NCBI GenBank assembly: GCA_028716485.1
Contig: JAQUPS010000008.1
Location: 1 to 58,402 of the forward strand
Source of the DNA: Patescibacteria group bacterium
GTDB lineage: Bacteria > Patescibacteriota > Patescibacteriia > Patescibacteriales > WJLG01
Length of the DNA stretch: 58,402 nucleotides
Direction: 5' to 3'
A program made the position numbers and the translations under genes. The notes beneath the pieces are model-generated. The model was not told the DNA's origin, made no database searches, and saw nothing but the letters and a program-made list of their open reading frames with translations. Within the stretch, counting starts at the first letter, position 1. Every line of letters begins with the position of its first letter. Positions 1 through 58,402 of the stretch are shown here, piece after piece.

Positions 1-1
1 T

Positions 2-121
2 AGAATGCTAAATAATAAATTGCCTAATTACTTGGAATACTATAATGCCGAAAGATTGCATATGGGCATTGAATTCAAAACGCCAAATTATTTAATAAAT
101 CGTTTCCAAGCTATTGGATAG
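2..121 (+). mobile_element. 3' end of an integrase-type (rve-like, IS3/IS481-like) transposase gene, truncated at contig start
   Basis: Reads RMLNNKLPNYLEYYNAERLHMGIEFKTPNYLINRFQAIG*; the YYNxxRxH...TPxxYL pattern is typical of rve transposase C-termini; exact inverted copy at the other contig end. Confidence 0.75.
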
Positions 122-137
122 AAAACGCCGGCTATAT

Positions 138-521
138 TCAGGGAATATATTTTTTATAATTCTGCTCGGCGATGAATTGTCTTTTTTTGTCCGGCAATCG
201 CTTGGCGTAAATGACGATAAAGACGATCCAAACGACCATGCCGATCACCCATAAAGCAAACCAGATTCGGGCGGAAAGGAAAGGAACCAGTTCCAAGCTG
301 AAAAAATCGAGCAGGGCGCCGATAATGAAATTGCTGATGAAAAAGATTGATAGTTTATTCCAGAACGGCTTGTAAAATCCTTGGCGCTTTTTTAGAAAAA
401 AACAAGCAACCGCGGCGGCGAGAAAAAAGGCGATTATTGCCAGTAATAGATTTTGCATGGCCGGAATCAGCGAGTCGGGACTCTGATTAAACCAAAATTG
501 CGCGGTCAAAAGGTTATTCAT
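138..521 (-). CDS. hypothetical membrane protein
   Basis: 127-aa ORF with several hydrophobic segments. Confidence 0.6.
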   Translation of the reverse strand: MNNLLTAQFWFNQSPDSLIPAMQNLLLAIIAFFLAAAVACFFLKKRQGFYKPFWNKLSIFFISNFIIGALLDFFSLELVPFLSARIWFALWVIGMVVWIVFIVIYAKRLPDKKRQFIAEQNYKKYIP

Positions 522-598
522 AATATTGTCGGGATTAAATTTAACGGATATTCATCTTAGCACTAAGGCGGAATTTTTGGCAAGAGAACTTTTGGCGG

Positions 599-1222
599 CT
601 ACATTTTCATAAAAAGAACGCCATAGTGGAATTCGCCGGCATCGAATTCTTCCTCGACTTTCAGGCCGAGCTTCTCCGACACTTTTTTCAATTGTTCGAT
701 CTTGACTCTTTTTTCCGGCGGCGGACCGAAGGGGGAGGAAGTGTCTTCCCATTCTACCACCAGCAGCCGCCCGCCCCTTTTCAGCAGACGGATCGATTCG
801 CGCAATATCTCCGCTCTTTTTTGCGAGTGGAACAGGGTGTTTATCAGAAGCGCAACATCGAGGCTCTCCGTTTCAATTTTGGTGGCGCGATAAACTTCCA
901 GATCGCTCCAAATCGTCAGGATATTATTAATGTTTTCCTGACGGGCGCGGCGGGCGATCGATTCCAGAGAAGGTTTGAGAATATCGACGGCATAAACCAG
1001 GCCGTGCGCGCCGACAATTTTCGCGGCCGGAAAGACGAAGTGGCCGGACGTGCCGCAACCCAAATCAGCCACTTTCATCCTTTCTTTAAGGCGGGCTTTG
1101 GCCATGATAAAGTTGACGTTAAGCAGCGCGCTGCCGCCGGTTGGGTTATTCATAATCGTTTTGAGGGGGACGCAAAATATCGCGTTCCTACGGATATTAT
1201 TTAACCAGAATTTGTTTTTCAA
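599..1222 (-). CDS. class I SAM-dependent methyltransferase (UbiE-like)
   Basis: VADLGCGTSGHFVFPAA motif I and downstream LLKRGGRLLVVEW; exact start uncertain. Confidence 0.8.
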   Translation of the reverse strand: MKNKFWLNNIRRNAIFCVPLKTIMNNPTGGSALLNVNFIMAKARLKERMKVADLGCGTSGHFVFPAAKIVGAHGLVYAVDILKPSLESIARRARQENINNILTIWSDLEVYRATKIETESLDVALLINTLFHSQKRAEILRESIRLLKRGGRLLVVEWEDTSSPFGPPPEKRVKIEQLKKVSEKLGLKVEEEFDAGEFHYGVLFMKM

Positions 1223-1883
1223 TAATTTTTTTTCGGCTATATTTATTTTGCGCGGAAATTATTATCGTGTTTATCCCTATTTTAAGATTGATTCTTTCTT
1301 GAAAATTGCCGGTGCTGTCTTTTAATATTTTCCGGCCGTTAATGGCGATTTGCGTTTTGGCGTCGGCGCGGCCGATCACGTCAACAAAATTATTCTGCGT
1401 GACCAGATTATCCGGCGGCTGATAAATTTCCACTTTGGGCGAGGAAAAGGTGGAAAATAAATAATATCCGAGATACGAAAAAAGGATAATGATGGCGGCA
1501 ATCAACAGAATATTTTTTAAAATTCCGGGAAAGATAGCCAGCTCGGATTTTTTTATTTTCTTTTTGGAAAAAACATCCTTATTCCCGTTGTTCCCGCCCC
1601 TTTCTTTTTGGTATTTCTCGGCTATCCAGACGGGGTTTAGGCCGAGCCAGGAAGAATATTGCCGGAGAAAAGTTTTTTCATAGACGCCGCCGGGCAGAGC
1701 CGTATAATCGCCGCGCTCCAGAGCCGCTAAATATTCAGGATTGATTGAAAGTTTCTTGGCCGCCGCCGCAAGAGTGAATTTTTTTTCTTCGCGGGCAACG
1801 CGCAATTTTTCCGCCACGGTTTCCTCATCCTCTTTGATTTTGTTGCGGGTGAAAAGCATAGCGAAAAAATAACCGTCCGGCAA
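1197..1883 (-). CDS. RodZ-like protein: N-terminal HTH, TM helix, extracellular domain
   Basis: LRVAREEKKFTLAAAAKKLSINPEYLAALERGDYTALPGGVYEKTFLRQYSSWLGL pattern. Confidence 0.8.
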   Translation of the reverse strand: MPDGYFFAMLFTRNKIKEDEETVAEKLRVAREEKKFTLAAAAKKLSINPEYLAALERGDYTALPGGVYEKTFLRQYSSWLGLNPVWIAEKYQKERGGNNGNKDVFSKKKIKKSELAIFPGILKNILLIAAIIILFSYLGYYLFSTFSSPKVEIYQPPDNLVTQNNFVDVIGRADAKTQIAINGRKILKDSTGNFQERINLKIGINTIIISAQNKYSRKKIIEKQILVK

Positions 1884-1890
1884 CTGCTGT

Positions 1891-2319
1891 TTAGATTTTA
1901 ATTTTCAAACCGGGAGCGACATTCGCGCCCAGCAAGCCGGCGGAAAATTGGATTATTAAATAGCTGGCAAAAACAATTACTAAGCCGATAATGGCGTTCA
2001 TCAGGATAGTTTTACCTTCTCTGACTTTTTCTTCATTGCCGCCGGAAAGGATGAAAACAAAACCGCCATAAACGAAAAACAATAAGGCGATGGCGCCGAT
2101 GCTGCCCAAAATCCAGTTAGAAACATTGACCGCCACCTGAAGAATATCGTTAAGCGAGTAATTGCCGCAGCCATTGGGAGATGTGCAAGTTCCGGTTTTT
2201 TGTCCGTTTTCCGTCGGTAAAATTCCGGCCGCGAAAGCAGTTGGCGGGCAAAGGCTCAGCCAGACGGAAACAGCGAATATTGATTTTAATAATTTATTTT
2301 TGAACATTTTTTCAGGCAT
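1891..2319 (-). CDS. T4SS-pilin-like (TrbC/VirB2-like) small membrane protein
   Basis: Signal peptide plus two TM segments with FVYGGFVFILSGGNEEKVREGKTILMNAIIGLVIVFASY motif. Confidence 0.75.
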   Translation of the reverse strand: MPEKMFKNKLLKSIFAVSVWLSLCPPTAFAAGILPTENGQKTGTCTSPNGCGNYSLNDILQVAVNVSNWILGSIGAIALLFFVYGGFVFILSGGNEEKVREGKTILMNAIIGLVIVFASYLIIQFSAGLLGANVAPGLKIKI

Positions 2320-2412
2320 CAGGTAACAGGTAGCATATAATGAAACGACCTGTCCCGAACGATATTTTAAAACACGCTACATGGTATATGTTACCTGTTA
2401 CTTGATAGTTGC

Positions 2413-3783
2413 TTATTGAATGGTCTGCTGAACCTTGGACGCGCCCTGGTTGATTGTCTGGTTGATGTCTTTGGTATTTTTAACCGTCAGATCAATCATT
2501 TCTTGCAGAGCGTTTTCCGCCGCTATTGGGTTATTGCCGCGATACCAGCTTTGGGTCGTCAGCACCTGGTCGGCAAAGACGCCGATGTCCAGATCGTTGA
2601 CTTGCGAATTTATCAGCGCTCGTAAAGCTGTGGGTTTTTTGGCTATTTTTAGATAATTTTGCACTTGGTCCTGTGAGGTTTCATATTGAATAAAGTCCCA
2701 AGCTTCATTGATATTTTTGCTTTTGGCGGAAACGGTTTCCAGCCAATAGTTGGCATAGTTGACCAGTTTGGCATTGCCCTGGATTTGCGGCATTTTGGCA
2801 ATGGAAAAATTAAGTTTTGGCGCCGCCGCTCTGATGGTCGGCAAATCATAAGCATAATCAAACATTATTCCCAGATTGCCCTGCTCAAACATAGTTAGAG
2901 AATTGGGCAAGTTGCTGTTCCAGCAATAAACGTCTTTGGCCGAGTTGGAAAAATCCGTGTAAAAACGCAAGGCTTCCAACCCCGGGTTATAATTTTGGGC
3001 GCTGCCGGGCGGAATCGATTGGAACATCACCGTGCCATTATCCATCATCACTGCGCCGTTTTGCATCATCAATAAAGATAAAATATCCTGCGGCCGCTGG
3101 ATATTTGCCGAGCCGCCCAGGGCGACGCCGGCTTGAACAATATTGCCCTGGCTGTTTAGCTTGGTTAATCTTTTTACGTCCTGCTGAAATTCCGCGTTCC
3201 AGTATTGCGGCGGCCCCGAGATGCCGGCGTTATTGAAGAGATCAGTATTATAATACATTGCCAGCGTATCCATATACAGCGGCAGGCCGTAAATTGCGCT
3301 CGCGCCGTTTTTAGAGAGCACCGTGTCGTTATAAACAATATCAACGAAATTATTCTTTAAATCTTTTAAGCTTAAGCTCGGAGTGGTGCGCAGCTCGGCG
3401 ACCGTGGTTTTTTTGATTGTTCCTTTGACGACCGGATAAACCAGAGTTAATTGCGCCGGCAGAGGCGTGATCTTATTTTGATATTCGGAAAGCCAGCTTG
3501 AAGGGATGGAAAAGATATCCGGTCCGCGATCCTCGGCCAAAGCATTGATCAATTCTTTTTCATATTCATCGTAGCGGAATTTTTTATATTGGATGGTGAT
3601 GTAAGGATGGATTTTCTGGTAATTGGCGATGATGGTGGCGAAAGCGTCTTCATCATCGTAAACTCGCCAATAAGTGAGGGTTATCGGTTTGACGCTGGAG
3701 GGCGGAACAGTGCTGGCGCAGCCGGCGCCGGAAGTCAAGATAAAAGTCAAAACCAGAAATAAGGCGAAAATTTTATTTTTCAT
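2413..3783 (-). CDS. extracellular solute-binding lipoprotein (family 1)
   Basis: Lipobox LTSGAGC; TYWRVYDDEDAFATIIANYQKIHPYITIQYKKFRYDEYEKEL. Confidence 0.85.
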   Translation of the reverse strand: MKNKIFALFLVLTFILTSGAGCASTVPPSSVKPITLTYWRVYDDEDAFATIIANYQKIHPYITIQYKKFRYDEYEKELINALAEDRGPDIFSIPSSWLSEYQNKITPLPAQLTLVYPVVKGTIKKTTVAELRTTPSLSLKDLKNNFVDIVYNDTVLSKNGASAIYGLPLYMDTLAMYYNTDLFNNAGISGPPQYWNAEFQQDVKRLTKLNSQGNIVQAGVALGGSANIQRPQDILSLLMMQNGAVMMDNGTVMFQSIPPGSAQNYNPGLEALRFYTDFSNSAKDVYCWNSNLPNSLTMFEQGNLGIMFDYAYDLPTIRAAAPKLNFSIAKMPQIQGNAKLVNYANYWLETVSAKSKNINEAWDFIQYETSQDQVQNYLKIAKKPTALRALINSQVNDLDIGVFADQVLTTQSWYRGNNPIAAENALQEMIDLTVKNTKDINQTINQGASKVQQTIQ

Positions 3784-3925
3784 AGATAAATATATTGGAA
3801 TTGTGATATTTCCTCTTTCTTATTATAACATAAATCGGAAAAAAAATGGAATGGCGCGGCTGCCGAAAAAAATGCGGCGCCAAATTTATTGACGCCGCCG
3901 TGATATTTCGCGCTTTCTTTCTTTT

Positions 3926-4441
3926 TTAAGCTTTTTCAAAGTAAAGATTGGTTCCGCCCAGCCGCACCAGCCTGCCTTCCTGGCGTTCGAAAAATTGAAC
4001 TTCATTGCCGCAAGGCTTGGCTCTAAGGATTTCACCCGGCCGGCAAAGAGGATGTTTATTGCTGCCCACTCGTTTAAAATCAACTCTTTTATTCGCGAAG
4101 AAAAAGACGATTCTTCCGTCGGCTGATTTTTTGATTTCCAGCTCTAAGCCGTTATAAGCCGATTTCAGGTACCTTTCCGCGATTATCTTGCCCCGTCCGG
4201 GTTTTTCCACCGAATCAAGATTGATCGCGGTCAAAAAAAATTTTCCCGGTACGCTCGGCGGTTTTATCGCCTGGCAATTGGCCGCGAATTCCAAACTCTG
4301 AGCCAATGCGTATTTTTCAGCCAAAGTCTTCGGCCATTTCCCCCCCCTTCTTTCAATCAGTATTTGTTTGACTCTTTCTTCAACCTTGCGATTCCGCATC
4401 TTTCGATAACTGACGCTGGTCGGATTAACAGCCACAAGCAT
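3926..4441 (-). CDS. hypothetical protein
   Basis: 171-aa ORF in a coding gap. Confidence 0.5.
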   Translation of the reverse strand: MLVAVNPTSVSYRKMRNRKVEERVKQILIERRGGKWPKTLAEKYALAQSLEFAANCQAIKPPSVPGKFFLTAINLDSVEKPGRGKIIAERYLKSAYNGLELEIKKSADGRIVFFFANKRVDFKRVGSNKHPLCRPGEILRAKPCGNEVQFFERQEGRLVRLGGTNLYFEKA

Positions 4442-4535
4442 GAGCCCTCCCGCAATAGTGGTGATTGGAAAGATAAAAATAGTGATTATATTGAAAGAAC
4501 TGATTATTCAAGATTAAGGCTTGGCGATTATTGTG

Positions 4536-6065
4536 TCAAGCGGATTTTTCCCGATATTGCAGAGCTTCGGCCAGATGGGCGGTGGAAATCGATGGTTCAT
4601 TATCCAGGTCAGCGATAGTGCGAGCTAATTTTAAGAGGCGAAAATAGGAGCGAGCGGAAAGATTGAGTGTGTCGATGGCGCTGCTGATCAGTTTTTTGGC
4701 TTCATCATCAAGCGCGCAGCATCGCCGGGTTTTTTCCGAGCTCATTTCCGCGTTGGTGAAGATTTTTTCGTTCTTGAATCTTTCCGCCTGGATTTCCCGC
4801 GCCGCGGTGACGCGTTTTTTCATGGTTGAAGAATTCTCGCCGGGGAGATTTTCGTCCAATTTTTTGAATTCCATCCGCGGCACTTCCAGTTGCATGTCGA
4901 TGCGGTCCAAAATCGGGCCGGAAATTTTTTTGCGGTAATTCTGGATCTGCATCGCCGAACAGGAACAGGCGCGGGCGCGGTCGCCGAAAAATCCGCAAGG
5001 GCAGGGGTTCATCGAAGCGATTAAAATGAATTTGGCCGGAAAATCCAGATGTCCGGCGGCGCGGCTCACGGTAATGACGCCGTCTTCGAGCGGCTGGCGC
5101 AAAGCTTCCAGAACCGGACGGGGAAATTCGGCGAATTCGTCCAAAAACAAGACGCCGCGATGGGCAAGCGATATCTCTCCCGGGCCGGGCTGGATGCCGC
5201 CGCCGACCAAAGCCACGCCGGAAGCGGTGTGATGCGGGGCGCGGAACGGCCGGGACTTTATCAAACCGCTTTTTTCTTTCAGTTTGCCGGCGACGCTGTA
5301 AATTTTGGTGACCTCTAAGGCTTCGGCAAAAGCCAGATCCGGTAAAATGGAAGGAAAAGTTTTAGCCAGCATTGTTTTACCCGAACCTGGCGGGCCGAAC
5401 ATCAGCAAATTATGTCCGCCGGCCGCGGCTATCTCCATCGCCCGTTTTACCTGCTCCTGGCCTTTCACGTGCGCCATGTCATATTCGATTGGCACATTAA
5501 AAAGTTCCGGATCGCGGTAGGGAAATTCGGGAATGGCGACTTTGCCGCGCAAATGAAAGACCAGCTGCATTAAATTTTTAACTGGAATTACCCTGATTTC
5601 TTTGGCTAATTTGGCTTCGGCCGCGTTGGCTTCCGGCAAAAAGACCGTTGTCTTGCCGGCGCGTCTGGCGCAAAGCGCAACCGGCAGGGCGCCGGTAATC
5701 GGGCGCAGATCGCCGTTCAAAGATAGCTCGCCGGTAAAAATAAAATCGTCCAGATTGATTTTTCCCGAAATGAATTCGCTTTTCTGCAAGATGCTGATGG
5801 CGATCGGCAGATCAAAAGACGGCCCGTGCTTGGGCAGATAGGCCGGCGCCAGATTAACGGTCACTGAAACGCGCGGAAATTCAAAATTGGAATTTTTAAT
5901 GGCGCTCCGCACCCTTTCCCGAGCTTCGGAAACTGCCTTATCCGGCAAGCCGACTAAAAAAATTTTTCCATACTCTCCCCCGCCGGTATCGGCCTCGACC
6001 TCGACCAATTCGGCGTCCAGCCCGACCACCGCGGCGGAAAAAACTTTACTCGACATGAATATCAA
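4536..6065 (-). CDS. comM: YifB/ComM family Mg-chelatase-like AAA+ ATPase
   Basis: GPPGSGKTMLAKTFPSILP, FRAPHHTAS, RGVLFLDEFAEF, MNPCPCGF. Confidence 0.95.
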   Translation of the reverse strand: MIFMSSKVFSAAVVGLDAELVEVEADTGGGEYGKIFLVGLPDKAVSEARERVRSAIKNSNFEFPRVSVTVNLAPAYLPKHGPSFDLPIAISILQKSEFISGKINLDDFIFTGELSLNGDLRPITGALPVALCARRAGKTTVFLPEANAAEAKLAKEIRVIPVKNLMQLVFHLRGKVAIPEFPYRDPELFNVPIEYDMAHVKGQEQVKRAMEIAAAGGHNLLMFGPPGSGKTMLAKTFPSILPDLAFAEALEVTKIYSVAGKLKEKSGLIKSRPFRAPHHTASGVALVGGGIQPGPGEISLAHRGVLFLDEFAEFPRPVLEALRQPLEDGVITVSRAAGHLDFPAKFILIASMNPCPCGFFGDRARACSCSAMQIQNYRKKISGPILDRIDMQLEVPRMEFKKLDENLPGENSSTMKKRVTAAREIQAERFKNEKIFTNAEMSSEKTRRCCALDDEAKKLISSAIDTLNLSARSYFRLLKLARTIADLDNEPSISTAHLAEALQYREKSA

Positions 6066-6116
6066 TTAAAAATTATGCCGACGTAAAGTCGGCATCCCGA
6101 GCTTGCCTCGGGAAAA
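6061..6116. repeat. dispersed two-hairpin repeat (family B, copy 1)
   Basis: ATCAATTAAAAATTATGCCGACGTAAAGTCGGCATCCCGAGCTTGCCTCGGGAAAA; one mismatch to 33333..33388. Confidence 0.85.
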
Positions 6117-6240
6117 ATGAAAAGTTAAAAATTATTTAAAGACGATAACTCTTTTATTATAACATAAAATAGATATTCGGTGATTTAGGTAAATGCGGTT
6201 GACAAAAAAGATTTTTACTGTTAAGTTTAAATTAATTTTT

Positions 6241-6705
6241 ATGAACTATCGGTTGTTAAAATTTATCAAAGAGGCCTTTAAAAATCCCGGGACAGCCTTG
6301 GATTTTGGTTCGGGTGAAGGTATGGATAAGGCCTGTCTTAAAAACCTCGGCTGGATTGTAAGAGGGGTTGATTTAAAATCAGGCACAGATTTAAATTTGC
6401 CTTTTGAGGCAAAAAAAGTTGATTTGGTTTATGCCAACTATCTTTTGCAATTTTTGGATAATAAGAAGCAATTTATTGATAATTGCTTTAATAATTTAAA
6501 AAAGGGAGGGAGACTTTTTTTGCATACATTTGACAAGTCCGACCGGGTTCTTAAAAAAAAAATAAGCACCAAAGAACTTAAGAAATTATTAAGAGATAAA
6601 TTTGAAGATATAGAAATAAATATTTTTAGCGAGTTTGATAATCACCCCAAACATCGTCATTGGCATAAGATATTAGAAGTAACGGCAAAAAAAAGAGAAC
6701 TTTAA
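6241..6705 (+). CDS. SAM-dependent methyltransferase, possible RiPP-cassette member
   Basis: ALDFGSGEGMDKACLKNLGWIVRGVDLKSG; internal ATG at 6241 looks a likelier start than 6193; 22 nt upstream of the radical SAM gene. Confidence 0.75.
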   Translation: MNYRLLKFIKEAFKNPGTALDFGSGEGMDKACLKNLGWIVRGVDLKSGTDLNLPFEAKKVDLVYANYLLQFLDNKKQFIDNCFNNLKKGGRLFLHTFDKSDRVLKKKISTKELKKLLRDKFEDIEINIFSEFDNHPKHRHWHKILEVTAKKREL

Positions 6706-6727
6706 CAATTCAACGAAGGGATAAAAA

Positions 6728-7729
6728 ATGTCCAAAAGATTTTATCTGCAATGGCACATCACCAATCAATGTGGCAATAGATGTCGTCATTGTTATCAGC
6801 AGGGAAATTATGGCGGTCCAGAAGTCACTCTCGAAAGAGCGGCTTTAATTTTGGAAGATTTTTTAAGTCTCTGCAGCCGGCTTAAAGCCGATTCTTATTT
6901 GGCGATAACCGGCGGCGATCCATTTCGGAACAGTGCTTTTAGGTCGATATTAACGGTGGCGTCTTCCAGTTGTTTCTGGGTCAGTATTCTCGCCAATCCG
7001 GAAAACGTTACCGAGGAAAATTTAGAGTGGCTGGAAAAACTAAAGATAAGATTTTTCCAAGTTTCCCTCGACGGTTTGGAAAAAACTCATGATAGCATCC
7101 GTTATCCAGGGAGTTTTAAAAGAACCATGGAGGCCATCAAGCGATTATCAAGAACATCTATCAAGCCCATGGTAATGTCCACCGTCTCTTCTCTCAACTA
7201 CAGAGAAATGCCGGCTGTTATGAGAGAGGTTTATGCGGCTGGCGCCAAAAGATGGTCTTTTGCCAGGTGGACGCCTGTGGGGATTGGCGATTGCGGAATA
7301 AAACCAGATGAGTATATGTGTTTTTTGAGAGAAATTTCTAAAATTCATAAAAAGTTCGAAGCCGAGGGACATGATCCTGTCGATAAAGATCCTTTAACAA
7401 TCCTAATAAACGCTAACGAATGTTCTGACTCTTCGCAAATGGTTGCCGGTGGTTGCGGCATAGGGTCATCGGTTTTGACGCTTTTGCCGGATGACACGGT
7501 AATGGCTTGTCGTAGACATCCAGGTAGCGTCCTTGGTAAGTGGACCACTGAAAATAACTTTCTGTATCACTTTGCGCTTAATCCCAAAATGGATGAGTTT
7601 AGACAATTCGAAAAAATCGAAGGATGTGGAAAGTGTAAATTTTTAAAATATTGCCGGGGTTGCAGGGCTGCAGCCTATTCAGCAACAGGAAATCATTTTG
7701 GCCGCGACCCTCAATGTCCGCTATGTTGA
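6728..7729 (+). CDS. radical SAM/SPASM-domain peptide maturase
   Basis: CGNRCRHC (CxxxCxxC) near the N-terminus; C-terminal CGKCKFLKYCRGC...CPLC SPASM-like cysteines. Confidence 0.9.
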   Translation: MSKRFYLQWHITNQCGNRCRHCYQQGNYGGPEVTLERAALILEDFLSLCSRLKADSYLAITGGDPFRNSAFRSILTVASSSCFWVSILANPENVTEENLEWLEKLKIRFFQVSLDGLEKTHDSIRYPGSFKRTMEAIKRLSRTSIKPMVMSTVSSLNYREMPAVMREVYAAGAKRWSFARWTPVGIGDCGIKPDEYMCFLREISKIHKKFEAEGHDPVDKDPLTILINANECSDSSQMVAGGCGIGSSVLTLLPDDTVMACRRHPGSVLGKWTTENNFLYHFALNPKMDEFRQFEKIEGCGKCKFLKYCRGCRAAAYSATGNHFGRDPQCPLC

Positions 7730-7774
7730 AATAATATTGCCTTTTTCCTTCAGTAAAGAAAGGAGGTGATTAAA

Positions 7775-7891
7775 ATGAAAACCGAAAAAAGAATTGATGA
7801 AGTCCTAAGTAAGCTTCTTCATCAAGGCTTTATTTTTGACGAAAGTGCGGATACTTGCTGTCACTGCAGCTTTACCTGCACTACCGATTAA
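7775..7891 (+). CDS. putative RiPP precursor, 38 aa, Cys-rich C-terminal core
   Basis: MKTEKRIDEVLSKLLHQGFIFDESADTCCHCSFTCTTD*; SD AAAGGAGGTGAT at 7759..7770; follows the rSAM gene; absent from the ORF track (too short). Confidence 0.8.
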   Translation: MKTEKRIDEVLSKLLHQGFIFDESADTCCHCSFTCTTD

Positions 7892-7901
7892 GCTTTCTTT
7901 A

Positions 7902-7936
7902 TAGCACGGGCAGATGATGTCCGTGCTAATTTTTTG
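7902..7936 (+). terminator. rho-independent terminator closing the RiPP cassette
   Basis: TAGCACGG...CCGTGCTA stem then a T-rich run. Confidence 0.8.
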
Positions 7937-8036
7937 TAATAGCTTGTTTTGTTTTTGTCGTTTGATAAAACGAGAGTTTAAATAAATTAAAAAACCGAGA
8001 TTTTAAATAAAAAACCCAGCTTTTAAAAAATAAAAA

Positions 8037-10658
8037 TTATTTTTTAATATAATCCTCCAGCTTGATGCTCAATAATTTGGACACGCCGTTTTCTTGCATC
8101 GTTACGCCGTAGAGGACGCTGGCGCGATGCATCGGGGCGCGGTTATGGGTGATGACGATGAATTGGGTTTTGGACGAGAGATCTTCCAAAATTTTCGCCA
8201 GACGCTCGGAATTGGATTCGTCGAGCGCCGCATCGACTTCATCAAGGAAGACGAACGGCGAAGGGTTGGCGCTGATAATGGCGCAAATCAAGGCGATGGC
8301 AGTGAGAGCTTTTTCGCCGCCGGAAAGCATGTTGATCGAAGCGATTTTTTTCCCGGGCGGGCAGGCCTGGATTTCGATGCCGGCCAAACCAGTGGCGTTA
8401 TATTTGGAAAGCCGTTTGATTTTTTCCCGCAATTCGTTCTGCTCATCTTTTATTTCTTCAGCCGCGCCATCCGATTTTGCGATTTCTTCTTCGTCTTCCA
8501 ATTTGATAATTTTGGCAGAGCCGCCGCTGAAAAGAATCTTGAAGTATTCTTCGAATTTATGGCAGATTTCTTTGAATTCTTTGTCGAATCTTTCCTTGAT
8601 TTTCCCGTCCAGCTCTTTGATTACTCCTTCCAGCGTGCCGATGGCTGATTCCAAATCATCAACCTGCTCTTTGAGGAAATCAAATTTGGTTTTGGTTTCG
8701 TTATATTCTTTTTCCACTTCCGGATCAATGCCGCCGATCAGGTTCAGCTGGTTTTCCAGTTGGCGGATTTTTATTTCCGCCTCTAAAGTATTCACTTCTC
8801 CATCGGCGCGGTTTTCTTTGATATCTTTGAGGTTGTCGAAGCTTTTGCGGATCTCGGTTTCCAAATCTTCCAAGCGAGTTTCGTATTTGGCCGAATCGAT
8901 TTTCAAGACATTTAATTCATTGGCCAGCCGGTTGATTTCCTGCTGGAGATTCTGCCCGGCGCGCTGCAGCTGGAAAAGCTGGGCGCGTTTGGCTTCGCGT
9001 TCGCGGTTGAAAGCGCCGAGTTTTTCTCTGATTTCCCGAACTTGATTATCCGTTTCTGATAGTTCGACTTCCAGTTTGGCTTTTTTATCTTTGACGTCTT
9101 CATTGCTTTTTTTCTCGCCGCTGGATTTTATTTTTTCCGCGGTTGCCGCCAGTTCATTTTTTTGCCGGCGCAAATTTTCCGCTAATAGATTTATTTTTTC
9201 TTCCAGCATTTTCGCGGCCATTTCCGGTTCGGCGGCTCGGCCGAATAGTTCTTCTTTGGCGCGAGCTAATTTCAACAATTCTTCCTGAATTTCGCGCTGT
9301 TTGGCGTAAAAGGCTTCATTATCGCCGGCAGAGGAGCTTAAATTGATGACTTCGGCGATGAGCGTTTTCAGCTTCGCTAAAGTTGCTTTGATTTTCCCAA
9401 TTTCATTTTCTTCTTCCAATTTCTCCAATTCAATTTTAATTTCGCTCAAGAAAGAGTTGATTTTTTTCTCATCGCGGACAATCCCCTTTTTGTCCCCGGT
9501 TAAGCCGCGCAAGACTTTATTCAATTCCTCGATTTTTTCATTCAGCCCTTTCTTCTCGCCGCTGAAATTATTAACCAGATTTTTTTTGGCTTCCAATTCA
9601 TTCTGCCAGCTATTGAGCGCCGTTTCGCTGCCGGCAATTTCTTGTTTCAATTCGCTTTCTTTATTGATTAGCCAGGACAAATCAAAATTACCGGCGGCTT
9701 CCAATTCCAAGGATAATTGCGCGTCGGCGGCGGCGATTTTTTTCAAAACATCTTCCCGCTGTTTTTGGATTTCCGCGGCTTGATTGGATAATCGCTCGTA
9801 TTCCTCGCTCTCGCGGCTTTCTTCCATCTTGCCGAGCTCCGAATTGAGCTTGGCAAGTTCTTCGGTTTTGGCGCGCAAAATTTCTTCCAGCGATAAATAT
9901 TTATTATTGTATTCGGAAAACTTGTCATTCAAATTATGCCAGACGAATTTGAAATAAGACGCGCGGATGTTTTTCAGTTCAGTTTCAATTTCGCCTCTGG
10001 CGCGGAGCTTGTTGACCTGTCGGGTCAAGCTGCGCAAACGCGGTTCGATTTCCGCCAAGAGCATATTGGCTTGGCCGGAATTTTCGTAGCTGGCGATCAA
10101 TTTGGACAAAGATTGCTCGCGCTTAATCTGGAATTGGCGCACGCCGGTCGCTTCGTCGAAAAATTCTTTGCGTTCAGAGGCGGTGGTGGCCAAAAAAGAT
10201 TCCACCATCCCCTGGCCGATGACGCTGTAAGTTTTCTGCCCGACATTCGCTTTGGCCAAAAGAATCTGGATATCGACCAGGCGCACTTTGGCTTCGTTTA
10301 AGAGATAATCGCTTTCGCCTGAGCGGTAAATCCGGCGGGTGATGACCAATTGTGAAAAATCGATCGGCGCCTGGCCGTCTTCGTTATTCAAATGCAAAGA
10401 AACCTCGGCCATGCCCAATTGCCCTTTGGAAGATGAGCCGGAAAAAATGACGTCTTCGCCGGTTTTGGCGCGGATGGTTTTCATACTTTGCTCGCCCAAA
10501 ACCCAGCGCACCGCGTCGGCGATATTGGATTTGCCCGAGCCGTTCGGCCCGACAATGACGGTAATGCCTTTTTTCCCTTTGTTTCCGGCCGGAAAAATCA
10601 GCGTGTTTTTGCTGGCGAAAGATTTAAAACCCTGAATATCCAGTTTTTCTAAATACAT
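8037..10658 (-). CDS. smc: SMC chromosome-segregation ATPase, apparently lacking a hinge domain
   Basis: MYLEKLDIQGFKSFA, GPNGSGKSNIADAVRWVLGEQ, LSGGEKALTAIALICAI, VFLDEVDAALDESN; ~874 aa. Confidence 0.9.
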   Translation of the reverse strand: MYLEKLDIQGFKSFASKNTLIFPAGNKGKKGITVIVGPNGSGKSNIADAVRWVLGEQSMKTIRAKTGEDVIFSGSSSKGQLGMAEVSLHLNNEDGQAPIDFSQLVITRRIYRSGESDYLLNEAKVRLVDIQILLAKANVGQKTYSVIGQGMVESFLATTASERKEFFDEATGVRQFQIKREQSLSKLIASYENSGQANMLLAEIEPRLRSLTRQVNKLRARGEIETELKNIRASYFKFVWHNLNDKFSEYNNKYLSLEEILRAKTEELAKLNSELGKMEESRESEEYERLSNQAAEIQKQREDVLKKIAAADAQLSLELEAAGNFDLSWLINKESELKQEIAGSETALNSWQNELEAKKNLVNNFSGEKKGLNEKIEELNKVLRGLTGDKKGIVRDEKKINSFLSEIKIELEKLEEENEIGKIKATLAKLKTLIAEVINLSSSAGDNEAFYAKQREIQEELLKLARAKEELFGRAAEPEMAAKMLEEKINLLAENLRRQKNELAATAEKIKSSGEKKSNEDVKDKKAKLEVELSETDNQVREIREKLGAFNREREAKRAQLFQLQRAGQNLQQEINRLANELNVLKIDSAKYETRLEDLETEIRKSFDNLKDIKENRADGEVNTLEAEIKIRQLENQLNLIGGIDPEVEKEYNETKTKFDFLKEQVDDLESAIGTLEGVIKELDGKIKERFDKEFKEICHKFEEYFKILFSGGSAKIIKLEDEEEIAKSDGAAEEIKDEQNELREKIKRLSKYNATGLAGIEIQACPPGKKIASINMLSGGEKALTAIALICAIISANPSPFVFLDEVDAALDESNSERLAKILEDLSSKTQFIVITHNRAPMHRASVLYGVTMQENGVSKLLSIKLEDYIKK

Positions 10659-10818
10659 CGAAAATAAATTAAAAATTAAAAATGAAAAATTAAAAGTAAT
10701 TTTCCTAAGCTTATTATACATTATTTATTGTCTCATTGCTATATTGTTAAATTGCCGGCTGTTAACAAGATACGATTAAGTTGTTAAGATGACAATGTAA
10801 CAATTTAACAATTCAGCC

Positions 10819-11391
10819 ATGATCATTTCTATCTCCGGCGCCGAGGGCGCGGGAAAATCAACGATTGCCAAGATGCTGGCCGAGAAATTGGGCTGGCCGC
10901 GTTATTATATCGGCGGCATCCGGCGGGAAAAAGCGCGCGAGCGCGGGTTGACGCTGGCAGAATATAATAAATTGGGCGAAACTGATCCTTCAACCGATTT
11001 GGAGGTTGATGAATATCAAAAAAAGCTGGGCGAAACGCAAAACAATTTTATTATCGAAGGCCGGACTTCTTGGCATTTCATCCCCCAATCGTATAAAATT
11101 TTTCTGGATGTTTCTTTTGAAGAAGGCGCGAGAAGAATCTTTGGCGATTTGCGAAAAGACTCATCCCGCAATGAAGGAAAAAATTTAAAAACTTATGAGG
11201 ATGTGCTTGCCAGCTTGAAATCCCGCCGCGAGAGCGACAAATTGCGCTATGCCAAATATTTCGGCTTGAACGTTTTTGATTTAAAAAATTACGATTTTGT
11301 TTTGGATACGACAAATTTGAACGCCGAGCAAACTTTTGCCAAAGTTTTGGCAGCAGTTGAAAATCGTTTAAAAAGCGATAAAATTTCCTAA
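10819..11391 (+). CDS. cytidylate kinase-like P-loop kinase
   Basis: ISGAEGAGKSTIAKMLAEKLGW. Confidence 0.8.
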   Translation: MIISISGAEGAGKSTIAKMLAEKLGWPRYYIGGIRREKARERGLTLAEYNKLGETDPSTDLEVDEYQKKLGETQNNFIIEGRTSWHFIPQSYKIFLDVSFEEGARRIFGDLRKDSSRNEGKNLKTYEDVLASLKSRRESDKLRYAKYFGLNVFDLKNYDFVLDTTNLNAEQTFAKVLAAVENRLKSDKIS

Positions 11392-11601
11392 TTTCAGCCC
11401 TTACTCTTCTTGTCTTGCGCCACACTCCAATAATATTGACATTTGCCAATATTTGTTATAATATTGAAAAAGATTCAAACATTAGGAACTATTCCAAATA
11501 GAATTGCTAAATTCTATTTTTTATATCTAAAATATCAGAAATTATAAATCAAAGATTAATAATTTTTAATTTTTCATTTTTAATTTTTAATTGATTGTAA
11601 T

Positions 11602-11991
11602 ATGTCTGAAGAAAAAAATATTTCCACCGAGGAAAAGGCCGTAGTCAACGAGAAAGACACAAAAGGCAAAGCGGCTAAGCCGGAAGAGTTAAAGCCGGGG
11701 ATGACCATCCGCGTTTATCAGAAAATCAAAGAGCTGAACGCCAAGGGCGAAGAAAAGGAGCGTTTACAGTATTTTGACGGTATGATCATCGCCAAAAAAC
11801 ACGGCAATGAAAAAGGCGCGACCATTACGGTGCGCAAAATTTCCGAAGGCGTGGGCGTGGAAAAGATTTTCCCGCTTTATTCCCCGACCGTGGATAAAAT
11901 CGTCATCAAAAAACAGGCGAAAGTCCGGAAAGCCAAATTGTATTATCTGCGCGGAGAATACAAAAAACGTTTGAAAGAAAAAGCTTATTAA
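11602..11991 (+). CDS. rplS: 50S ribosomal protein L19
   Basis: LKPGMTIRVYQKIKE...RLQYFDGMIIAKKH...ITVRKISEGVGVEKIFPLYSPTVDKI. Confidence 0.95.
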   Translation: MSEEKNISTEEKAVVNEKDTKGKAAKPEELKPGMTIRVYQKIKELNAKGEEKERLQYFDGMIIAKKHGNEKGATITVRKISEGVGVEKIFPLYSPTVDKIVIKKQAKVRKAKLYYLRGEYKKRLKEKAY

Positions 11992-11996
11992 GATAA

Positions 11997-12026
11997 GATG
12001 ACTGTGTAAGGTACACGGTCATTTTT
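11997..12026 (+). terminator. terminator after rplS
   Basis: ATGACTGTGT/TACACGGTCAT hairpin then TTTTT. Confidence 0.65.
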
Positions 12027-12037
12027 GAATAGATTTT

Positions 12038-12688
12038 ATGAGTTATCCAAGGAGGGAGAAAGTCAAATGGAGCGCGGATTTGGCATATGTTGTCGGGCTA
12101 ATAACCAGCGATGGCTGCCTTTCCAAAAATGGCAGGCATATTAGCTTGACTTCCAAAGATGAGGATTTACTAAATACGGTTAAGAAAATTTTAGGACTTA
12201 AAGTTAAAACAGGTTATAAGGTTTGCGGCTTTAGCAACCACAAATGCCCCAATATACAATTCGGCGACGTTATTTTTTACAGATGGCTTGAATCAATCGG
12301 CTTAATGCCGAAAAAATCAAAGATCATTGGCAGCTTGAAAGTTCCTAAAAAATACTTTTTTGATTTTTTAAGAGGTTTATTCGATGGTGATGGCTGTTTT
12401 TATTCATATTGGGACAAGCGTTGGAAAAGTAGTTTTATGTATTATGTTTGTTTTTGTTCTGCCAGCAAAAAGTTTTTAGTATGGTTGCAAAAATCATTAT
12501 TCGAATATTTAAAAGTAAAGGGAGATTTAAAGACTGGTACAAATATTTGGGATTTAAGATTCGCCAAAAGAGAAGGTTTAAAAATAATTAAAAAAATGTA
12601 TCATTCGCCGGACGTTAAGTGTCTGGGCAGAAAAAAGAAAAAGATTATAGCAGCTTTTGAGGAGAGCGGAGTAAAGGTTAAAATTTAA
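12038..12688 (+). CDS. free-standing LAGLIDADG-type homing endonuclease
   Basis: LAYVVGLITSDGCLSKNGRHISLTSKD and FLRGLFDGDGCF motifs. Confidence 0.85.
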   Translation: MSYPRREKVKWSADLAYVVGLITSDGCLSKNGRHISLTSKDEDLLNTVKKILGLKVKTGYKVCGFSNHKCPNIQFGDVIFYRWLESIGLMPKKSKIIGSLKVPKKYFFDFLRGLFDGDGCFYSYWDKRWKSSFMYYVCFCSASKKFLVWLQKSLFEYLKVKGDLKTGTNIWDLRFAKREGLKIIKKMYHSPDVKCLGRKKKKIIAAFEESGVKVKI

Positions 12689-12695
12689 TAAAAAA

Positions 12696-12777
12696 GGGGA
12701 TGTGATGAAACTGGTAAACATGCGTGCTTGAGGTGCACGTGCCGCAAGGCTTGGAGGTTCGAGTCCTCTCATCCCCA
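12696..12777 (+). tRNA. tRNA-Leu(GAG)
   Basis: Acceptor GGGGATG/CATCCCC, anticodon loop TTGAGGT, GGTTCGAGTCC T-arm. Confidence 0.9.
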
Positions 12778-12838
12778 CCTTCGCCTCGCCGAAGCTCGGC
12801 TTCGGTGGGCAAAGCCCACCAAGACGAGCGAAGGCGGG
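12778..12838. repeat. palindromic repeat (family C) abutting the tRNA-Leu 3' end
   Basis: CCTTCGCCTCGCCGAAGCTCGGCTTCGGTGGGCAAAGCCCACC...; related copies after tRNA-Ser and tRNA-Leu(CAG). Confidence 0.75.
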
Positions 12839-12856
12839 AATGGCAATTTTAGATTT

Positions 12857-13369
12857 ATGATTTGGCTCTATATTATTGTTTTTATTTTTGCCCTTACTTT
12901 TCTCTATGCTTCCTGGCGCGCCGCTCCCTGGCTGCCGATGTATGGCAAAGACTTGTCGCGCGTGATTAATTTGGCGCGGTTGAAAGAAGGTGAAAGGTTT
13001 TACGATTTGGGCGCGGGCGATGGTCGGACTCTTTTAGCCGCCGCAGACGCCGGAGTTTTTGCGGAAGGCTTTGAGATTTCCTTGCTGCCCTATTTGCTGG
13101 CGAAGTTTAAGATAATCTTTTTCAAGAAAAAAAATAAACCAAAAATTTATTTCCGGGATTTTTGGAATATCAATCTGGGCGAGGCCGATGTTGTTTTTGT
13201 ATTTCTCTTGCCAAGGATAATGAATCAGCTGAAAGCTAAGATGGAAACAGAATTAAAACCCGGCGCCAGAATTATCTGTTATGTTTGGCCGATGCCGGGC
13301 TGGGAGCCGGCGGCAGTTGACGCTGTTTCCGGCCAGCCGAAGATGTACTCATATATAAAGGGTTCTTAG
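12857..13369 (+). CDS. membrane-anchored SAM-dependent methyltransferase
   Basis: N-terminal TM, FYDLGAGDGRTLLAAADAG; ATG at 12857 in the listed ORF. Confidence 0.75.
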   Translation: MIWLYIIVFIFALTFLYASWRAAPWLPMYGKDLSRVINLARLKEGERFYDLGAGDGRTLLAAADAGVFAEGFEISLLPYLLAKFKIIFFKKKNKPKIYFRDFWNINLGEADVVFVFLLPRIMNQLKAKMETELKPGARIICYVWPMPGWEPAAVDAVSGQPKMYSYIKGS

Positions 13370-13433
13370 CTCAGTTGGTCAGAGCGCCCGGTTTACATCC
13401 GGAAGGTCACAGGTTCGAGCCCTGTAGAACCCA
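13360..13433 (+). tRNA. tRNA-Val(UAC)
   Basis: GGGTTCT...AGAACCC acceptor, loop TTTACAT. Confidence 0.9.
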
Positions 13434-13488
13434 CCTCAAAAAAGAGGTTTCAACGGTAAATCTTTAATATTTTAAAATTATAAGATTT

Positions 13489-14379
13489 ATGAAAAAAAAT
13501 TTCGTTTGGTTTGACGGAAAATTTATTCCGCTTGAAGCCGCCCGCGTACCGCTTTTAAATCACAGTCTGCATTACGGCAGCGCGGCTTTTGAAGGAATCC
13601 GCTGCTATGATACGCCGGACGGCCCGGCAATTTTTCGGCTCAAAACTCACGTTGACCGGCTTTTCCATTCGGCTGAAGTGCTGGGTATGAAAATTCCTTA
13701 TTCGCGCGAAACAGTCATCGAAGCGACCAAGGGGCTGATTAAAAAAAACGGCTTGCCGGAGTGCTATATCCGCCCGATAATTTTTTACGGAGATAAAATG
13801 GGCCTCTCGCCGGTTGGCGCGCCGATAAATTTCGCCATTGCCGTCTGGCCTTGGGGAAAATATCTCGGCCATGACAAAGTCAGCGCGCATATTGCCAAAT
13901 TCATCCGGCTGCATCACCGCTCCGGAGTGATGTCCGCCAAGATTTCCGGCTATTATTTCAATTCGATCCTGGCTTCGCTTGACGCGACAAAAAATAAAGC
14001 CGATGAAGCGTTATTACTTGATGACCGAGGCTGTATTGCCGAAGGGCCGGGAGAAAATATCTTTTTCGTCCGCGGCAAAACTTTGTTCACCCCGAAAAAA
14101 GGCTCGATATTGCCCGGCATCACCCGCGATTCGATAATCAAGATCGCCAAAGATTTAGATTATAAAGTTGTCGAGAAAGACATCCGCCCGAGCGAACTGG
14201 CAAAATACGATGAAGCTTTTTTTACCGGGACGGCCGCGGAAGTGACGACTATCGGCAAAATCAACCGCGCGGTTTTTTCCAAAAAATCAAAAATTTCCGC
14301 AGAACTCTCCAAAACGTATCTTGACGCGGTGCATGGCAAGATAAAAAAATATCAGCCCTGGCTTGATTATATAAAATAA
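13489..14379 (+). CDS. ilvE: branched-chain amino acid aminotransferase
   Basis: VPLLNHSLHYGSAAFEGIRCYDT; DRGCIAEGPGENIFFV. Confidence 0.9.
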   Translation: MKKNFVWFDGKFIPLEAARVPLLNHSLHYGSAAFEGIRCYDTPDGPAIFRLKTHVDRLFHSAEVLGMKIPYSRETVIEATKGLIKKNGLPECYIRPIIFYGDKMGLSPVGAPINFAIAVWPWGKYLGHDKVSAHIAKFIRLHHRSGVMSAKISGYYFNSILASLDATKNKADEALLLDDRGCIAEGPGENIFFVRGKTLFTPKKGSILPGITRDSIIKIAKDLDYKVVEKDIRPSELAKYDEAFFTGTAAEVTTIGKINRAVFSKKSKISAELSKTYLDAVHGKIKKYQPWLDYIK

Positions 14380-14381
14380 AG

Positions 14382-14822
14382 ATGAAAATAATTACTCATT
14401 CAGAAAAAGAAACTTTCAGCTTTGCCAAAAAATTGGCCAAAAAAGCTAAGGGCGGCGAAGTCTACGCCCTGTCCGGCAACTTGGGCGCCGGCAAAACTGT
14501 TTTTGCCCGCGGTTTTGCCGGCGGCTTAGGCGTCAAGCGCAATGTCAACAGCCCGACTTTCGTCCTGATGAAAATTTATCCGGTCAAAAAAAATAAATCG
14601 ATCAAACATCTCTGCCATATCGACGCCTATCGCCTCAAATCCGCCCGCGATCTCGCCGCCATCGGCGTTGCCGATTACCTCGGCCAAAAAGATTCGGTCT
14701 GCCTGGTCGAATGGCCGGAACGGATAAAAAAAATATTGCCTAAATCAATTTTTTTGCTTAAATTAAGCCAAAAAGATGAAAAAATGAGAACAATTACAGT
14801 AGAAAAGCATAAAAATGCTTGA
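14382..14822 (+). CDS. tsaE: tRNA t6A biosynthesis ATPase TsaE
   Basis: LSGNLGAGKTVFARGFAGGLGV..SPTFVLMKIY..HIDAYRL..LVEWPER. Confidence 0.95.
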   Translation: MKIITHSEKETFSFAKKLAKKAKGGEVYALSGNLGAGKTVFARGFAGGLGVKRNVNSPTFVLMKIYPVKKNKSIKHLCHIDAYRLKSARDLAAIGVADYLGQKDSVCLVEWPERIKKILPKSIFLLKLSQKDEKMRTITVEKHKNA

Positions 14823-14898
14823 CAGATTAGTTTTTTTGTAATAAGATCAATTTTCGCTGTAAAAAATAATGATTGAACTTTAGAAAGGAATGCATCTT

Positions 14899-15123
14899 AT
14901 GAACGCAGATGATATTCTCAAAAACTGTATTGACGGCTGGGGTAATGAAAAAGATTTGTACGCCCTTGGCTTTGAAGAAATGGAAGTTCTATTAAGCGAT
15001 CCGCGAAGCAGCATTTTGGAAATTAATCGCGACAATAGAGATGGAACTTATTACACGAAAGTACGATTTGCAAATAAGATTTTTGCCACTTCCACCAGCC
15101 AGCAATTCAAAAACGGCCCCTAA
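14899..15123 (+). CDS. small hypothetical protein
   Basis: ORF with GAAAGG RBS and a terminator overlapping its stop. Confidence 0.6.
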   Translation: MNADDILKNCIDGWGNEKDLYALGFEEMEVLLSDPRSSILEINRDNRDGTYYTKVRFANKIFATSTSQQFKNGP

Positions 15124-15137
15124 GAGCCGTTTTTTTA
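15109..15137 (+). terminator. rho-independent terminator overlapping the stop codon
   Basis: ACGGC...GCCGT then T7. Confidence 0.75.
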
Positions 15138-15148
15138 TATTTTAGAGT

Positions 15149-15562
15149 CTAATCATAGGTTTTTAAAACTCCTTTTCCGTTTTCCTTGTCGAATGCGATA
15201 ATTTCGGCAATGGCTGATCTTAAATTTGTTCCGGTGGTAACATATGAAGCAAAGTCCGCGATTGCCTCGGCGACCGACTCGCTCATGTCAGTTCTTTGTT
15301 TTCCGAAAATCATCAGGCCGAGCTGGTTGTGCAGCTCTCTTCTCTTTGCATCCGAGCCTTTTGGATTACCCATTCGCTCGCACATTAGAGCAGTATCAAA
15401 ATATTCCTGGGAAATTTTTATTAATCTTTCTTCAGCCGGCGTCCCCTCTTGCGGAGGCTTGCCAGGAAAACCAAATCTTCGCCAATATTTGGCGATATCA
15501 GAAATTTTTTCTTTTTCTTGCTCGGTCTCATTGGTAAAAGTTTTTTCCAATATTTCAGGCAT
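15149..15562 (-). CDS. hypothetical protein
   Basis: 137-aa ORF just upstream of and overlapping the lspA end. Confidence 0.55.
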   Translation of the reverse strand: MPEILEKTFTNETEQEKEKISDIAKYWRRFGFPGKPPQEGTPAEERLIKISQEYFDTALMCERMGNPKGSDAKRRELHNQLGLMIFGKQRTDMSESVAEAIADFASYVTTGTNLRSAIAEIIAFDKENGKGVLKTYD

Positions 15563-16028
15563 AATTTTTTTTCGTTAAACCTTTTAAAATAATAATCAAC
15601 ACTCCGGCAACTATTATTATATCCGCCAAATTAAAAATAGTGAAATATTTCAGGTCAAAATAATCAATTACATATCCGTATTCTATGCGGTCGGTAAAGT
15701 TAAGGATGGCGCCGATTATTAGAATCGTTAAGGGAGCAAGATTCGTATTTCGCATCGCCAATTTTAACCAATAAATTATTAAAATTATAATAATTATTCC
15801 TATGATGGCGGTGAGGATCGGGCCGGAGAATGGGATGGAAAAAGCGATATAGAAATTTTTTACATAATGCAGGCTAAAGATATTGCCGACCAACGGAATC
15901 GGAGCGTCGAAGACCCCCTTCAAACTTAGAGCGGCTAACAAGCGGTCGGCGGCAACAAAAAAGACGGCCAGAATTATAAATAGAACCGTCTTGTTTGATA
16001 TGGCAATTTTTTTAATAGTTGTTTCCAT
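15555..16028 (-). CDS. lspA: signal peptidase II-like
   Basis: GAILNFTDRIEYGYVIDYFDL ... FNLADIIIVAG. Confidence 0.85.
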   Translation of the reverse strand: METTIKKIAISNKTVLFIILAVFFVAADRLLAALSLKGVFDAPIPLVGNIFSLHYVKNFYIAFSIPFSGPILTAIIGIIIIILIIYWLKLAMRNTNLAPLTILIIGAILNFTDRIEYGYVIDYFDLKYFTIFNLADIIIVAGVLIIILKGLTKKNYA

Positions 16029-16060
16029 TTTTCTTCCCGCTAACCGCCTCGTCGCTGTAA

Positions 16061-16108
16061 CACACCCCGGTTCCGAGGCGGAACCACCCCTCTTATATAG
16101 AGGGGAAT
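16061..16108. repeat. dispersed two-hairpin repeat (family A, copy 1)
   Basis: CACACCCCGGTTCCGAGGCGGAACCACCCCTCTTATATAGAGGGGAAT. Confidence 0.75.
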
Positions 16109-16115
16109 AAAATTA

Positions 16116-16520
16116 TTAGCTGTTCTGCAACTTGGTTTTGCAGTCGATGCAGGCTCCGGCGGTCGGCTGGGCCATCAAGCGGCGCGGGTCGATCGGCTTG
16201 CTGCAATATTTGCAAGTGCCGTAGGTTCCTTTCTTGATCCTGCCCAAGGCGGAATCGATGTCGCGCAAAGTTTTTTCCAGCAAATCTTCCTCGGCCAGAT
16301 TGGTCGTGTATTCGGCGATTTCCTGGGCATTTTCATCCGGTTTATCGCCGTATTCCGGGAAAGCCGGCTTGTATTCATCGTCGCCGGAATCGTTTTCCTT
16401 CTTGGCAATCTCGCCCAAGTCAGCCAGAATTTTCTTTTTCCGCTCTTCTAAATCCTTGGTTATTTTTTCCAGAGTTTCCTTGTCCAAACCCTGATTATTT
16501 TCCTTAGCCATAAGCATCAA
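16116..16520 (-). CDS. DksA/TraR-family zinc-finger protein
   Basis: YGTCKYCSKPIDPRRLMAQPTAGACIDCK. Confidence 0.9.
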   Translation of the reverse strand: MMLMAKENNQGLDKETLEKITKDLEERKKKILADLGEIAKKENDSGDDEYKPAFPEYGDKPDENAQEIAEYTTNLAEEDLLEKTLRDIDSALGRIKKGTYGTCKYCSKPIDPRRLMAQPTAGACIDCKTKLQNS

Positions 16521-16854
16521 ATATAAAAAAACTGAGCAAGCAGCAAAGTTTTCTTTACTTTAAAAAGTATTTTATAAACTTTACTATATATTAAAATTAG
16601 GTTTTTGGCAAGATGAGGACGAAATTGGAAATTTGAAATTGGAGATTGGGAGTTGCAATTTACTCATCGAAAATAATTTCTCGAACCTAATTTCTAATCC
16701 CCCTTCGGCAGGCTCAGAGCGGGCAAATTTCTAATCTCCGCGAATTTGACGCGAGAAGTAAGGGGTCTGATAATTATCGCTATTTAAGAAATGTTGACTA
16801 TATATTTTTGCCGTGTTATATTGGAATTACTAAAATTAATGTATCGCATCTAAT

Positions 16855-16995
16855 ATGTCAACTAAACGAACTTATCAGCCTAATGCGAAAAGGGCGAAGA
16901 AGAAGCACGGTTTCCGCAAAAGAATGAGAACTAAAAATGGCCGCAATGTCTTGAAAAGACGCCGCGACCGGGGCCGCAAGAGACTTTCCAAATAA
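16855..16995 (+). CDS. rpmH: 50S ribosomal protein L34
   Basis: [46 protein letters not shown] (46 aa, absent from ORF track). Confidence 0.97.
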
Positions 16996-17046
16996 GACTT
17001 CTTTATAATGATGCTACGGCTTCTTGGTCGTAGCATCATCGTTTAA

Positions 17047-17385
17047 ATGCTAAAAAAGTCTAATCGTTTGCTTAAAAAGAAAGACTTTGACGTTGTTTGG
17101 CAAAAAGGACGGTCGAGTTTTGATAAGATTTTAGGCATTAAGGCGCGCTTAAATGAGCTTAAGGAAAATAGATTTGGCATAATGATCGGCCTGAAAGTCA
17201 GTAAAAAAGCGGTTGAGCGCAATCAAATCAAGCGAAGAATCCGGGAAATTTTGAGAGCTGAAGTGGCTGATTTAAAGAAAGGTTTCGATGCGGTGATCAC
17301 CGTGTTGCCCGCCGCCCGCGGCCGGAAGTTTACCGAACTGCGAGAATCGCTGGTTTATAATTTGAAAAGATTGAGAATGTTGTAG
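17047..17385 (+). CDS. rnpA: ribonuclease P protein component
   Basis: LKKSNRLLKKKDFDVVWQKGRS...SKKAVERNQIKRRIREILR. Confidence 0.95.
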   Translation: MLKKSNRLLKKKDFDVVWQKGRSSFDKILGIKARLNELKENRFGIMIGLKVSKKAVERNQIKRRIREILRAEVADLKKGFDAVITVLPAARGRKFTELRESLVYNLKRLRML

Positions 17386-17471
17386 CGCGCAAGGCGTAGG
17401 GCATAAGGCTTAGGGTGCTGGGCCAGAGCATGAGCCTTATGCCCTACGCCCAGAGCCTCCAATGGTAAATT

Positions 17472-17738
17472 ATGCAAAGTGTTTATCTAAAAATAAAGCA
17501 TCTTTCTTCCCTGTTCGCTATCAATTTAATCCGCCTCTACCAGCGCACCTTGTCTTTTGATCACGGCGTTTTGAAAATATTCGCTCCTTATGGCCGCTGC
17601 CGATTTCATCCCACCTGTTCGCAATATGCCATTGACGCTATCGATAAATACGGCTTATTTAAAGGCTTGTTCAAGACTTGCTGGCGCATTCTGCGCTGTA
17701 ATCCCTGGAATAAGGGAGGTTATGACCCCGTCAATTAG
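17472..17738 (+). CDS. yidD: membrane protein insertion efficiency factor
   Basis: [10 protein letters not shown]...[25 protein letters not shown]. Confidence 0.95.
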
Positions 17739-17798
17739 AAGGTAAAAATTAAAGATGAAAATTTTTAATTTTTAAGTTTTAATTTTTAATTGATCAAA

Positions 17799-18548
17799 AT
17801 GGCCCATCTATTTACAATAATTTTTTATCAGCCGATTTTAAATCTGCTGGTTTGGCTGTATAATATCATCCCCGGCCACGACATTGGCATCGCCATTGTC
17901 CTCTTAACTATCATTATCAGGGTGATTCTATTGCCGTTGTCGAAAAAATCCATCGAGTCGCAAAAGTCTTTACAGGATTTGCAGCCGAAGATTGAAGAAA
18001 TTAAGAAACAATTCCCGGGCAAAGAAGAACAGGGCAAGGCAATGATCAAGCTTTATCAGGATAATAAGATCAATCCACTTTCGTCCTGCCTGCCGTTGCT
18101 TATCCAGTTGCCTTTTCTTATCGCGGTTTATCAGGTTTTTATGGCCGGGCTGAAAAGCAATTCGCTTAATTTGGTCTATCCTTTCATTAGCCGGCCGGAA
18201 AGCATCAGCGTCATTTCCATGGGTTTTCTGGATTTGTCCAAGCCGAATTGGGTTTTGGCGATTTTGGCCGGCGCGGCGCAGTTTTGGCAAGCCAAGATGA
18301 TGATTACCAAGAAAGCTCCGATCAACACTAAGGGCGCGATGGACGAGAATATGACGGCGATGCTCAATAAGCAAATGCTTTATTTTATGCCGGCTTTCAC
18401 TATCTTTATCGGCATCAGCCTGCCGGGCGGCCTTACGCTTTATTGGTTTGTCGTTACCCTCTTAACCGTTTTACAGCAAATGTTTATCTTTAATCGCATC
18501 TTGAATCAAGATAAGAAAGAAGTGATTACCGTTGAGCCGATCAAGTAA
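17799..18548 (+). CDS. yidC: membrane protein insertase
   Basis: LLPLSKKSIESQKSLQDLQPKIEEIKKQF..; LNKQMLYFMPAFTIFI. Confidence 0.95.
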   Translation: MAHLFTIIFYQPILNLLVWLYNIIPGHDIGIAIVLLTIIIRVILLPLSKKSIESQKSLQDLQPKIEEIKKQFPGKEEQGKAMIKLYQDNKINPLSSCLPLLIQLPFLIAVYQVFMAGLKSNSLNLVYPFISRPESISVISMGFLDLSKPNWVLAILAGAAQFWQAKMMITKKAPINTKGAMDENMTAMLNKQMLYFMPAFTIFIGISLPGGLTLYWFVVTLLTVLQQMFIFNRILNQDKKEVITVEPIK

Positions 18549-18560
18549 AATTTTTTTCTA

Positions 18561-18586
18561 AAGCGAGGCGTAAGCCTCGCTTTTTT
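18561..18586 (+). terminator. terminator after yidC
   Basis: GCGAGGC GTAA GCCTCGC TTTTTT. Confidence 0.9.
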
Positions 18587-18772
18587 GTCGGTCAAAAATT
18601 TTCTATAATTAATCTTTAAGGCTTGATTTTATTAGGGATGTATGCTAAAAAGAGATGATGTATCGTGGCAGGTTAGTATTGACAAAGTTTATAAAATATG
18701 CTATGATGCTATGATATTCAGCGAGGATATCTCCTATTAATTAATGATAGGATTTTTTGTTTCTACAAATAT

Positions 18773-19366
18773 ATGAACAATTTAAAGCAATATGTAAAAT
18801 TAGCCAAAAATAAGCTGATTGAAAGACTACTTGTTTTGATTTCCCTGCTTACTTTAGCCAATTTAGTATTCTTTCCGGTTCCTACTTTGGCTGATACGGA
18901 AAATTCTGCCATTAATTCGGGTATTTTTACTTCGAATTATCAATTAGTTCCGGAAAATCAGGGTTATAGCTTAATCCAAATTCTTAACCCGGAAGTGATG
19001 GTTTATGGCAATTCCCGGATAGATATTGGCCATTTACCCTTAAATAAGGGCTTAGAAGCTAAGTATTCTGTAAATACTGTGCTTACAGCCTATAATTCGG
19101 AAATTGGCCAAACTGATGATACTCCTTGCATTACGGCCAGCGGCTTTGATCTTTGCAAGCACGGTCAAGAAGATGTTGTGGCTATTAATGGTGTTAAAAT
19201 GGGGACAAAGGTCAGATTTCCTGAATTATTCGGCGACAGAGTCTTTGTGGTTAGAGATAGAATGAATGCCCGCTATGGCTCCAGCCGCGTCGATGTCTGG
19301 ATGTTGAGTAAGGCTGACGCGAAAAACTTTGGCGTCAGATCGGCCAAGATGGAAGTTCTTGAATAA
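18773..19366 (+). CDS. secreted 3D-domain (RlpA/MltA-like beta-barrel) protein
   Basis: Signal peptide; VLTAYNSEIGQTDDTPCITASG...VAINGVKMGTKVRFPELFGDRVFVVRDRMN...VDVWM. Confidence 0.8.
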   Translation: MNNLKQYVKLAKNKLIERLLVLISLLTLANLVFFPVPTLADTENSAINSGIFTSNYQLVPENQGYSLIQILNPEVMVYGNSRIDIGHLPLNKGLEAKYSVNTVLTAYNSEIGQTDDTPCITASGFDLCKHGQEDVVAINGVKMGTKVRFPELFGDRVFVVRDRMNARYGSSRVDVWMLSKADAKNFGVRSAKMEVLE

Positions 19367-19481
19367 GTTAAATAGCAGGGCTATAACAGCAAAAGCAAGG
19401 GTCAATCCCCTTGTTTTTGTTTAGGGCATTTGATAAGATATTTTTATAAACAAGAATTGTAAAATTATTTGTTTTTATTTT

Positions 19482-19552
19482 GGTCTGGTAGCCAAGTGGT
19501 AAGGCGAGGGTCTGCAAAACCCTTATCGCGGGTTCAATTCCCACCCAGACCT
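19482..19552 (+). tRNA. tRNA-Cys(GCA)
   Basis: GGTCTGG...CCAGACC, loop CTGCAAA. Confidence 0.95.
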
Positions 19553-20087
19553 CAAAATATCGGATTTCGGATATCAGACGTCGGAAGTCAGATTAAGGAT
19601 TTCGGATGGAGTTCATAAATAGAGCGGATTTTACGTTAAAATATCTGACGTTTAAGACTTGGCAGAGTCTACATTATCGTGGACTCTGCTTTTTTATTAC
19701 AAAGTACATTTTTATGACTTTAGGCCCCGTTATTGTGGACTTTCTTTTAGATATCCAGCCTCCGAAATCCGACTTCTGATATCCGATATTGTGGATAACC
19801 TGTGTTTTAGGTGCATAACTTATCGACTTTAGTCCACAATAGAGTGGACTAAAGTAGTGCATAACTTGATTGTCGTACACATAATTTATACAGCTTTATT
19901 GCTAATTTTAGACTAAATATTAAATTCAATTTGTTGTTTTGGCACCCATTATTGACGCAATATTTTATCCGTGGTATCATTATAGTAGATGATAAATTAG
20001 TTCTTTCTCTCAACACCATAGTTCTTTACTGATCTTTACAACCGAGTTAAGAGAAATTCTCCTTAATCAAAATTAGGGGTAATTTCT

Positions 20088-20243
20088 TTGCTTTCTATTC
20101 GTCTTCAATTTGCCGATTTCGACGCGGCACACAAAACAAAAATAAAAAAAAGCAGACGCTATGTACTCAAGTTTATTAGCGATCTACAAAGATGGATAGA
20201 AAGCCGCTTTCTTCAAGTCGAAAAAGAAAGTATCCAACCCTGA
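20088..20243 (+). CDS. possible small protein (TTG start)
   Basis: RBS TAGGGG then 51-aa basic ORF LSIRLQFADFDAAHKTKIKKSRRYVLKFISDLQRWIESRFLQVEKESIQP. Confidence 0.35.
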   Translation: MLSIRLQFADFDAAHKTKIKKSRRYVLKFISDLQRWIESRFLQVEKESIQP

Positions 20244-20649
20244 AAAACAAATTGGAATAATGTAGCGTTTTAAACAATTTTATTTTTAGGGATGGGGCTC
20301 AGTTAGCTGGCCTACTTAATATTTTTTATAAAAATTAGGGGCCCGTCTGGGCCCCTTTTTTTTGACTGTTCTTTCGTCCATATTCGTAGAACGGCTCGTT
20401 CGTTGTTCCAAGTAGGTTAAATGCGAATTATTTTATTTTCAAAGGCTATGCGCCTTGGTTACGCGGCAGTCTCGCCGCGGACTGCGGCGGAACCAAAAAT
20501 AAAATTATTTTTTACTAAAACCGGGGCGGGATATATTGATTAAAAATGCATTGCGTTGCGTTTGTTGACAAATGGAATTATTTATGCTATTATTATAATA
20601 TAATAATTGATCTTTCAAATCAGAAATAACCAATAAAAAAGGGGTTTAT

Positions 20650-21183
20650 ATGAAACGGATGATTTTTTCGGTTTTGGTTGCGATTTCAGCCCTTCTAACG
20701 ATCGGCTGTTCCTCGACGCTCATGAATGTTGAGCGGGATAGCTCGCTTGACCGGGTCGAGATGCTGAAGGGTGAAAAAGACCAGGATGGTCATTTCGCTC
20801 AGCGACAGGAAACGCTCGCGGAGCAGGAAATCCGCGACCGGGAAGTTGCCGCCGAAGCCAAGAGGGGCTATAAGGTTCTGGTTGTTAATGAATCAGCTGA
20901 TGACATCTCGATAGAAATTAAGAAACATAGCTGGTTCTTCATCAACTTCAACCCTATTACGGCCAAGTTTATTTTTTACGGCCGGAGCAACAAGGAACAT
21001 TACTTGATGCCCGGAAAATATGATGTATCCTGTTATACAGGGTGCATTCCACTGTGGACCAAAACCTATGAGGTTACCACGGCGCCGCAATGGGATGATA
21101 ACGCCAAAAGTTATTATCATTGCGTGATGGGAGATGTCTGGGTGCCATACTATCAGACATATCGATACCGCCACCATTATTAA
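20650..21183 (+). CDS. small lipoprotein, unknown function
   Basis: AISALLTIGCSS lipobox. Confidence 0.75.
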   Translation: MKRMIFSVLVAISALLTIGCSSTLMNVERDSSLDRVEMLKGEKDQDGHFAQRQETLAEQEIRDREVAAEAKRGYKVLVVNESADDISIEIKKHSWFFINFNPITAKFIFYGRSNKEHYLMPGKYDVSCYTGCIPLWTKTYEVTTAPQWDDNAKSYYHCVMGDVWVPYYQTYRYRHHY

Positions 21184-21251
21184 AAAATGGCGGGAATAAT
21201 AAAAGGAAGCTTTTGATAAGCTTCCTTTTTTCAATTAAAGAAAATATTATA

Positions 21252-21480
21252 AGGGCATGTGCGTTCCTCCGCCGCCTGTGCCGCTCAAGGCATTGAAGAT
21301 AAAGTAGGTGATGGAGTAGGCGGCAATAATGATTGCCAGACCGATGATGGCGCGCGTTATGGTGGGTAGGGCATGTGCGTTCCTCCGCCGCCTGTGCCGC
21401 TCAAGGCATTGAAGATAAAGTAGGTGATGGAGTAGGCGGCAATAATGATTGCCAGACCGATGATGGCGCGCGTTATGGTG
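21252..21480. repeat. tandem direct repeat, 113 bp identical units with 116 bp period
   Basis: 21252..21364 repeated at 21368..21480, both AGGGCATGTGCGTTCC...GCGCGTTATGGTG. Confidence 0.9.
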
Positions 21481-21797
21481 TGTTTGGATTTTTCGATTTT
21501 TTCCTCATTGCCTTCGGCGGTCATCCATTGGAATCCGGCATAGATAAGCAGTACGACAAAAATTATACCAAGAAGACTTAAGGCCGCAGTAATTATCGTG
21601 CCGACAATTCCGGCCACGTTGGTGACCGACACTCCTGATGACAGCAAAAAAGCTTTTGTTTGCGGGTTGGAAACAGAAAGGGGATTGGGTGTTGCGGCGG
21701 CGGCCGGAGCTTCATCCGCGGCCAAAGCCGAAAAACCCGCCAACAAAAAACAAGTGAAAACGATTGATAAGAAAATAGTGGAAATTTTTTTAATCAT
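21357..21797 (-). CDS. T4SS-pilin-like protein
   Basis: YAGFQWMTAEGNEEKIEKSKHTITRAIIGLAIIIAAYSITYF. Confidence 0.8.
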   Translation of the reverse strand: MIKKISTIFLSIVFTCFLLAGFSALAADEAPAAAATPNPLSVSNPQTKAFLLSSGVSVTNVAGIVGTIITAALSLLGIIFVVLLIYAGFQWMTAEGNEEKIEKSKHTITRAIIGLAIIIAAYSITYFIFNALSGTGGGGTHMPYPP

Positions 21798-21807
21798 ATA
21801 TATCTGG

Positions 21808-22185
21808 TTAGATAGAGAAAGAAATAGCCCTGACTAAGGCGTAAATGCCATAAACGCCGATGGTGATAATCAGGCCGATTATCGCGTTGCGCATTATTTT
21901 TTGCGCCTTTTCCACCCTGGCTTCGTCGCCTTCGGCGGTCATCCAGATCACGCCGGCATAGATTATCAAGACAATAAAAATTATCCCTAAAAGGCCTAAA
22001 ACAGTTCTGACAATCGTTCCGGCGATTACGGAAATGGTTGTTTCGTTGGTTGATTGGGAGTAGCCGGCGGAAGCCCCTACGTTTTTTAGAGCATCAAGGG
22101 GAGCGGAGGCAAAGACAAAATAGGGGAGAACCAAAAAAGCAAGCAAGCTGATTAAAATGGAAATTCTCTTGATAATTTTTTTCAT
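21808..22185 (-). CDS. T4SS-pilin-like protein
   Basis: YAGVIWMTAEGDEARVEKAQKIMRNAIIGLIITIGVYGIY. Confidence 0.8.
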   Translation of the reverse strand: MKKIIKRISILISLLAFLVLPYFVFASAPLDALKNVGASAGYSQSTNETTISVIAGTIVRTVLGLLGIIFIVLIIYAGVIWMTAEGDEARVEKAQKIMRNAIIGLIITIGVYGIYALVRAISFSI

Positions 22186-22206
22186 ACGGTTATCAAAAAT
22201 ATTTAT

Positions 22207-22590
22207 TTATCCCAAGGCGGCTTTGTTCAAAGCGCTGATGACGAAATAGCTGATCGCGTAAGCGGAAACGATAATGATCAAGCCGATAACCGCGTTGCGG
22301 ATTATAGTTTGGGCTTTTTCCACTTTGGCTTCTTCGCCTTCGGCCGTCATCCAGGTGAAACCGCCGTAAACCAGCAGAACGATAAAAATTACGCCCAATA
22401 AGCCAAGCAATGTCTGGATAATCGCGCCGATTATTTGATATAAACTTGCGCCGGTATTGCCGCAATTTCCAGCCGCCGCGCAGAGTGTGCTATTGCTGAA
22501 AGCGTCGCCCAAACCAGCGGCCTGAGCGCCGGAAAGCAAAACAAAAAACAAGCAGAAACTTAGCGGGATTAACCAGACGGATTTTTTCAT
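22207..22590 (-). CDS. T4SS-pilin-like protein
   Basis: YGGFTWMTAEGEEAKVEKAQTIIRNAVIGLIIIVSAYAISYF. Confidence 0.8.
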   Translation of the reverse strand: MKKSVWLIPLSFCLFFVLLSGAQAAGLGDAFSNSTLCAAAGNCGNTGASLYQIIGAIIQTLLGLLGVIFIVLLVYGGFTWMTAEGEEAKVEKAQTIIRNAVIGLIIIVSAYAISYFVISALNKAALG

Positions 22591-22596
22591 AAATAA

Positions 22597-22956
22597 TTAT
22601 TTTGCCAAAGCGCTGATAATAAAATAGCTGATGGCGTAGGCGGCTAAAACAATTACCAAGCCGATTATGCTGTTAGTGATGATGCCTTTGGCTTTTTCAA
22701 CCCGTTCTTCCGCGCCTTCGGCCGTCATCCACATAATTCCGCCATAAATAATTAAACCTAAAAAAACAACCCCTAAAAGCGATAAAGCAGTGTTAATAAT
22801 CATGCCTATTCCAAAGGCTAAATCACCGTTAAAACCAAAAAGCGTCTGGGTGGTATGGCCGGTTTTTTCCGCCGTGTCATTTAGACCGCTGTTTTCGACA
22901 AAATTGTAGGCCAATTGTTTATTATTAAGAATGGCCGCATTGATGGCTGAAAGCAT
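22597..22956 (-). CDS. T4SS-pilin-like protein
   Basis: YGGIMWMTAEGAEERVEKAKGIITNSIIGLVIVLAAYAISYF. Confidence 0.8.
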   Translation of the reverse strand: MLSAINAAILNNKQLAYNFVENSGLNDTAEKTGHTTQTLFGFNGDLAFGIGMIINTALSLLGVVFLGLIIYGGIMWMTAEGAEERVEKAKGIITNSIIGLVIVLAAYAISYFIISALAK

Positions 22957-22974
22957 TTTGTTTTTCCGTGTAAA

Positions 22975-23403
22975 TTATCCCGCGCCAGCCAGCTGGGTGC
23001 CGATGAAACGAGTGATGGCGTAAGCAGCTAAAACTATTACCAGGCCGATGACCGCGGCGATTAGGATTTCTTTGGCCTTTTCAATTTCGGCTTCATTGCC
23101 CTGCGCCATCATCCAGCGGATGCCGCCGTAGAAAATTAATAAAAAGAAAACAACGCCAAGCAAAGAAAGAATGGCGCTGATGACCGTGCCGACGATGGAT
23201 TGCGGAGTGCTGTTGATCAGCGCTTTGCCCACCTCGCCTTTAGTGGCTTCTACCAAGCCGTAATTATTAGTGGGCGCCGACGGGGAAGTTTGGTCGTCGG
23301 CCAAAACCGGCGAGAAAAAAATCGGCAAGACAAAAAACATCAAAATAGCTGAAAAAACGCCCAATTTTTTTGCCAAAAAAAACATATTTTTGCAAATTAG
23401 CAT
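22975..23403 (-). CDS. T4SS-pilin-like protein
   Basis: YGGIRWMMAQGNEAEIEKAKEILIAAVIGLVIVLAAYAITRF; start at MLICKNMFF is likelier than the upstream repeat-derived start. Confidence 0.8.
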   Translation of the reverse strand: MLICKNMFFLAKKLGVFSAILMFFVLPIFFSPVLADDQTSPSAPTNNYGLVEATKGEVGKALINSTPQSIVGTVISAILSLLGVVFFLLIFYGGIRWMMAQGNEAEIEKAKEILIAAVIGLVIVLAAYAITRFIGTQLAGAG

Positions 23404-23472
23404 TGTTACTGCTCTGGACACAATTTTTACAAATCCTCTTCGGCTCCGCTCAGCGCAGGCCATCCCATTAGC

Positions 23473-23520
23473 CCACCCCGTCGCGTCAGGGACGCGCCAC
23501 CCCTCCCGGGAGGGGAATTA
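23473..23520. repeat. dispersed repeat (family A, copy 2)
   Basis: CCACCCCGTCGCGTCAGGGACGCGCCACCCCTCCCGGGAGGGGAATTA. Confidence 0.8.
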
Positions 23521-23583
23521 TGTTCAAGGCAGTGGGCTCAGGAAAAGAGCCCACCAACTTTCCTAAAACTAGTTTTGAGAAAC

Positions 23584-23991
23584 TTAGATGCTGCTTATCA
23601 AGCTACTGAGCACAAAGTTGGCGATTCCCCAAGAAGCCAGAATGATTACCAGACCGATAATGCCGGCCATTAAAACTTTCTTTGCTTCTTCAATTTGCTC
23701 TTCATTGCCTGCCGCGGTCATCCATTTGAAACCGCCGATTAAGATAATTACCACCGCCAAAACACCCAAGAAACCCAAGGCGATCTTGATGATATTGGCA
23801 GCGATGGTTCTTGGATCGGAGACGGAAAGACCTGTTACACTGCCGATACTCTGAACGGCAGGTACCCCTGGCACTGGCGGGCCCTGTGTTACATCGTTAA
23901 TATCAATGGCCATCGCGGGAATGACTGATAACGGAGAAATAATCGTAAGCGCCACGGCCAAAACCATCAAGCTTTTTAATATTTTTTTCAT
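23584..23991 (-). CDS. T4SS-pilin-like protein
   Basis: IGGFKWMTAAGNEEQIEEAKKVLMAGIIGLVIILASWGIANFVLSSLISSI. Confidence 0.85.
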   Translation of the reverse strand: MKKILKSLMVLAVALTIISPLSVIPAMAIDINDVTQGPPVPGVPAVQSIGSVTGLSVSDPRTIAANIIKIALGFLGVLAVVIILIGGFKWMTAAGNEEQIEEAKKVLMAGIIGLVIILASWGIANFVLSSLISSI

Positions 23992-24079
23992 AAGTTCTTA
24001 CTGTCAAAAGACGCGGTTTAAACGCCTTAAATTATTTTATCGATTTTGTCGAAAATTTACCAAAATTATTTTTGGTAAA

Positions 24080-24466
24080 TTAAATGCTGCTTATCAAGCT
24101 ACTGAGCACAAAGTTGGCGATTCCCCAAGAAGCCAGAATGATTACCAGACCGATAATGCCGGCCATTAAAACTTTCTTTGCTTCTTCAATTTGCTCTTCA
24201 TTGCCTGCCGCGGTCATCCATTTGAAACCGCCGATTAAGATAATTACCACCGCCAAAACACCCAAGAAACCCAAGGCGATCTTGATGATATTGGCAGCGA
24301 TGGTTCTGGGGTCGGTATTGTTCAGACCAGCGCTAACGTCATAACCGCCAGTCAAAGTATTAATATCAATTGCATAAGCCGGAGCGGCTATTACACCAGC
24401 CAAAGCGGGGACGGCGATTGACATTGTCATGGCGACGATCATTAACATTTTTAACATTTTGTTCAT
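24080..24466 (-). CDS. T4SS-pilin-like protein; C-terminal half identical to the neighbour
   Basis: Identical DPRTIAANIIKIALGFLGVLAVV...SSLISSI. Confidence 0.85.
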   Translation of the reverse strand: MNKMLKMLMIVAMTMSIAVPALAGVIAAPAYAIDINTLTGGYDVSAGLNNTDPRTIAANIIKIALGFLGVLAVVIILIGGFKWMTAAGNEEQIEEAKKVLMAGIIGLVIILASWGIANFVLSSLISSI

Positions 24467-24842
24467 AATTCACCTCCATTCTAAAAACGCTTTTGACGGC
24501 GCCTTTAATTAGTTTATTAACATACTATAATTTTAACACAATTTTTTTTAAAGAACAATTGCCGCGTGACTCATGGCATTGCCACATTGTTACACTGTTT
24601 CATTGTTAGGCAGTAAAAATCAACCATTAAGCAATGTAACATTTTAGCAATGTAGCATAAAACATTTATCAGGAAAGAAATTTTAGCCTCGGCAAGCTGA
24701 CTTTTTTGCCATAGCTGGATTGACTGACCGCATTCTAAATGTTAAGATAAATCTTATAAATCAAATCAAATAACCAATAAATTATATCGCCAAAAGAGGA
24801 GAAGTTTTTAAAAAAATAGTCGTTGAAATTCTGCTGATAATT

Positions 24843-26165
24843 ATGAAGCTGCTGGCCTGGTTAAAAACCTTTTTAGCGGCTTTTTTGTCATTGGTCTTTA
24901 AGCCGATAATTGCCGCGGTCAGATTTGTTTTTCTGAAAGCGTTCGCCCGGATTTATTTGGCCTATTTTTCTTTTACCAAAAAAATCGGCTGGAACAGATT
25001 GCGGGGAAATTTTTTGTATTTTTTGTTGAGCCGGAAAACGGTGCATATTTTTTTGGCGATTTTGACGGTGATTATTTGCTTTTCCGGGATCATGAGCCAG
25101 CAAACTAACGCGAAACCTCTTTTTGATAATGCCGGCAAGACGATCATTGCCGGGCTGATTGCCGGCGAATTCAGCGGCACTGACGAAAGCGGCTTGATTG
25201 AAGAAACCGCCGGCGCGGGCGTGGCCAGGCCGGCGCCCGGCGCCCAGTATTTGAATAATAAAGAGATGGCGGTAAATCAGCTGGCCATTTCCACCTCCAC
25301 TCCGGCTGACGCGGAAACGACCTTGGCGGATTTGGGATCGCAAAATGACAGCATGCTGGTCAAGCCGGAAGTGGCGACGACGGCTAAGAGCAAAAAAACC
25401 CGTAAGAGCCCGATCAATTATACGGTTTTGCCCGGCGATACCATCAGCACCATTGCCGCCAATTTCGATATCAGCATCAATACGATACTTTGGGAAAATA
25501 ATTTGAGCGCCTATAGCTTGATCAGACCGGGCGACACCTTGGTCATTTTACCCGACTCGGGCATTAGCTATAAAGTCGCCAAAGGAGAAACGCTGGGCGC
25601 AATCGCCAACAAATTCGAGATCGATGCCAATGATATTTTAACCGCCAATAATTTGTCCGAAGATTCCAAGCTGGCGGCGGGACAAAATTTATTCATTCCG
25701 GGCGGGAAGAAAATTTATTACGCCGCGCCGACACCTAAGGTCGCCAGCTATAATCCGATCGACGTGATCAAATCGATTTTGAGCCCGAGCGCGAACGTGG
25801 TAGCGGGGAAAATGCTTTGGCCGACAGTGGGGCATATCATCACTCAATATTTTTCTTGGCGCCATGCCGGCTTGGACATTGCCAATAAAATCGGCACGCC
25901 GGTTTACGCGGCCGAATCAGGAACGGTCATTGATGCCGGCTGGAGTAAGGCCGGTTATGGCAACAAAGTCGATATTGATCATGGCGGCGGAATGGTCACT
26001 CGCTACGGGCATGCATCCAAATTGCTGGTAAAAAGAGGCGATGTGGTTAAAAAAGGCGATGTGATAATGTTAATGGGCTCGACCGGACATTCGACCGGCC
26101 CGCACGTTCACTTTGAAGTGAGAATCAATGGCAAGGTGCAAAATCCGTTGGGCTATGTCAGATAA
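24843..26165 (+). CDS. M23 metallopeptidase with two LysM domains and TM anchor
   Basis: YTVLPGDTISTIAANFDI, YKVAKGETLGAIANKFEI, HAGLDIANKIGTPVYAAESGTV, STGPHVHFEVRINGK. Confidence 0.95.
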   Translation: MKLLAWLKTFLAAFLSLVFKPIIAAVRFVFLKAFARIYLAYFSFTKKIGWNRLRGNFLYFLLSRKTVHIFLAILTVIICFSGIMSQQTNAKPLFDNAGKTIIAGLIAGEFSGTDESGLIEETAGAGVARPAPGAQYLNNKEMAVNQLAISTSTPADAETTLADLGSQNDSMLVKPEVATTAKSKKTRKSPINYTVLPGDTISTIAANFDISINTILWENNLSAYSLIRPGDTLVILPDSGISYKVAKGETLGAIANKFEIDANDILTANNLSEDSKLAAGQNLFIPGGKKIYYAAPTPKVASYNPIDVIKSILSPSANVVAGKMLWPTVGHIITQYFSWRHAGLDIANKIGTPVYAAESGTVIDAGWSKAGYGNKVDIDHGGGMVTRYGHASKLLVKRGDVVKKGDVIMLMGSTGHSTGPHVHFEVRINGKVQNPLGYVR

Positions 26166-26249
26166 TGATTAATCTTCGTTTATAATGCTAATCCGCGAAG
26201 GAGTTAACAATTCGACATTTATTCGCGTCATTTGCATTATGATAAAGTT

Positions 26250-26507
26250 ATGAATATTATTTTAGGATTGGTTATGGCCGCGGTCGGCGCGCTGATTACC
26301 ATCAAGTCCGAAGCGATGCTTAATATGTTCGGGCGGGTGGGATTTTTTGAAAAATATCTGGGCACGGAAGGCGGCTCGCGTTTGGGCTACAAGCTTTTGG
26401 GCATCCTGATTTTTTTTATCGGCGTGATGATTGCGACCAACGTCATCGGCGATTTCATGTATTGGCTGCTGTCGCCGCTGATCAACGCGGGACGGGGAGG
26501 AGGATAA
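26250..26507 (+). CDS. small conserved membrane protein
   Basis: Two TM segments; internal ATG start. Confidence 0.6.
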   Translation: MNIILGLVMAAVGALITIKSEAMLNMFGRVGFFEKYLGTEGGSRLGYKLLGILIFFIGVMIATNVIGDFMYWLLSPLINAGRGGG

Positions 26508-26575
26508 GCAAATAAAAAATAAAAATTAAAAAAGAAAAAATTTTAAATCGAAAATCGCAAATCGAAATTCGATAA

Positions 26576-26613
26576 GAGCCGGCAGCTCAGTTGGTAGTCC
26601 CGAGGCTTCGGGA
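26576..26613 (+). pseudogene. tRNA 5' remnant interrupted by a palindrome
   Basis: GAGCCGGCAGCTCAGTTGGTAG (D-arm-like) followed by TCCCGAGGCTTCGGGA. Confidence 0.55.
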
Positions 26614-26659
26614 TTGCGCCGCGGAGACGGGGTTTATTAGAAAGAAGTTTTTTAAAATT

Positions 26660-26735
26660 GGGCCCGTAGTTCACTTGGTAGAACGCCTGCTTTGCAAGCA
26701 GGAGGTAAGCGGTTCGAATCCGCTCGGGTCCACCA
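26660..26735 (+). tRNA. tRNA-Ala(UGC), CCA encoded
   Basis: GGGCCCG...CGGGTCC ACCA, loop TTTGCAA. Confidence 0.95.
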
Positions 26736-26783
26736 TCTCAATTTTCGAATTTCGATTTGCGATTTTCGAATTATTTTTTTCAT

Positions 26784-27668
26784 ATGTTTTTGAAAAACAA
26801 AACTTTGTTATTATTAATAATCGGTTTTGTTTTTTTGTTTTTGGCGAGCCGAGCGCATTTCGGGGCTGATCAAAAAATAACCGCTAAGCAAGCGGCGGGC
26901 GCGGATGCGGCGCGGGCAGAACTAAGCCGGCAAAATTTAATCGCAACGGATTCGGAATCCATAACACCCCCCGCCTCACCGGGCTCGGCACCCATCTCGA
27001 GAGGGGAATTAAAATCGGAATATTATCCGGTGGCCAAAGTCGTTGATGGCGATACGATCGATATAATAATTAACGGGAAGACTGAGCGGCTTAGATTAAT
27101 TGGAATAAATACGCCGGAAGTGGTTGATCCGCGGAAGCCGGTGGAATGTTTCGGACGGGAAGCGAGCGACAATGCTAAAAAATTATTAACTGGCGCGGAA
27201 GTCAGAATATCCGCTGACCCAAGTCAGGATGACCGTGATATATATGGAAGGCTGTTAAGATATGTTTGGCGCGCTGACGGACTTTTTTATAATTTGGCGG
27301 CAATTCACGATGGTTTTGCTTATGAATATACTTACAAATCGCCTTATCAATATCAAAGAGAATTTAAAGACGCGCAAAAATTCGCCCAAGATAATTTTTT
27401 GGGGCTCTGGGCTCAAGGCGCGTGCCGCAAGGGAAATCAATCGGCCGGCAGGGGAGCTGGAAATAATCCAGCGGCAGAGGTGAAAGCTGCCGATAGTGGA
27501 TGCCTTATCAAAGGAAATATCGGCTCAACCGGAGATAAAATTTATCATCTGCCCGGTTGCCCGTATTATAATCAAACAGTAATCGACGAAAGCAAAGGGG
27601 AGAAATGGTTTTGTACGGAAGCGGAAGCGCTGGCGGCCGGCTGGCGCAAGGCGAAAAATTGTCCTTAA
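26784..27668 (+). CDS. thermonuclease (SNase-like) family protein with N-terminal TM
   Basis: VVDGDTIDIIINGKTERLRLIGINTPEV; DIYGRLLRYVW; YEYTYKSPYQYQREFKDAQKFAQDNFLGLW. Confidence 0.9.
   Translation: MFLKNKTLLLLIIGFVFLFLASRAHFGADQKITAKQAAGADAARAELSRQNLIATDSESITPPASPGSAPISRGELKSEYYPVAKVVDGDTIDIIINGKTERLRLIGINTPEVVDPRKPVECFGREASDNAKKLLTGAEVRISADPSQDDRDIYGRLLRYVWRADGLFYNLAAIHDGFAYEYTYKSPYQYQREFKDAQKFAQDNFLGLWAQGACRKGNQSAGRGAGNNPAAEVKAADSGCLIKGNIGSTGDKIYHLPGCPYYNQTVIDESKGEKWFCTEAEALAAGWRKAKNCP
26965..27010. repeat. degenerate family A repeat inside SNase-like CDS (copy 3)
   Basis: CACCCCCCGCCTCACCGGGCTCGGCACCCATCTCGAGAGGGGAATT encodes TPPASPGSAPISRGEL. Confidence 0.6.
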
Positions 27669-27701
27669 CTATGTTATAATTGCCTGTGGTATAATATATC
27701 T

Positions 27702-30539
27702 ATGAGTAAAACCAAGAAAAAATTGATAATTATCGACGGCAACGCCTTGATTCACCGCAGTTTTCACGCTCTGCCGCCGACTTTGCGCACCAAAGACGGC
27801 GAGCTGGTCAATGCGGTTTACGGCTTTTCCGCGGTCTTGCTGAAAGCCTGGCGCGAACTGAAACCGGATTATATCGCCCTGACTTTGGATATGAAAGGGC
27901 CGACTTTCCGGCACAAGAAATATAAAGAATACAAAGCCACGCGCGTCAAAGCGCCGCAAGATTTATATGACCAGATTCCACGCGTCAAGGAAGTGGCAAC
28001 CGCTTTTAATATTCCGATTTTTGAATTGTCCGGTTTTGAAGCCGATGACTTGATCGGGACGATCGATAAAAAAGTCGATGGCGGAGTGGAAAAAATAATC
28101 GTCACCGGCGATATGGATACTTTGCAATTGGTCGATGAAGACACCAAAGTTTTTACCATGGGTCACGGTTTGAGCGAGAGCGTGATTTACGACGAAGCAA
28201 GAGTTAAAGATAGATACGGGCTTGATCCCGACCAGATGATTGATTATAAATCTTTGCGCGGCGATCCGTCTGATAATATTCCCGGCGTGAAAGGCATTGG
28301 TGAGAAAACCGCCACCGAATTGCTGCAAAATTTTAAAACTTTGGAAGGCGTTTATGATCAATTAAAAATTAAAAATGAAAAATTAAAAATTAAGCCGCGA
28401 ATAATTGAATTACTAAAAGAGCACGAGAAAGAAGCATATTTGTCTCGCGAATTAGCAACAATCAAAACTGATGTGCCGCTTGATTTTGATTTGGAAAAAT
28501 GCCGCGCTTACGATTTTGACCGCGAAAAAGTCGCCGGAGTTTTCAGCGAATTGGGCTTTAAATCGCTTTTGCCGCGGGTGCAGGATTTGGTTTCGGCGCA
28601 TTTCAAGGTTTCGGATAAATCCGCCTATGCCAAGGCTACGGCGGACAGGTTCGAGCGCGACCGGACGGAATTCAAATATATTTTAGTCGATGATGATAAA
28701 AAGTTCGCGAAATTTTTAGTCGAGCTGAAAAGACAGAAACAATTCACCATTGATACGGAAACTACCGGCTTTGACCCGCTTTTGGAAGAATTGCTCGGCA
28801 TCAGTTTTTCCTGGCGGGAAGGGGAAGCGCACTTTGTTTCAATTAAGAATGAAGAATTAAGAATGAAGAATAGCAAAGCAAGCCTATTTGATTATCAGAA
28901 AAAAGAAAGCGAGAAAAAAAACGATAATCCGCGGCTGGCGGAATTAAAATTGATTTTGGAGGATGAGAAAATAAAAAAATTCGGGCACAATATCAAGTTT
29001 GATTTGCGGGTGCTGCGGCACAACGGGATAAAGATGCGCGGATTGGATTTTGACACGATGATCGCTTCGTATCTGCTTAATCCCGGCACCAGAGCGCATA
29101 ATTTGGACGCCGTTACTTTTGCCGAATTGGGTTTTGAAAAAATCAGCACGGAAGATCTGCTCGGCGCCGGTAAAGATAAAAAGATTTTCGCGAACGTGGA
29201 AACGGAAAAGCTGGCCGTCTATTCCTGCGAGGACGCGGATTTTACCAATCGGTTGGTGGCAAAATTATCCAAACACCTGAAAGAAAAAGAATTGGCCGAA
29301 CTTTTTGAGGAGATTGAAATGCCGCTGGTGCCGGTTTTGGCGACCATCGAAGACAATGGCGTAATCATCGATAAAGATTTTCTCGCGGTAATGGATAAAA
29401 AAGTCGGCAAGAAAATCAGCGGATTGGAAAAAAAGATTTGGGCGCTTGCCGGCGGCGAATTCAATATCAATTCTACCCAGCAGCTCAAAGAGGTTTTGTT
29501 TGAAAAATTAAATATTTCCACGGCCATGGTCGGCCGGACTAAAACCGGTTATTCCACGGCTGCCGACGAGCTGGAAAAATTGAAGCACGAGCATGAAATA
29601 ATTCCGCTGATTCAGGAATACCGCGAGCTGGCCAAATTGCAATCAACTTATATCCAGGCTTTGCCGGCTTTGATAAATCCGCAGACTGGCCGGGTGCACG
29701 CCAGTTTCAATCAAACCGTCACCGCCACCGGCCGGCTTTCTTCCTCTGACCCGAATTTGCAGAATATTCCCATCCGCACCGAATTGGGCCAGGAAATCCG
29801 CCATGCTTTTATCGCGCAAACAGGCTGGAAAATAGTTTCGCTGGATTATTCGCAGATTGAATTGCGCTTGGCCGCTCATTTATCCGGCGACGAACGGATG
29901 ATCGATACTTTCGCCCGAGGCTTGGACATCCACACTTCCACGGCCGCGGCGATTAATAATGTAAAGATCGAAGACGTTACCAAAAAAATGCGTCAGGAAG
30001 CCAAAGCGATCAATTTTGGAATTTTATATGGCCAGGGTCCGTACGGGTTGGCGCAGAATGCCGATATGCCATTGAACCGCGCCAAAGAATTCATCGAACA
30101 TTATTTTGATTTATATCCGAAGATCAAGAAATATTCGGAAGCGATGATGGATTTCGCCCGGAAAAACGGCTACGTGGAAACTTTGTTCGGCCGGCGCCGT
30201 TATCTGCCGGAAATAACTTCGCAGGTCGCGCCGGTGCGCGCCTCGGCCGAGCGGATGGCCGTCAACACGCCGCTGCAAGGCACGAACGCCGATATGATCA
30301 AAAAGGCGATGATTCTGGCGCAAAATTTAATTGATGAAAAATATTCTGACAGCGTGAAGATGATAATTCAAGTGCACGACGAATTGGTTTTTGAAATGCG
30401 CGAAGACAAGATGAAAGAAGCGGCCGGCCGGATTCAGGATATTATGCGCAATATATTGAAACTAAAAGTCCCGGTGGTCGTTGATATAGAGATCGGGGAG
30501 AATTGGGGAGAGCTCGTGAAGCTGGAAAATAAAAAGTAA
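27702..30539 (+). CDS. polA: DNA polymerase I with 5'-3' exo, 3'-5' exo and polymerase domains
   Basis: LIIIDGNALIHRSFHALPP; FTIDTETTGFDP; DYSQIELRLAAHLSGD; QVHDELVFE. Confidence 0.97.
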   Translation: MSKTKKKLIIIDGNALIHRSFHALPPTLRTKDGELVNAVYGFSAVLLKAWRELKPDYIALTLDMKGPTFRHKKYKEYKATRVKAPQDLYDQIPRVKEVATAFNIPIFELSGFEADDLIGTIDKKVDGGVEKIIVTGDMDTLQLVDEDTKVFTMGHGLSESVIYDEARVKDRYGLDPDQMIDYKSLRGDPSDNIPGVKGIGEKTATELLQNFKTLEGVYDQLKIKNEKLKIKPRIIELLKEHEKEAYLSRELATIKTDVPLDFDLEKCRAYDFDREKVAGVFSELGFKSLLPRVQDLVSAHFKVSDKSAYAKATADRFERDRTEFKYILVDDDKKFAKFLVELKRQKQFTIDTETTGFDPLLEELLGISFSWREGEAHFVSIKNEELRMKNSKASLFDYQKKESEKKNDNPRLAELKLILEDEKIKKFGHNIKFDLRVLRHNGIKMRGLDFDTMIASYLLNPGTRAHNLDAVTFAELGFEKISTEDLLGAGKDKKIFANVETEKLAVYSCEDADFTNRLVAKLSKHLKEKELAELFEEIEMPLVPVLATIEDNGVIIDKDFLAVMDKKVGKKISGLEKKIWALAGGEFNINSTQQLKEVLFEKLNISTAMVGRTKTGYSTAADELEKLKHEHEIIPLIQEYRELAKLQSTYIQALPALINPQTGRVHASFNQTVTATGRLSSSDPNLQNIPIRTELGQEIRHAFIAQTGWKIVSLDYSQIELRLAAHLSGDERMIDTFARGLDIHTSTAAAINNVKIEDVTKKMRQEAKAINFGILYGQGPYGLAQNADMPLNRAKEFIEHYFDLYPKIKKYSEAMMDFARKNGYVETLFGRRRYLPEITSQVAPVRASAERMAVNTPLQGTNADMIKKAMILAQNLIDEKYSDSVKMIIQVHDELVFEMREDKMKEAAGRIQDIMRNILKLKVPVVVDIEIGENWGELVKLENKK

Positions 30540-30548
30540 AAAACTTTA

Positions 30549-32021
30549 ATGATGAAAGATAAAATAAAATTTTTACAGAACAAAAAAATTGCCATGCTTG
30601 GGCTGGGGGTGGAGAATTTGGCGTTGGTGAAATTTTTGTTGAAAAATAAGATTGATTGCCATATTTCGATCTGCGATCCGAAGCCGGCGGCGGAATTGGG
30701 CGACAGGTTTTTGGAAATCAAGGAATTGGCGCGTAAAAATAAAATGCCGGAAATAAATCTGATGGCTGGAAAAAATTACGACGCGCATCTGGCGGATTTC
30801 GATATTGTTTTCCGCTCGCCCGGTTATCCGCTGTTCAATCCCAATTTGGTGAAGGCGACCAAGGCGGGTGTGCAAATTTCCAGCCCGATGAGATTGTTTT
30901 TTGTATTGTGCCCGACGAAGAATATCATCGGTGTGACCGGCTCGAAGGGGAAAGGCACGACCTCGTCGTTGATTTTTGAAATCATCAAGAAATCCGGCAA
31001 AAAATCATGGTTGGGCGGGAATATCGGCACAGCGCCGTTTGATTTTATCGAAAAAATAAAACCGAAGGACTTCGTAGTTTTGGAATTATCCAGTTTTCAA
31101 CTGGAAGATTTGGATATTAGTCCGCGTATCGCCGTAGTTACTAATTTATTTAAGGAACACTTGGCTCCGGCCGATCCGAATAATCCGAATTATCATCGAT
31201 CAATGAAGGCGTATTCGGCGGCTAAGGCGAATATTTTTTGTCATCAGAAAAAAGATGATTGGGTTGTCGCCAACGAAAGTTTGAAAAGCAGAATCCCTCT
31301 GTTTTGTCATTCCGAGCCCCGGGCGAGGAATCTGTTTCAATCCAAGAACATAAATAGATCCCTCGCTAATGCTCGGGATGATAAAAAAAGAGTGGTTTTT
31401 TACGGAAAATCGGAATTGGCGAGCAATTTAACCGGCGAGCATAATAAGGAGAATGTTGCCGCAGCCGAATCAGTGGCCAAGATTTTGCATATCAAGCCGG
31501 CGATAGTCGCGTCAGCGGTGAAAAAATTCCAGGGTTTGCCGCATCGTTTGGAATTTGTCGCCGAAATCAACGGCGTTAAATATTTTGACGATAGTTTTGC
31601 CACCGTGCCGGACGTCAGCGTCATCGCTTTAAAATCTTTTGCTGGCGGGGAAAACCCACCCCGTCGTGCCGAGGCGGCACGCCACCCCTCCCGAGAGGGG
31701 AATATAATTTTATTGGCCGGCGGCGCCGATAAGGGCTCGGATTTTAAAAATTTCGCCAAAGAAATCAAAAAACGCGTAAAATATTTAATCCTGTTTAAAG
31801 GTAAAGGCACGGAAAGAATAAAATACGAAATACGAAATACGAAATACGAAATACGAGTCAGCGAAGTTGATAATATGAAAGATGCTGTTTTATTGGCGAA
31901 AAAAAATTCCAAGTCGGGCGATATCGTCCTGCTTTCCACCGGCTGCGCCAGCTTCGGGTGTTTTAAAAATTACAAAGAACGCGGCGATCAATTTAAGACG
32001 GAAGTAATAAATAAGAAATAA
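30549..32021 (+). CDS. murD: UDP-N-acetylmuramoylalanine--D-glutamate ligase
   Basis: NIIGVTGSKGKGTTSSLIFEIIK; VLELSSFQLEDL; FQGLPHRLEFVAEINGVKYFDDSFAT. Confidence 0.93.
   Translation: MMKDKIKFLQNKKIAMLGLGVENLALVKFLLKNKIDCHISICDPKPAAELGDRFLEIKELARKNKMPEINLMAGKNYDAHLADFDIVFRSPGYPLFNPNLVKATKAGVQISSPMRLFFVLCPTKNIIGVTGSKGKGTTSSLIFEIIKKSGKKSWLGGNIGTAPFDFIEKIKPKDFVVLELSSFQLEDLDISPRIAVVTNLFKEHLAPADPNNPNYHRSMKAYSAAKANIFCHQKKDDWVVANESLKSRIPLFCHSEPRARNLFQSKNINRSLANARDDKKRVVFYGKSELASNLTGEHNKENVAAAESVAKILHIKPAIVASAVKKFQGLPHRLEFVAEINGVKYFDDSFATVPDVSVIALKSFAGGENPPRRAEAARHPSREGNIILLAGGADKGSDFKNFAKEIKKRVKYLILFKGKGTERIKYEIRNTKYEIRVSEVDNMKDAVLLAKKNSKSGDIVLLSTGCASFGCFKNYKERGDQFKTEVINKK
31306..31385. repeat. 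inverted-repeat element in frame inside murD (family G)
   Basis: TCATTCCGAGC...GAGGAATCT...AGATCCCTCGC...GCTCGGGATGA encodes CHSEPRARNLFQSKNINRSLANARDDKK. Confidence 0.75.
31655..31702. repeat. family A repeat in frame inside murD (copy 4)
   Basis: CCCACCCCGTCGTGCCGAGGCGGCACGCCACCCCTCCCGAGAGGGGAA encodes NPPRRAEAARHPSREGN. Confidence 0.85.
31819..31856. repeat. short tandem repeat (AAATACG) in frame inside murD
   Basis: AAAATACGAAATACGAAATACGAAATACGAAATACG encodes IKYEIRNTKYEIR. Confidence 0.85.
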
Positions 32022-32122
32022 AAAAGCGGTCAAGCGCGCGAAAAAACATCCCTCGTTTTGGGGTATTTTTAAAATTTAAAATTGAGATTTTAAGAATAGG
32101 CTAATTTTGGTATAATGTTTTT

Positions 32123-33358
32123 ATGCTTGAAGAACAAAAAGTTTTAAAATTTCCCGATGGTTTTCTCTGGGGCGTTTCCACCTCGTCTTACCAGATTGAA
32201 GGCGGGATTACCAATGATTGGAGCCAGTGGGAAATGTCGGAAAAACGGCTGAAGGAATTGCGCGATAAGAAATTGAATTACCGTGATTTTGTCGCGGGTC
32301 GGGCTTGTGATTCGTATAATAAATATAAAGAGGACGCGGAAATGGTCAAGGCTCTAAATTGCGGCGGCTATCGTTTGGGTTTGGAGTGGGCGAGAATTGA
32401 ACCTAAGGAAGGAGAATTTAATTACGAGGAAATTGAACATTATCGCCGGGTGCTGGAAAATCTGCGCGAGAAGAATATCAAAGTCGTCCTGACGCTCTGG
32501 CATTGGACCAATCCGCTCTGGCTGGTCAATGAAGGCGGCTGGGCCAATAAAAAAGTCGTCGATTATTTTTCCCGTTATGTGGAATTCGTGGTGACGCAAT
32601 TGGGAGATTTGGTGGATTTTTGGGTGACCATCAACGAACCGACCGTTCATGTCTTCAACGGATATTTCCGGGGAACTTTTCCGCCGAATAAAAAAAATAT
32701 TTTCTTGGGCGCCAAAGCTTTTCTGAATCTGCTGGCCGCTCATAAAAAAGCTTATGATATCATCCATCGCTATAATCTGCGCGCCAATGTCGGTTTTACT
32801 CACTTAGGAGATAATTTTCAGCCGGCGCGGCCCTGGTTTTTACCGGAAATAATGCTGGCCTGGTTTTTCAATTTTTTCTGCAATAATTTGTTTCTGCGCT
32901 TGGTTCACGGCCATACTGATTATATCGGCCTTGATTATTATTTTCATAATCGCGTGGTTTGGCATCCGCCGTTTTTGAAAAACCTTAACAAAGACGTGAC
33001 GGATTTCGGCTGGGAAATTTATCCGGAAGGAATCTATAATATTTTGAAAGACTTGCGCCGTTTTAAGAAACCCATTTATATTATGGAGAACGGCATCGCT
33101 GACGCGGCTGACGCCAAGCGGGGGAAATTCATCATCGACCATTTGCGCTACGTTCACGAAGCTATCGAAGAAGGCGAGGATATCCGCGGTTATTTTCATT
33201 GGTCGCTGCTGGATAATTTCGAATGGGCCGCCGGCTGGACGATGAAATTCGGGCTGTATTCGCTTAACCGCGAAACTTGCGAGCGGAAAGCCCGCCCCAG
33301 CGCGGCGGTTTACGCCGAGATTTGCCAAACAAATCAATTAAAAATTATGCCGACGTAA
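32123..33358 (+). CDS. glycoside hydrolase family 1 (beta-glucosidase-like)
   Basis: FPDGFLWGVSTSSYQIEGG; WVTINEPTVHVFNGY; PIYIMENGIAD; GYFHWSLLDNFEWAAGW. Confidence 0.95.
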   Translation: MLEEQKVLKFPDGFLWGVSTSSYQIEGGITNDWSQWEMSEKRLKELRDKKLNYRDFVAGRACDSYNKYKEDAEMVKALNCGGYRLGLEWARIEPKEGEFNYEEIEHYRRVLENLREKNIKVVLTLWHWTNPLWLVNEGGWANKKVVDYFSRYVEFVVTQLGDLVDFWVTINEPTVHVFNGYFRGTFPPNKKNIFLGAKAFLNLLAAHKKAYDIIHRYNLRANVGFTHLGDNFQPARPWFLPEIMLAWFFNFFCNNLFLRLVHGHTDYIGLDYYFHNRVVWHPPFLKNLNKDVTDFGWEIYPEGIYNILKDLRRFKKPIYIMENGIADAADAKRGKFIIDHLRYVHEAIEEGEDIRGYFHWSLLDNFEWAAGWTMKFGLYSLNRETCERKARPSAAVYAEICQTNQLKIMPT

Positions 33359-33388
33359 AGTCGGCATCCCGAGCTGGCCTCGGGAAAA
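33333..33388. repeat. family B repeat (copy 2), supplying the GH1 C-terminus and stop
   Basis: ATCAATTAAAAATTATGCCGACGTAAAGTCGGCATCCCGAGCTGGCCTCGGGAAAA. Confidence 0.85.
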
Positions 33389-33489
33389 GTTAAAAATGAA
33401 AAATCATAAGTTCAGCCTCGAATCAATTTGAAGATAAAAATAAGAAATTAAATTTTTAATTTTTAATTTTTAACTTTTAATTGATTCGC

Positions 33490-34467
33490 ATGTGGTTAAT
33501 AATCGCCATCATTTCCTATCTAATCAACGCCGGAGTTTACGTCGGCGATAAGTTTATCTTGTCCAAAAAGATCCACTCCTCGGTCGCTTATGCTTTTTAT
33601 GTCGGCGTCTGGAGCTTTTTGAATATTTTTCTGCTCGTCCTCGACCCGTGGCTGCCCAATTGGCAGCAATTGGGGATTGATCTGTTGGCCGGTTTAATTT
33701 TTTTGGCTACTTTGATTTTTTGGTACAAAGCTCTGCACCAATCGGAAGCGACCAGAGTCGTGCCGATTGTCGGCGCGCTGGTGCCGGTATTCAGTTTTAT
33801 TTTGGGCTTTGTTTTTTTGGGCGAGCAGCTCACCGAGCGGCAATTGCTGGCCTTTTTAATTTTAATTATCGGCGGCGTTTTGATTTCAATCAAGCGCACC
33901 AGATTTTACGAATTGCAAGCCGTGGTAAACCGCTTCCGTTCCGTTTATGGCAACGCTTTGGGCGGAATTCACGCTGAGTATCGTCCGACGCGGCGCTTAA
34001 TCATCAATTCTATCGTGGCCGCTTTTTTCTTTGCCGCTTTTTATGTTTTGATCAAATATATTTATACCACCCAGCCTTTTATCGGCGGGTTTGTCTGGTC
34101 AAGAATGGGCAGCTTCATCGGCGTGCATCTGATGCTCTTGATTCCGTCTTGGCGCAAGGAGATACTTGAAAAGCATATCGGCGAAAGCTCCAAGCCGAAA
34201 AATTTGGTATTGTTTTTTTCCATCCGCGCCTTGGCGGCCTTTGCCTTCATTCTTTTAAACCGCGCCGTGAGCATCGGTAATGTGGCGATTATCAACTCCT
34301 TGCAAGGCATTCAATATATTTTCCTCTTTATCATCATAATGTTTTTGTCGGCTAAATACCCCAAGGTTCTTAAAGAGGAATTGGGCGGCGACGTCCTATT
34401 CCAAAAAATTACCGGCGCGATTTTAATCGCCATCGGGCTGTATATGCTGGCGGTGAATCTTTCATAA
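33490..34467 (+). CDS. EamA/DMT-like transporter
   Basis: About ten TM segments; EATRVVPIVGALVPVFSFILGFVFLGEQLTERQLLAFLILIIGGVLIS. Confidence 0.8.
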   Translation: MWLIIAIISYLINAGVYVGDKFILSKKIHSSVAYAFYVGVWSFLNIFLLVLDPWLPNWQQLGIDLLAGLIFLATLIFWYKALHQSEATRVVPIVGALVPVFSFILGFVFLGEQLTERQLLAFLILIIGGVLISIKRTRFYELQAVVNRFRSVYGNALGGIHAEYRPTRRLIINSIVAAFFFAAFYVLIKYIYTTQPFIGGFVWSRMGSFIGVHLMLLIPSWRKEILEKHIGESSKPKNLVLFFSIRALAAFAFILLNRAVSIGNVAIINSLQGIQYIFLFIIIMFLSAKYPKVLKEELGGDVLFQKITGAILIAIGLYMLAVNLS

Positions 34468-34525
34468 CGCGCGGCGCATAACACGTAACACATAGCACGT
34501 AACACGTCTTGAAATAAACTGTTGC

Positions 34526-36019
34526 GTGTTGCGTGTTATGTGGTATATAGTATTATTTTTATTAGCTTTTTTTGTTTTGGCTTGGCGGAAACTGGATTTT
34601 TCCGTCATGCTTATCGTTGCCGGCCTGCCTTTATATTTGGTCAGATTTAAGATTTTTGGCGTGCCGTCGACTCTGCTTGAAGCGATGATTTTGATCGCTT
34701 TTTTTTGTTGGTTTATTTTCAGGACTAAGTTTTGGGATTTTTTGCGCAGCAGATATTCAATTAAGGATTTCATCGGCAATAGCCCTTGGCGGAAAAATGG
34801 CAGCGCGGAAGGCCGCCGAAAATATCCTTTTGGGATTGAAGCGGTTTTATTGTTAATCGTTTCATTCGTCGCCGTGGGCGTGGCGCATTATTCCACCGCA
34901 TCTTTAGGATTGTGGAAAGCCTATTTTTTCGAACCTATTTTATTGTATATTTTGATTTTAAATTTGCTTCAAGGCAAGAACGGGATAAATAAAATCGGTT
35001 TGGCTTTGGCAACCAGCGCTTTCGCAGTGGCGGTTTATGCCGTTTTCCAGAAATTTACCGGCATCGGGATTGATAATCCGCTCTGGCAGGCCGAGGCGAC
35101 GCGCCGGGCGGTTTCGTTTTTCGGCTATCCTAACGCCGTCGGGCTTTATCTTGGCCCGATAATTCCGGTCTTAACCGCCTTTTTATTTTTACCGGCCAAG
35201 AAAGAATGCAGCCCGCTGGAAAAGAAAATCTGTTTTCCTCTGCCGCAAGAAATAATTTCAACCATCGGTTTGTCAAAAGCATTTTTGGGATTTATCATCC
35301 TTTTGTCGCTCGCCGCGATTTACAGCGCCAAATCTATCGGGGCGCTGGTCGGATTAGCCATTGCCGGTTTTATTTTTTGTTTATTGATAAATAAGAAGGC
35401 GCGAATCGCGGTTATCGTAATCGCGCTGATTGCGGCCATCGGAATTTATTTTTACCCGCCAATTCAAAAACCGCTGGTGCGGAAAATTACGGCGATGGAT
35501 TTGTCCGGCCAAATCCGGCGTTTCCAGTGGAAAGAAACCCTGATGATGCTCAACGGCCCGGCGAAAATCTGGGGAATCGGCCTGGGTAATTATCAGCTGG
35601 CCGTGGCGCCGTATCATCAGCCGGGATTTTTTTATGATGACGGTACTGATCCTAATTTTCATCAGCACACCATCGAGAGCGCCGCGGTCCGCGCGCGAAC
35701 CTGGCAGCCGGTGGAGATTTATCTGTACCCGCATGATATAATTTTGAATTTCTGGACCGAGCTTGGCCTGGCCGGTTTATTGCTTTTCGGGTGGATAATA
35801 ATTAAATTTTCAATTTTCAATTTTCAATTTTCAATTAAGGATAAAAAAAATAAATATATTCATCTTGGCTTATTAGGCGCAATGATCGTGATTGTTGTTC
35901 ATGGATTGGTTGACGTCCCATATTTTAAGAATGATTTGGCTTGTTTGTTTTGGATATTGATAGCGATGGCTGTATTGGCGGGCGGAAAATTGACAAATAC
36001 TGAAAAATCTATAAGATAG
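34526..36019 (+). CDS. O-antigen ligase-like (Wzy/WaaL) membrane protein
   Basis: Polytopic; GIGLGNYQLAVAPYHQP...YPHDIILNFWTELGLAGLLLF. Confidence 0.8.
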   Translation: MLRVMWYIVLFLLAFFVLAWRKLDFSVMLIVAGLPLYLVRFKIFGVPSTLLEAMILIAFFCWFIFRTKFWDFLRSRYSIKDFIGNSPWRKNGSAEGRRKYPFGIEAVLLLIVSFVAVGVAHYSTASLGLWKAYFFEPILLYILILNLLQGKNGINKIGLALATSAFAVAVYAVFQKFTGIGIDNPLWQAEATRRAVSFFGYPNAVGLYLGPIIPVLTAFLFLPAKKECSPLEKKICFPLPQEIISTIGLSKAFLGFIILLSLAAIYSAKSIGALVGLAIAGFIFCLLINKKARIAVIVIALIAAIGIYFYPPIQKPLVRKITAMDLSGQIRRFQWKETLMMLNGPAKIWGIGLGNYQLAVAPYHQPGFFYDDGTDPNFHQHTIESAAVRARTWQPVEIYLYPHDIILNFWTELGLAGLLLFGWIIIKFSIFNFQFSIKDKKNKYIHLGLLGAMIVIVVHGLVDVPYFKNDLACLFWILIAMAVLAGGKLTNTEKSIR

Positions 36020-36097
36020 AGCAGGCGGATGTTTATTAGAAATTTGAAATTTTGTAATTATTTTAAAATTGAAAATTAAGATTTTAAAATTTTCCGT

Positions 36098-36184
36098 GGA
36101 GATGTGCCAGAGTGGTTGAATGGGCCGCACTCGAAATGCGGTATGTCCGGAAGGGCATCAGAGGTTCGAATCCTCTCATCTCCG
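36098..36184 (+). tRNA. tRNA-Ser(CGA)
   Basis: GGAGATG...CATCTCC, loop CTCGAAA, long variable arm. Confidence 0.95.
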
Positions 36185-36228
36185 CCTTCGCTCGCCGAAG
36201 CGAGCTACGGCGGACAAAGTCCGCCGGT
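36185..36228. repeat. family C palindromic repeat abutting tRNA-Ser
   Basis: CCTTCGCTCGCCGAAGCGAGCTACGGCGGACAAAGTCCGCCGG. Confidence 0.8.
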
Positions 36229-36380
36229 AGATTGCGAAAGATAGACACATAAATAACCTGACCTGCGTCAGGTTGTTTTGGTTAGACAAAACCTTGACAA
36301 TTTATAAATTTAGTGTTATCATTAATTTCAAACGAAACGATTGCTATATCTGTACATTGCCAACCAAAAGGAGAACAATC

Positions 36381-36803
36381 ATGAATTTTATTACCGCGCT
36401 TCTGAACGCGTTTTTAATTTCTCACGCTCTGGAATTAGGGATGATTCCGAACAGCGACGTGAGCCTGTATGCAATTCCTTATCATCAGGAATATTTGCAT
36501 ACCGAGGAGAGTATGTATGCGGAGTATTCAACGAAGATGACGATTGCCAAAATTGGTTTCGTTACCGGCGGAGTTACCACCTACTGGTGGAATTACTACT
36601 CTGACCAACAGAAATGCGGCTATCCCTTCCGCATGGATTATAAGATCGGGGGAGGGGTGAAGTATAAATGGATTACCTTGGGAGTTGATTACGGATGCTA
36701 TCATCCGATCGCGCCCCGGGAAGAAAATGTTCCGCTTCCCAGACTCGATGCCAATTTTACCCGAATTTTTCTTCGGTTTGAAACGAAGAATTTTTCTGAA
36801 TGA
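36381..36803 (+). CDS. hypothetical protein
   Basis: ATG preceded by AAAGGAGAAC; 36273 start is out of place. Confidence 0.6.
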   Translation: MNFITALLNAFLISHALELGMIPNSDVSLYAIPYHQEYLHTEESMYAEYSTKMTIAKIGFVTGGVTTYWWNYYSDQQKCGYPFRMDYKIGGGVKYKWITLGVDYGCYHPIAPREENVPLPRLDANFTRIFLRFETKNFSE

Positions 36804-36899
36804 GTTTAATCGAACCCCGGCTTAGCTGAAATGCTACCGGGGTTCTTATTATTCTAACCAACTTATTTCTTGCTTTTTTTGCTAAAATTTTATAGTATT

Positions 36900-37012
36900 A
36901 AAAACAGTCCCTCACCATTTTTAATAAGCCTTGAGAAAATACCCTAAAATAGCGGATACTCGTCTTGAATGAATTTCGTTTATTTTATTAAAAATGGTGA
37001 GGGACTGTTTTT
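36900..37012. repeat. MITE-like element with 28-29 bp perfect terminal inverted repeats
   Basis: AAAAACAGTCCCTCACCATTTTTAATAA (36900..36927) vs its reverse complement (36985..37012). Confidence 0.85.
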
Positions 37013-37025
37013 ATTCGGGATATCA

Positions 37026-37096
37026 CGGGTTGTAGTATAATGGTAGTACGCGTGCATGGGGTGCATGTAGCCGCGGTTCGATTCCGCGCAGCCCGA
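37026..37096 (+). tRNA. tRNA-Pro(GGG)
   Basis: CGGGTTG...CAGCCCG, loop ATGGGGT. Confidence 0.9.
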
Positions 37097-37282
37097 CAGA
37101 ACGCATACCAGGTTCCCACCCATAAGGTGGTCCGCCTTTGGCGGAAATTCCCAGTACCCCGACGATTCGGATTTCAGAAGTCGGAATTCGGATTTCGGAT
37201 AAAGATCTAAAATATTTTGTCCAAACAAAATTACTTAAGCGATTTATCCGAAATCCGATGTCCGAAATCCGATTTTTGATAC

Positions 37283-37356
37283 GGGTAATTAGCTCAGTTG
37301 GTTAGAGCGCTGCATTCACATTGCAGAGGTCATAGGTTCGAGTCCTATATTACCCA
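37283..37356 (+). tRNA. tRNA-Val(CAC)
   Basis: GGGTAAT...ATTACCC, loop TTCACAT. Confidence 0.95.
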
Positions 37357-37360
37357 CATT

Positions 37361-37431
37361 GGGCCTATAGTCTAGCGGTACGACGCTACATTCGCATTGT
37401 AGAGGCGGCGGTTCGACTCCGCCTAGGTCCA
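37361..37431 (+). tRNA. tRNA-Ala(CGC)
   Basis: GGGCCTA...TAGGTCC, loop TTCGCAT. Confidence 0.9.
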
Positions 37432-37544
37432 CAGATCGGATTTCAGAAGTCGGAATTAGGATTAAACGATAAAAATATTTTTATTGAGATGAAATTGTTT
37501 ATCGGATATCCGATTTCTGATTTCCGAAATCCGATATCCGATAG

Positions 37545-37616
37545 GCGGGAGTAATTCAACGGTAGAATGTTTGCTTCCCAAGCAAAATGTTGCGGGTTCG
37601 ATTCCCGTCTCCCGCT
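37545..37616 (+). tRNA. tRNA-Gly(CCC)
   Basis: GCGGGAG...CTCCCGC, loop TTCCCAA. Confidence 0.95.
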
Positions 37617-37735
37617 CATCGGATTTCGGATGTCAGATATTGGATGTCGGATTTAGCGTTTAAAAAGTTTTATTCAAATAAAACAGTTTTAGCGATTTAT
37701 CCGAATTCCGAAATCAGAAATCCGATATCGGAAAC

Positions 37736-37817
37736 GGGCGCGTGGCGAAATTGGCAGACGCATACGCTTCAGGTGCGTACGAAGCAATTCATGTGGGTTC
37801 AAGTCCCACCGCGCCCA
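37736..37817 (+). tRNA. tRNA-Leu(CAG)
   Basis: GGGCGCG...CGCGCCC, loop TTCAGGT, long variable arm. Confidence 0.95.
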
Positions 37818-37875
37818 CCTTCGTCCGCCGAAGCGGACTACGGCGGGCAAAGCCCACCGTTTCCGCGAAGGCGGA
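37818..37875. repeat. family C palindromic repeat abutting tRNA-Leu(CAG)
   Basis: CCTTCGTCCGCCGAAGCGGACTACGGCGGGCAAAGCCCACC... Confidence 0.8.
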
Positions 37876-37980
37876 ACATCGATTTGCGATTTCAGATTTT
37901 TGATTGACGATTTGTTTTTTATAGTTTATGGTATCTATAAAGATAAATCGAAAATCGTAAATCTGAAATCGTAAATCGTT

Positions 37981-38017
37981 TCGGGGTATGGCCTAATTGG
38001 CTATGGCGCACGCTTCG
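37981..38017 (+). pseudogene. 5' half of tRNA-Pro, exact 37-bp duplicate of 38084..38120
   Basis: TCGGGGTATGGCCTAATTGGCTATGGCGCACGCTTCG then a family C palindrome. Confidence 0.85.
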
Positions 38018-38084
38018 CCCGCCTTCGCTAAGGCTTCGGCGGATAAAGGTGCTTGAAGTGATTTTTAAAGTTCGCGAAAATGGT

Positions 38085-38158
38085 CGGGGTATGGCCTAAT
38101 TGGCTATGGCGCACGCTTCGGGTGCGTGAGGTTCTGGGTTCGAGTCCCAGTACCCCGA
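38085..38158 (+). tRNA. tRNA-Pro(CGG)
   Basis: CGGGGTA...TACCCCG, loop TTCGGGT. Confidence 0.95.
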
Positions 38159-38171
38159 CCATTTTCACGAG

Positions 38172-38250
38172 GGTGCGTGCCTGTCCAACGAAGTTCCGCA
38201 TCAGCGGAACGCAGGTGGAAGGTTTTGGGTTCGAGTCCCAGTACCCCGAC
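38172..38250 (+). pseudogene. 3' half of tRNA-Pro interrupted by a hairpin-bearing insert
   Basis: GGGTGCGTG + CCTGTCCAACGAAGTTCCGCATCAGCGGAACGCAGG + ...GGTTTTGGGTTCGAGTCCCAGTACCCCGAC. Confidence 0.7.
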
Positions 38251-38300
38251 AAAAAAATAGCGGCTTTTCAATGGCCGCTGTTTTGTTAGAATGAATATAT

Positions 38301-39125
38301 ATGAGCGAAAGAAAGATAAAAATCGCCTGGTTTGGCAAACATTTCGGCGAAGAGCCGCCTTTAACCGGTTCCAGCGGAGCCGGGACGATTTTCTTTTCCG
38401 GCTGTAATTTGCATTGCGTTTTTTGCCAGAACTGGCAGATCAGTCAGCAAGATACAGGCAGGGAATATTCAGTTAAGGAGCTGGCGCAAATTATGCTGAA
38501 CTTGCAAAAGCAGGGCGCGGTCAATATTGATTTAGTGACGCCGTCGCCGTGGCGCCGTGAAGTCAAGCAAGCGATAATTATTGCCAAAAAAAATAGTTTG
38601 CAAATTCCGGTCGCCTGGAATTCCAACGCCTACGAATCTGTCACTGCTATTAAAGACCTGGACGGCCTGATTGATATTTATTTGCCTGATTTTAAATATG
38701 GCGACGATTTTGCCGCGGCAAAATATTCGCGCGCGCCAAAATATTCCGAGGTGGCGGAAAAAGCGATTCGCGAAATGTATCGCCAGGTCGGCTTGCTGGA
38801 AACTGACGAAAATGGTTTGGCGAAAAAAGGCTTGATAATTCGACACCTGATTTTACCCGATAATTTAAAAAATACTTTTGCCGCCTTGGAAAAAATCGCG
38901 GCGATTGATAAAAATATTCATTTAAGTTTAATGAGCCAGTATCATCCGGTCTATAACTCGGCCGAATTTCCGGAATTGAACCGACCCGTGTCCGCCGCAG
39001 AAATAATTGCCGCAGAAAATAAAAAATTGGAACTCGGTTTGGGCAACGGCTGGACGCAGGAGGCCGACGCGAGCGAAATTTTTTTGCCGAATTTTTTACA
39101 AAAAAATCCTTTCCGGCAAGATTGA
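38301..39125 (+). CDS. radical SAM protein (PflA-like, COG1313-type)
   Basis: FFSGCNLHCVFCQNWQISQ. Confidence 0.85.
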   Translation: MSERKIKIAWFGKHFGEEPPLTGSSGAGTIFFSGCNLHCVFCQNWQISQQDTGREYSVKELAQIMLNLQKQGAVNIDLVTPSPWRREVKQAIIIAKKNSLQIPVAWNSNAYESVTAIKDLDGLIDIYLPDFKYGDDFAAAKYSRAPKYSEVAEKAIREMYRQVGLLETDENGLAKKGLIIRHLILPDNLKNTFAALEKIAAIDKNIHLSLMSQYHPVYNSAEFPELNRPVSAAEIIAAENKKLELGLGNGWTQEADASEIFLPNFLQKNPFRQD

Positions 39126-39229
39126 CAGCTGTGGTAAAAATAGGTTAATATGGGTGTTCTCGGACAGTACCTTGACAGTACCTTAAAATTGGCAGAAAAA
39201 ACCATCTAATCTCAACCAAGGAGCGTGTT

Positions 39230-39991
39230 ATGAAAGATTTGAAGCTTGAAGAACATTTGATCGTGGCGGCTGATTTTAAGCCGAGCGATTGCGGCGGCGT
39301 CAGCGGAGTTATGGATAAAGTCTTAGTTTTAATATCAAGCTTAGACGATCTCGGAGTTTATATTAAAATTAATTCGGTGTTGCGATATTGCGGCTATGAG
39401 CTGATCGAGATGCTGCACAATCGGGGTCTGAAAGTTTTCGCCGATCTCAAATTGATCGACATTCCGGAAACCATGGGTATTGACGCGGAGATTTTATCCG
39501 AATTCAAACCGGACATTCTGACGGTAATGTGCTGCGCCGGCGTCGGCGGAATGGCGGCGGTCAAGAAAAAGATCAATGCCGATTGCGAAGTGCTCGGTGT
39601 TACGGTTTTGACCAGCTTGGGCGAAGAAGGATGCCAGGAAATTTTTTCCCGTTCCTGCGAAGAGGCTGTGCTAAAACTTGGCGGAATGGCCGCTTCGGCT
39701 GGGTTGAACGGATTAATCCTTTCGGGCAAGGAATTGGAAATAGTCAAGAAAAAAGAAGAATTAATTCTTCTTTCACGGAATACGCCGGGAATCAGGCCGT
39801 TGTGGTCGGTGGTGGAAAAAGACGATCAGAGCCGGATAGTGACGCCGGCGCAGGCGATCGCCAGCGGGGCGGACCGCATTGTTATCGGCCGACCGATCAC
39901 GCAAGCCGCTGATCCGCGCGAAGCGGTTTTGAAAACTTTGGCGGAAATCGAAGAGGGCATCAAACAGCTTTATCAAAATAAGGAGGAATAG
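39230..39991 (+). CDS. pyrF: orotidine 5'-phosphate decarboxylase
   Basis: LKVFADLKLIDIPETMG; GIRPLW...TPAQAIASGADRIVIGRPIT. Confidence 0.93.
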   Translation: MKDLKLEEHLIVAADFKPSDCGGVSGVMDKVLVLISSLDDLGVYIKINSVLRYCGYELIEMLHNRGLKVFADLKLIDIPETMGIDAEILSEFKPDILTVMCCAGVGGMAAVKKKINADCEVLGVTVLTSLGEEGCQEIFSRSCEEAVLKLGGMAASAGLNGLILSGKELEIVKKKEELILLSRNTPGIRPLWSVVEKDDQSRIVTPAQAIASGADRIVIGRPITQAADPREAVLKTLAEIEEGIKQLYQNKEE

Positions 39992-40672
39992 ATGGAATTC
40001 TATAAGGAATCTTTCATCAAGTTCATGATCGAGGCCAAGGCGCTGGACTTCGGCGAATTTACTTTGAAGAGCGGGCGGAAGGCGCCGTTTTTCATCAATA
40101 CGGGAAAATTCCAGACCGGCGCGCAGCTCTCGCAGCTGGGATATTTCTACGCCGATGCGATTGCGAATAATTTACGATCAGCCAACGTGATCTTCGGCGC
40201 GGCCTACAAGGGTATACCTTTGGCGGCGGCGGCAAGCATGCAATTAGCGGACAAATATTCCAAGAATTGCTATTACTGCTTTAACCGCAAGGAAGCCAAA
40301 GATCATGGCGAAGGAGGCTTATTGGTCGGCTATAAACCGCAGACCGGAGACAGAATCGTTATGGTTGACGACGTAATCACGGCTGGCACTGCGACCAAGG
40401 AATCGATTAATCTTCTGCATGCTGAATCGCCGCTATCTTTGATCGAAGGCGGGGTTATTTCGGTCGATCGGATGGAGCGCGGCGCGAACAGCAAGAAAAG
40501 CGCGATCCAGGAGATCAAAGATGAGTTCGGCGTAAATTTTTACGCCATCGTCAATCTTGATGAAATCGTATCCTTTCTGCGCAACCGCGAGATTGACGGC
40601 AAAATCATTCTTAATGATCAGATTTTTTCCGCCATCAACACTTATCGCGAGCAGTATGGCGCCGAATATTAA
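39992..40672 (+). CDS. pyrE: orotate phosphoribosyltransferase
   Basis: FGEFTLKSGRKAPFFINTG; VMVDDVITAGTATKESI. Confidence 0.95.
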   Translation: MEFYKESFIKFMIEAKALDFGEFTLKSGRKAPFFINTGKFQTGAQLSQLGYFYADAIANNLRSANVIFGAAYKGIPLAAAASMQLADKYSKNCYYCFNRKEAKDHGEGGLLVGYKPQTGDRIVMVDDVITAGTATKESINLLHAESPLSLIEGGVISVDRMERGANSKKSAIQEIKDEFGVNFYAIVNLDEIVSFLRNREIDGKIILNDQIFSAINTYREQYGAEY

Positions 40673-40807
40673 TCGGCGAAAACAGCATTTTTACAAACCC
40701 TTGGCTTCGGCTAAGGGTTTTTTCTGGATTATCAACTGATTAAAATTGTCGCCAAGCGAACAATAAATTGATATAATGATACTGTTATTATTTTAATTGA
40801 TAAATTT

Positions 40808-41365
40808 ATGTCAAAAACACAAGCCAATTTATTGAAAGCGATCGCCGGCGAATCAATGGCGCGGAATAAATATACTTATTATGCCGAAATCGCCATGAAA
40901 GAAAATTTGGTCTGGGCGGCCAAGATTTTTGAGGAAACCGCTGATAACGAAAAGGCGCACGCCAAGGAAGAGATAGAACAGATAAATGGACACACGGAAA
41001 TGACCAACGCTTACGATATCCACCCTTTGAGCAACACTCTGGACAATTTGCGCCACGCGGCCGAAGGGGAAAAATTCGAGTTCGGCACGATGTATCCGAA
41101 TTTTGAGCGGGAAGCGCGCGAAGAAGGCGAGGAAAAAGCCGCCAAGCTCTTCCACGAGATTGCCGAAGTGGAAGAAAAGCACGCCGAGCGCTATGTGAAA
41201 ATGGCTGATAGATTGGAAGGCGGAATGATGTTCAGGAGTGAAGAGGAAGTCGAATGGAAATGCTTGAATTGCGGCTATGTCCATAAAGGCAAATCAGCGC
41301 CGGAAAAATGTCCGCTCTGCCAGAAACCGCAGGGCTGGTATATGCAAATCGGATTTGTCAGATAA
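40808..41365 (+). CDS. rubrerythrin
   Basis: Ferritin-like N-terminus; CLNCGYVHKGKSAPEKCPLCQKPQGWY. Confidence 0.95.
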   Translation: MSKTQANLLKAIAGESMARNKYTYYAEIAMKENLVWAAKIFEETADNEKAHAKEEIEQINGHTEMTNAYDIHPLSNTLDNLRHAAEGEKFEFGTMYPNFEREAREEGEEKAAKLFHEIAEVEEKHAERYVKMADRLEGGMMFRSEEEVEWKCLNCGYVHKGKSAPEKCPLCQKPQGWYMQIGFVR

Positions 41366-41370
41366 AGATA

Positions 41371-41394
41371 AAGCCCCGGCAATCGGGGCTTTTT
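41371..41394 (+). terminator. terminator after rubrerythrin
   Basis: AAGCCCCGGCAATCGGGGCTTTTT. Confidence 0.85.
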
Positions 41395-41404
41395 AGAAGA
41401 TATT

Positions 41405-42118
41405 ATGTTTGCAGAAAAAGAAAATAAAGATTCAGGTTTTATTTTGATCGACAAGCCGGAGGGGCCGACGTCTTTCGGGGTGATTGCCAGATTGCGCCGG
41501 ATTACCGGCATAAAAAAAATCGGCCATGCCGGCACGCTTGATCCGTCCGCTTCAGGTCTTTTGCTTTGCGCCATCGGCCGCGAAGCGACGCGCGAAATCA
41601 GCCGCTTCGTTAAAATGGATAAAAAATATGAAGCGCTGATCAGATTGGGAATAACCACCGACACTTATGACCGCGAAGGAAAAATTTTGGAAAAATTCAG
41701 CGGCGCGCCGGTCGCCAAGAAAGAAATAAAAAGAATCGTCGCGGCTTTGCCCGGCAAACAGGAGCAGATTCCGCCGATGTTCTCTGCCAAAAAAGTCGGC
41801 GGCAAGAAACTTTACGAATTGGCGAGAAAAGGAATTGAAATCGTTCGCCAGCCCAGCCAAATTGAAATTTATCAAGCCAAAATTTTAAAATATCATTGGC
41901 CGGAATTGCGGCTGATGATCCATTGTTCTTCCGGAACTTTTATCCGTTCGATCGCTTTTGATTTTGGTAATAAGCTCGGCTGCGGCGCTTATCTGGCCGG
42001 CTTGAAACGAACCGAACTTGGCAAATTCAAATTAAAGCAAGCCGTCAGGCTGGAAAAAATCAATCAGCAAAATTGGCGGAAATTTTTACGCTTGACTGAT
42101 TTATCCGATGTGATATAA
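41405..42118 (+). CDS. truB: tRNA pseudouridine(55) synthase
   Basis: IDKPEGPTSFGVIARLRRITGIKKIGHAGTLDPSASGLLLCAIG. Confidence 0.95.
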   Translation: MFAEKENKDSGFILIDKPEGPTSFGVIARLRRITGIKKIGHAGTLDPSASGLLLCAIGREATREISRFVKMDKKYEALIRLGITTDTYDREGKILEKFSGAPVAKKEIKRIVAALPGKQEQIPPMFSAKKVGGKKLYELARKGIEIVRQPSQIEIYQAKILKYHWPELRLMIHCSSGTFIRSIAFDFGNKLGCGAYLAGLKRTELGKFKLKQAVRLEKINQQNWRKFLRLTDLSDVI

Positions 42119-42152
42119 TTTAGATAGTTGTCTAAATATCTAATAATAATCT

Positions 42153-42416
42153 ATGACTTTGACCAAGACTTTTAACGCCTTATCCGATCCGTCCCGGCAG
42201 AAAATACTGGAGCTGTTAAAGAAAGACGACCTGCCGGCCGGCGCGATCGGCGAGTATTTCAAGTTTACCGCGCCGACCTTATCGCATCATTTGTCGGTCT
42301 TGAAAGAAGCTAATCTAGTGAGCGTGCGCCGCGAAGGTCAGTTGCAGATTTATTCGCTGAATTTGTCGGTTTTCGAAGAAGCGGCGGAGAAAATAATCAA
42401 ATTTTTTAAGAAATAA
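42153..42416 (+). CDS. ArsR/SdpR-family HTH autorepressor
   Basis: TFNALSDPSRQKILELLKKDDLPAGAIGEYFKFTAPTLSHHLSVLKEANLVSVRREGQLQIYSL. Confidence 0.9.
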   Translation: MTLTKTFNALSDPSRQKILELLKKDDLPAGAIGEYFKFTAPTLSHHLSVLKEANLVSVRREGQLQIYSLNLSVFEEAAEKIIKFFKK

Positions 42417-42521
42417 TTTTAGTCAATTAGTCGATTGGTTAATTGGGAGCGCGGCTGGCCAGTAAAAATTAATTTACGGCTTGCCTATGCGCCTAATTAC
42501 CCAAGTCCCTAATCAATTTAT

Positions 42522-43181
42522 ATGAACCCCATCAAACTGACAATTAAATCCGAATTTTTTTCTATTTTGCTGATTGTGATTTCCATCATTGCCTCCTTTT
42601 ATTTTTACGTCCACTTTCCAGATCGGGTTATAACGCATTGGAATTTAGCCGGCGAACCGAACGGTTATAGCGGCCGCGCCTTTGCCGCATTTTTCTTCCC
42701 CGCGCTTTTTGTCGGGATGTATTTATTGTTCATTTTTCTGCCGATGCTTGACCCGAGAAAAGAGCGCTATGCCGAATTCGCCAAGATTTATAATGTATTC
42801 CGCAATTTGATTATTTTTATTCTGGTGGTAATTTATTTTGTCGCTTCTTTCAATAATTTGGGCGCCAATTTAAATATCAATGTCTGGGTGCCCGGGGCGG
42901 TCGGCCTGCTGTTTATCGTATTGGGCAATTATATGGGAAAAATAAAACCCAATTGGTTTGTCGGAATTCGTACGCCCTGGACGCTTTCTTCGGAAACGGT
43001 CTGGAATAAAACCCATCGTTTCGGCGGAAAAGTTTTTATCATCGGCGGCCTGCTGATGATTTCAGCCGGCCTGGCGCCGCTCTCCTGGCGCTTGCCAATA
43101 TTTGTCGCCGATATTATCATACTATTATTCGGAACCGTGGTTTACTCGTACTTCGCGTATTTACAGGAAAAGAAAAAATAA
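42522..43181 (+). CDS. SdpI-family immunity-like membrane protein
   Basis: FPDRVITHWNLAGEPNGYSGRAF; GNYMGKIKPNWFVGIRTPWTLSSETVWNKTHRFGGKVF. Confidence 0.9.
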   Translation: MNPIKLTIKSEFFSILLIVISIIASFYFYVHFPDRVITHWNLAGEPNGYSGRAFAAFFFPALFVGMYLLFIFLPMLDPRKERYAEFAKIYNVFRNLIIFILVVIYFVASFNNLGANLNINVWVPGAVGLLFIVLGNYMGKIKPNWFVGIRTPWTLSSETVWNKTHRFGGKVFIIGGLLMISAGLAPLSWRLPIFVADIIILLFGTVVYSYFAYLQEKKK

Positions 43182-43309
43182 TAACGCGAATGCCGCAAAT
43201 TATAAGCGAATGCCGCGAAAAAATTTAACGAATTTTTTAATGTTATTTATTGATAAAAAGTTCGCTGTATTCGCGTTAGACGCTAAGTTTAATAGAAAAT
43301 TTAACACAG

Positions 43310-44119
43310 ATGTCTTACTTCATTGATAGTATTAACAACGCCAAGGTAAAAAATATTCTCAAATTGCAAAAACCCGGCGAGCGCCGGAAGCAGGGCGTGG
43401 TTTTGGTCGAGGGCTATAAGGAAATTATCGCCGCGCTCAAAGCCGGATTGAATTTGGTGGAAATTTTTTATTGCGCGACTTATGGCGGAGAAAATCCGTC
43501 ATTTTTCGGCGTTGATAAAGATAAAAAATTAATCGCCAATGTGTCGAAAGAAGTTTTTGAAAAAATAACTTATCGTGAAAAACCGGACGGTTATATTGCG
43601 ATTTTTTTGGCGAAAAAATTAGCTTTGGCTGATATTAAATTAAGTCCGGCGCCATTAATCTTGGTTGTTGAGGGGGCGGAAAAACCCGGTAATTTCGGCG
43701 CAATTTTGCGCACGGCCGACGCCGCCGGCGTTGATGCGGTTATTGTTAATGATGCGCAACTGGATATTTATCATCCCAATGCCATCCGCGCCAGCATCGG
43801 TTCGGCTTTTGACAAGCAGATCGTTATCGCGACTCGCGAAGAAACAGTCGCTTGGCTGGCCGCTAATAATATTACGACTTACGCCACTTCGAAGCGCGCG
43901 GAAAAAAAATACACAGATTTTGACTTTAACGGCGGCGCGGCTTTTATTTTGGGCGCTGAACATTCCGGTTTAAGCGAGGAATGGAAAGAAGCGGCTGATG
44001 AATTTATTACCATCCCGATGACCGGTGTGGTCGATTCGCTCAATCTCTCCGCCTGTGCCGCCATTTTGCTTTTTGAGGCGGTCAGACAAAGAAATAATCA
44101 GTTAAAGATGAAAAGTTAA
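43310..44119 (+). CDS. TrmH/SpoU-family RNA methyltransferase
   Basis: EGAEKPGNFGAILRTADAAGVDAVIV; FILGAEHSGLSEEW; IPMTGVVDSLNLSACAAILLFE. Confidence 0.93.
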   Translation: MSYFIDSINNAKVKNILKLQKPGERRKQGVVLVEGYKEIIAALKAGLNLVEIFYCATYGGENPSFFGVDKDKKLIANVSKEVFEKITYREKPDGYIAIFLAKKLALADIKLSPAPLILVVEGAEKPGNFGAILRTADAAGVDAVIVNDAQLDIYHPNAIRASIGSAFDKQIVIATREETVAWLAANNITTYATSKRAEKKYTDFDFNGGAAFILGAEHSGLSEEWKEAADEFITIPMTGVVDSLNLSACAAILLFEAVRQRNNQLKMKS

Positions 44120-44243
44120 AAATTTAAAATTTGGCTTGACTTTTGCGGAGGTTTTTGTTAGATTATTATCATTGCCGTAAGGCAATTTTTATTTAGAATT
44201 TTTTAATTCGAAATTCGAAAATCGTCAACCGAAATTCAAGCAG

Positions 44244-44286
44244 GCGCCCGTAGTTCAACGGATACCTGCCTGCCGGCAGGGAACAC
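44244..44286 (+). pseudogene. 5' fragment of tRNA-Arg interrupted by a palindrome
   Basis: GCGCCCGTAGTTCAACGGATA + CCTGCCTGCCGGCAGG + GAACAC; intact copy starts at 44329. Confidence 0.8.
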
Positions 44287-44328
44287 CAGCAGTTAAACGA
44301 TTAATTCCGCTGAATTCTTTAAAATTTT

Positions 44329-44403
44329 GCGCCCGTAGTTCAACGGATAGAACACGACCCTTCTAAGGTTGTGACGAGGGTTCGATTCCCCCCGGGCGCA
44401 CCA
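44329..44403 (+). tRNA. tRNA-Arg(UCU), CCA encoded
   Basis: GCGCCCG...CGGGCGC ACCA, loop CTTCTAA. Confidence 0.95.
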
Positions 44404-44490
44404 AGCATTTTTTACAAGTAGGGCTTACCGAAGGATTGATCCACAGCACGATAACTTTACATTTTATCGCGAGAATGATATAATTTAGGC

Positions 44491-44964
44491 ATGCCTAATG
44501 TTAAATGTAAAATATGCGATAAAGAGTTTTACGTTAAGCCAAGCCATCAGGAATTGGGCTATGGCAAGTATTGTTCGATTAAATGCCGCAACGAAGGGCA
44601 GAAAAAAGGCAGATATGTAATTTGCGAAAGATGCGGTAATCAAACATGGAGAGTTCCCAAGGATTTTAATAAATCTAAAAGCGGAAAATTTTTTTGCGGC
44701 AAATCATGCCAGACAAAATGGAGGAATGAATTTTATTCAGGAGAAAAGCATTATTATTGGCGGGGCGGCGAATATACTTATCGCAATACAATTTTGAAAA
44801 GTAAAACGGTGCAGGAGTGCAAGATGTGTGGAATCAAAGATAAGAGATTATTGATAGTTCATCATTTAGATCACAACAGAAGAAATCCAAAATTAGAAAA
44901 TTTAGCTTGGTTGTGCCGGAATTGCCATTATTTGGTTCATAATCATAATGAAAAAGTAAAATAA
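44491..44964 (+). CDS. HNH homing endonuclease with zinc ribbons
   Basis: CKMCGIKDKRLLIVHHLDHNRRNPKLENLAWLCRNCHYLVHNH. Confidence 0.9.
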   Translation: MPNVKCKICDKEFYVKPSHQELGYGKYCSIKCRNEGQKKGRYVICERCGNQTWRVPKDFNKSKSGKFFCGKSCQTKWRNEFYSGEKHYYWRGGEYTYRNTILKSKTVQECKMCGIKDKRLLIVHHLDHNRRNPKLENLAWLCRNCHYLVHNHNEKVK

Positions 44965-44968
44965 TTAT

Positions 44969-45040
44969 GGTGAGATTGGTGAAAAGGTTATCACACGAGT
45001 TTGTGGTACTCGTATTACGGGTTCAATTCCCGTATCTCAC
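44969..45040 (+). tRNA. tRNA-His(GUG)
   Basis: G-1 plus GTGAGAT...ATCTCAC C73, loop TTGTGGT. Confidence 0.9.
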
Positions 45041-45206
45041 CCAAAGGCTAATATTAAACAAAAAACAGTCTTATTTAATATGACTGTTTTTTGTTTTTTG
45101 CAATAAAAAGATTATATTTTACCCCGCGAAATCATCCTCTTGACCGCGTGTAAAATTGCCTGCCAATATGCTATAATAATAGCAAATTAAGACGAAGAAA
45201 TTCTTT

Positions 45207-46640
45207 ATGGATTTCCGAAAATATTTAAAGATTTTTTCCCAAAACGATAACTCGCTGCTGGAATTTTTAGCTGTAGTGTCGTTTTTTGTCGTGGCTGTTC
45301 CGCTGTGGATGTTTTTGCATTTTTGGAGCCTGCTGATTTTTGCTGTTTTGCTCGCCAACCTGCTCATTTTAATCGTTCACTATAAAAATATTTCTGTTCC
45401 GATTTTAAGCTCCGTCGTCGCCAAAGAATATGAAAAAATTAAAATCAAAACTTTTTTGGATGAAGGCAACCATCGGCTCAGGTATTTTTTAGACAAAAAT
45501 TATTTGCGATTATTGCGCCATTCAGCGCTGTTGTTCATCACCGCGGAAGATAACCGCGAATTATTGGTTGAGCTGGGAATAAAACAGCAGGAAAAAGAAA
45601 AGTTCTTCCAGGAATATCCTTCCTTGTTTAAAGCGCAAAAGCGGCAAGCTTTGCATTTTTCCGCCGCCGGATCTTTAACGCTCATTGTCGCCGCTTTTGT
45701 TTTGTCCATCATCTTCGCGCCGCAAACCAATGCCTCCACTTTCGGCTGGCTGCAAGCTGATTGGAGCGGAGGAATTTCCACTATCGCTATGGCCGCCCAT
45801 CCTGATAACAAAACCGGTTGGAATAAATATTATTCCAAAGATTCCACCGTTGAGGCTTCCTCATCGGTGAGTATAAATGCTACTACGACTATCACAATGT
45901 ACACGAGTAATACTGATTTCTCGTCGAATACTTCCGCGAACGCGTATGTTGCCAGCGGTTCGATATATATGCTCAAACCGACAAATGCAACGTGCGCGCA
46001 CAACGATCAATGTTCTAACAATTCCTGTCTCAATGGGACATGCTTTGTTTGCGGCGTTGATACTGTCGCCTATTATGGCGGGAAATATGACGCCAACGGC
46101 ATTTCCACCACCACTGGCGGCTATTACCGCACCGTCGCCATCGGCGATCAATGCTGGCTGAAAGAAAATTTAGCAACGACTAAATATAATGACAATTCGG
46201 ATATCCCAAACATAACGGATCAGACTGCTTGGGCAAGCGACACAACCGGCGCTTATTGTTGGTATAACAATGACTATAATACCTATGGAAAAATTTACGG
46301 AGGATTATATAATTTTTACGCGGTCAATACGGGGAAACTTTGTCCATCCGGCTGGCATGTCCCAAGCCATTCAGAATTTACCGCCTTGTATGATTATTTA
46401 GGCGGGACTTCAGCGGTTGGCGCTGAATTATCGGCCGCTCCTCCTGTTTGGGGTGGAAACAATTCCACTGGTTTTGCGGCTCTTAAAAGCGGCTTCCGCG
46501 ATAGTACCGGATTTAATTATTTTGGCGGATACACAAACATCAAGATATCCGATGGTTCTCATTTTCAAATTCAAGGCGGCGTTAGTGGTTATTTCGAACC
46601 ATATACGGTTTATGGCGAATCGGTTCGTTGCCTTAAATGA
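45207..46640 (+). CDS. TM-anchored surface protein with C-terminal FISUMP-like domain
   Basis: DQCWLKENLATTKYND...AYCWYNNDYNTYG..YGGLYNFYAVNTGKLCPSGWHVPSHSEFTALYDYLGG. Confidence 0.85.
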   Translation: MDFRKYLKIFSQNDNSLLEFLAVVSFFVVAVPLWMFLHFWSLLIFAVLLANLLILIVHYKNISVPILSSVVAKEYEKIKIKTFLDEGNHRLRYFLDKNYLRLLRHSALLFITAEDNRELLVELGIKQQEKEKFFQEYPSLFKAQKRQALHFSAAGSLTLIVAAFVLSIIFAPQTNASTFGWLQADWSGGISTIAMAAHPDNKTGWNKYYSKDSTVEASSSVSINATTTITMYTSNTDFSSNTSANAYVASGSIYMLKPTNATCAHNDQCSNNSCLNGTCFVCGVDTVAYYGGKYDANGISTTTGGYYRTVAIGDQCWLKENLATTKYNDNSDIPNITDQTAWASDTTGAYCWYNNDYNTYGKIYGGLYNFYAVNTGKLCPSGWHVPSHSEFTALYDYLGGTSAVGAELSAAPPVWGGNNSTGFAALKSGFRDSTGFNYFGGYTNIKISDGSHFQIQGGVSGYFEPYTVYGESVRCLK

Positions 46641-46726
46641 CTCAATTCTTTTAAAGTTGGAATAATAAGTCTAAGAAATCACCTGTCGAATTGTTCTTAA
46701 AAGTGCTATAATTAAAGCGCGTTAAG

Positions 46727-48286
46727 ATGAAAGAATTATTAATGAAAATCAGGGAAAATCTAAGAAATTTTTTCCGTAGCGATAATTTATTGCTGGATTT
46801 TTTAATAGCTGCATCTTTTATCGTTGTCGCCGTGCCGCTGTGGATGTTTTTGCATTATCAGAGTCTGCTTGTCTTCGCGGTCTTGCTGATTAACTTGCTG
46901 ATCTACATCACCCATTACAAAAAGATTTCTATTCCGCTTTTGAGCGATTTGGTTGCCGGAGAATATAAAAGAATCAAGGCCAAAGCGTATTTAAAGAAAG
47001 ACATTCATCTGATAAAATATGAGTTGAAGATAAATTATTGGGAGCTGCTGCGCCATCAGGCCTTATTGCTTGGCTATGTTTTAGAGATAAATTATTTGAA
47101 GCTACTCCATTATCTGGCCCTGCTGTTCCGGAACATGGAGGACAATCATAAATTGCTGATTAATTGGAATGATCCGGCCGGAGCGGAGATTGACGAGAAA
47201 TTATTATCAGCGGAGCAGAAAGAAAAGCGTTTGATAAAAAGGAAGTCTTTGCAGCAGCTCGCTCTGGCGCTGAAAACTCAAAAACAGCGGGCGATGCGCT
47301 TCACGGCTTTAAGTTCTCTGGCGCTGATTGCCGCCGTTTTTACCCTGTCCGTTTTTTTAAGCTCGCCGATCAACGCGATGACTTTCGGCTGGATTCAGTC
47401 CGATTGGAGCGAGGGAGTTTCCACTATCGCCATAGCCGTTCACCCCACCGACAAAACTACTTGGACAAAATATTATTCTAAAAGTTCCGGCATCGAGGCT
47501 TCCTCGTCGGTGAGCATAAACACTATCGCTACCACCACGATATACACGAGCCAGGCTGATTTCTCCGCCAATACTTCCGTTAACGCGTACGCGACTACCA
47601 GCGGTTCAATCGTTATGCTGAAACCGACAGGCGCGACATGTACTAAAAGTTCCCAATGCGCTAATAATTCCTGCACCGGCGGGGTTTGCTTCGCCTGCGG
47701 CACCGACGCTGTAACTTATTACGCTTATAATTATCCGACTGTTCAAATCGGCACCCAATGCTGGTTTAAAGAAAATTTAAGAACAACCAAATATAATGAC
47801 AATGCGGATATTTCAAATTTAACAGTAAATACCGATTGGCAGAGTACTACGGCCGGCGCTTATTGTTGGTATAGCAATGATTATGCTACTTATGGAGCTA
47901 ACGGAGCCTTATATAATTTTCGGGCGGTCGATACAGGAAAACTCTGTCCGTTTGGCTGGAGCGTCCCGAACACTACGCAGTTAGCCACTTTAAATAGTTA
48001 TTTGTCTGTAAATGGCCAAGGCGGCTCTGGTACTGAAGCTGGAACTAAGGCGAAAGCAGCTTCCCCTACTTGGGATGGAACCAATACCTCCGGCTTTACT
48101 GGTCTTAAATTCGGCTATCGCGCCTCCACCGGAGGGTTTAGTTCCGGCCTCGATGTTATATGGTCATCAACAGCTAAAAATTCAACGAATGCTTATTATC
48201 GATTGTTGATGACGGCAAGTACAATTTTTGATATCGGTGATAATGGTTTTAATACCGGCGGTAATGTGCGGTGCTTAAAAAATTAA
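46727..48286 (+). CDS. paralogous TM-anchored FISUMP-like surface protein
   Basis: TQCWFKENLRTTKYND...AYCWYSNDYATYG..GALYNFRAVDTGKLCPFGWSVPNTTQLATL. Confidence 0.85.
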   Translation: MKELLMKIRENLRNFFRSDNLLLDFLIAASFIVVAVPLWMFLHYQSLLVFAVLLINLLIYITHYKKISIPLLSDLVAGEYKRIKAKAYLKKDIHLIKYELKINYWELLRHQALLLGYVLEINYLKLLHYLALLFRNMEDNHKLLINWNDPAGAEIDEKLLSAEQKEKRLIKRKSLQQLALALKTQKQRAMRFTALSSLALIAAVFTLSVFLSSPINAMTFGWIQSDWSEGVSTIAIAVHPTDKTTWTKYYSKSSGIEASSSVSINTIATTTIYTSQADFSANTSVNAYATTSGSIVMLKPTGATCTKSSQCANNSCTGGVCFACGTDAVTYYAYNYPTVQIGTQCWFKENLRTTKYNDNADISNLTVNTDWQSTTAGAYCWYSNDYATYGANGALYNFRAVDTGKLCPFGWSVPNTTQLATLNSYLSVNGQGGSGTEAGTKAKAASPTWDGTNTSGFTGLKFGYRASTGGFSSGLDVIWSSTAKNSTNAYYRLLMTASTIFDIGDNGFNTGGNVRCLKN

Positions 48287-48387
48287 GCCGTCTGCCAATG
48301 GACCGGCAGGTTTAGTAATTTAATCATTTTTTCAGACGAATAGGTTATAATAAAAGCGCCCAAACAAGAATAAAATATACTATAGAA

Positions 48388-51300
48388 ATGAAAAGACTAT
48401 TTTCCAACAAAATATTTTATCCGATTTGCTTTTTAGCGATAGGGTTTTTTGTTTTTGCCGGACTGGCCGGGACGGCCAAGGCCGACGTGGTCAATACCGC
48501 CACATCCACTTCCGCGGTCAAGGATTTTAGCGGCGGTTCGGTCAGTATTGTTTTCAGCTGGGTGGCCACCACTTCTCCCGGGGTTACGGCAGTAGCTATG
48601 CAAGTGCGGAGCGGTTCGGCTGCTTCGCCGGATGTCAATTGGACTGCCTGGACAACGGTCGCCAACAGCGGTGATTCTGTGGGGAGCAGTATTGCGAGTA
48701 ATCGGTATTTTCAGTATCGCGCCATTCTCACTTCCACTGACATCAGCCAGGTGCCAACCGTTGATAGCGTCACAATCACTCGGAACGCCTACCCGGCTAC
48801 TTCCACTCTTGTTTCCTCAATTTATGATTCCAGTTCCGGAGCTAATTTAATTCCCAAAATTTCTTGGACCGCTTTTGGCACTTCGACAAATGTGGATGTT
48901 GAATTTCAAATCAGGTCATCGGCCGCTTCTTCCACTCTGTTATCCGCCCCCTGGTGCGGTTATGCCGATACGGGCGACACTTGCGCGGGAACTAACTATT
49001 TCGACCGCACCAAGAACGGCGCGCAGATTACCGATGCAAATCATCCCTTGATGCATGGCAGTAATGACCGCTACTTCCAATATCGCGCCACTATTTTATC
49101 CAACGGTATGAGCGCTCCGACTTTTGACGACGTTACTGTCACCTATGTGGTCAATTCTCCGCCGGCGTTTGCCTCCACCACCACCGCCATTCAACAAACT
49201 TCCGACGGCAAGGTGCTGATTAAATATACCGCCTATGATCCGGATACGGCCGCTTCGGGCGTGGGCTGTCCCAATTGCGTGGTCGCGACCTTGCGCTATT
49301 CCGCCGATAACGGCGTTTCTTGGACCAGCATTCCCAACCAATATTTTTCAACTCCGGCCGGCGCCAATCAGGGTTTTGCCACTTCCACTATTGCCACAGC
49401 CTCGACTTCTTATCAGATTCTCTGGGACGCCAAGAGCCAGATTTCCGGCGTTTACACGACAAATGCCAAAATTGAGATAACGTTAAATGATAGGGAGGGC
49501 GGAAACAATACGGCCGTGGTAACTACCGCCGCTTTTCCGCTCGATGTTTCTAATCCGGCAATGGGAACTTACCCGGTAATCATCGACGCTCACGGAGCGG
49601 CGGTTAACGGCGCTGTCGCCCACCTGACTCTTAGCGCGAGTGACGAGACGCCTGGTTTGAAAATGTGCGTGACCCTTGACGGCGCTTATGCCGGCTGTAC
49701 TTTTAGCGCGGATTACAATTCGACCAGCAGCATTGTTTTGACCGCCGACCCCAAGCGCGTTTATGTCGCGTTCAAAGACGCTTACCAAAATATTTCCACT
49801 GCCAGCGCCATCGCCCCGGAAGCCCCCAACGCCATTATTATCAGGGACGTTTCCGATGTTGCCGCCAACGCTTATCAGGAGTTTGTTGTTTGGAAGGCCT
49901 GGAGTTCGGCGGCCTTCAAGTATTACCACGTTGAACATTCCACTGATGGCACCACCTACGCGACGTTTACCCCGATCAGCGACAACAGTGTTAATTTTTA
50001 TTTTGATCAGAATTTGACAAAGGACAACCACTATTATTATCGCGTCTATACCGAAGACACTGGCGGCAACAAATCTTTTTATACTTCGGTGGTCAGCGAT
50101 GTGGCCGACGGCACGGGCGGCACCAACCCCAACCCGCCCATCATCTCCAATGTGCAAGTGATAGCCACTACTACGCAGTCGGCGACAATTGAATGGGATA
50201 CCAACGAGCTGGCTAATTCCTCAGTCCATTATTCCCTTGATTTGAATTATCTTAGCACTGCCGGCTCATTGTCGATGCTGCAAGACGCGACCCATATCGG
50301 CCGCCATCATGTGGTTTTGACCGATTTAGAGGCCGGGCAAACTTATCATTTTACCGTGGAATCGCAGAATATTCTGGGCATTTCCGGAACGGACAACAAC
50401 GAGAACAACGGCTATCAATTCACAACCGTCTCCGGACCGGTAATCAGCAACGTCACCGCCAATAGTCTGACTAACACTGGCGCTACCATTGTTTGGAATA
50501 CTGATACCGCGGCCAACTCCACTGTTTATTACACTACTTCCACGTCTTATACCACTTTTGAAAATGCCGGAGACAGCGCGGCGGTGGAAAGCCATGAAGT
50601 GTCGTTGACGCAGCTCACCAGAGGCACCACTTATTATTATTATGTTGAATCCGGCGTAGCCACCGATAATAATGCCGGTAATTATTATACTTTCAGTACG
50701 CCGTCGGATAATGTCGCTCCGGTCATCAACGGCGCTACTTCCACGGTAATCACCGATACCCACGCGGTAATTAATTGGATCACCAACGAGCTATCCGATT
50801 CCAGAGTTGTCTATGGCACGCAGACAGGCAATTATACTCTGGACAGCGCCGACACTAATTTGGCCACTGATCACAAAATAATTCTCTCCAGCCTTGCCTC
50901 TTCCACCACTTACTATTATAAGGTTATTTCCATCGATGCCAGCGGCAATGAAGCTTCCTCCACCACGGAATTATCATTTACCACTTTGCAGAAGCTGTCG
51001 CAGGAATCGGATGTGCTGCTTAGGGAACAGCAGGCGGAGCAAACCGGCGAAACTGCCGGCGCCGCCAGCGTCACCTGCCCGGTCTGTCAGACCTGCGCGG
51101 TCTGCAGCGGCGGCGGAGGGATTATCGCGATCGACCGGACCAAGCCGGTTATCAGCGGATTGAGCGTAGCCAGTATTAACGGGACAAGCGTCAAAGTGAT
51201 TTGGCAGACGGATAAGCTGGCGAACAGCTTGGTTCAATACGGGACAACGGCGGAATATCGCGACGGACAGCTCAGCACGGATTTGACCAAAGATCACGGG

Positions 51301-51912
51301 ATAATTTTATATAATCTGACTCCCGCGACGACTTATGCTTATCGGGTTTCTTCGATTGACGGCAATGGCAATCTCAGCCAATCCGGCGATCTTATTTTCC
51401 GGACCAACGATGCTCTGGGTTTGCCCAGTGTCGCGACCAGTACTTTTGAGAGTATTTCCAAGGACACTTCCTTCATTTCCGCCATGGACAAGGCGGCCAG
51501 TTATCTCTCGGCCATGGCCAATCAGGTTTCCGTCGCTGTCTTGGAATCGTCGCTTAATAAACAATACGATTTGATCAGGCAGCTGTCCGATTCCACGCCC
51601 GCGCCTTTGCTTTCCGGCGAACCCAAGGTGATCACTACTTCCGATACCGCGACGGTTGTCTGGCGCACGGATAAAAATTCCAATTCTCTGGTCGCCATCG
51701 CTGACGCGGCCAAGTTTACGCAAAGCGGCGGCGCCAATGTCTATTCTCAGGTTGTCGGTAATTCCACCGAAGCGGTCACCACTCACACGGTAACAATTTC
51801 CGATCTCCAGCCGGAAACGGTTTATCATTACCAAGTAAGGTCAATGACCGGCATCGGAGCCTTGAGCAAATCGGGCGATTTCACTTTTATCACCAAGCCC
51901 AAAGAATTGTAA
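48388..51912 (+). CDS. secreted multi-FN3-like repeat surface protein, interrupted by TAA
   Basis: Signal peptide; repeated ISNV...TATIEWDTNELANSSVHY / VINWITNELSDSRVVYG / TYYYKVISIDASGN. Confidence 0.85.
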   Translation: MKRLFSNKIFYPICFLAIGFFVFAGLAGTAKADVVNTATSTSAVKDFSGGSVSIVFSWVATTSPGVTAVAMQVRSGSAASPDVNWTAWTTVANSGDSVGSSIASNRYFQYRAILTSTDISQVPTVDSVTITRNAYPATSTLVSSIYDSSSGANLIPKISWTAFGTSTNVDVEFQIRSSAASSTLLSAPWCGYADTGDTCAGTNYFDRTKNGAQITDANHPLMHGSNDRYFQYRATILSNGMSAPTFDDVTVTYVVNSPPAFASTTTAIQQTSDGKVLIKYTAYDPDTAASGVGCPNCVVATLRYSADNGVSWTSIPNQYFSTPAGANQGFATSTIATASTSYQILWDAKSQISGVYTTNAKIEITLNDREGGNNTAVVTTAAFPLDVSNPAMGTYPVIIDAHGAAVNGAVAHLTLSASDETPGLKMCVTLDGAYAGCTFSADYNSTSSIVLTADPKRVYVAFKDAYQNISTASAIAPEAPNAIIIRDVSDVAANAYQEFVVWKAWSSAAFKYYHVEHSTDGTTYATFTPISDNSVNFYFDQNLTKDNHYYYRVYTEDTGGNKSFYTSVVSDVADGTGGTNPNPPIISNVQVIATTTQSATIEWDTNELANSSVHYSLDLNYLSTAGSLSMLQDATHIGRHHVVLTDLEAGQTYHFTVESQNILGISGTDNNENNGYQFTTVSGPVISNVTANSLTNTGATIVWNTDTAANSTVYYTTSTSYTTFENAGDSAAVESHEVSLTQLTRGTTYYYYVESGVATDNNAGNYYTFSTPSDNVAPVINGATSTVITDTHAVINWITNELSDSRVVYGTQTGNYTLDSADTNLATDHKIILSSLASSTTYYYKVISIDASGNEASSTTELSFTTLQKLSQESDVLLREQQAEQTGETAGAASVTCPVCQTCAVCSGGGGIIAIDRTKPVISGLSVASINGTSVKVIWQTDKLANSLVQYGTTAEYRDGQLSTDLTKDHGIILYNLTPATTYAYRVSSIDGNGNLSQSGDLIFRTNDALGLPSVATSTFESISKDTSFISAMDKAASYLSAMANQVSVAVLESSLNKQYDLIRQLSDSTPAPLLSGEPKVITTSDTATVVWRTDKNSNSLVAIADAAKFTQSGGANVYSQVVGNSTEAVTTHTVTISDLQPETVYHYQVRSMTGIGALSKSGDFTFITKPKEL

Positions 51913-51936
51913 ATCAGCAATTATACCATCGAGAAA

Positions 51937-52584
51937 GTGAATGCCCAGACGGCGATCTTCCACTGGCTGACCAATAATGATACGGATTCGTCCGTCAGAT
52001 ACACCCCTTATCGGAATGGCGTGCTGGATGTTCAATCGGCCGCGACGGTAAACAACAAGAACTATACCACTCTTCATGAAGTGACCATCGACAATTTCGA
52101 ATCAGGGATTATTTACGAAATTGATTTGTCCGGCAAAGATGTTAAAGGAAAAATAATCAGCCAAAAAATAACATCTTTTTCCACGGGCGCGGATAATTTC
52201 CCCCCGGTAATCTATCAAGTCCAAACAGAATCCGCCTTGTCCGCCGGCAAAGAATCCAATGTGCAGACGATTATTTCCTGGCTGACCGATGAGCCGGCCA
52301 CTTCCCAAGTTTTCTATCAGCAGGGCGTGGGAACGGTTGACGAAAATGCCTGGGAGAAAACTCAGCTTGATCCCAACTATTCCAAAAAACACATCGTAGT
52401 CCTAACCAAATTTGAAGCCGGGCAGATTTATCAATTCAAATTGCAAAGCGCCGACTCCAATAATAATCTGGCCATCTCCAAAATTTATACTATTTTGGCG
52501 CCCAAACAGCAGGAGTCGGTCTTCCAGGTCATTATCAAGAACTTCGAGGATATTTTCGGCTGGACCAATAAGATCAGCAGATAA
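51937..52584 (+). CDS. C-terminal continuation of the FN3-like protein (same frame, after in-frame TAA)
   Basis: ISNYTIEKVNAQTAIFHWLTNNDTDSSVRYTPY continues the repeat pattern directly after the stop. Confidence 0.7.
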   Translation: MNAQTAIFHWLTNNDTDSSVRYTPYRNGVLDVQSAATVNNKNYTTLHEVTIDNFESGIIYEIDLSGKDVKGKIISQKITSFSTGADNFPPVIYQVQTESALSAGKESNVQTIISWLTDEPATSQVFYQQGVGTVDENAWEKTQLDPNYSKKHIVVLTKFEAGQIYQFKLQSADSNNNLAISKIYTILAPKQQESVFQVIIKNFEDIFGWTNKISR

Positions 52585-52587
52585 ATT

Positions 52588-53976
52588 ATGGCTAATAAAC
52601 CGATCGTCAAAGCGGAAAAATTGAGTGTCACTTATATGATGGGCCGGCCCAATCAGGTGAACGCCCTCACCGATGCCAATCTGGAAATTTTTCCGGGCGA
52701 GTTTGTGATTTTTTTCGGCCCTTCAGGCTGCGGAAAATCAACTTTGCTTTACGCGGTGGCCGGCTTGGAGCGGAATATCCAGGGCGACATTTTTATCGAC
52801 GGGAAAAATCTGGCCAAGTTCAATGAAAAGGAATTGGACAACCACCGCCAGCACACCATCGGCATGATTTTTCAGGCTTATTATCTGATCAGCTCTTTAA
52901 GCGTTTTCAATAATATCGTCTTGCCGCAATTTCCCCTAAACGTCAAAAATAAAGAGCGGGAAAAGAAAGCGGTCGATCTTTTGTCTTTTTTTGGCGTTAA
53001 GGAACAGATAAAAAAATACCCCAATGAGCTTTCCGGCGGCCAGCAGCAGCGCATCGCGATCTGCCGATCGCTGATCAATGATCCGAATTTGATTTTGGCC
53101 GACGAGCCGACCGGCAATCTTGATTCCAAATCAGCCACCGACGTGATGAATCTTTTATTGGAGCTGAATGAGAAAAAAGGCAAGACCGTCATTCTAGTCA
53201 CCCACAGCCCGGGCAGCCTTGATTACGCCCACCGGGTTTTTTACATGAAGGACGGAAAAATAATCGATGTGAAAGTCAATCGCCAGCCCGGCGAACCGGT
53301 TAAGAAAGAGGTTACCGAGGCCAATGTGCTGGCCAAGGATCTGGAGACGGTTTCGGGCGGCGCGGGAACCGGCGGCAGCCAGATCAACAAGAGCTTGGAA
53401 TTGCTGGCCCGGACCTATTCCAATATTGCCGGCCAATTCGGCAGCCTGCTGATCCCGTTCAAGGCCAAGCAGATCGTTTCCGAAGTTTTAACCAGCTTGG
53501 GCAATCATGATATCGAGGCGCTGGAAAAAGAAGTGGAAGATTTGCTGAAAAAAATCTTATCGCAGGAAGATTTCAAAAGTTTCCTTGACCGGGGAGTGGG
53601 CGATTTCGGCTTGGGGCTGGATAAGCGCACCGCGGAAAAATTATCCGAAAAAATATACCAGATAGTCGCCGAGATCAGGGACATGGAAGAGCAGGAAAAA
53701 CAGCTGGGCGCGGGGATCGTCCAGGATAACGATAAGGAAGTGAAGGATATCCGGGAATATCTTTTCGAGGCTTTTGATGTTAAAATCCATGACCGGCTGC
53801 AATTGGAGCGGGTGAATTCTTTCATCAAGCAAAGATTGGAAAATAAAATCGACGGCAAGCAATTTTCCGCCAATTTGGATAAATCTTTAAAGGAAGGCGG
53901 AGTGAATTTGGAAACCCGCCTGGCGCGCAAGCTGGCTCAGCGCCTCGAATTGTTGATTTTGGGCAAATTAAGATAA
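52588..53976 (+). CDS. LolD/MacB-type ABC ATPase with long C-terminal extension
   Basis: FFGPSGCGKSTLLYAVAG; LSGGQQQRIAICRSLINDPNLILADEPTGNLD. Confidence 0.93.
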   Translation: MANKPIVKAEKLSVTYMMGRPNQVNALTDANLEIFPGEFVIFFGPSGCGKSTLLYAVAGLERNIQGDIFIDGKNLAKFNEKELDNHRQHTIGMIFQAYYLISSLSVFNNIVLPQFPLNVKNKEREKKAVDLLSFFGVKEQIKKYPNELSGGQQQRIAICRSLINDPNLILADEPTGNLDSKSATDVMNLLLELNEKKGKTVILVTHSPGSLDYAHRVFYMKDGKIIDVKVNRQPGEPVKKEVTEANVLAKDLETVSGGAGTGGSQINKSLELLARTYSNIAGQFGSLLIPFKAKQIVSEVLTSLGNHDIEALEKEVEDLLKKILSQEDFKSFLDRGVGDFGLGLDKRTAEKLSEKIYQIVAEIRDMEEQEKQLGAGIVQDNDKEVKDIREYLFEAFDVKIHDRLQLERVNSFIKQRLENKIDGKQFSANLDKSLKEGGVNLETRLARKLAQRLELLILGKLR

Positions 53977-53993
53977 AATCAATCAAATCAAAT

Positions 53994-55193
53994 ATGAAAT
54001 TTTCCGACGCCTTAACGCTGTCCACGAGAATGTTCAAAAACCGCCCGATGCGGACATTTTTGACAATCTTGGGCGTGAGCGTCGGCATCGGCACTGTTTT
54101 GTTTTTGGTTTCTCTGGGCTATGGCTTGCAGAAAGTTATTTTGGAAAGGATTACCACGGCCGATTCCTTGCTTAGTTTGGATGTGAGCCCGGGAGTTTCC
54201 AGCTTGGTGGAATTAACGCAGGATAATGTCGATAAGATTGCCAAGATCGACGGCGTCGTCGAAACCAGCCGCCTGGCCAATATTTCTTCGCAGATAAATT
54301 TGGGCGACAAGACGGCCAACGGCGCGGTGATGGCCGCTGATCAATCTTTTTTCCGCTTGAATGGCGTGAATGCCAGTTATGGAAAAATTATTTCTTCCGA
54401 CGATTCCTTAGATGCGGTTATTTCGACGGCGGCTCTTAAATTATTCGACTTGTCGCAGGCGGACGCCATTGGCAAACAGATCCAGCTTACTCTATATACT
54501 ACTTCGATAAATAGCGAAGGTTTTGAGGAAGTGAAAATAGTCAAACGCGACGATAATTACACGATTGTCGGCATAACCGAAGACGAGAACAGTGTTTATG
54601 TTTATGTGCCGCTCAAATCCATCGCCGACGTTAACATCAGCAAATTCGACCAATTGAAAGCCAAGATAGTGAATAATAGCGTGATGGAATCGGTTCGGAC
54701 GCAGATCATCGCCCAAGGTTTTTTGGTTTCCTCCTTGTCCGACACGATCGACCAGGCCAATAAGATCTTCCAAGTCATCCAGATAATTTTGTTCTCTTTC
54801 GGCTTCATCGCTCTGCTCGTTTCCGCCATCGGCATGTTCAATACGATGACGATTTCGCTTTTGGAAAAAACCAACGAGATCGGCATTATGCGCTCGCTGG
54901 GCATCACCGGCAAAGATATCCGGGCGATATTTTTCATGGAATCGGGCATTATGGGATTCCTGGGCGGATTCGGCGGCGTCGCCGTCGGTTATTTTGCCGG
55001 CGTTGTCGTTAATTTCGGCTTTAATATTCTGGCCAGGAATTTGGGCGGCAAAGCCCTGGCGTTATTTTATACCCCCAGCATCTTTATTTTCTTCATCATT
55101 TTTTTCTCCACCATCGTCGGCCTCTTGACCGGAATTTTCCCGTCCTATCGCGCTTCCAAACTCAATCCGCTGGACGCTTTGCGCTATAAGTAA
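53994..55193 (+). CDS. MacB-like ABC transporter permease
   Basis: MRTFLTILGVSVGIGTVLFLVSLGYGLQ; LLEKTNEIGIMRSLGITGKDIRAIFFMESGIMGFLGG. Confidence 0.92.
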   Translation: MKFSDALTLSTRMFKNRPMRTFLTILGVSVGIGTVLFLVSLGYGLQKVILERITTADSLLSLDVSPGVSSLVELTQDNVDKIAKIDGVVETSRLANISSQINLGDKTANGAVMAADQSFFRLNGVNASYGKIISSDDSLDAVISTAALKLFDLSQADAIGKQIQLTLYTTSINSEGFEEVKIVKRDDNYTIVGITEDENSVYVYVPLKSIADVNISKFDQLKAKIVNNSVMESVRTQIIAQGFLVSSLSDTIDQANKIFQVIQIILFSFGFIALLVSAIGMFNTMTISLLEKTNEIGIMRSLGITGKDIRAIFFMESGIMGFLGGFGGVAVGYFAGVVVNFGFNILARNLGGKALALFYTPSIFIFFIIFFSTIVGLLTGIFPSYRASKLNPLDALRYK

Positions 55194-55263
55194 TATTTCC
55201 GGATTTTAAAAGCCTCGTCTTAATTTGATTAAGATGAGGCTTTATTCTTTTGGCGATAAATTA

Positions 55264-57063
55264 TTACGGCAATTCCGCCGCGCCGACCAAATCCTGAAGA
55301 TAGGCGATATTGTTCTTCCCCAGATATTCATCAATGGCGGCGTCGATTTCGTCGAAAATATTCCGGTTAGCGAAGAATGCCGTTCCGACTTCGACAATAT
55401 TGGCTCCGGCCAGAAAATATTCCAGAGCTTCTTCGCCGCTGCTGATTCCGCCCACGCCGATAATCGGCACGCCCAGATCAGCCTTATACACCCGGTTTAC
55501 CGCCGCGATGCCGACCGAAATTATTCCCCGGCCGGAAAGTCCGCCGTTTCCCCTGGCTAACTTCATCCGCCTGGTATTGATGTCGATCCGCATCCCTATT
55601 AGAGTATTGATCAAGGATAAGGAATCGGCGCCGCCTTTGGCCGCGGCAAACGCGATAGCGGCGACGTCGGTGACATTCGGCGTCAACTTAACCGTCAAGT
55701 GGACGAAAGGAAGGATGGAACGCACGGAACTGACGATTTCATAAACAATTTTCGGATCAGTTCCAAAACTTAATCCGCCGCGCTCAAGATTGGGGCAGGA
55801 AAGATTCAAGTCAATGGCAGTCACGGGAAGATTAACGAATTTTTCCGCCGCCAGCGAATATTCTTTAGCCTTTTTGCCGGCCAGCTGGACGATTACCGGC
55901 TTATTCAGCCGTCCCCACTCTAAAAGATCTTCCTCGATAAAGTGATCGACGCCGTTGTTGGGCAAGCCGATGGAATTAAGCATCAATCCGGAGCCGGCTT
56001 CGCAGATTCTCGGCGCGGGATTTCCCGGCCAAGGCTCAAGCGATACTCCTTTCAGGTGATAGAAGCCGACTTTTAAATCAGGATTGTTTTTCGCCTCATC
56101 CAAACCAAGGCAGCCGGGCGCGGCCGCCCAGGGATAGTCAAGTATCAGGTTGCGCCGGTCTTTTTTTTGCAGAATAATTTTGAGCGGATTTCGCGGCTGT
56201 CCTCCTTTCTGTTTGATTATCACGGCCGGACGGGGAATGAATTTTTCCCAATTGATGAGATAGGCGTCGAAAATCGGGCCGTCTTTGCAGACCAGCGGGA
56301 AAGTTCCGTCCTTCATTTCAATCGCGCAACCCATACAGGAGCCGTTGGCGCAGGCCATCAATTCTTCCACCGAAACATAACAGGGGATCTGGCGCGCCGA
56401 GCAGAGCTCAAAAACCTTTTTGAGCATTAGCCGGGGTCCGCAGGCGATTACCGCGGTTGACGGGATATTTTTCGCCAGCGACTTTTCCAGCAGATCGGTG
56501 GCCAGTGCCGGCTCGGTCGGATGATCTTCTATGGCGGTTTGAAAATTTCTATCAGGCCACAATTTAGCATCCGGCCCTAATCTGGCTTCCATCAAAATGT
56601 CATGGCCGAATATTTCCCGGGCGGTTTTAAATCCCTCGATGAATTCAATCTTTTTTTCCGCCTGAATTATTTTTTCCGCCAAAAGAAATAATCCCGCGCC
56701 GCCCATGCCGCCGCCGGCCAGAATATAATTTTCAATCCCGGGCAAGAGCTCAAAACCTTTGCCATGCGGGCCGGAAAGCCCTATTTCCGTTCCCGGTTCA
56801 AGCCGAGCATACATTCTCGAATTGGAAGAATCTTTGCCCACGGCTTTGATGAAAAGATAAATTATTTGGCCAATGATCTTGGCGACCGAAAACGGCCGTT
56901 TCATTACCGCACCGTTCAAAGGGTGCAAGGCGACAAATTGCCCGGGTGCTATTTTCAATTCCTGATCATCATCAATTTTTAAACACAGTTGATAAATTAC
57001 CGAATCGTTCCGGTCTTTTGCGCAACTCCAAACCACGGCCTTTTTCCATCTTTGTTCAGCCAT
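55264..57063 (-). CDS. fused dihydroorotate dehydrogenase electron-transfer subunit (PyrK) and catalytic subunit (PyrD, class 1B)
   Basis: N-half: FVALHPL..MKRPFS, CANGSCMGCAIEMKDGTFPLVCKDGPIFDA; C-half: DLNLSCPNLERGGLSFG, VKLTPNVTDVAAIA; RBS before ATG at 57063. Confidence 0.93.
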   Translation of the reverse strand: MAEQRWKKAVVWSCAKDRNDSVIYQLCLKIDDDQELKIAPGQFVALHPLNGAVMKRPFSVAKIIGQIIYLFIKAVGKDSSNSRMYARLEPGTEIGLSGPHGKGFELLPGIENYILAGGGMGGAGLFLLAEKIIQAEKKIEFIEGFKTAREIFGHDILMEARLGPDAKLWPDRNFQTAIEDHPTEPALATDLLEKSLAKNIPSTAVIACGPRLMLKKVFELCSARQIPCYVSVEELMACANGSCMGCAIEMKDGTFPLVCKDGPIFDAYLINWEKFIPRPAVIIKQKGGQPRNPLKIILQKKDRRNLILDYPWAAAPGCLGLDEAKNNPDLKVGFYHLKGVSLEPWPGNPAPRICEAGSGLMLNSIGLPNNGVDHFIEEDLLEWGRLNKPVIVQLAGKKAKEYSLAAEKFVNLPVTAIDLNLSCPNLERGGLSFGTDPKIVYEIVSSVRSILPFVHLTVKLTPNVTDVAAIAFAAAKGGADSLSLINTLIGMRIDINTRRMKLARGNGGLSGRGIISVGIAAVNRVYKADLGVPIIGVGGISSGEEALEYFLAGANIVEVGTAFFANRNIFDEIDAAIDEYLGKNNIAYLQDLVGAAELP

Positions 57064-57338
57064 AATTTCCACCTTTCTCAGATTTATGTTTTTGTTAAAG
57101 ATCAAGGTTTATGAAATATCGCCGATTAATTGCGGTAATATCTTCGGCTAATCTTATAACAAAAAATTAGCCAGGTCAAATACCGAATAAGTTTTACTCT
57201 CCGCGGTTGACAGCCATAATGGAAGCGGTAAAATTACTATTAGTCAATTAGTTGATTAGGTACTTAGGCGCTTAGGTAATTAGTTGATAAATCGATTACC
57301 CAATCACCTAATTAACTAATTACCTAATCAACCAACTT

Positions 57339-57635
57339 ATGTCTTACCAGGAACACATCGAAGACGTGCCGGGAAAAGCGGTGAAGAACAAGATTATGCT
57401 TTACGGCTTAAGTACCTGCATGTGGTGCGAAAAAGCCAAAGAGCTTTTGGATGAATTAGGAATCAATTATCAGCATCTGACGGTTGATTTGCTCGACGGC
57501 GCCGACCAGGACGCCGCTTACGAAGCGGTTTCCAAATATAATCCCGACCAATCTTTTCCAACTATCGTTATTGATGACGGCAAAAGAGTGATTGTCGGGT
57601 ATAACGAAGAGGAATTAAGAAAATTAGCCGCTTAA
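57339..57635 (+). CDS. glutaredoxin-like protein
   Basis: IMLYGLSTCMWCEKAKELLDELGINYQHLTVDLLDG..FPTIVID. Confidence 0.9.
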   Translation: MSYQEHIEDVPGKAVKNKIMLYGLSTCMWCEKAKELLDELGINYQHLTVDLLDGADQDAAYEAVSKYNPDQSFPTIVIDDGKRVIVGYNEEELRKLAA

Positions 57636-57636
57636 A

Positions 57637-57682
57637 ATCCCCTCTAAAAAGAGGGGTGGCAGCCCGTTTCGGGCTGACGGGG
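57637..57682. repeat. family A repeat, reverse orientation (copy 5)
   Basis: ATCCCCTCTAAAAAGAGGGGTGGCAGCCCGTTTCGGGCTGACGGGGTG. Confidence 0.85.
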
Positions 57683-57693
57683 TGTGTAAAAAT

Positions 57694-58218
57694 ATGGAGA
57701 AAATCGAGATACCGCCAAATGAAACGGAAGATTTATTCAACAAGCTGGCCAGCCAAGGGCAAGGGCGGGGTTATTTTCTGAACCACAACGAAAAGATCGC
57801 TAAAAGTTTGTGCGAGGCGCTGTTGAAAAACAAAAAGCGCTATGGCCATCAGCTTTGTCCCTGCCGCCTTTCAACCGGCAGCCGCGAAGGCGATCTGGAC
57901 GTCATCTGTCCTTGTGATTACCGTGATCCGGATTTGCTTGAATACGGCGTCTGCTATTGCGGGCTGTATGTGACCAAAAAAGTTTTTACCGAAAAAATTC
58001 CCACCAAGCCCGTTCCGGAACGCCGACCCAACAAAGAAACAAGGCTTATAAATAAACAAAAATATATGGAAGAAAAAAATCAGCCCAAAGACATCAACAA
58101 TCTGCCTTATCCGGTAATGCGCTGTTCGGTCTGCGGTTATATCTGCGCCCGTGCCGAAGCTCCCGAAGTCTGTCCCATCTGCGGCGCCTCCCACGACCGC
58201 TTTCAGCGGTTCATCTGA
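57694..58218 (+). CDS. ferredoxin-thioredoxin reductase catalytic-chain homolog fused to a rubredoxin-like domain
   Basis: LCPCRLSTGSREGDLDVICPCDYRDPDLLEYGVCYCGLYV; RCSVCGYICARAEAPEVCPICGASHDRF. Confidence 0.9.
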   Translation: MEKIEIPPNETEDLFNKLASQGQGRGYFLNHNEKIAKSLCEALLKNKKRYGHQLCPCRLSTGSREGDLDVICPCDYRDPDLLEYGVCYCGLYVTKKVFTEKIPTKPVPERRPNKETRLINKQKYMEEKNQPKDINNLPYPVMRCSVCGYICARAEAPEVCPICGASHDRFQRFI

Positions 58219-58282
58219 ATTGATTGATAAAAAAACAGTATTTTGGCTGTTTTTTTGTTGGGTTTAATTTTTACCCCGTTTT

Positions 58283-58402
58283 CTATCCAATAGCTTGGAA
58301 ACGATTTATTAAATAATTTGGCGTTTTGAATTCAATGCCCATATGCAATCTTTCGGCATTATAGTATTCCAAGTAATTAGGCAATTTATTATTTAGCATT
58401 CT
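58283..58402 (-). mobile_element. 3' end of the same transposase gene, inverted, truncated at contig end
   Basis: Reverse complement of 2..121, same C-terminal peptide. Confidence 0.75.

Follow-up and report, generated by a model that had tools for sequence, protein, structure and literature searches.

A cassette of three plus-strand genes, found in a 58,402-nt window of Patescibacteria DNA (the whole stretch analysed here, contig JAQUPS010000008.1), very probably directs the synthesis of a chemically modified, cysteine-rich peptide. We are confident, with some reserve, that it represents a minimal RiPP operon in which a 38-aa precursor is combined with a SPASM modifying enzyme and a TehB-like methyltransferase. 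It is best placed with the ACGX-type radical SAM RiPP systems, as a new variant whose precursor is of a new type. A preliminary description, made from the bare sequence, had proposed a radical SAM RiPP system in a CPR-like organism; this proposal is upheld by the joint conservation of maturase and peptide and by the Cys-rich ORFs that are kept throughout the family.

Organization and genomic setting of the cassette

The open frames of the methyltransferase (6193-6705), the radical SAM/SPASM maturase (6728-7729) and the Cys-dense peptide (7775-7891), all present on the + strand, are separated by only 22 nt and 45 nt, respectively. They are followed by an intrinsic terminator (7902..7938, + strand) with an 11-bp stem containing six GC pairs and a T tail, stem and T-run being located at 7902-7928. 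The earlier picture of three tightly spaced genes ending in a terminator holds. Upstream of the cassette, a promoter scan performed no better than on shuffled sequences, and a TTGACA at 6199 was therefore discounted as promoter evidence. The flanking genes, both on the opposite strand and named from reading their sequences, are that of a YifB/ComM-like ATPase on one side (4536-6065) and that of an SMC protein on the other (8037-10721). Among the neighbouring genes, no dedicated exporter or protease was recognised beside the window cassette, in line with the preliminary description, or around most of the CPR relatives. The G+C content is 32% for the methyltransferase, 44% for the maturase and 39% for the peptide gene, compared to 53% in the gene preceding the cassette. 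The host genome comprises 1.15 Mb in 28 contigs and is 99% complete.

Elsewhere in the window, a free-standing LAGLIDADG-type endonuclease ORF (12038-12688) is located between a gene whose sequence resembles that of ribosomal protein L19 and tRNA-Leu(gag). Seven tRNA genes lie within 2.1 kb (36098-38161), followed by a second radical SAM gene at 38301.

The maturase as an outlier related to the ACGX enzymes

The maturase (6728..7729, + strand, 333 aa) was compared with the NCBIfam families, a check suggested in the preliminary description. A peptide-maturase family, TIGR04340 (ACGX maturase), is the top match with 227.5 bits and an E value of 2.5e-67; the cut-off of this model is 400 bits, and both the window protein and its relative at locus L044 (238.7 bits) remain below it. 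The second match, SbtM (TIGR04082), reaches 165.9 of 350 bits and covers positions 198-515 of 516. Heme and other SPASM families are far behind these two (heme b synthase 92 bits, NirJ 83 bits), and the PapB and SkfB models score 63.2 of 340 and 72 of 300 bits. The architecture of a known peptide maturase, as originally proposed, is borne out, while the proposed placement among sactipeptide-, ranthipeptide- or mycofactocin-type enzymes gives way to the nearer ACGX system.

The predicted site of the catalytic [4Fe-4S] cluster, CxxxCxxC (CGNRCRHC, residues 15-22, 6770..6793, + strand), and the SPASM cysteines C243, C261, C300, C303, C309, C312 and C330 (7454..7717, + strand) had been noted before, and all of them are invariant in 25 aligned members. 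Invariant residues common to the window protein and the ACGX maturases are QWH, CxxxCxxC, GC..G, CRR and CRGC..DPQC. As fewer than ten residues precede the radical SAM core, the enzyme has no fused RRE, which agrees with the first description of its N-terminus. PDB neighbours of the predicted structure (pLDDT 89) include SkfB, SuiB, anSME, ChlB, CteB and PqqE, and a profile built from 25 family members yields a similar set of neighbours by sequence.

The precursor peptide

The gene of the precursor peptide MKTEKRIDEVLSKLLHQGFIFDESADTCCHCSFTCTTD (38 aa, 7775..7891, + strand) is preceded by a strong Shine-Dalgarno sequence, AGGAGGTGA (7761..7769, + strand), ending 5 nt before the ATG. Its product is alone among 472 window ORFs of 25-80 aa in carrying at least four cysteines within the last 15 residues. 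A homologous peptide of 37 aa, MKYAQETQEALEALIAQGFVFDDEDDTCCHCSFSCTD, is encoded directly 3' of the stop codon of the 58%-identical L044 maturase, the same downstream place as in the window. Both peptides contain the block DTCCHCSF, and the predicted core region DTCCHCSFTCTTD (7850..7888, + strand) is the best-conserved part between them. The two genes differ at codon positions 1, 2 and 3 in 12, 10 and 26 cases, respectively, as would be expected under purifying selection on a protein. Judged from its Shine-Dalgarno sequence, the L044 homologue and the codon-position bias, the small ORF with the Cys-dense end that the preliminary description had picked out is a real gene.

Among 381 genomes of the class, an exact DNA pattern for DTCCHCSF matched only the window genome (G000) and that of L044 (G626). 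With two mismatches allowed, scattered further matches appeared; these are taken as chance, because a reversed-pattern control also matched several genomes. The leader of the window peptide lacks the NxW-type motif of other precursors in the family, and no selenocysteine signal was seen in this peptide. Neither the window nor the L044 peptide has an NCBIfam match; the control, Roseburia AcgA on TIGR04341, gave 73.8 bits. The precursor is of a previously unnamed type.

Spread and phylogeny of the maturase family

A scan of genome contigs yielded at least 80 maturase relatives, to which whole-genome searches added further ones, and a maximum-likelihood tree was calculated from 95 maturases. The closest one among the matches listed, L044, belongs to Patescibacteria RA.bin129, which is of the same class as the window organism and of a different order. 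Together the two form a separate clade (support 100/99) outside most other ACGX-type maturases. The remaining branches comprise a Pacearchaeota row (L045), the L130 row, L048/L126/L127, a CPR branch (L029, L046, L047 and L069) with peptides such as DCCPDPCTCTGCSEWD, Clostridia and Bacilli with CSCNC-type peptides, and a large ACGX-repeat branch. Several branches are long, which leaves the branch order near the root uncertain. The organisms that carry ACGX-type maturases include rumen methanogens, Clostridia, Treponema, Synergistetes, Bacteroidales and CPR.

Among the matches listed, a Cys-rich small ORF adjoins the maturase in all CPR relatives and in nearly all others. Outside the window clade these ORFs lie upstream of the maturase, and most have a (F/Y/N)xW-type leader motif. 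For the Clostridia NxW member L058, the maturase passes TIGR04340 with 457.6 bits and the peptide is not recognised by TIGR04341; the TIGR04340 family is therefore already wider than the named TIGR04341 peptide. Co-conservation, which the preliminary description had put forward as a check on all three genes, is found for maturase and peptide, kept together in L044 and with small ORFs family-wide, whereas the methyltransferase is missing in L044.

The window-type cassette was not found in the other genomes searched of the genus, family or order, and a search of close kin gave no orthologue in the same-genus/family genomes G001 and G002. Hence, the cassette is not a clade-wide trait; from sequence, its patchy presence and lower G+C content would fit a horizontal gain.

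Individual loci of the family show further features. In G707 (L148, 2351-8440), the cassette lies between ORFs that, by reading, resemble serine recombinases and a transposase, surroundings that suggest a mobile setting. A scan of viral contigs gave a single ACGX-repeat locus with peptide and maturase, L124, on a putative viral contig from IMG/VR. The Pacearchaeota locus L045 (3928-6032) encodes a 93-aa peptide with numerous repeats of the CxxC type; between peptide and maturase, a C39-like peptidase is encoded on the opposite strand. At L046, a gene downstream of the methyltransferase (5793-7133) encodes another radical SAM protein, different from the maturase.

A TehB-like methyltransferase as accessory partner

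The first gene encodes a TehB-like class I SAM-dependent methyltransferase (6241..6705, + strand), assigned by Pfam, fold and profile. Its frame is open back to 6193, but position 6241 (MNYRLL..., 154 aa) appears the more likely start, as the alignment with homologues begins close to this point and nothing supports the 16 additional residues. The protein matches Pfam Methyltransf_23 (42 bits) and Methyltransf_11 (39 bits), and its model resembles the TehB fold with TMq values of up to 0.83. The NCBIfam TehB models score weakly, below their cut-offs (16.5 of 303 and 12.9 of 218 bits); the linked methyltransferases of relatives do pass Pfam TehB.

Related methyltransferases adjoin the maturase in 15 of the 20 loci outside the ACGX-repeat branch and in none of the 69 inside it (Fisher p 4e-13, a value that overstates independence because the loci are related by descent). 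The linked gene is located upstream of the maturase in the window and in L072, downstream in the same orientation in L048, L126 and six Clostridia, and downstream and convergent in L029, L046, L047 and L069; in L127, one gene separates the two. Despite shared descent, these three different arrangements point to a functional link to the maturase. Profiles built without each clade still recover the methyltransferases of that clade (1e-24 to 4e-7), and a profile of the linked methyltransferases of other clades detects the window protein at 1e-15. The same leave-clade-out profiles found no methyltransferases in the ACGX-repeat loci, and elsewhere they found unrelated ones.

Beside the L044 maturase the methyltransferase is absent, and no copy was detectable elsewhere in that genome. 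We therefore regard it as an accessory partner or optional tailoring step and not as a core part; its place in the cassette, as first described, is supported by its recurrence and qualified by its dispensability. Its absence from L044, together with an identity of only 22-30% to the other linked methyltransferases, could also mean that the gene is an unrelated neighbour and that the system has two genes. We consider this unlikely in view of the 22-nt gap within one operon, the linkage in 15/20 non-ACGX-repeat loci in three arrangements, the detection of the window protein at 1e-15, and a C-terminal HWH...AKK motif shared with the Clostridia copies.

In six Clostridia genomes, the reading frame of the methyltransferase gene that follows the maturase is interrupted, with a +1 shift, at a single conserved site (L058 6123-6700, L060 6120-6700, L061 6160-6740, L063 6123-6700, L066 6120-6700 and L075 1883-2470). 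This site is invariably an in-frame CGG with (A/T)TA after it; the frame downstream is open, and changes in it are biased to third positions (176/108/411). The pattern suggests a programmed +1 frameshift at a rare arginine codon. In an unlinked paralogue, L154, a single frame runs through the site. The genome of L063 contains a second paralogue, L157 (1501-2080, contig C1 of G811), which is also interrupted close to this site and looks decayed, as several frame changes are needed.

Proposed mechanism and alternative readings

The genomic pairing makes a strong case that the 38-aa peptide is the substrate of the maturase. Residues ~1-25 would form a leader with the conserved LxxLxxQGF(I/V)FD, followed by a core DTCCHCSF(T/S)CT(T)D. 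The SPASM enzyme would bind the leader without a fused RRE domain, and its 5'-deoxyadenosyl radical would abstract a hydrogen atom at a core residue. This residue would then be captured by a cysteine, which may itself be a ligand of an auxiliary Fe-S cluster. SPASM chemistry of this kind has been reviewed (PMC8326336). By analogy, thioether chemistry on the core is moderately well supported: intramolecular links from Cys to neighbouring Asp, Thr, Ser or His are most likely, each with a loss of 2 Da, and, as known from ranthipeptides, the partner may be a conserved Asp, Thr or Ser. The TehB-like methyltransferase would then probably methylate the product. TehB prefers soft nucleophiles; by this analogy a free Cys thiol is the most plausible site, and S-methylation is put forward weakly. 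The product may stay in the cell or leave by a general route.

In favour of the RiPP reading, the fold neighbours of the enzyme are RiPP maturases such as SkfB, SuiB, ChlB and CteB. Counting against it are the lack of an adjacent protease or exporter and of a methyltransferase in L044, the occurrence of the exact type in two genomes only, a leader without the NxW-type motif, the downstream instead of upstream position of the peptide, and the absence of any family product from the literature searched.

Instead of thioethers, the maturase could form some other modification, for example a heterocycle of the thio-oxazole type, which is implied by the NCBI name of SbtM, the second-best family (166 bits over positions 198-515 of 516). 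We judge this improbable: the window enzyme lacks the first 197 positions of SbtM, the peptide shows no selenocysteine signal, and the chemistry ascribed to SbtM is in turn a name in a database, on which our literature search found no paper. The CCHC arrangement, a metal-ligand pattern, together with the small size of the peptide (38 aa) and the missing exporter and protease, would also suit a small metal-binding protein or a regulator, with the radical SAM enzyme acting on another substrate. This is considerably less probable, as peptide and maturase stay paired across genomes of different orders and the Cys-rich ORFs of the family differ widely in spacing (CTCTGC, ACGX repeats, CSCNC, CNCGGGC), which no single metal site would explain; the mature peptide may nevertheless bind metal. 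A further reading takes the peptide as incidental and the maturase as a sulfatase maturase or as a SPASM enzyme that acts on something other than peptides, such as a tetrapyrrole (AhbD/NirJ type). This is highly improbable despite the heme b synthase and NirJ matches (92 and 83 bits), since TIGR04340 scores 227 bits and the anSME model (TIGR03942) is not in the top 25 families for the window protein. In addition, reading of the adjacent genes revealed neither a sulfatase nor heme genes, and the peptide is conserved beside the maturase. The sulfatase-maturase and heme-enzyme identities were rejected on the NCBIfam scores; the two findings that the preliminary description had named as fatal to its proposal, homologues without the small ORF and an anaerobic sulfatase maturase, did not materialise.

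Relation to known systems

With the ACGX system (AcgM TIGR04340/AcgA TIGR04341), the cassette shares the architecture, length and invariant residues of the maturase and a small adjoining Cys-containing peptide. It differs in that the maturase reaches 227 of 400 bits and falls into a separate deep clade, the peptide has no TIGR04341 match, ACGX repeats or NxW-type leader, and a methyltransferase is present, whereas none was seen in ACGX-repeat loci. In addition, the peptide of the window and L044 is encoded downstream of the maturase, the ACGX precursor directly upstream. The NxW-leader systems (L029, L046-L048, L069, L126, L127 and L058-L075), for which we know of no name, likewise combine a Cys-rich peptide, an ACGX-type maturase and a TehB-like methyltransferase. 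Their peptide is upstream, with a (F/Y/N)xW-type leader and different core spacing, and their methyltransferase is downstream or convergent, unlike the upstream gene of the window. The selenobiotic-type maturase SbtM resembles the window enzyme over the rSAM/SPASM part, but its N-terminal 197 positions have no counterpart and no selenocysteine was seen. SCIFF/ranthipeptide and sactipeptide maturases (CteB, PapB, SkfB, AlbA) are alike in fold, auxiliary SPASM clusters and Cys-dense substrates, whereas the window maturase lacks their N-terminal RRE, scores low on the PapB and SkfB models and is accompanied by a different precursor.

RiPP clusters in CPR bacteria are already known from graspetides (PMC8939145), so the cassette is not novel by virtue of its host; those clusters rely on ATP-grasp chemistry, with unrelated enzymes and precursors. 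Our literature search on ACGX, TIGR04340, SbtM and radical SAM RiPPs in CPR returned these graspetides only and nothing on the family, including no determined product for any member. On a more speculative and rather doubtful reading, the window and L044 would constitute a RiPP class of their own, defined by the leader LxxLxxQGFxFD and a CCHCSFxC core. The SPASM enzyme would crosslink the cysteines of this core and the TehB-like enzyme would methylate a remaining thiol, and a symbiotic CPR cell might use the resulting peptide without a dedicated exporter, either internally, as a cofactor or metal ligand, or as a factor directed at its host.

ACGX-type maturases are widespread, yet we found no paper on their chemistry. 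With 38 aa and four cysteines, the window peptide is among the smallest substrates seen here, which makes it a simple system in which to test the reaction. With the CPR members, the ACGX-type family reaches into deep branches, and these members suggest that a TehB-like methyltransferase belonged to its early set of partners.

Follow-up and report, generated by a model that had tools for sequence, protein, structure and literature searches.

The SPASM enzymes of RiPP pathways are known to form S-C, C-C and C-O bonds (PMC8326336; PMC8939145), and the chemistry of SPASM enzymes is diverse (PMC8326336). RiPP-type loci have also been described in ultra-small bacteria, namely the graspetide loci of the Candidate Phyla Radiation, some of which carry a SPASM maturase together with a UbiE-like methyltransferase (PMC8939145). 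Modified-peptide pathways are little described in ultra-small, mostly uncultured bacteria, and the literature on ACGX with radical SAM enzymes, or on sactipeptides in the Candidate Phyla Radiation, yielded nothing on the system presented here. The named families closest to its maturase are ACGX and SbtM, and the chemistry of neither is known to have been solved. In Clostridium estertheticum and in Roseburia plasmids the acgA (ACGX-repeat) genes are located upstream of acgM.

The locus analysed here belongs to a stretch of 58,402 nucleotides from a Patescibacteria group bacterium, which as a whole is called the window. A cassette of three genes was recognized on its forward strand: a small class I SAM-dependent methyltransferase (154 aa, 6241..6705, with an alternative in-frame ATG at 6193; Pfam Methyltransf_23 E=1.2e-10, Methyltransf_11 E=1e-9) is followed after 22 bp by a radical SAM/SPASM peptide maturase (333 aa, 6728..7729), and this, after 45 bp, by a 38-aa ORF (7775..7891 including the stop). 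No RRE, peptidase, transporter or immunity gene could be recognised next to the cassette. Judged from the sequence, the 38-aa ORF and the adjacent enzyme very probably constitute a precursor-maturase pair, and the ORF probably encodes a RiPP precursor, synthesized on the ribosome and modified by radical SAM chemistry. The original prediction, in which the ORF had been proposed as a Cys-rich precursor, is supported overall; the named group of the maturase and the recurrent methyltransferase had been overlooked in it.

The ATG of the ORF is at 7775 and its stop codon at 7889-7891; translation of 7775-7888 gives MKTEKRIDEVLSKLLHQGFIFDESADTCCHCSFTCTTD, which is exactly the peptide quoted in the original prediction. 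The Shine-Dalgarno sequence AAAGGAGGTGAT (7759..7770, + strand) is a 12-nt complement of the 16S 3' end, with its GGAGG (7762-7766) at a spacing of 8 nt from the ATG, both as had been claimed. This 12-mer occurs a single time in the 58.4-kb window, likewise its 9-base core AGGAGGTGA, and the host genome has the expected, complementary 16S 3' end GGATCACCTCCTTT, located by pattern match, the rRNA gene itself being without annotation. The terminator predicted right after the ORF was found at 7902..7928 (+ strand) as an intrinsic-terminator-like hairpin of 11 pairs with a T-tract (ATTTTTT), which closes the cassette. The leader can be assigned to residues 1-25 (7775..7849, + strand, ending HQGFIFDESA), with a boundary inferred from the alignment of the L062 and L114 peptides, and the core, compared with L062, to residues 26-38 (7850..7888, + strand, DTCCHCSFTCTTD). 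It was rightly stated that all four Cys are inside eight residues (C28, C29, C31, C35). At least four Cys in the last 12 residues were found in 1 of the 654 window ORFs of 20-80 aa, which is the 38-aa ORF itself; the chance expectation from a first-order Markov model is 0.3 such Cys-tailed ORFs per 58 kb, and 0.05 if a strong Shine-Dalgarno is included. These values and the ortholog described below are in line with the earlier claim that the ORF is hard to obtain by chance.

The maturase contains the CxxxCxxC radical SAM motif (C15/C19/C22, invariant; Pfam Radical_SAM, PF04055 E=5.3e-14) and seven conserved SPASM cysteines (C243, C261, C300, C303, C309, C312, C330), its SPASM domain scoring 35.6 bits with TIGR04085, above the cut-off of 27. 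The catalytic and SPASM Cys columns are invariant in the window clade and in 13 AcgM-like relatives. With its radical SAM domain beginning near residue 8 of 333, the protein has no room for a fused N-terminal RRE. The AlphaFold2 model (mean pLDDT 71, pTM 0.76) is weak in part of the SPASM region (residues 216-246 and 295-312) and was therefore used for the overall fold only; it resembles the folds of BlsE, SkfB, SuiB, PqqE, anSME and ChlB. Among these solved neighbours SkfB, SuiB, PqqE and ChlB are peptide-modifying enzymes, and SkfB, which ranks among the best by fold, is also the best PDB sequence match.

The top NCBIfam match of the maturase is TIGR04340 (rSAM_ACGX). In the maximum-likelihood tree the window enzyme and its two closest orthologs form one clade (100/100), nested inside a 16-row AcgM group (100/99) which takes in the annotated acgM of C. 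estertheticum and of the Roseburia plasmids. The invariant SPASM cysteines are common to the group, the window enzyme is 31-39% identical to the AcgM-type enzymes outside its own clade, and a short Cys-rich precursor stands next to the enzyme in both systems. However, the window maturase, with 227.5 bits, fails the TIGR04340 equivalog cut-off of 400, and the window peptide has no ACGX repeats and no match to TIGR04341, whereas a comparable search gives the true AcgA of C. estertheticum 52.2 bits with this model. Furthermore, the precursor is downstream of the enzyme in the window clade and usually upstream in the AcgM group, the leader motif is QGF.FD as compared to N.W, and C189 is a clade-specific Cys of the window-clade enzyme. 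The sub-cut-off maturase score, together with the lack of an ACGX-repeat match, places the cassette as a variant beside the ACGX system and not as its member: it represents a poorly documented branch of an established enzyme family, scattered among ultra-small bacteria. For other AcgM-type enzymes of the phylum the gene immediately upstream is a short Cys-rich ORF (loci L002, L003, L032, L059, L060, L061, L115, L116 and L117), with cores such as CNCGGGC, CTCTGC and CSCTGC. At one AcgM-type locus (L003/L085, 1189-2054) the precursor is intact and the maturase is internally deleted (residues about 164-306), thus decay of the cassette is visible.

The second NCBIfam match, with 165.9 bits (cut-off 350), is SbtM of the SbtM/SbtA thio(seleno)oxazole system (TIGR04082), a 516-position model having a long N-terminal part which the window enzyme does not possess. 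The radical SAM plus SPASM/twitch architecture and a Cys-rich substrate are shared with SCIFF/ScfB, CteB, SkfB, AlbA and PapB; the window maturase differs from the SCIFF, ranthipeptide and sactipeptide enzymes in being without an N-terminal RRE, which SkfB and CteB have, and the window peptide contains four Cys compared to six in 45 residues in SCIFF. No NCBIfam (E<=1), Pfam or PHROG model, SCIFF included, matched the window peptide; as SCIFF needs six Cys, identity with it was rejected, in agreement with the original prediction, which had seen no obvious match to SCIFF. An ATP-grasp enzyme was not recognised in or next to the cassette, hence a graspetide was rejected too; the precursors also differ from those of the graspetide loci.

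The strongest evidence for the precursor comes from the homologous maturases. The genome G697 belongs to the same class and to another order; there a 58% identical maturase is followed after one base by the peptide MKYAQETQEALEALIAQGFVFDDEDDTCCHCSFSCTD (L062/L090), which has the leader motif QGF[IV]FD, with its GFxF, and the core DTCCHCSF[ST]CT..D in common with the window peptide. An alignment of 37 codons shows 12, 10 and 25 differences between the two peptide genes at codon positions 1, 2 and 3, respectively; as the dS is saturated, codon-position counts are given and no Ka/Ks. In the core 11 of the 12 aligned codons specify the same residue as in L062, six of them through synonymous changes, and the remaining one is a Thr to Ser replacement; the non-Cys residues H30, S32 and F33 are conserved as well as the Cys between these two closest copies. 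This codon-position pattern and the retention of the core are typical of a coding sequence under purifying selection. The third maturase of the clade (47-48% identity; peptide L114) was found in G1051, a member of another class of the phylum, and 11 bases past its stop codon there is a 43-aa ORF with its own Shine-Dalgarno (MNKRISKRRKMQVRAAVKRLSKLGFISRAKNKKCTICTGMDGD), the next gene being a methyltransferase. The leader of this peptide is related (LSK..GFI) and its core is reduced to CTIC. A leader that is kept while the core varies is the pattern expected for RiPP precursors. Since the CTIC member has two Cys only, not all four Cys can be essential to the common reaction of the clade, and at most two Cys positions are common to its chemistry. 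The Cys pattern which the original prediction required next to homologous maturases is thus kept, leader included, in another order, a Cys peptide with a related leader lies downstream of the third enzyme, and the frame-disrupting variation named there as counter-evidence was not found in the relatives.

The close ortholog of the core is a single one among about 1,600 genomes. The peptide as query gave, the window itself aside, only weak chance matches in 193 genomes of the class (E>=0.0067); four of these were inspected and had no maturase nearby, the true relatives having come from the maturase search. The viral contigs, scanned with the maturase alone and with a two-enzyme alignment, contained no relative, and one scan of genome contigs revealed distant enzymes only (Methanobrevibacter, Ruminococcus, Deltaproteobacteria); at the Methanobrevibacter locus the opposite strand encodes a Cys-rich peptide in which SCCIDTT occurs twice.

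The cassette was absent from the same-genus and same-family genomes examined. In a genome of the same genus, whose flanking sequences are 81-82% identical, the ComM-like ATPase and SMC genes enclose unrelated genes instead, which indicates that the cassette is accessory and occupies a variable slot. Its G+C content is 39%, that of the flanks 53% and 46%, and that of the orthologous G697 maturase 61%. The genomes sampled from the phylum are of 0.5-1.7 Mb, many of them >90% complete, in agreement with a Candidate Phyla Radiation host.

With regard to METHYLTRANSFERASE, a class I methyltransferase stands next to 11 of the 14 AcgM-type loci in the phylum, and one of the three loci without it is truncated by the contig end. 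These methyltransferases belong to several subfamilies and are positioned upstream, downstream or convergently. The same methyltransferase queries found a single place in the 58-kb window; as the background rate derives from this one window, the association is given without a p-value. The window methyltransferase itself represents a discrete subfamily, with members in 7 of 109 genomes from the order, each at E<1e-37. In two of the six other genomes, G020 and G486, its neighbour is a different radical SAM gene with a Cys-rich peptide nearby; these peptides end ...CTICCDCCMCETGGV and ...CPICCDCCLCETGGV, respectively, and their leaders also contain a DF.F motif. The methyltransferase match of G020 is interrupted by a stop codon, and in G486 a transposase-like ORF lies between the Cys-rich peptide and the radical SAM enzyme. 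At the closest ortholog locus, L090, a methyltransferase is missing, so the gene is not obligatory and could be helpful at most; its participation in the pathway is, in our estimate, rather probable. A second type of Cys-rich precursor (..LKLP.DF.F...C.ICCDCC[ML]CETGGV) was observed in the same order (L104:1995-2129, L106:1986-2120), with another radical SAM enzyme and a methyltransferase from the window's subfamily in its vicinity; the G486 peptide is of this type.

The most likely product is a RiPP with Cys-derived (thioether) links, its chemistry and role being inferred. In the proposed mechanism the methyltransferase, the maturase and the precursor would be co-transcribed, and the precursor would be heavily translated from its near-perfect Shine-Dalgarno just 5' of the terminator. 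The RRE-less enzyme may bind the leader through the L..L..QGF.F segment, a suggestion based on the conservation of the leader beside a variable core. The 5'-deoxyadenosyl radical would then take hydrogen from residues adjoining the clustered cysteines. With the help of the auxiliary clusters of the SPASM domain, S-C (thioether) links of Cys would form within CCHCSFTC, and the result would be a small Cys knot with tight cross-links. Finally, the methyltransferase may methylate this product, or its substrate may be something that the peptide handles. Cys being the only feature common to all precursor cores, thioether chemistry is preferred, and we give it about an even chance.

The conserved H30, S32 and F33, which match the Cys in conservation between the two closest copies, leave other radical chemistry possible. 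A C-C or C-O link at Phe, His or Thr, epimerisation, decarboxylation or a thio-oxazole-type change would make the product neither a sactipeptide nor a ranthipeptide. Such a change would be compatible with the ACGX and SbtM families, whose chemistry is not known to have been solved, and with the diversity of SPASM enzymes (PMC8326336). On the other hand Cys dominates every AcgM-type precursor collected here, the CTIC variant included, and we regard a non-thioether change as the less probable outcome, of appreciable weight. Somewhat more tentatively, the methyltransferase, the AcgM-like enzyme and the Cys-knot peptide might be considered a horizontally moving cassette for a new class of methylated, radical-cross-linked Cys peptide with leader-conserved, core-variable precursors, used between episymbionts or between episymbiont and host.

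As concerns function, a role in metal or metalloid handling is a serious rival, compatible with radical-SAM modification, albeit we consider it unlikely. According to this explanation the Cys-rich core, modified or not, chelates a soft metal or metalloid and a TehB/ArsM-like methyltransferase detoxifies or finishes the complex, the product being neither a secreted signal nor an antibiotic. TehB-type methyltransferases (Pfam TehB E=3e-17 to 3e-23) do adjoin several AcgM-type loci, the window methyltransferase has weak ArsM-type matches, the second-best family of the maturase is a thio(seleno)oxazole one, and the lack of recognised export, peptidase and immunity genes would fit. The TehB and ArsM matches are, however, generic class I similarity, the window methyltransferase belonging to another subfamily; the gene is missing from the closest ortholog locus, and no metal-resistance genes were recognised around the cassette. 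It is very improbable that the ORF product is a small protein rich in Cys, such as a zinc knuckle, a regulator or a partner, which merely travels with the radical SAM gene and is not its substrate: small zinc-binding proteins can look similar and CCHCSF[ST]C is kept in two copies only, the third having CTIC, but the ORF is immediately 3' of the maturase in all three clade members with a conserved leader and a variable core, a Cys-rich short ORF accompanies almost every AcgM-type enzyme examined, and the named homologous system pairs the acgA peptide with acgM. A chance ORF or an assembly artefact, suggested by the short length, was rejected with near certainty, since the ortholog was found with frame, core and context conserved in an independent genome and the expectation with a Shine-Dalgarno is as low as 0.05 per 58 kb.

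The RiPP reading offers a minimal testable pair, a 333-aa enzyme and a 38-aa substrate, with three natural core variants (CCHCSFTC, CCHCSFSC, CTIC) and a methyltransferase that recurs. From this pair the chemistry of the AcgM/ACGX group could be learned, as well as whether episymbionts and their hosts interact through such peptides.

Further short ORFs were noticed beside other radical SAM genes. Two of them, led by a Shine-Dalgarno and located just upstream of NirJ2-like radical SAM genes (L007:1269-1373, L041:1281-1355), end SRCRCFTCDTN and KCRCMTCDVN, respectively, and these tails resemble the CHCSFTCTTD core of the window peptide. In an AcgM-bearing genome a 43-aa ORF ending ESCCYTVCNRR (L117:7004-7135) directly precedes a further radical SAM gene (5545-6936), which suggests that a single small genome holds several peptide systems of the radical-SAM kind.

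Elsewhere in the window, a free-standing LAGLIDADG-type ORF (12038-12688; Pfam LAGLIDADG_3 E=1.1e-12) is positioned between a ribosomal-protein-like gene (11602-11991) and a tRNA-Leu. On the - strand, 21357-24466 encodes about six small two-helix membrane proteins in tandem, of which the two tested both match T4SS_pilin (PF18895, E=6e-13); the 3' halves of the copies at 23584-23991 and 24080-24466 are near-identical. Finally, seven tRNA genes (Ser, Pro, Val, Ala, Gly, Leu, Pro) are clustered within 2 kb at 36098-38161, and their anticodons all begin with C or G.

Follow-up and report, generated by a model that had tools for sequence, protein, structure and literature searches.

The murD gene of this small, uncultured Patescibacteria bacterium reads, within a single open frame, through repeats of three multi-copy families. 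Two of these, the palindromic families A and G, are true insertions by comparison with orthologs, while the third, a tract of AAATACG, is an in-frame repeat of a separate class, the 7-nt tandem arrays, situated in a helix of normal length. That CHSEPRARNLFQSKNINRSLANARDDKK, NPPRRAEAARHPSREGN and IKYEIRNTKYEIR, as members of three repeat families, share one open frame of the murD ORF was proposed in a first-pass annotation and is confirmed by the ORF; that all three families are multi-copy is shown by the genome counts given below. The most probable explanation is that palindromes resembling REPs and Rickettsia palindromic elements (RPEs) spread in the genus and that copies inside genes persist only when they are in frame and lie in a tolerant loop. 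The features in murD are as follows, numbered along the window, that is the whole stretch of 58,402 nucleotides that was analysed.

30549..32021, + strand: murD ORF, 490 aa, intact, sole murD of the genome
31302..31388, + strand: family G insert at site 1, MurD residues ~252-280, a head-to-head pair of TGTC-type REP-like hairpins separated by a 21-nt spacer
31305..31334, + strand: family G left unit, tagged TGTC, stem ATTCC-GA-GCC (tandem G.A mismatch), loop and CTG tail
31356..31383, - strand: family G right unit, inverted, TGTC tag decayed to TATC
31651..31703, + strand: family A two-hairpin element, MurD residues ~367-385 (site 2), net +18 aa
31665..31681, + strand: family A hairpin 1, CGTGCCG-AGG-CGGCACG, stem variable among copies, AGG/CGG triloop mostly retained
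31685..31700, + strand: family A hairpin 2, CCCCTC-CCGA-GAGGGG, stem conserved
31821..31856, + strand: heptad tract AAATACG x5.1, perfect (site 3), within predicted helix 419-430, length unchanged

Is the gene that carries these repeats still a gene? The 490-aa ORF is identified as MurD by TIGR01087 (319.6 bits, cut-off 211.95), and no second murD above this cut-off was found in the genome, a draft of 1.15 Mb in 28 contigs that is 99% complete; among named organisms, Falkowbacteria and further Patescibacteria are nearest to it. Comparison with the same-genus ortholog, in which synonymous sites are close to saturation, gives a dN/dS of ~0.15 by NG86 and 0.18 by YN00, and murD is under purifying selection. 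The AlphaFold model, based on 50 sequences, has a mean pLDDT of 89.9 and falls below 50 only at residues 257-278, within the family G insert, and 369-371, inside family A; its top Foldseek matches are all solved structures of MurD, and the MurD motif columns are retained in the alignment with relatives. The predicted fold is intact, with both inserts as its only disordered segments. It could be imagined that murD is a decaying pseudogene or that the repeats are assembly artefacts, as draft assemblies, of which this one in 28 contigs is an example, are prone to error at repeats. This is hardly credible given the open full-length frame, the low dN/dS of a sole murD, the retained motif columns, the confidently predicted fold and the same kind of inserts in an independent genome of the genus, and the pseudogene or second-copy reading was dropped on the grounds of the sole copy and its dN/dS. 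Residues 348-352 (31590-31605) read DSFAT here and in almost every aligned relative. In E. coli MurD this motif is DSKAT, with Lys319, so the lysine is replaced by phenylalanine across the lineage.

At site 2, 101 other non-redundant orthologs have a loop with a median length of 4 residues, as compared to 22 residues here, a net gain of 54 nt or about one family A element. A presence/absence comparison, suggested with the original claim, revealed no insert at this site in 99 of the 101 other orthologs; one of the two with a clear insert belongs to the sole other genome of the genus. The loop measures 62 residues in the same-genus MurD and 16 in that of GW2011_GWC2_42_12. Site 1 is a length-variable loop (ortholog median 19) that is longest in the MurD described here, with 42 residues. 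Site 3 measures 18 residues where the orthologs have a median of 19, and this normal length and the confident predicted helix rule out the heptad tract as an insertion. Of the three insertions originally envisaged, those of families A and G are thus borne out by extra length relative to orthologs and that of the heptads is not.

In the same-genus MurD, site 1 is occupied by family A in reverse orientation and site 2 by a composite of other palindromes, and two further inserts are present. MurDs of other relatives contain different palindromes or heptads in the loops at residues 33-39 and 148-155 and at site 1, and unique perfect palindromes are found in MurD loops of three distant relatives, with a 15-bp stem in one (L064) and 10-bp stems in two (L169, L176). 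Stems of at least 7 bp occur in 9 of 28 MurD loop inserts as compared to 12% of control windows, a modest enrichment that carries no weight. The surface-type positions of these loops and the persistence of the inserts in a gene under purifying selection would also be expected if the inserts were ancestral or functional MurD loops, serving for example in regulation or partner binding. Such a role is very improbable, however, since nearly all other orthologs lack the site-2 insert, since the inserts that the same-genus species has at these sites differ in sequence, length and orientation, and since the same repeats are mostly intergenic and are also found in proteins unrelated to MurD.

Family A has the layout AACCCACCCCGTC - hairpin 1 - (G/T)CCACCCCTC - loop - GAGGGGAAT and was detected at 44 places in the genome (E<=1). 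The statistics that follow were drawn from stretches that cover 39% of this genome (~448 kb) and 396 kb of the sister genome, these two being the only genomes that represent the genus. Thirty copies were found in the 448 kb, 23 of them intergenic and seven intragenic; counting in-frame copies had been put forward as a check, and all seven intragenic copies are in frame. They reside in MurD, LepA, Dus (two copies), TsaD, ComEC and methylpurine-DNA glycosylase, and in these six host genes domain matches run through the insert or flank it on both sides. With a coding share of ~77%, as estimated by a simple codon-score gene caller, the genic deficit of family A is pronounced (binomial P ~1e-9). 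Copies are ~48-54 nt long and are read in varied frames and from either strand, and no single peptide is conserved. Hairpin 1 is diverse, with 35 distinct best stems over 75 copies from both species; a stem of at least 5 bp is formed by 64% of copies as compared to 11% when shuffled, and the triloop is AGG or CGG in 47 of the 75. Both genomes of the genus are rich in family A, the sister genome more so, whereas only five of 58 other order-level genomes searched gave a match at E<=0.001, a restricted spread that fits recent amplification.

Family G occurs at 23 places in the genome, and its strict TGTC pattern had no chance matches in Markov-generated sequence. Only one of 19 copies in the 448-kb sample is intragenic, the murD copy being the sole clear case. 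All 18 sampled units have the TGTC tag, which except for its first base was part of the search pattern. The stem begins A-T and consists of 5 bp, the tandem G.A mismatch and 2-3 bp, closed by a loop of ~3 nt, and the tails are CTA in eight, CCC in five and CTG in four of the 18 units. A head-to-head arrangement is seen in the murD copy and in two of five neighbouring pairs; three pairs lie in one tandem cluster. At L089, 1755-2138, four family G units form a tandem cluster with ~117-nt spacing.

Period-7 arrays number 135 in the 448 kb, with 43 distinct units, and in a Markov-generated control none was among the listed periods. Ten of 126 arrays are intragenic, as compared to a coding share of 77%. 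A link between palindromes and heptads was not found, as two of 49 palindromes lie near a heptad array against 17% of random intergenic points. Heptad arrays are often inverted partners of each other (25 of 41 neighbouring pairs less than 600 nt apart in the sample; three of 41 are direct). One inverted pair (26537-26575 and 26742-26780) encloses a tRNA-Ala gene (26660-26735), and the same pattern was noted at a tRNA cluster (37026-38161). In addition, a 75-nt repeat (6061-6135 and 33333-33407, 92% identical) consists of two hairpins edged by heptad-like AT-rich sequence.

Repeats in frame are also found in polA, which adjoins murD:

27702..30539, + strand: polA, with in-frame repeats
28360..28393, + strand: heptad array 1, reads QLKIKNEKLKIK
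28617..28649, + strand: palindrome TCCGCC-TATGCCAAGGCTAC-GGCGGA, reads SAYAKATADR, repeat family also in UvrD (L096)
28841..28871, + strand: heptad array 2, reads SIKNEELRMKNS

The six such features of polA and murD exceed the number expected from a uniform spread (Poisson P ~3e-7, uncorrected for the choice of place). In 93 within-genus ortholog pairs, 21 genes contain a total of 33 indels 8 aa or longer. Of these indels 22, in 16 genes, are multi-copy (matched with 32 bits or more by two or more further places), as compared to 61 of the 330 matched control segments (Fisher P ~2e-8). Judged from these alignments and from the repeats in polA, murD is not special, as roughly one in six of the genes that could be compared within the genus carries such an insert and so differs between the two species.

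How could palindromes come to lie in frame within core genes? In the reading that we consider likely, short non-coding hairpin-forming repeats of ~50-90 nt would multiply within the genus and colonise MurD among other places, inserting irrespective of orientation and reading frame, with most survivors being intergenic. Survival within a gene would require a net length divisible by three and a host frame free of stops, and the intragenic survivors would fall in loops able to bear a floppy extra peptide. The two species differ in the repeats that occupy both MurD sites, and this turnover and the depletion of the repeats from genes are consistent with such a course. The copies presumably arise by transposition, survival may reflect purifying selection alone, and the inserted peptide is probably tolerated rather than useful. 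Mobilisation of the RAYT/Y1 type was considered and is not supported, because the single Y1_Tnp gene of the genome is flanked by a hairpin different from family A and because no Y1 transposase was found in the same-genus genome, which is richer in family A. A classical MITE would be marked by terminal inverted repeats and a target-site duplication; filled/empty alignments, in which divergence blurs the edges, revealed no clear duplication of this kind and frequent local sequence replacement.

Speaking against a spread of the transposition type are the wholly different hairpin-1 stems, which simple master copying does not explain. Alternatively, palindromes might be formed, perfected and remodelled in place by hairpin-templated replication errors (snap-back, template switching), with unrelated perfect hairpins recurring in the same tolerant loops, instead of being transposed as defined families. 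The many perfect yet unrelated stems among family A copies, the unique perfect palindromes in MurD loops of the three distant relatives mentioned above, the lack of clear target-site duplications in the alignments and the failure to find a Y1 transposase in the sister species, which has the most family A, all favour this idea. On the other hand, the outer sequences AACCCACCCCGTC ... CCACCCCTC ... GAGGGGAAT are common to dozens of dispersed copies, which would need copying from a template, and two thirds of the within-genus inserts (22/33) are multi-copy. A purely local origin is therefore rather unlikely. If it were true, a continuing, family-independent source of palindromes acting in place, instead of ordinary mobile elements, would extend core enzymes.

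RPEs are short palindromic elements of several families, found between genes and also, with the frame kept, inside core genes that are unrelated to each other, with a unit of ~150 bp that codes for a conserved peptide (PMC10969869). Families A and G resemble them in being palindromic, multi-copy, in frame in unrelated genes and missing from nearly all orthologs. Family A differs from them in its length of ~50 nt, its two hairpins with a variable stem, the absence of a single peptide and its host, a member of the Patescibacteria. As an analogy, the parallel to RPEs drawn at first therefore holds for families A and G and fails for the heptads; the two families are set beside RPEs by description and are not called RPEs here. 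The accompanying remark that the sequences are different applies only in part, as family G is closest to the CGTC/TGTC REPs, among which RPE-4/6 are classed (PMC3733652).

CGTC REPs are composed of an unpaired CGTC tag (with TGTC and CCTC variants), an 8-9 bp stem beginning with A-T, a 4-5 nt loop and a tail that is mostly CCA, and head-to-head dimers predominate; intragenic dimers code for 20-30 aa, and intragenic GTAG/CGTC REPs are found in genes for DNA polymerase I, UvrD-type proteins and tRNA modification, among others (Di Nocera et al., 2013, PMC3733652). Family G shares with them the TGTC tag, the A-T stem start and, in murD, a head-to-head dimer coding for ~28 aa, and the DNA polymerase I and UvrD gene classes are struck in both systems. 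It differs by the tandem G.A mismatch in the stem, a triloop instead of 4-5 nt and the tail CTA/CTG/CCC instead of CCA, and Patescibacteria are absent from the phyla listed for CGTC REPs (PMC3733652). Family G is thus CGTC-like, and its tail and loop features place it outside the class. With the REPIN/RAYT system (PMC3116915, PMC2817692) the families share the nature of short hairpin repeats dispersed mainly between genes but not the REP-associated Y1 transposase, which was found neither alongside them here nor anywhere in the same-genus genome. Heptanucleotide tandem arrays with the unit TAACTGA are described in Beggiatoaceae (PMC4679880), and tandem repeats of constant size and variable sequence only for sizes of 20-21 and 52 nt (PMC8161180). 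The heptad arrays described here resemble these in a unit size fixed at 7 with varying sequence and in being mostly intergenic, and differ in the many units within one genome, the frequently inverted neighbours and the occasional in-frame location in genes. No published report of such repeats in Patescibacteria was found in a literature search that covered mainly open-access papers.

The principle that RPEs and intragenic REPs can be read as part of proteins is already known, whereas family A is new, having matched none of the families described in the literature compared. Core genes with palindromic repeats in frame are familiar chiefly from Rickettsia and from a small number of genomes rich in REPs. 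Their heavy load in a small-genome member of the Patescibacteria constitutes a second, independent natural experiment, and it opens questions on the insertion tolerance of proteins, on repeat movement without an obvious transposase and on new protein segments in reduced genomes. Moreover, motifs such as NPPRR..HPSREGN and AYAKATAD in proteins of this kind can be translated repeats instead of domains.

Two further duplications were observed in the window. A near-perfect 116-bp tandem duplication lies at 21252-21483, and the contig ends (2-127 and 58277-58402) form a perfect 126-nt inverted repeat that also starts another contig (L105) and resembles in translation the C-terminal part of an integrase-type transposase, so that the contig probably breaks at insertion-sequence copies.
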